A stretch of 15,192 nt of DNA from Burkholderia sp. (lineage in GTDB: Bacteria; Pseudomonadota; Gammaproteobacteria; Burkholderiales; Burkholderiaceae). The notes under the pieces are model-generated. The model was not told the DNA's origin, searched no databases, and worked only from the letters and a program-made list of their open reading frames with translations. Made by a program: the position numbers and the translations under genes. Shown here one piece after another: positions 1 to 15,192 of the stretch. Location: the NCBI GenBank assembly GCA_028292565.1, contig JAQGMD010000132.1, positions 1 through 15,192 on the forward strand, given 5' to 3'. The first letter of the stretch is position 1. The number at the start of each line of letters is the position of its first letter.

Positions 1-261
1 GGTGCGGTGCAGCAGGGCCTTACTGTTCGGAAACCAGTGAGCCTCATGAAACCACGTATGAGGCAAGTATGGAACTGCGGCGTGGCACATTGTTTGCGCG
101 CTGCATGCGGATCCGACGCAGGACTGCTCCGCTGCACATCGACCGTGCATGGAGTTGTTCGCTAAGTTTTGATACACCGCTTATCATTTCCTTGCGGGAA
201 AGCAATACGTAATGTTGCAAGATCGTTAACCTGAAGATGGAACAACCAGACGAGACCGGCG
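1..261. other. Upstream stretch without a supported gene
   Basis: No reading frame here has recognisable protein character; open frames on the minus strand look like chance frames. The stretch is the 5' flank of the alpha/beta hydrolase gene. I could not find a convincing -35/-10 pair or a strong ribosome binding site, so the promoter of the next gene is not assigned. Confidence 0.5.
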
Positions 262-1197
262 ATGGATTCGAAAACCAAAAAATGGGTGTTTTCAGGCTTG
301 ATGGGCTTGGCCGGCACGGGATGGATCGGAATGATCGCGGCACTAGCGGCAATGCAACAGAAGATGGTTTTCAATCCGAGCCGGGTCAAGGAAGTCGAAC
401 GTCCGCGCAGCAACGGCCACCGCACGAGGGCCGTTGTCTTGCGGAGCAGCGATGGTACGAGATTGTGCGGATGGTTCCTGACGCCGAATGCGCCCGGCAC
501 TCACCCCGGCGTCATCTATTTTGGCGGCCGGTCGGAGGAGGTGTCCTGGGTGGCGCGGGATGCCGGAACCTTATTCCCCGGCATGGCGGTGCTGGTGATC
601 AATTACCGCGGCTACGGCGATTCCCACGGCAATCCGGGAGAGCGGCAGATGATCGAAGACGGCCAGATGCTGTACGACTGGATGGCAACGCACAGGCATA
701 TAGACCCGGCGAGGATCGCCGTGGTCGGACGCAGCCTCGGCTCGGGTGTTGCGATCCAGGTTGCGGTGCACCGGCCGGCTGCGGCGTTAGCACTGATTAC
801 GCCTTACGATTCGATACTCGCTATCGCCAGACGTCGGTTCAGGGGCATGCCGATATCGCTGCTGCTGAAACACCGGTTTGAATCGATCAAGCACGCAGAA
901 AAGGTGTCGGCTCCGGTACTCATACTGCGCGCCGAATCGGACGATGTTGTGCCGCATGCGCACACCGACCTGCTGGTATCGAAGCTCTCGACGGTAGTCC
1001 TCGACGAAGTAGTCCCCGCCTCCGACCATTGCGATATCCCGTATCTCGAAGAGACGCAAAAACGCATTGCGCAGTTCCTGCACGCGCGTTTCTTCGTCAC
1101 ACTAGCCAGTCCGGTCCAGGTAACCAACGCAACGAGCACTGAAGCGCTGGCCCTCAATCAGGGATTTGCACCGGGGGCCCAGCTATCGGGCTTGTGA
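262..1197 (+). CDS. Membrane-anchored alpha/beta hydrolase (BEM46/ABHD13-like)
   Basis: A 311-residue serine hydrolase of the alpha/beta fold. Residues about 6-29 form a hydrophobic N-terminal segment that looks like an uncleaved signal anchor, followed by a basic KMVFNPSR stretch as in BEM46-type proteins, so the catalytic domain probably faces the periplasm. The nucleophile elbow GRSLGSG puts Ser158 in place, the acid is Asp227 or Asp228 in the ESDDVVP loop, and the base is His256 in SDHCD. The NYRGYGDSHG motif (about 114-123) is the usual oxyanion-side strand-loop. About 30 residues after the last helix are low in conserved character. The substrate is unknown; esterase, thioesterase or peptidase-like activity are all possible. 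It converges with the acetyltransferase gene across a 21-nt gap. The ATG at 262 is the first start in frame, but its ribosome binding site is weak. Confidence 0.88.
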   Translation: MDSKTKKWVFSGLMGLAGTGWIGMIAALAAMQQKMVFNPSRVKEVERPRSNGHRTRAVVLRSSDGTRLCGWFLTPNAPGTHPGVIYFGGRSEEVSWVARDAGTLFPGMAVLVINYRGYGDSHGNPGERQMIEDGQMLYDWMATHRHIDPARIAVVGRSLGSGVAIQVAVHRPAAALALITPYDSILAIARRRFRGMPISLLLKHRFESIKHAEKVSAPVLILRAESDDVVPHAHTDLLVSKLSTVVLDEVVPASDHCDIPYLEETQKRIAQFLHARFFVTLASPVQVTNATSTEALALNQGFAPGAQLSGL

Positions 1198-1218
1198 TAT
1201 GGAAGAGGCTGTCCCCGA

Positions 1219-1698
1219 TTACTTTGCCAGTTTCTCCAGCGCCGGCCCGGTAACGCGGCAGATCCGCCAGTCAGGCATGACATCCGCGCCCAAGCCCTGA
1301 TAAAACCGAATCGCGTTCTCGTTCCAGTCCAGCACCGACCATTCGAAGCGACCGCAGTCCCGTTCCACTGCAATCCTGGCAAGCTCACCCAGCATCGCTT
1401 TGCCATAACCTTTGCGGCGATGGGCCTGTTTGACGTACAGGTCTTCCAGATACAGGCCTTTGCGACCCATGAAGGTCGAGAAGTTATGGAAGAACAGCGC
1501 GAAGGTGACTGGCACACCATCTTCTACACCGACGATGCTTTCGGCAGCGGGATGCGCTCCAAATAATGCGTCATGCAACACCGGTCCGGTGGCCGACATC
1601 AGGTGCGTCAATTTTTCAAACTCGGCGAGTTCGGTGATCATGCCGAGGATTGCGGACACGTCGCCCGGTTGTGCCGGACGGATCAGAAATTTGTTCAT
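1219..1698 (-). CDS. GNAT-family N-acetyltransferase
   Basis: A 159-residue protein with the GNAT fold, expected to move an acetyl group from acetyl-CoA to an amine, either on a small molecule (diamine or polyamine type) or on a protein N terminus. The N terminus IRPAQPGDVSAILGMI is the usual beta1-alpha1 start. The sequence GLYLEDLYV leads into HRRKGYGKAML (about 93-103), the R-x-x-G-x-G pyrophosphate-binding loop for acetyl-CoA. A later W-N-E-N-A-I-R-F-Y-Q-G-L-G-A block is the typical C-terminal motif B. I chose ATG 1698 because the protein then begins directly at the fold. A GTG at 1728 would add ten residues, but it lies inside a perfect hairpin and lacks a ribosome binding site. The substrate cannot be told from the sequence. 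Confidence 0.88.
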   Translation of the reverse strand: MNKFLIRPAQPGDVSAILGMITELAEFEKLTHLMSATGPVLHDALFGAHPAAESIVGVEDGVPVTFALFFHNFSTFMGRKGLYLEDLYVKQAHRRKGYGKAMLGELARIAVERDCGRFEWSVLDWNENAIRFYQGLGADVMPDWRICRVTGPALEKLAK

Positions 1699-1715
1699 CA
1701 GTTTGTGCAAGAAAC

Positions 1716-1735
1716 CCCCGTCGTTCACGACGGGG
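1716..1735 (-). promoter_or_regulatory. Perfect 8-bp hairpin in the acetyltransferase leader
   Basis: CCCCGTCG, a 4-base loop and CGACGGGG form an uninterrupted GC-rich stem that ends 18 bases upstream of the acetyltransferase ATG. No T-run follows on either strand, so it is not a standard intrinsic terminator. It may affect translation or stability of the acetyltransferase mRNA. It also covers the alternative GTG start at 1728. Confidence 0.45.
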
Positions 1736-2220
1736 ATAGCGCGGCATGCACGAGCATGCCCCTGTTCTTGCTTCCTTTCTCGTTAGCTAACTGTGCAAAC
1801 TGTATAAACTTACAGTGCAATTTATGTGCGCTTCTGGTTTGCTCAACAAGCAGACCAAGGTTCGGTCCACATCCCGCGCCGCACGCCTGTTCAAAAAGTC
1901 GCAAACGCAACTGTCGATTACAACACGCCCGGGCTTTCCCCGGGAGATCCTGTCGCATTGGTGGGCGAGTGCCGTGCCGGCCCCTGGCGACATTCGGTCA
2001 ACGGCAGCGGCGTACGGGTTGCCGCGGCTACCACTGTACAATAGCAACGAATGCATCTTCCTCCGTATCGCGGATCCGAGCGACTGTATTGCGTCGATCG
2101 ACCTTATTGCGCGGTTAGTCGGCGAATCAAGTCGGTACAAGGGTCCCGCAGCAAGCTTCGAAACAATGCACTTAACAATCATGCAACTCTTGCGCCGTCC
2201 ATAGGCCCCAAGGAGAGAAA
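1736..2220. other. Gene-free region with small inverted repeats
   Basis: About 485 bases between the divergent acetyltransferase and MEDS genes. The open frames here have no protein-like character. Seen in it: two copies of GCATGC spaced by four bases (1744-1759); an octamer repeated with one change, CTGTGCAA at 1791 and CAGTGCAA at 1813, 22 bases apart on one DNA face; an inverted repeat ACTGT-N8-ACAGT (1799-1816) between them; and CCCGGG-N5-CCCGGG (1928-1944). These could be operator sites for either flanking gene, but no regulator is indicated and no clear promoter hexamers were found. Confidence 0.4.
2211..2216 (+). promoter_or_regulatory. Ribosome binding site of the MEDS gene
   Basis: AGGAGA lies four bases before ATG 2221, a strong Shine-Dalgarno match that fixes the start of the MEDS-domain protein. 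Confidence 0.8.
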
Positions 2221-2871
2221 ATGAATACACGAGAACCTTCACTGGCCGGAAAGAACGTCGGCCGCTATCACCACGTCTGTGCATTCTTCGATAGTCGCGA
2301 CGAAGAATACTCGGTGCTGGGACCGTTTTTCAAGGAAGGGCTCGAGTGGGGAGAAAAATCGGTGCATATCGTCGATCCCCACCTGACTACCGATCATGTC
2401 GAGCGTCTGAAGGAATGCGGGATCGATACTGAGCACTGCCAGGCTTGCGGGCAACTCGATGTGCTGACCTGGGATGATGCCTACCTCAGCGGCGGCACGT
2501 TTGACCAGGAACGGATGTTGGGCGCGATTGAAGGCGTCCTGGCGGCGGGCCTTGAGGCCGGCTATCCAAAGATGCGGATCATGGGCAACATGAACTGGAC
2601 ACTCAAGGGCAATCCGGGCACGGAGCAAGTCATCGAGTTCGAGTCACGCGTCAACGAAACACTGGCTCGCAGCGGCCAGATGGCGGTCTGCGTTTATGAT
2701 TCCGCAAAGCTTTCCGGCGCGATGATGATGGACATTTTGCGTTCGCATCCGCTAACGCTGGTCGGTAACGTGATCTATGAAAACCCGTTCTACACGCCGC
2801 CGGAGCAGCTATTGAGTGAAATAAGGTCCCGCCACAGGGACCGGAGCGGCGGCGTCGCAACTATTAAATGA
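2221..2871 (+). CDS. MEDS-domain sensory protein
   Basis: A 216-residue soluble protein that is almost wholly one MEDS domain (methanogen/methylotroph, DcmR sensory domain; about residues 14-195). Seen are the RYHHVCAFF opening, the G-P-F-F-K-E-G-L-E-W-G-E-K block followed by a VHIVDP strand, a DVLTWDDAYLSGGTFD segment, the MRIMGNMNW strand and a late S-H-P-L-T-L-V-G-N-V-I-Y-E-N-P-F-Y motif typical of the family. Proteins of this family are thought to bind small organic ligands or act as partners of kinases; the ligand is unknown here. There is no DNA-binding or enzymatic domain. It shares an ATGA overlap with the hybrid kinase gene, so the two are translationally coupled and probably act as one sensory unit: this protein the input, the kinase the transmitter. 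Confidence 0.87.
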   Translation: MNTREPSLAGKNVGRYHHVCAFFDSRDEEYSVLGPFFKEGLEWGEKSVHIVDPHLTTDHVERLKECGIDTEHCQACGQLDVLTWDDAYLSGGTFDQERMLGAIEGVLAAGLEAGYPKMRIMGNMNWTLKGNPGTEQVIEFESRVNETLARSGQMAVCVYDSAKLSGAMMMDILRSHPLTLVGNVIYENPFYTPPEQLLSEIRSRHRDRSGGVATIK

Positions 2872-4562
2872 TTGAGCCCCGCGCGTCGCATGGGGACTCG
2901 CCGGACCAGGCAGGGGCGCTGATGCCCGCACAAGGCATTGAAGCGTTGGCTGGCGTGGAACTGCAGACCTGTCTTCGCGACCTGATGGGTTTGCTGGCCT
3001 TGCCGTCACTGTGGAGCGGCAGGGATCCCGATGTAGTTCTTCGCATTCTCGCAGAAGCGCTTGAAGGCGTCCTCCCGATCGAGGTATGCCACGTCACGGC
3101 TATATTCGATGTCAACGAGCCGCCGCTTTCCTTGCTGCGAATCTCCGGACAAGTGGTTGAACCCGGCAGCACCGGATGGTTCGACTTTACGCATGTCCCT
3201 GTGTCAGCGCTGTCGCGCGAGCCCACCGTCACGATAGAGCGGACGCCGCTTGGCGAACTGCGCATCGCCCGCATCGCCATGAGTTACTCCGGTAACGCCG
3301 CCGCCCTCGCGATTGGGTCCGTCCGCGGCGACTTTCCGCGGCCTGGTGAGATTATTCTGCTCCGGGCAGCCGCAAGCCTTGCAGCCAGCGGCCTGAGGAC
3401 GGCTCGCCTGGTGCAGGAGCGTGAGGACGCGCTACGGTCGAAGGACGAGTTCCTCGCCATGCTCGGTCATGAGTTGCGCAACCCGCTGGCGCCCATTGTT
3501 ACTGCATTGGATCTGATCAAACTTCGCGCCGGCGGCCAATTGACGCGAGAACTGCAGATCATCGAACGGCAGGTAAGGAACATGACCACACTGGTCGATG
3601 ACTTGCTGGATGTTTCGCGTGTCACGCGCGGCAAGATCGAGCTGAAGAAGGCGCCCGTGGACATTGCGTCTATCGTGTACAAGTCGATAGAGACGGCCAA
3701 ACCTTTATTGGAGCGGCACGCCCATCATCTGCGCGTGGACATAGCCTGGCCCGTACCGATCGTTAACGCGGATCCGATGCGACTGTCGCAGGTGATCGCG
3801 AATTTGCTCGTGAACGCGGCGAAATACACCCAGCCCGGCGGTGACATAGTGGTGAAGGCGACGTCCGTCGCGGGCGCGATGGAGTTGTCGGTCAAGGACA
3901 ATGGCATGGGCATCGATGCGAAGCTGCTGCCTCATGTCTTCGATTTGTTCCAACAAGGGCGCGTGACCATGGATCGTGCGGCCGGCGGTCTCGGCATTGG
4001 CCTTTCCATAGTCAAGTCGCTGGTAGGTCTGCATGGAGGCTCGGTTTCTGCCTATAGCGATGGCAGCGGGCGGGGGAGCGAGTTCATCGTCAGGCTGCCG
4101 TTATCGACAGTCCGGTCCACTGCAGCGGCCCCGGATGCCGTCGAAGTATCCGCGGTACCGCATGAAGGCAAGCCGCGCGAGCGGGTACTCGTGGTCGACG
4201 ATAACCGCGATGCTGCGGAGATGGTGGTAGAGTTTCTGACAATGGCGGGCCATGAAGCAGCGGTGGCGCATGACGCTCCGGAAGCGCTCGCGTTGAGCGA
4301 AAGTTTTCGACCAACCGTGGTCGTCCTCGATATCGGCCTGCCCATCATCAACGGCTATGAGCTGGCCATCATGATGCGCGAAAAGTGGGTCAACAGCGGA
4401 AGCAACGACGTGCCGCGAATGATCGCGCTGACCGGCTATGGGCTTGCTCATGACCGGGACAAAAGCCGGGAAGCCGGGATAGCGGTCCACCTCGTGAAGC
4501 CGGTTCCGCTGGAGAGCCTGCTGGACGCCATGGAGAATCGATCCGCATCGTTTGCCGTGTAA
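2868..4562 (+). CDS. Hybrid sensor histidine kinase with C-terminal receiver domain
   Basis: A 564-residue cytoplasmic hybrid kinase. Residues about 25-185 form a divergent GAF-like sensor region with no transmembrane segment. A HisKA domain follows with phospho-acceptor His201 in the GHELRNPLAPI H-box. The ATPase domain has an N-box with Asn312 and Asn316, a G1 box DNGMG at 344-348 and a G2 box GGLGIGLS from about 372. After a short linker comes a receiver domain with acidic pair Asp444/Asp445, phospho-acceptor Asp488 (VVLDIGLP) and Lys544 in the LVKP motif. All catalytic residues are present, so it should be active. No output domain and no nearby response regulator gene are present, so the phosphate probably goes to a partner encoded elsewhere, perhaps through a phosphotransfer protein. 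It is coupled to the upstream MEDS gene by an ATGA overlap. It converges with the LacI-family gene across 86 nt. Confidence 0.92.
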   Translation: MIEPRASHGDSPDQAGALMPAQGIEALAGVELQTCLRDLMGLLALPSLWSGRDPDVVLRILAEALEGVLPIEVCHVTAIFDVNEPPLSLLRISGQVVEPGSTGWFDFTHVPVSALSREPTVTIERTPLGELRIARIAMSYSGNAAALAIGSVRGDFPRPGEIILLRAAASLAASGLRTARLVQEREDALRSKDEFLAMLGHELRNPLAPIVTALDLIKLRAGGQLTRELQIIERQVRNMTTLVDDLLDVSRVTRGKIELKKAPVDIASIVYKSIETAKPLLERHAHHLRVDIAWPVPIVNADPMRLSQVIANLLVNAAKYTQPGGDIVVKATSVAGAMELSVKDNGMGIDAKLLPHVFDLFQQGRVTMDRAAGGLGIGLSIVKSLVGLHGGSVSAYSDGSGRGSEFIVRLPLSTVRSTAAAPDAVEVSAVPHEGKPRERVLVVDDNRDAAEMVVEFLTMAGHEAAVAHDAPEALALSESFRPTVVVLDIGLPIINGYELAIMMREKWVNSGSNDVPRMIALTGYGLAHDRDKSREAGIAVHLVKPVPLESLLDAMENRSASFAV

Positions 4563-4648
4563 CGGCGCCTAAGACATATCGGCTCCCGCAACCGCGTCGA
4601 TACAGTGATCGGTGTAGCGTTGGGTTTCCTTCGTCAACCAAACCTACA

Positions 4649-5701
4649 TCAAGCGCTCCCCCGCTCCACCACCTGAAACCCCACATCAACCAGACGCTGC
4701 TCAACGTCCCGACCCTCAATCCGCTCAATCAACATCGCCGCAGCCAGCTTACCAATCCTGGTGCCGTCGATGCGCATCGTCGTGAGCGGCGGATCGGTAT
4801 CCTTCGCAAAGTTAAGATCACCATAACCAACCACGCGAAGACGACCCGGCACCGGCAAGCCTCTTGATCCCGCTTCAATCAACGCGCCCAGCGCGAGCGT
4901 GTCGGCGCCGCAGAAGATCGCATCGGTCTTTGGATGCTCCGACAAAAGGGTCGCCAATGCGCGGCGTCCATCCCCGAGATTGGCCGGTGATGCTATCGAA
5001 TAGAGAGGCACGGCGGCGCCCGTAGCCTTTTGCATTTCATCTGCAAACGCCTTGCTGCGCGCGAGCGCACGTCGATCTCCCGGCGTGATCAAGGCCGGAT
5101 GTCTCGCGCCGCGCGATTGCAAGTACTTTGCGGCCGCCTTGCCGACTTTCTGATGTGAGAAGCCGACCAGCATGTCGATCGGCGTCCGAGTGATATCCCA
5201 TGTCTCTACGACGGGGATGTCCGCCGCCCGCAAGCGTTGGCGGGCGAGGGCGGTATGCATCACGCCGGTGAGGACAATGCCGGCGGGCCGTCGCCCGATG
5301 ATCGCATCGAGCAGCGCGTCCTCGCGCGATTCGTCGTAGCCGCTCTGGCCGATCAGCAACTGATAGCCGGCCTCAGCCAGCGCAGTCGTAAGCGCTTCGG
5401 TGGTTTCCTGAAATACCGCTCCGCCCACGGCCGGAATCAGTGCGACGATCAAACGGCTGCGGTTGGACGCAAGCGACCCCGCCACCAGGTTCGGGACGTA
5501 GCCTGTTTCACGCACCGCGTCCTGCACCCGCTTCAAGGTTTCAGGCGATACCAGTTCAGGGGTGTTGAGCGCGCGCGAAATCGTCACCTTTGTCACACCG
5601 ACAAGATTGGCGAGTTCGCGCAGCGTTACTCCTCCCGTGCCACGCCGGGCGCGGCGCTGGCCATTGGGAGGAGGGGCTTCTTTAGATGGGCGTCTGGTCA
5701 C
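4649..5701 (-). CDS. LacI-family transcriptional repressor, GntR (gluconate) subgroup
   Basis: A 350-residue LacI-type regulator. After a basic N-terminal extension of about 22 residues, the helix-turn-helix spans about 25-45 (TLRELANLVGVTKVTISRAL). The hinge helix (VAGSLASNRSR) carries the central leucine that inserts at a CpG step. A periplasmic-binding-protein-like effector domain follows (about 82-350). From memory, the helix-turn-helix and the stretch with VAVGFDN-like MLVGFSHQ resemble E. coli GntR more than sugar-type LacI proteins, which suggests an aldonate or aldarate inducer. The start is GTG at 5701 because a stop lies upstream in frame and no ATG fits; its ribosome binding site is weak. 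It is divergent from the binding protein-dehydratase-aldolase genes, and the intergenic region holds a perfect GntR-like operator, so it probably represses that operon and possibly itself. Confidence 0.92.
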   Translation of the reverse strand: MTRRPSKEAPPPNGQRRARRGTGGVTLRELANLVGVTKVTISRALNTPELVSPETLKRVQDAVRETGYVPNLVAGSLASNRSRLIVALIPAVGGAVFQETTEALTTALAEAGYQLLIGQSGYDESREDALLDAIIGRRPAGIVLTGVMHTALARQRLRAADIPVVETWDITRTPIDMLVGFSHQKVGKAAAKYLQSRGARHPALITPGDRRALARSKAFADEMQKATGAAVPLYSIASPANLGDGRRALATLLSEHPKTDAIFCGADTLALGALIEAGSRGLPVPGRLRVVGYGDLNFAKDTDPPLTTMRIDGTRIGKLAAAMLIERIEGRDVEQRLVDVGFQVVERGSA

Positions 5702-5725
5702 GGGAACTCACTGTTGAAGCGGGCG

Positions 5726-5731
5726 ATTGTA
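5726..5731 (-). promoter_or_regulatory. Probable -10 box of the repressor gene
   Basis: Read on the minus strand the hexamer is TACAAT (five of six matches to TATAAT), about 25 bases before the GTG start. Seventeen bases upstream lies TAATAC (5749-5754 on the plus strand), a weak -35 match. It overlaps the proposed -35 box of the operon on the other strand, so the two promoters would compete. Confidence 0.4.
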
Positions 5732-5755
5732 GCAATTATCAGGAAAGTGTATTAC
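5727..5755 (+). promoter_or_regulatory. Probable sigma-70 promoter of the sugar-acid operon
   Basis: TTGTAG (5727-5732), a 17-bp spacer and TATTAC (5750-5755) give a modest sigma-70 match. Transcription would begin near 5762, just before the palindromic operator at 5769-5784, a placement suited to repression. Confidence 0.4.
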
Positions 5756-5768
5756 GATCCGGGTACCG

Positions 5769-5784
5769 ATGTTACCGGTAACAT
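5769..5784. promoter_or_regulatory. Perfect 16-bp LacI/GntR-type operator
   Basis: ATGTTACCGGTAACAT is a perfect palindrome with a central CG, as expected of LacI-family operators. From established knowledge, it is near-identical to the ATGTTA-N4-TAACAT operators of E. coli GntR/IdnR. It lies between the divergent GntR-like repressor gene and the operon, 55 bases before the first operon gene. The repressor encoded next to it is the natural ligand. I found no second copy in the window. Confidence 0.87.
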
Positions 5785-5838
5785 TAAATGTGGCAAAGAT
5801 CACAACACTGCTGACATGCACACCATCATGGAGACAAA

Positions 5839-6849
5839 ATGAGCAAATCCAGTTTCAATCAAAAGCGCAGGCAACTGATCCTCGGCGCGGCGGGCGGTCT
5901 CGCCGGCGCTGCCACAGGTGCATTCCCGTTGGCCGCGCTGGCCGACAGCAACTATCCCTCACGCCCGGTCACCTTCATCTGTCCGTGGCCTGCGGGCGGC
6001 ACCGCTGATGCGACGATGCGTGTATTGATGCGCGAGATGGCCAAGCACCTCGGCCAGCCGGTGGTCTTCGAAAACCGCGCCGGGGCATCGGGCATGATAG
6101 GCGCACGCGCTATCGCCGCTGCGCAGCCCGATGGCTATACGATCGGGCAAATCCCGATTTCGGTTACGCGGTTCTCGCAATTGGGCAGCGTCACCTTTGA
6201 TCCGCTGAAAGACTTCACCTATCTGGCACGTACTTCCGGGCAGACCTTCGGCATCGTTGTGCGCGCGGATTCGCGCTACAAGACGCTGGCCGACCTGGTG
6301 AACGACGCCAAAGCCAACCCCGGTAAAGTGAACTACGCCACATCGGGCGTTGCCGGCGCAACCCACGTCGGCATGGAAGAATTCTGCATGGCTGCCGGCA
6401 TCAAAATGAACCATATCCCGTACAAGGGTGGGGCGCCGGCATTGGCTGACCTGCTGGGCGGACAGGTCGATGTACTGGCCGACTCCAGCTCGTGGGCGCC
6501 GCATGTCGAGCAGGGCAAGCTCCGCCTGCTGGCAAGCTGGGGCGAGCAACGTCCGCCGCGTTTCAAAGGCGCGCCGACACTGAAGGACGCTGGCTATGAC
6601 GTTGTGGTCGATGCGCCCAACGGAGTTGGCGCACCGGCCGGCCTTGATCCCAAGGTCGAAGCAAAGCTGCGCGCCGCGCTGCGCAAGGCGGTGATGAGCG
6701 ACGAGTTCAAACAGTCTTGCGACAAGATCGATGCGCCGGTGATGTATCTCGATGCCGCCGATTATCGCAAGTTCATCCTCGAACAATACGTACGTGAAAA
6801 ACGCCTGATCGAGAAGCTCAACCTCAAAGAGCAGATCAAGAACGGATAA
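5839..6849 (+). CDS. Bug-family (TctC) periplasmic solute-binding protein
   Basis: A 336-residue extracytoplasmic binding protein of the tripartite tricarboxylate transporter type. The N terminus has a twin-arginine-like motif (Arg10-Arg11, RRQLIL), a hydrophobic stretch and an ALA-DS cleavage site near residue 35, so export by Tat or Sec is likely. YPSRPVTFICPWPAGGTADATMR is the typical Bug first strand and carboxylate-binding loop. NYATSGVAGATHVGMEEFCMAAGIKMNHIPYKGGAPALADLLGGQVDV is the central family signature. Bug proteins bind carboxylic acids. There are no tctA/tctB membrane genes nearby, as is usual for the many orphan Bug proteins of Burkholderiales, so the membrane partner must be encoded elsewhere. 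It is the first gene after the operator and lies 24 nt before the dehydratase gene, so its ligand is probably the sugar acid that the operon degrades. Confidence 0.93.
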   Translation: MSKSSFNQKRRQLILGAAGGLAGAATGAFPLAALADSNYPSRPVTFICPWPAGGTADATMRVLMREMAKHLGQPVVFENRAGASGMIGARAIAAAQPDGYTIGQIPISVTRFSQLGSVTFDPLKDFTYLARTSGQTFGIVVRADSRYKTLADLVNDAKANPGKVNYATSGVAGATHVGMEEFCMAAGIKMNHIPYKGGAPALADLLGGQVDVLADSSSWAPHVEQGKLRLLASWGEQRPPRFKGAPTLKDAGYDVVVDAPNGVGAPAGLDPKVEAKLRAALRKAVMSDEFKQSCDKIDAPVMYLDAADYRKFILEQYVREKRLIEKLNLKEQIKNG

Positions 6850-6873
6850 CCACGTTTATAGAGCAGATACCAG

Positions 6874-8424
6874 ATGACCATCGTTACTACCAAGGATTTT
6901 TCACGCCCACTGATCCGGCTTCATCAAGCGGACAATGTCCTGATCGCCAGGGAACCGCTGACGTTGGGACAGCAGATCGAGGTCGGCGGGGCTGCCGTAC
7001 GCATGCGCGCGCAGATCCCGGCCGGACACAAGGTCGCAGCCGTTCGCATTTCGCGTGGCGAATCAGTGCGCAAGTACGATACGGTCATCGGGCTCGCGGC
7101 ACGCGATATTGAACCCGGCGATCACGTCCATTCGCATAACATCGAGTTCATCGAATATGAGCGCGACCCGGGCTTCGGCCTGGATGTGCGTCCGGTCGAC
7201 TATGTACCCGAGGCCGAGCGGGCAACCTTCATGGGCATCGTGCGTCCCGATGGACGCGTCGGCACACGCAACTTCGTCGGGCTGTTTTCATCGGTCAATT
7301 GCTCTGCGACCGTGATCAAGAAAATCGCGGAATGGTTTACACCGGAACGCCTGAAGGATTATCCGAACGTCGATGGTGTGGTCGCATTCGCTCAGACCAG
7401 CGGTTGCGGCATGTCTTCCCCCAGCTATCACTTCGATGTCCTGCGTCGCACGATCGCCGGCTATGTGCGCCATCCAAACCTCGCGGGCGCCCTGATCGTC
7501 GGGCTCGGTTGCGAACGCAACCAGGTCTCTGACCTGGTCGACTCGCAGCAGCTGACGCAAGGAGCGTTGCTGCGGACCATGGTGATGCAGGAAATGGGCG
7601 GAACGCGCGAGACGATCGAAGCCGGCATTGCGGCTGTCAAGGAAATGCTCCCGACCGCGAACGCGATACGCCGCCAGCCTGTGCCTGCAAGCCACATCAA
7701 GGTAGGCCTGGAGTGCGGCGGCTCCGATGGATTTTCCGGTATCACTGCCAATCCGGCGCTCGGCGCGGCAATGGATATCCTCGTGCGTCATGGCGGTACC
7801 GCGATCCTTTCTGAAACGCCGGAAATCTATGGCGTGGAAAACATGCTGACGCGCCGCGCCGTCACGCCGGAAGTCGGTCAAAAGCTGCTCGATCGCATCG
7901 AATGGTGGAAGGAATACACCCGCGGGCAGAACGGCCAGTTCAACGGCGTCGTCGGACCGGGCAACCAGCAGGGCGGTCTCGCCAACATTTTCGAGAAGTC
8001 GCTCGGCTCCGCCATGAAGGGCGGCACCACTCCTTTGCAAGCAGTCTATGAATATGCTGAGCCGATCGACAAGACGGGTTTCGTGTTCATGGATTCGCCT
8101 GGCTACGACCCGGTTGCATCGACCGGCCAGATCGCCAGCGGCGCCAACCTGATCTGCTTTACCACCGGGCGGGGTTCGATGTTCGGTTCCAAGCCGGCCC
8201 CGACCATCAAGCTGGCGAGCAACTCGCCGATGTTCAATCGTTTAAAAGAAGACATGGACATCAACTGCGGCATGGTGCTCGACGGCGAAGTGTCGGTGCA
8301 GGAGATGGGGCAGTTGATCTTCGAAGAAATCCTGCGCGCCGCGTCCGGGCAGAAGACGAAGAGCGAAGCGCTTGGACTGGGCGACCATGAGTTTGTGCCG
8401 TGGCATCTTGGTATCGTCAGTTAG
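6874..8424 (+). CDS. Galactarate/altronate dehydratase family (UxaA/GarD-type)
   Basis: A 516-residue cytoplasmic dehydratase with both parts of the family. The N-terminal SAF domain (about 12-95) ends in the metal-ligand-like HVHSHN motif (84-89). The large domain has GRVGTRN (127-133), GLGCERNQ (210-217), GLECGGSDG (278-286) and a late FTTGRGSMFG motif. Enzymes of this family use a divalent metal to remove water from a sugar acid, giving a 2-keto-3-deoxy acid. Length suits both UxaA (altronate) and GarD (galactarate). The EKSLGSAMKGG stretch has Ser where I recall Cys in E. coli UxaA and Ser in GarD, and TTP after it recalls GarD, so an aldarate substrate is favoured but not proven. The protein is complete (ends FVPWHLGIVS). 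Its stop codon abuts the MITE-like element: the first base of that element is the last base of TAG. Confidence 0.93.
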   Translation: MTIVTTKDFSRPLIRLHQADNVLIAREPLTLGQQIEVGGAAVRMRAQIPAGHKVAAVRISRGESVRKYDTVIGLAARDIEPGDHVHSHNIEFIEYERDPGFGLDVRPVDYVPEAERATFMGIVRPDGRVGTRNFVGLFSSVNCSATVIKKIAEWFTPERLKDYPNVDGVVAFAQTSGCGMSSPSYHFDVLRRTIAGYVRHPNLAGALIVGLGCERNQVSDLVDSQQLTQGALLRTMVMQEMGGTRETIEAGIAAVKEMLPTANAIRRQPVPASHIKVGLECGGSDGFSGITANPALGAAMDILVRHGGTAILSETPEIYGVENMLTRRAVTPEVGQKLLDRIEWWKEYTRGQNGQFNGVVGPGNQQGGLANIFEKSLGSAMKGGTTPLQAVYEYAEPIDKTGFVFMDSPGYDPVASTGQIASGANLICFTTGRGSMFGSKPAPTIKLASNSPMFNRLKEDMDINCGMVLDGEVSVQEMGQLIFEEILRAASGQKTKSEALGLGDHEFVPWHLGIVS

Positions 8425-8610
8425 GCGCCGCGCAGGAATAACTTGTGCAATTTGGCGGACGTAGCGGGATGCGATGCAAGGCGCGAGGAGGAGTCATAGC
8501 GAGCTATGGCGACGACGAGCAACACGTTCGCCAGAAGAAATCAGAACAGGCTCTCTGCAGCGCGCCCGCTATGGCCAGCAAAATTGTGCAAGTTATTTCT
8601 GCGCGGTGCC
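8424..8610. mobile_element. MITE-like element with long terminal inverted repeats
   Basis: A 187-bp non-coding unit. Its ends GGCGCCGCGCAG and CTGCGCGGTGCC begin an inverted repeat that matches at 30 of 36 aligned positions (8423-8458 against 8576-8611). It continues more loosely, with one gap, to about 8478 and 8559. Four of the six differences would be G-U pairs in RNA. The unit is flanked on both sides by TTA (8421-8423 and 8611-8613), which may be a 3-bp target duplication. The middle has a small hairpin CATAGC-GA-GCTATG (8495-8508). There is no transposase frame. It sits between dehydratase and aldolase genes and would fold into a long hairpin in the operon mRNA. Confidence 0.72.
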
Positions 8611-8673
8611 TTAAATTCGATCGCGACCTCGATTGCCGCAATCAGGCAAAATAAGCACGACGGATCAAACAAC

Positions 8674-8679
8674 AGGAGA
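8674..8679 (+). promoter_or_regulatory. Ribosome binding site that sets the aldolase start
   Basis: AGGAGA lies four bases before ATG 8684. This supports that ATG rather than the upstream in-frame start at 8633, which would add 17 residues that lack family similarity. Confidence 0.78.
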
Positions 8680-8683
8680 CACG

Positions 8684-9490
8684 ATGTACGACAACAAATT
8701 CAAAGCCGCAATTGCAAGCGGTAAACCGCAGATCGGGATGTGGCTTTCGCTGGCAAACGGATACACCACCGAAATCTGCGCCACTGCGGGCTTCGACTGG
8801 CTGCTGATCGACGGTGAGCATGCGCCGAACGATTTGCGCAGCACGCTGGAGCAACTGCAGGTAGTGGCGCCATACCGATCCCACCCCATAGTGCGACCGG
8901 TAAGCGGCGACACTCAACTCATCAAGCACCTGCTCGACATCGGCGTGCAGACCTTGCTGGTCCCTATGGTGAATACGGCGGAGCAGGCACAGCAAATTGT
9001 GTCCGCGATGCGGTATCCGCCGCTTGGTATCCGCGGCGTAGGCAGTGCCGCTGCCCGTGCATCGCGCTGGAACCTGCGCACGGATTATGTGGATCGCGCC
9101 GATGCCGAGGCCTGCCTGATAGTGCAGGCGGAAAGCCGGCAGGCGCTGGAAAACCTCGAGGCGATTTGTGCGGTGGATGGGGTCGACGGTGTATTCATCG
9201 GGCCCGCGGACTTAGCGGCATCGCTTGGTCACCGCGGCAAGCCGGGACATCCGGAAGTGCTGCAAGCGATCGAAGACGCCATCAAGCGGATCATTGCCAG
9301 CGGCAAGGCTGCCGGCATACTGACCTCCGATAACGCGCTCGCGAAGCGCTATATCGAACTGGGATGCAGCTTTGTCGCAGTAGGTATCGAGGCAGGCTTG
9401 CTCGCGCGCGCGAGCAGGGCGCTTTGTGCGGAATTTCTCGGCAACGGCGATGCACAATCGACTGCGCCGGCAGGCGGAAGCGTGTATTGA
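8684..9490 (+). CDS. HpcH/HpaI-family class II aldolase (HpaI/GarL-like)
   Basis: A 268-residue metal-dependent aldolase that should cleave a 2-keto-3-deoxy (or 4-hydroxy-2-keto) acid to pyruvate and an aldehyde. The family residues are in place: His46 in DGEHAPND, Arg71 in IVRP, Glu150 in VQAES (metal ligand) and Asp176 in GPADL (metal ligand). [20 protein letters not shown] is the characteristic central motif. By eye it is nearer to E. coli HpaI than to GarL, but enzymes of this group accept many aldehydes. Paired with a galactarate/altronate dehydratase it probably acts on 5-keto-4-deoxyglucarate (giving pyruvate and tartronate semialdehyde) or on 2-keto-3-deoxygluconate (giving pyruvate and glyceraldehyde). 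It is third in the operon, separated from the dehydratase gene by the MITE-like element, which may lower or stabilise its message. Confidence 0.93.
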
Positions 9491-9504
9491 TTGTTAAATG
9501 ACCG

Positions 9505-9521
9505 CCCTGCGTGCCGCAGGG
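9505..9521 (+). terminator. Hairpin after the aldolase gene
   Basis: CCCTGCG-TGC-CGCAGGG is a perfect 7-bp GC stem with a 3-base loop, 14 bases past the aldolase stop codon. Only TTCT follows, so it is a weak intrinsic terminator at best. It may end the sugar-acid operon together with the structures that follow. Confidence 0.45.
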
Positions 9522-9545
9522 TTCTGTCGACTCGGGGATGGTCGC

Positions 9546-9593
9546 AGGGTGCGCCACGCGCACCGGAACTTCATGGTGCGCATGGCGCACCCT
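9546..9593. repeat. REP-like hairpin A (GTAGGGTGCGCC type)
   Basis: Two 19-base arms (9546-9564 and 9575-9593) are inverted copies with one mismatch around a 10-base loop. The right arm read on the minus strand starts GTAGGGTGCGCCATGCGCACC-like, the same start (GTAGGGTG) as the hairpin at 14793-14862. Such elements are widely scattered between genes in beta- and gammaproteobacteria. Confidence 0.75.
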
Positions 9594-9659
9594 ACGTCTG
9601 GCGTCGGTCCAAACGTAATGAGGAACCTCGATCCGCCTGACCCAATCCTCTGACACCTG

Positions 9660-9700
9660 CCCGCCTCGCGGGAAAAATCTGTTGCTGCCCGATTTTTTTT
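9660..9700 (+). terminator. Terminator-like block with 8-T run
   Basis: A small stem CCCGC-CTC-GCGGG (9660-9672) is followed by AAAAATC (9673-9679) that can pair with GATTTTT (9691-9697) across 11 bases, ending in eight T residues (9693-9700). It could stop read-through from the aldolase side on the plus strand. The distance from the aldolase stop (about 170 bases) makes this uncertain. Confidence 0.4.
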
Positions 9701-9705
9701 CGTGA

Positions 9706-9724
9706 TACATTTAGTAGAAATGTA
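9706..9724. promoter_or_regulatory. Operator-like inverted repeat TACATTT-N5-AAATGTA
   Basis: Perfect 7-bp arms around a 5-base spacer, A/T-rich unlike its surroundings. It overlaps a possible weak sigma-70 -10 region (TTGCTG at 9682 and ATACAT at 9705, 17 bp apart). It may be a regulator site, for example a distant enhancer site for the sigma-54 promoter 320 bases downstream. A repeat of this size can also arise by chance. Confidence 0.3.
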
Positions 9725-10007
9725 GCAGATACCGAAAAGTGCGGACGCCGCTGAATTTCCAGCATGTCGCTTTCGATGCCCGTTTAAGCGGCATGGTTGC
9801 GCCAACGTAGTGCATCGCTACCGTGATGAGGGCAGCCCACATGAAGCTGAAACACAAGTGATAAACAGGAGTCAAAAATACGAAACCGATTCAACTAGCG
9901 AGTCACAAGAACATGCAATACCGAGCGCGGAGGCAAAGAACAAAATGAGAAAAGCCAGTCATAAAAAACTATTAAAGCCATAGATGCAAATGGCTGCGCG
10001 CATATCC

Positions 10008-10028
10008 ATCGGTGCATTCGCAACCGAT
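10008..10028. promoter_or_regulatory. Inverted repeat ATCGGT-N9-ACCGAT before the sigma-54 promoter
   Basis: Perfect 6-bp arms about 19 bases upstream of the -24 element. This is close for an enhancer-binding protein site, but it could bind an accessory factor or repressor. The evidence is only its symmetry and position. Confidence 0.3.
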
Positions 10029-10044
10029 TTGCCAGCAAAAAGGT

Positions 10045-10061
10045 TTGGCACACTCCTTGCT
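10045..10061 (+). promoter_or_regulatory. Sigma-54 (RpoN) -24/-12 promoter
   Basis: TTGGCACACTCCTTGCT fits the sigma-54 consensus TGGCACG-N4-TTGCW at every strongly conserved base. The -24 GG is at 10047-10048, the -12 GC at 10059-10060, and the spacing GGCAC-N5-TTGC is exact. Transcription should start near 10072, giving an untranslated leader of about 86 bases before the TorT-like gene. The only other gene-proximal TGGCAC sequences seen lack the -12 half. An enhancer-binding activator and ATP are required for such promoters; none is encoded in the window. Confidence 0.85.
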
Positions 10062-10157
10062 GCCTTCATGAATGAACAATCTGTAATTTGTTTTGCAGTC
10101 GTACCGATTCTGTAGTCCATGTAACTGCTTTCAGCCAATTCACATGAAGGGTTCCCG

Positions 10158-11213
10158 ATGCGATCAATAAAAAAAATCTGCCTCCTGGCGGCGCTGGTCT
10201 CCACTGCTTTCGGCGCTCATGCGCAAACCAAAAAATGGTGGCCGATCGACGTATTCGACGGTTCAACGCCGGGCAAGGTCGTCAAGTACTCGCCTCTGGA
10301 AAAGGCGCAGAAGCCATGGAGGATCTGCGTTCTTTTCCCGCACATGAAGGACAGCTACTTCACTGCCGTGAATTACGGCATAGTTGAGGAAGCGCGCCGT
10401 CTCGGTGTCAGCGTTTCCGTCTTTGAAGCAGGCGGCTACGACCAGCTTCCACGTCAGATTTCACAGTTCGACGACTGCCGCGCATCGAACTTCGATGCAA
10501 TTATCGTCGGCGCCATTTCTGAAGCCGGCCTGAAGCAAAAGCTGGAAGAAGCCGCAGCGGCGAAGAAGCCGGTCATCGCGACCGCCAACCCAATCATGAA
10601 TGCGCCGATAGCGGGACGCGCCTATAACTCGTTTCAGAACGCAGGCGCGAATACCGGCAAGGCCTTGCTTGAAAAGCTGAAGGGCGCTCCTGCAAAGGTT
10701 GTCACTTTCCCCGGCCCGCAGGGATCGGGATTTGCTGAAGCGCTGCGCGACGGATTTGTCGGTACGCTGAAGGGATCGAAGGTAGAGATACTGGACCAAA
10801 AGTTCGGCGATACGGGCGTCAGCGTTCAGATGCGCCTGGTCCAGGACGCGCTGCAGACGCATCCCAAAATGAATGTCATCTGGGGCACTGCGCCTACAGC
10901 CGAAGCCGCGGTCACTGCTGTTTCCGAAGCTGGCCGCGACGACATTGTGATCCTTGCATCCTATGAAAACCAGGCAATGCTCGACGCCGTCAAGCGCAAC
11001 GAGATTTTCGGGTTCGCTACCGGCTATCCGGTGCTCACCGGCCGTATCGCGCTGGACATGGCGGTGCGCAACCTGGAGCAGAAGAACACGCATACGTTTG
11101 TTCATCCGATTCCGGGCTTCGTCTCCAAGGACACCGTCGGAAAAACCGATCTGAGCCTCGTGTTCGCTCCCGCAAGCTTCAAGCCCGTCTACAAGGTCGA
11201 GGCCGGCAAGTAG
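10158..11213 (+). CDS. TorT-like periplasmic binding protein of an ABC importer
   Basis: A 351-residue periplasmic-binding-protein type I protein. Residues 1-22 are a Sec signal peptide (KK charge, hydrophobic core, AHA-QT cleavage). The mature N terminus, with W-P, PWRICVLFPHMKDSY, NYGIVEEARRLGV and VFEAGGYDQLPRQISQFDDC, closely follows what I recall of E. coli TorT, the TMAO-sensing partner of TorS. This includes Cys57 and Cys107, which could form the disulfide. The end SFKPVYKV also matches TorT GFRPVYF. But no torS or tor reductase gene is near; instead an ABC ATPase and two permeases follow, so here it most likely acts as the substrate-binding component. The ligand is unknown. The gene follows the sigma-54 promoter by about 86 bases; AAGGG before ATG 10158 is a fair ribosome binding site. 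Confidence 0.88.
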   Translation: MRSIKKICLLAALVSTAFGAHAQTKKWWPIDVFDGSTPGKVVKYSPLEKAQKPWRICVLFPHMKDSYFTAVNYGIVEEARRLGVSVSVFEAGGYDQLPRQISQFDDCRASNFDAIIVGAISEAGLKQKLEEAAAAKKPVIATANPIMNAPIAGRAYNSFQNAGANTGKALLEKLKGAPAKVVTFPGPQGSGFAEALRDGFVGTLKGSKVEILDQKFGDTGVSVQMRLVQDALQTHPKMNVIWGTAPTAEAAVTAVSEAGRDDIVILASYENQAMLDAVKRNEIFGFATGYPVLTGRIALDMAVRNLEQKNTHTFVHPIPGFVSKDTVGKTDLSLVFAPASFKPVYKVEAGK

Positions 11214-11226
11214 CTCAGCAACTATT

Positions 11227-11249
11227 CCTGCACCGCGAGCCGGTGCAGG
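11227..11249 (+). terminator. Intercistronic hairpin between binding protein and ATPase genes
   Basis: CCTGCACCG, a 5-base loop and CGGTGCAGG form a perfect 9-bp stem 13 bases after the binding-protein stop. No T-run follows. Such hairpins after the first gene of ABC operons commonly protect the binding-protein mRNA or cause partial termination, so that the binding protein is made in excess over the membrane parts. Confidence 0.6.
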
Positions 11250-11273
11250 ACCTTGTGGGAATGGATCAGCAAT

Positions 11274-12809
11274 ATGACAGAGTTAGCCCCGTTGTTGTCG
11301 GTCCGCGGAATCAGAAAGCGGTTCGGCAGCAACATCGTGCTGAAAGACATGGACCTCGAGCTCCGAGGAGGAGAGATCCATGCTTTGCTCGGAGAAAACG
11401 GCGCAGGGAAATCGACACTCATTAACCTCATCACGGGAATATTTCCGCCTGATGCGGGTGAAATGCGGTTCGCAGGCCAGTCGATCGTCGGGCGCACACC
11501 CTATCAGTTGCGGCAGATGGGGATCAGCGCCGTGTTCCAGGAGTTCAGCCTGGTTCCCGAAATGACGGTGGCGGAGAACCTGTTCCTCGGCCGTGAGATG
11601 ACGAAGGGCGGTTACCTGTCGCGTGCTGCGATGCGGGCGCGTTCCGAAGCCGTTATCACCGACCTCGGCTTTGCGTTATCGCCTGACCAAACGATCAAAA
11701 CACTTTCGCGCGCCCAGCAGCAAATGGTGGAAATTGCCAAGGCGCTGTTGGCCGATGTGAAGCTGCTCATCCTCGACGAACCGACGGCGTCGCTCACGGA
11801 ATCGGAAGCCGAGAAACTGTTCGAGCTGATCGCCCGCCTGAAATCGCAGGGCGTCGGCATCATCTATGTGTCGCACCGGATGCCGGAAATCCGGCGGCTG
11901 TCAGACCGGGTAACCATACTTCGTGATGGTCACCGGGTTGGGACAGTGAACACCCGGGAGTGCGATGACAACCACTTGATCGAAATGATGGTGGGTCGTC
12001 CGATCGATCTGCTGTTTCCGAAGATCAGACATGCGCCGGATGCGGCACGCCTTCAGGTCACGGGTCTTACGTTGAAAAACGGACTCGTGAGCGACGCCAG
12101 CATCAAGGTTCGGGCGGGTGAGGTGGTCGGCATTGCCGGTCTCGCGGGCTGCGGGAAATCGGAGCTGCTGCGAGCCATATTCGGGCTCGAAAAAATCGCG
12201 TCCGGCTCCATCATGCTTAACGCGGCGCCGGTCAACGACCCGACGCCTGCCAAACTGCTCGGGCGGCATGCCTGCTATTTCACCTCGGATCGTGTCGCGG
12301 AAGGGCTGGCGCTGAACCGTCCGATCCGCGAGAACATCACCATGTCGTCTCTCGACACAGCAAAGTTTTCAGGCAATGGCATCCTGAATCGGCGCGCCGA
12401 GACGCGCGAAGCGACGGAAATTGCCAAACGGCTGCAAGTGCGACCGCTGGACATCGAGGCGCATGCGGGACGCCTGTCGGGAGGGAATCGGCAGAAAGTG
12501 CTGCTCGCCCGAGGATTTGCGCGGGACATCGATCTGTTCCTGTTCGATGAGCCGACCGTCGGCATCGATGTCGGCGCCAAGCTCGAGGTCTACCAGCTCA
12601 TTCGCGACATTACGGAGGCCGGCGCGGCGGTATTGATGGCATCGTCGGATCTTCCCGAGATATTGCATCTCTGCAGGCGGTCTTATGTGATGCACCGATC
12701 CAGGATCGTTGCGGAATTGGTTGGCGAGGATCTTACCGAAACGCGCGTCCTTAACCATTTCTTTGGTGACGACGCCAAACAGCCGGCGGGCGAGGGGCTC
12801 ATCTTATGA
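11274..12809 (+). CDS. Sugar-type ABC importer ATPase with two nucleotide-binding domains (RbsA/LsrA-like)
   Basis: A 511-residue fused ATPase. Domain one has Walker A GENGAGKST (40-48), a Q-loop region VFQEFSL, signature LSRAQQQ (about 144-150) and Walker B ILDEPTAS (Asp168-Glu169). Domain two has Walker A GLAGCGKS (289-296), signature LSGGNRQKV and Walker B LFDEPTVGID (Asp425-Glu426). It powers import through the two permeases encoded next. The second Walker A keeps Lys295, whereas the matching site is often degenerate in RbsA-type proteins, so both sites may hydrolyse ATP. I chose ATG 11274, where the family's usual start falls. A TTG at 11253 would add seven residues with no family match. 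The ribosome binding site is weak (GTGGGA). The stop overlaps the first permease start by ATGA. Confidence 0.93.
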   Translation: MTELAPLLSVRGIRKRFGSNIVLKDMDLELRGGEIHALLGENGAGKSTLINLITGIFPPDAGEMRFAGQSIVGRTPYQLRQMGISAVFQEFSLVPEMTVAENLFLGREMTKGGYLSRAAMRARSEAVITDLGFALSPDQTIKTLSRAQQQMVEIAKALLADVKLLILDEPTASLTESEAEKLFELIARLKSQGVGIIYVSHRMPEIRRLSDRVTILRDGHRVGTVNTRECDDNHLIEMMVGRPIDLLFPKIRHAPDAARLQVTGLTLKNGLVSDASIKVRAGEVVGIAGLAGCGKSELLRAIFGLEKIASGSIMLNAAPVNDPTPAKLLGRHACYFTSDRVAEGLALNRPIRENITMSSLDTAKFSGNGILNRRAETREATEIAKRLQVRPLDIEAHAGRLSGGNRQKVLLARGFARDIDLFLFDEPTVGIDVGAKLEVYQLIRDITEAGAAVLMASSDLPEILHLCRRSYVMHRSRIVAELVGEDLTETRVLNHFFGDDAKQPAGEGLIL

Positions 12810-13810
12810 GCGCAGCCATGACAATGACGAAGAGCCCGGTCTCTTTCGCGGTGATACGAACGGCATTCCTGCCGGCGCTGATACTCCTGTTGGCAGTCAT
12901 TACGGCCATCGTCGAACCACGGTTTCTTTCCCAAATCAACACCACCAACGTGCTGCGCAATGCGGCATTCCTTGCCGTGATCAGTGCCGGGCAGATGTTC
13001 GTGATCGTAGGCGGCGGTTTCGATCTCTCAGTCAGCGCCGTGGTCGCACTGACGAGCGTGGTATCGGCACTGGTGATGGGAACGTTGGCATCTCTCTATC
13101 CCGACAGCATCGCACTGATCATTGCGGGCGGCGTACTCGCCGGCCTGGCAACAGGAGCGCTCGTGGGCGTGTTCAACGGACTGTGCGTTTGCCTGCTGAG
13201 AGCATCGCCATTCATGGTTACGCTGGGAAGCATGTCGATCGCGGCCGGCGTCGCGTTCCTGCTGACGGCCGGTACGCCGATCTACGGCTTGCCTGCTGAA
13301 TTCACACGTGGCTTCGGACGGGCGATGTGGCTGGGGATCCCGGTCCCTGTGTATATTGCCGTCCTGCTTTGCGTTGCGGTGTGGTTCCTTCAGCAGCGTA
13401 CCGCGGCAGGTCGCCACCTGTATGCCATTGGTGGCAATCCGCATGCGGCACGGCTGTCCGGAATTTCGGTTGGCCGCAACCTGGTCGCGATTTATGTGAT
13501 CAGCGCAGCGCTCGCGGCACTGACCGGCGTTCTTTTGACTGCGCGCGTGGGCTCCGGGCAGGCGACGCTCGGTTCGGACCTGATGCTGCAAAGCATAGCC
13601 GCATGCATGATCGCACGCGTGAGCCTGAACGGCGGTGTCGGGCGTATAGAGAACGTCGTGCTTGGCGCGCTATTCCTGTCACTGCTCAATAACAGCATGA
13701 ACCTCACGCGCATAGACAGCAAGGCGCAGACGATCGTCATGGGCCTGATTGTCGTCGTTGCGGTCGCGATAGACCAGTTGAGCAGAAAGAGGTCCGTCCA
13801 TGAAAGATAG
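12806..13810 (+). CDS. ABC importer permease 1 (RbsC/BPD_transp_2 type)
   Basis: A 334-residue inner-membrane protein with about eight to ten hydrophobic segments. Family marks are GQMFVIVGGGFDLSVSAVVAL, the GVFNGLCVCLLRASPFMVTLGSMSI block, and YAIGGNPHAARLSGI, the cytoplasmic loop that contacts the ATPase. Near the C terminus the stretch AACMIARVSLNGGVG has IAR where family members usually have IGG; the second permease keeps IGG there. The two permeases are clearly paralogous and should form a heterodimeric channel, as in LsrC/LsrD. It overlaps the ATPase gene by four bases and the second permease gene by eleven, which indicates translational coupling. Confidence 0.92.
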   Translation: MSAAMTMTKSPVSFAVIRTAFLPALILLLAVITAIVEPRFLSQINTTNVLRNAAFLAVISAGQMFVIVGGGFDLSVSAVVALTSVVSALVMGTLASLYPDSIALIIAGGVLAGLATGALVGVFNGLCVCLLRASPFMVTLGSMSIAAGVAFLLTAGTPIYGLPAEFTRGFGRAMWLGIPVPVYIAVLLCVAVWFLQQRTAAGRHLYAIGGNPHAARLSGISVGRNLVAIYVISAALAALTGVLLTARVGSGQATLGSDLMLQSIAACMIARVSLNGGVGRIENVVLGALFLSLLNNSMNLTRIDSKAQTIVMGLIVVVAVAIDQLSRKRSVHER

Positions 13811-14786
13811 CCGCGCAATTTCGCTTTGGCCGGCAGGCGGCGCTCGGCAAAGACCGACGGTGCGAGCGCTGGTCCTTCCGGCCATGATGCTGGCAATGGT
13901 GGCGTGCTTCGCCGTCACGGCGCCTGATTTCCTGTCGTTCAGGAATATGCAGAACATCATGGTCCAGGCAAGTTACATCGCGGTGTTCGCTTGCGCTCAG
14001 ATGATTGTGCTGGTTGTACGCGGGCTTGACCTGTCGCTTGGCCACACCGTCTCGACAGTCAGTGTGCTTTATGCGTTAGTGGCTGTGGGCGGTGGATTTG
14101 CCGAAGTGCTCGGGCCGTCACAAACGCTCGCTGTTGCGGCCGCGCTTACGGTGGCCGTACTGGCAGGTCTCTTTAACGGCCTGTGCGTTGCGTACCTGAA
14201 CGTCAATGCGTTCGTAGTCACGCTTGCGAGCATGAATGTCCTTTTGGGTGTGGCCTCGATGCTCTCCGACGGACATCCGGTCGGCGGTGTGCCGGATACG
14301 TTCAGCACGATTTTCTACAGCGGAAGTTTGCTTGGCATTCCGGCGCCTCTGGCGTGGGGCGCCGGTGTTCTCCTGGTGCTCCATTTCGGATTGACCAACA
14401 TGCGGGTAGGGCGCGGCCTGTACATTATCGGTAGCAACCCGCGAGCAGCCGTGCTTGCAGGGCTGGCGGAGAAGCGGCTGATCGTGTTCGCCTACGTTGC
14501 ATGCTCGGTCATCGGAGCGATCGGCGCACTGATGCTTACGGCGCGCACCGGCTCCGGCGAACCTAACCTCGGCGGGAACATCACGCTGCAAAGTATCGCC
14601 GCGGCTGCAATCGGCGGCGTGAGCCTGCGCGGAGGAGCGGGTGGCGTTCTTGCCGCGCTATTGGGCGCCTTGTTCATCACCATCCTGTCGAATGGGATGA
14701 ACTTCATGCAGATTAACGGATACATACAGCAGATTGCTTTAGGACTGGTGATCGTGGCGGCGGTTTCATTCGACAGACGGGATTAG
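13800..14786 (+). CDS. ABC importer permease 2 (RbsC/BPD_transp_2 type)
   Basis: A 328-residue inner-membrane protein, paralogous to permease 1. It has the QMIVLVVRGLDLSLGHTVSTVSVLYALVAV block, a LFNGLCVAYLNVNAFVVTLASMNVLLG segment, the YIIGSNPRAAVLAGL loop toward the ATPase, and a full AAAAIGGVSLRGGAGG motif near the C terminus. ATG 13800 lies inside the end of the permease 1 gene, 11 bases before its stop ends, with AGAAAGAGG upstream as ribosome binding site. It is the last membrane part of the importer. A REP-like hairpin and then a nitrilase gene follow. Confidence 0.92.
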   Translation: MKDSRAISLWPAGGARQRPTVRALVLPAMMLAMVACFAVTAPDFLSFRNMQNIMVQASYIAVFACAQMIVLVVRGLDLSLGHTVSTVSVLYALVAVGGGFAEVLGPSQTLAVAAALTVAVLAGLFNGLCVAYLNVNAFVVTLASMNVLLGVASMLSDGHPVGGVPDTFSTIFYSGSLLGIPAPLAWGAGVLLVLHFGLTNMRVGRGLYIIGSNPRAAVLAGLAEKRLIVFAYVACSVIGAIGALMLTARTGSGEPNLGGNITLQSIAAAAIGGVSLRGGAGGVLAALLGALFITILSNGMNFMQINGYIQQIALGLVIVAAVSFDRRD

Positions 14787-14792
14787 ATATGT

Positions 14793-14862
14793 AGGGTGGG
14801 CACCCCCGTGCCCACGCGGTTTCGCAATTGTCCGTTCCGCCTGGGCACGGGGCGCCCACCCT
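14793..14862. repeat. REP-like hairpin B (GTAGGGTGGGCAC type)
   Basis: Arms of 27 and 26 bases (14793-14819 and 14837-14862) are inverted copies with two mismatches and one single-base gap around a 17-base loop. The stem is very GC-rich. It shares the outer GTAGGGTG start with the hairpin at 9546-9593. It lies 7 bases past the permease 2 stop and could slow transcription or protect the importer mRNA from 3' decay, which would separate nitrilase from importer expression. Confidence 0.8.
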
Positions 14863-14920
14863 GCGTTTTCAGGCGCCGCTTGACTCGGAGCAGGCTGAGA
14901 AAAGCCAAACAACAACCAAC

Positions 14921-14928
14921 AAAGGAGA
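14921..14928 (+). promoter_or_regulatory. Ribosome binding site of the nitrilase gene
   Basis: AAAGGAGA lies six bases before ATG 14935, a strong Shine-Dalgarno match that fixes the nitrilase start. Confidence 0.8.
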
Positions 14929-14934
14929 CATACG

Positions 14935-15192
14935 ATGGAATTTAAAGTTGCCGCCGTCCATGCCGCACCGGTTTTCATGGACACATGGCGTAGTGTGGAC
15001 AAGGCTGTGGAACTCGTCATGCAGGCAAAACAGGAAGCGATCGAGCTGCTTGTTTTTCCCGAGGTCTTCCTGCCCGGCTACCCATACTTCATCGACTGTT
15101 ACGCGCCGCGTATGATGGATACCACCATCGCTGCCTATCAAAACGCATCGGTCGAAATCGGCGGCCCGGAAATCCGCAAAATCCAGAACGCC
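14935..15192 (+). CDS. Nitrilase (carbon-nitrogen hydrolase superfamily), 3' part outside the window
   Basis: The first 86 residues of a nitrilase, which would convert a nitrile to a carboxylic acid and ammonia (or, less likely, be a related amidase). The opening VAAVHAAPVFMD with a later VFPEVFLPGYPYF is characteristic of the true nitrilase branch; Glu43 in FPE is the first residue of the Glu-Lys-Cys catalytic triad. The Lys and Cys would lie beyond the window end. The frame is open to the last base. It follows permease 2 on the same strand after 148 bases that hold a REP-like hairpin. It may be the last part of the sigma-54 operon or have its own promoter; none was recognised in the gap. 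Confidence 0.88.
   Translation, partial: MEFKVAAVHAAPVFMDTWRSVDKAVELVMQAKQEAIELLVFPEVFLPGYPYFIDCYAPRMMDTTIAAYQNASVEIGGPEIRKIQNA

Follow-up and report, generated by a model that had tools for sequence, protein, structure and literature searches.

A TorT-family binding protein encoded with a CUT2-type ABC importer behind a sigma-54-like promoter in Burkholderia sp.: a probable uptake system for lactam-type nitrogen compounds

The window, by which we mean the whole 15,192-nucleotide stretch of Burkholderia sp. DNA analyzed here (contig JAQGMD010000132.1), ends with a set of open reading frames that lie on the plus strand and encode a solute-binding protein (SBP), a double ATPase (NBD), two permeases (PER1 and PER2) and the start of a nitrilase (Table 1). 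A first-pass annotation had described this order, namely a promoter followed by a TorT-family SBP, a fused ATPase, two permeases and a nitrilase on one strand, and both the reading frames and the family assignments confirm it. The ATPase gene and PER1 share 4 bp, and PER1 and PER2 share 11 bp; for the ATPase, the ATG at 11274 is a more likely start than 11253. With a Peripla_BP_4 SBP, an ATPase with two ABC_tran stretches and BPD_transp_2 permeases in one unit, the set has the makeup of a CUT2-type importer. Elsewhere in the window, a hybrid kinase gene lies at 2868-4562, 5.6 kb upstream of the SBP gene, and a part with hpaI and a garD-like gene gave partial megablast matches in plasmids; the importer gave none.

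Table 1. Features of the importer locus, in window coordinates.
Feature	Position	Strand	Remarks
Predicted sigma-54 (-24/-12) promoter, TGGCACACTCCTTGCT	10046-10061	+	ends 96 bp 5' of the SBP start codon
SBP, TorT-family, CUT2-type importer, 351 aa	10158-11213	+	Peripla_BP_4, NCBIfam NF008185
SBP residue F68	10359-10361	+	
SBP residue F192	10731-10733	+	
NBD, double (fused) ABC ATPase	11253-12809	+	ABC_tran, 2 stretches
PER1, ABC permease 1	12806-13810	+	BPD_transp_2
PER2, ABC permease 2	13800-14786	+	BPD_transp_2
REP/BIME-like long inverted repeat, 74 nt	14791-14864		between PER2 and nitrilase
Nitrilase, N-terminal 86 aa (258 bp) up to window end	14935-15192	+	CN_hydrolase PF00795
Nitrilase Glu43 codon	15061-15063	+	

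Using TGGCACN5TTGCW, which we take to be the sigma-54 consensus, we found one match without mismatches in the whole window on both strands (0.01 expected; present in 3 of 200 shuffles). It is the site 5' of the SBP gene, and the promoter previously called near-perfect is thus an exact match. Sites with at most one mismatch also lie 5' of the SBP genes of loci L141, L142, L143 and L068, and the count is 4 of 10 relatives from the same sub-clade (0.03 expected) against none of 74 other TorT-like loci and none of 40 controls, with the sub-clade delimited after the sites had already been noticed. The site and its recurrence support the sigma-54 control that had been proposed, and we infer that the importer operon depends on RpoN. 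Among the gene calls, motifs of the GAFTGA/ESELFGH type, which we assume to mark enhancer-binding proteins, picked out no such regulator, whose gene may be elsewhere, and a pattern search up to 480 bp upstream at five loci gave no NtrC-like sites.

The SBP scores 291 bits against the NCBIfam TorT equivalog NF008185 (cut-off 200) and 204 bits against the TorT model TIGR02955 (cut-off 310). All 10 TorT-like proteins tested pass NF008185, 5 of them ABC-linked and 5 from loci without ABC genes, and this model is therefore uninformative on function. An AlphaFold model of the SBP (pLDDT 90.7) matches the fold of 4yhs first, TorT (3o1i/3o1h) next and ribose-binding proteins after that, and the PHxKD pocket motif common to TorT is present; alignment, pocket motifs and the fold matches of this predicted structure argue for the TorT-type binding pocket that the first reading had assumed. 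The protein keeps the sub-clade residues E122, P145, E194, W242, P246, E270, N271, Y290 and P291, and kinase-linked TorT-like proteins differ from it at 122, 145, 242, 270 and 290. In the tree, it falls in a clade of 20 rows (support 100/99), the other 19 of which are all ABC-linked, with Hyu genes at 14 of these 19; the kinase-linked proteins belong to other clades. Among the window genes scanned, we found no TorS-like neighbor of the SBP and no TorR, TorA or TorCAD; ABC genes follow the SBP. TorT of E. coli and Vibrio is not known as part of an importer, and the earlier statement that TorT is no importer component holds for these proteins; it does not hold for 52 of the 76 TorT-like loci examined (window excluded), which are ABC-linked, L093 being scored as such although a kinase is also present. 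From their gene neighborhoods and tree position, the ABC-linked clade of TorT-like SBPs would work in transport, not in TorS signaling.

For the neighbors of these loci, we considered Pxp-type (5-oxoprolinase-like) and HyuAB (lactamase/hydantoinase-like) genes, and, for loci whose flanks were each 6 kb or longer, scored as linked those that had at least two Pxp-type genes or one Hyu gene within 9 kb. Linkage was found at 34 of 39 TorT-like ABC loci, compared with 1 of 17 TorT-like loci without an ATPase (Fisher, 7e-9) and none of 39 control CUT2 loci (8e-17); inside the controls' own order, 17 of 20 such ABC loci are linked and none of the 39 controls. Such neighbors support the import of a small nitrogen compound, as the first-pass annotation had suggested. 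Our home-made codon score left some loci poorly called (e.g., L007, L088 and L152), and neighbors were therefore labeled by tblastn; L147, the one locus of the “neither” class to show Pxp genes, is a contig end of 3.3 kb. A wider tally of any C-N hydrolase (38/39) was given no weight, since its queries for amidase, amidohydrolase and isochorismatase had been taken from the very loci without Pxp/Hyu genes. Counting against a lactam importer, Pxp/Hyu genes are absent from the available flank in 12 of the 52 ABC-linked loci, and in the window, which extends about 4 kb 3' of the SBP gene, the 10 kb 5' of the operon yielded no Pxp, Hyu or Cap gene.

Within the searched order, presumably Burkholderiales, the three loci nearest to the window are L141, L142 and L143 (SBP identity 59-61%). 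In all three, CapA and CapB genes that score above the 1000-bit NCBIfam caprolactamase cut-offs lie upstream of the importer. CapAB is followed by a sigma-54-like site, the SBP, the ATPase and the two permeases, and then come another HyuBA pair and a class III aminotransferase. At L142, the Pxp-type genes stay under their equivalog cut-offs (PxpC 222 of 500 bits, PxpB 76 of 146 bits) and pass only the broader TIGR00724 (281 bits, cut-off 230), and the second Hyu pair of L142 as well as the pairs of L019 and L020 stay under the CapA/CapB cut-offs, which makes the partner enzymes' own substrates uncertain. Considering the hydrolase linkage, together with CapAB and the sigma-54-like site in three of the three closest loci, a lactam-type nitrogen compound is the most likely substrate of the importer.

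At positions 68 and 192, the window SBP has Phe, where 117 and 119 of the 120 nearest homologs, respectively, have Trp. Among 195 aligned sequences, the double Trp-to-Phe change recurs only in P0001, a 99% twin, and in the distant L150. Given this departure from its homologs, the SBP may bind a different substrate from its relatives. A correlation between pocket and hydrolase (Phe at 68 or 192 in the ABC-linked loci L012, L084 and L150, none with Pxp/Hyu genes) was set aside, being post hoc and consisting of three loci, two with only about 3 kb upstream.

PER2 and the nitrilase are separated by 148 bp (14787-14934) that fold at -72.7 kcal/mol (z -6.5; none of 200 shuffles as stable), and the half-element pattern of the inverted repeat in this gap occurs once in the window. 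The hairpin could end, slow or stabilize the transcript. Rfam gave no match at the gathering score, and no sigma-70-like promoter was found on the plus strand between 14786 and 14935 in what is a weak test. Over its 86 aa, the window nitrilase is 100% identical to P0146 (346 aa), which judging by this identity is probably its complete form and which is 62% identical to two UniRef proteins named nitrilase from uncultured organisms. P0146 has Glu43, Lys127 and Cys161 in FPEVF, HRKLQ and CWEH, presumably the Glu-Lys-Cys residues of a branch 1 nitrilase, of which the window fragment shows Glu43. Against TIGR04048 (Nit6803), the nitrilase scores 221 bits (cut-off 503).

The data do not support a conserved unit of importer and nitrilase: none of the 52 ABC-linked relatives, many with incomplete flanks, has a nitrilase within 10 kb of the importer, and the nitrilase homologs in three of five close genomes (G1021, G924 and G547; best identity 36%) are on contigs separate from the importer. 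Relatives of the nitrilase fragment occur in 13 of 250 genomes of the searched order at 1e-8 (best identity 44%) and in 3 of 185 genomes of a further sample. Around nitrilase relatives at L176, L177 and L178 and at the Streptomyces plasmid loci L018 and L022, the TorT-like importer is absent; the nitrilase of L177 has two ABC-ATPase genes nearby that are of a different type (27-28% identity). In four Rhodococcus plasmids among the plasmid matches listed, about 16-18 kb separate a TorT-like gene from a nitrilase; one of these Rhodococcus loci, L017, was rejected as a TorT-nitrilase operon, since an IS110 transposase gene and many further genes lie in between. A conserved nitrilase-importer pair was sought in the 76 TorT-like loci, in plasmids among the matches listed and around nitrilase relatives, and none was found; within the sample searched, the same gene order with the nitrilase beside the importer is confined to this strain. 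As none of the 52 ABC-linked relatives has a nearby nitrilase, the pairing looks lineage-specific.

We consider it fairly probable that the genes at 10158-14786 form a sigma-54-controlled ABC importer of RbsABC/CUT2 architecture for a lactam-type or similar nitrogen compound, with a TorT fold and pocket and a place in a transport clade. The periplasmic SBP would capture a cyclic amide of the lactam type that is small and weakly charged, or a closely similar nitrogen compound, the permease pair and the double ATPase would carry it into the cell as a nitrogen source, and cytoplasmic C-N hydrolases would then free ammonia or an amino acid. In relatives, the hydrolase would be of the ATP-dependent lactamase type (Pxp-type, HyuAB or CapAB); the nitrilase of this lineage, 3' of the long hairpin, may or may not serve the same pathway. 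Gene order, clade position, linkage statistics and the promoter match with its recurrence are direct observations, whereas the transport function, the substrate class, RpoN dependence and any role of the nitrilase are inferences. A bolder version, which we think rather doubtful, is that a sigma-54-controlled lactam importer was re-tuned in this lineage by changing two near-invariant pocket Trp residues to Phe and by replacing the ATP-dependent lactamase with a nitrilase, so that importer and nitrilase would share one operon, perhaps serving a nitrile-bearing cyclic amide (at a guess, a cyano-lactam or a cyano-pyridone such as ricinine), and that the ABC-linked “TorT” annotations denote a large unnamed importer family for lactams, 5-oxoproline and hydantoins.

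What the nitrilase does divides the readings closest to this one. It may be an unrelated, separately transcribed neighbor of an ordinary lactam-type importer whose hydrolase gene is elsewhere, an account that shares its importer part with our preferred reading and has a real, if minority, claim: the hairpin and the gap, the small number of nitrilase-fragment relatives and their separate contigs in the close genomes all speak for it, whereas the shared strand, the missing sigma-70-like promoter (weak as that test is) and the divergence of the pocket from lactam-linked relatives do not, and a hairpin is not necessarily a transcript end. A dedicated nitrile operon, in which the SBP binds a nitrile that is polar or charged, such as a cyano-amino acid or cyano-pyridone, and the enzyme then frees ammonia after import, seems unlikely to us. 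Same strand and order, a nitrogen-type promoter, an apparently intact nitrilase in P0146 with named relatives, and the rare double Trp-to-Phe change, as expected under a changed substrate, fit such an operon, but none of the 52 ABC-linked relatives has a nitrilase within 10 kb, a gap with a strong hairpin precedes that of the window whereas the ATPase and permease genes overlap, and small neutral nitriles would hardly need a pump. A nitrile substrate, one of the options named in the first pass, is not supported.

The two remaining readings, both very improbable in our estimation, concern the importer itself. An ordinary CUT2 sugar importer of the ribose, arabinose or xylose type would agree with the best NCBIfam models of the ATPase (AraG, xylose, GguA and RbsA) and permeases, but all of these models score far under their cut-offs (AraG, for instance, reaches 450 of 689 bits, and AraH 200 of 378); moreover, when the SBP is aligned with 2ioy, the ribose-binding protein of T. 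tengcongensis, the polar positions that we take, after E. coli RbsB, to contact ribose are not kept, and Pxp/Hyu genes were found at none of the control CUT2 loci. A true TorT that senses or imports TMAO would account for the NF008185 score, the second-best fold match and the shared PHxKD motif; against this, the SBP misses the TIGR02955 cut-off, has no TorS-like neighbor and no TorR or TorA among the window genes scanned, and differs in clade and residues from the kinase-linked proteins.

How lactams such as 5-oxoproline, hydantoins and the caprolactam of nylon enter bacteria is still largely an open question. An ABC family tied genetically to lactam hydrolases and hidden behind the name of a TMAO sensor would correct an annotation error and make this question directly addressable by binding and knockout. 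That close relatives of the importer adjoin lactam-opening enzymes suggests that many proteins labeled as TMAO sensors are really lactam importers. In the titles and abstract openings listed from the mostly non-subscription literature searched, there was no TorT-type lactam importer and no TorT beside a nitrilase.

Compared with known systems, the window SBP shares with TorT of TorTSR (3o1h, 3o1i) the fold and the PH.KD.Y, GGY, Asn and Tyr pocket positions at 26-27% identity over about 300 columns, but it has no adjoining TorS-like partner and is encoded with an ABC importer. The closest solved structure, 4yhs from Bradyrhizobium sp. BTAi1 (43% identity, TM 0.86/0.91), was deposited as an ABC-transporter solute-binding protein. 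RbsABC/AraFGH-type (CUT2) importers have the same periplasmic SBP, double ATPase and BPD_transp_2 permeases, but the window SBP is TorT-type and lacks the presumed polar sugar contacts, and its relatives differ from CUT2 controls in their Pxp/Hyu neighbors. The nitrilase belongs to the CN_hydrolase family with Glu-Lys-Cys, as do Nit6803-type and cyanide-dihydratase-type nitrilases, but is under the Nit6803 cut-off, and the nearest named nitrilases seen are the two UniRef entries. Known 5-oxoproline uptake, in the part of the source available, runs through PxpT (APC superfamily) and the TRAP receptors DctP6/7, which are unrelated transporter types, although the partner enzyme is likewise of the PxpABC/5-oxoprolinase kind (PMC13274462). 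For engineered P. putida, the accessible text describes a contribution to growth on caprolactam by PP_0411-4, an ABC importer of the polyamine type (PMC11879879). For Pseudomonas jessenii, the accessible portions of two papers only suggest caprolactam uptake by ABC proteins, with induced binding proteins of other types and no mention of TorT in those portions (PMC6061476, PMC8453981), but the pathway resembles L141-L143 in that the genes around the importer there include CapA/CapB equivalogs and a class III aminotransferase.

The first-pass annotation had described a sigma-54 promoter followed by a TorT-like importer and a nitrilase, and had taken them together as a system for a nitrile or nitrogen-rich molecule. 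Both the promoter and the arrangement of the genes hold up: after an intergenic stretch of 667 bp come four tightly packed genes for the TorT-family substrate-binding protein (SBP), a double ATPase and two permeases, together a CUT2-type ABC importer, with the start of a nitrilase gene behind them. The sigma-54 site (10046-10061) matches TGGCACN5TTGCW perfectly; no other place in the window does so, and shuffled sequences average 0.01 matches. No enhancer-binding activator was found by motif among the genes called, so an activator would act from elsewhere.

Features of the window, with coordinates, strand and basis of assignment
Feature	Coordinates	Strand	Basis
LacI/GntR-type regulator	within 4649-9490	-	
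TctC receptor	within 4649-9490		
Galactarate/altronate dehydratase-like protein	within 4649-9490		
HpaI-type aldolase	within 4649-9490		398 bits, over TIGR02311 cut-off 369
SBP	10158-11213	+	ORF, family search
Double ABC ATPase	11253-12809 (likelier start ATG 11274)	+	ORF, family search
BPD_transp_2 permease 1	12806-13810	+	ORF, family search
BPD_transp_2 permease 2	13800-14786	+	ORF, family search
CN_hydrolase gene (nitrilase), first 86 codons	14935 to window end	+	ORF, family search

The genes at 4649-9490 form a separate sugar-acid cluster. Further upstream, 2221-4562 encodes a MEDS (DcmR-type sensory) domain protein and then a hybrid histidine kinase (HisKA, HATPase and receiver domains). 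A second sigma-54-like site, with 1 mismatch (TGGCACATTGTTTGCG, 83-98), lies 163 bp upstream of an alpha/beta-hydrolase gene (262-1197).

Relatives of the SBP were collected from named genomes (16 loci), from plasmids (74 records with relatives, of which 12 regions, picked by hand, were read) and from three taxonomic samples: one class (4 of 369 genomes matching at 1e-20), the order of an Ensifer genome (39 of 397 at 1e-30) and the order of genome G112 (28 of 399 at 1e-20). This last order is presumably Burkholderiales, as suggested by an 81%-identical GarD-like protein encoded in G112 and by the name 'Burkholderiales bacterium' given to P0001, the 99% twin of the window SBP. Including loci already named, 5 of 5, 36 of 44 and 20 of 29 places were read in these samples, respectively. 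De-duplication left 76 loci besides the window: 52 with importer genes (ABC-linked), 12 with a TorS-like hybrid kinase (kinase-linked) and 12 with neither. The control consisted of CUT2 importers that a search with another SBP, of the sugar type, had located in the Ensifer order. Of 40 such loci, drawn from 29 genomes, one was dropped for having no ATPase near its centre, leaving 39.

Among the 76 loci, many of them cut by contig ends, at least two Pxp-type (5-oxoprolinase-like) genes or one Hyu (HyuAB, lactamase/hydantoinase-like) gene stood within 10 kb at 40 of 52 ABC-linked loci, at 1 of 12 kinase-linked loci and at 1 of 12 with neither partner; the query genes came from plasmid loci L019-L021, which are themselves among the loci counted. 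Where at least 6 kb could be read on both sides, the linkage, here counted within 9 kb, held for 34 of 39 ABC-linked loci versus 1 of 17 remaining TorT-like loci, and within the order from which the controls were drawn it was found at 17 of 20 ABC-linked TorT-like loci versus none of the 39 control importers. Outside these counts, further plasmid loci carried Pxp-type or Hyu genes in 7 of 7 ABC-linked cases (L220-L226) and none at the kinase-linked L227. Five ABC-linked loci with enough flank lacked such genes. Pfam assigns an amidase to L006, an amidohydrolase to both L068 and L017, and an isochorismatase-type hydrolase with an arylmalonate-decarboxylase-type protein to L084; L064 has a HyuB match a little beyond the counted range. 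These exceptions could fit a theme of diverse C-N hydrolases, although such enzymes are common.

Two other kinds of neighbour were seen at these loci. Within 9 kb, 12 of 39 TorT-like ABC loci versus 0 of 39 controls encode one or more subunits of a xanthine-dehydrogenase-type enzyme, with all three subunits at L019, L021, L064, L065, L070, L076, L085, L086 and L089, as if an N-heterocycle were hydroxylated ahead of ring opening. Biotin carboxylase and carrier genes accompany the importer-side Pxp-type genes in L226 (16565-20604), L223, L224, L225 and L021, at L226 together with biotin synthesis genes, which hints that the PxpBC-like proteins there may act alongside a biotin-dependent step.

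The maximum-likelihood tree, built from 75 SBPs, places the window protein inside a 20-row clade (support 100/99) whose other members are all ABC-linked (19/19) and mostly accompanied by Hyu genes (14/19), and the kinase-linked proteins sit in other clades. The hydrolase linkage reveals that the name TorT misleads in annotation. With the NCBIfam TorT model NF008185 (cut-off 200) the window SBP reaches 291 bits, and with TIGR02955 it reaches 204, below the cut-off of 310. The low cut-off of NF008185 admits proteins with and without ABC genes at their loci alike (10 of 10 tested), and the protein of L021, an ABC- and Pxp-linked locus, meets even TIGR02955.

Sigma-54-like sites were also counted in the relatives, allowing up to 1 mismatch and a distance of 500 bp from the start of the SBP gene. 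In the sub-clade to which the window belongs, 4 of 10 relatives have one (L141, L142, L143 and L068; 0.03 expected). This sub-clade follows the tree but was chosen for grouping once a previous scan had revealed the sites; pooled over all relatives the count is 4 of 84 versus 0.58 expected. The 74 other TorT-like loci had none (0.55 expected), nor did the 40 control loci (0.29 expected).

What, then, of the nitrilase? A profile built from the window fragment and three relatives yielded P0146, a protein of 346 aa that is very probably the complete enzyme, because it is identical to the fragment across all 86 residues. It has Glu43, Lys127 and Cys161, which we take to be the catalytic residues, in the usual motifs; P0136 and P0151, both named nitrilase from uncultured organisms (UniRef), share 62% identity with it, and its score with the Nit6803 model, 221 bits, is under the cut-off of 503. 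Few genomes of the presumed Burkholderiales order hold a relative of the fragment: 13 of 250 match at 1e-8, with a best identity of 44%.

That importer and nitrilase serve one nitrile system would accord with the nitrilase lying on the importer's strand, in order behind its genes, and with a binding pocket that has diverged from those of relatives. The AlphaFold model of the SBP (mean pLDDT 90.7) matches 4yhs first (TM 0.86/0.91), TorT second and ribose-binding proteins after. The window protein retains the residues that characterise its sub-clade (E122, P145, E194, W242, P246, E270, N271, Y290, P291), E194 being common to this sub-clade and the Pxp group; columns invariant or nearly so in 54 tabulated relatives include P61, H62, K64, D65, G93, Y94, N144 and P187. 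At 68 and 192, positions that would contact the ligand judging from alignment to ribose-binding proteins, it has Phe, where Trp occurs in 117 and 119, respectively, of the 120 best database matches (a set that includes the 99%-identical P0001); among 74 loci, 72 and 71 have Trp there. Phe at both is found elsewhere only in P0001 and the distant L150. However, the ATPase and permease genes overlap, whereas 148 bp with a 74-nt inverted repeat separate permease 2 from the nitrilase gene. A nitrilase lies within 10 kb of none of the 52 ABC-linked relatives (many stretches ending at contig ends), of 1 of 12 kinase-linked loci and of 0 of 12 with neither partner, which does not support a conserved unit. 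In five close genomes, nitrilase homologues are distant (3 of 5 genomes, best 36%) and on contigs other than the importer's. For these reasons we retain the nitrile system as a rival but think it unlikely. As a neighbour of the importer, the nitrilase is most plausibly an addition specific to this lineage, which may or may not serve the importer's pathway.

The importer itself most plausibly belongs to an unnamed TorT-type ABC family that would import lactam-type nitrogen compounds. The general hydrolase linkage is the more interesting result, since it supplies a testable candidate for lactam uptake. The closest relatives, with SBPs 59-61% identical to that of the window (L141, L142, L143), share one layout: HyuB-HyuA, sigma-54-like site, SBP, ATPase, permease 1, permease 2, a further HyuB-HyuA and a class III aminotransferase, the last preceded in L141 and L142 only by a short-chain dehydrogenase. 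These two also have PxpB- and PxpC-like genes ahead of the layout, and LysR, PxpA-, AccB- and AccC-like genes just past that set, none of which occurs within the stretch read of L143. In L142, the PxpC-like (222/500 bits) and PxpB-like (76/146 bits) proteins fall under their own equivalog cut-offs, the former meeting only the broader 5-oxoprolinase/urea-amidolyase model TIGR00724, so "Pxp-type" is a family label and 5-oxoprolinase activity is putative. Beyond the lactam cluster of L142, 17789-19903 encodes a 704-aa protein with, by eye, a tyrosinase-like copper-site region.

The upstream Hyu pair meets the NCBIfam cut-offs (1000) for the caprolactamase subunits in all three loci (CapA 1135-1153 bits, CapB 1117-1126 bits). 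The second Hyu pair of L142, downstream, stays under these cut-offs, as do the Hyu pairs from L019 and L020. The Cap genes and the aminotransferase together represent the enzyme classes with which P. jessenii degrades caprolactam (PMC6061476). Caprolactam has already been tied to an ABC importer, the polyamine-type PP_0411-4, which contributes in engineered P. putida (PMC11879879), and the family of the window importer would join, rather than be the first of, the ABC importers tied to this compound.
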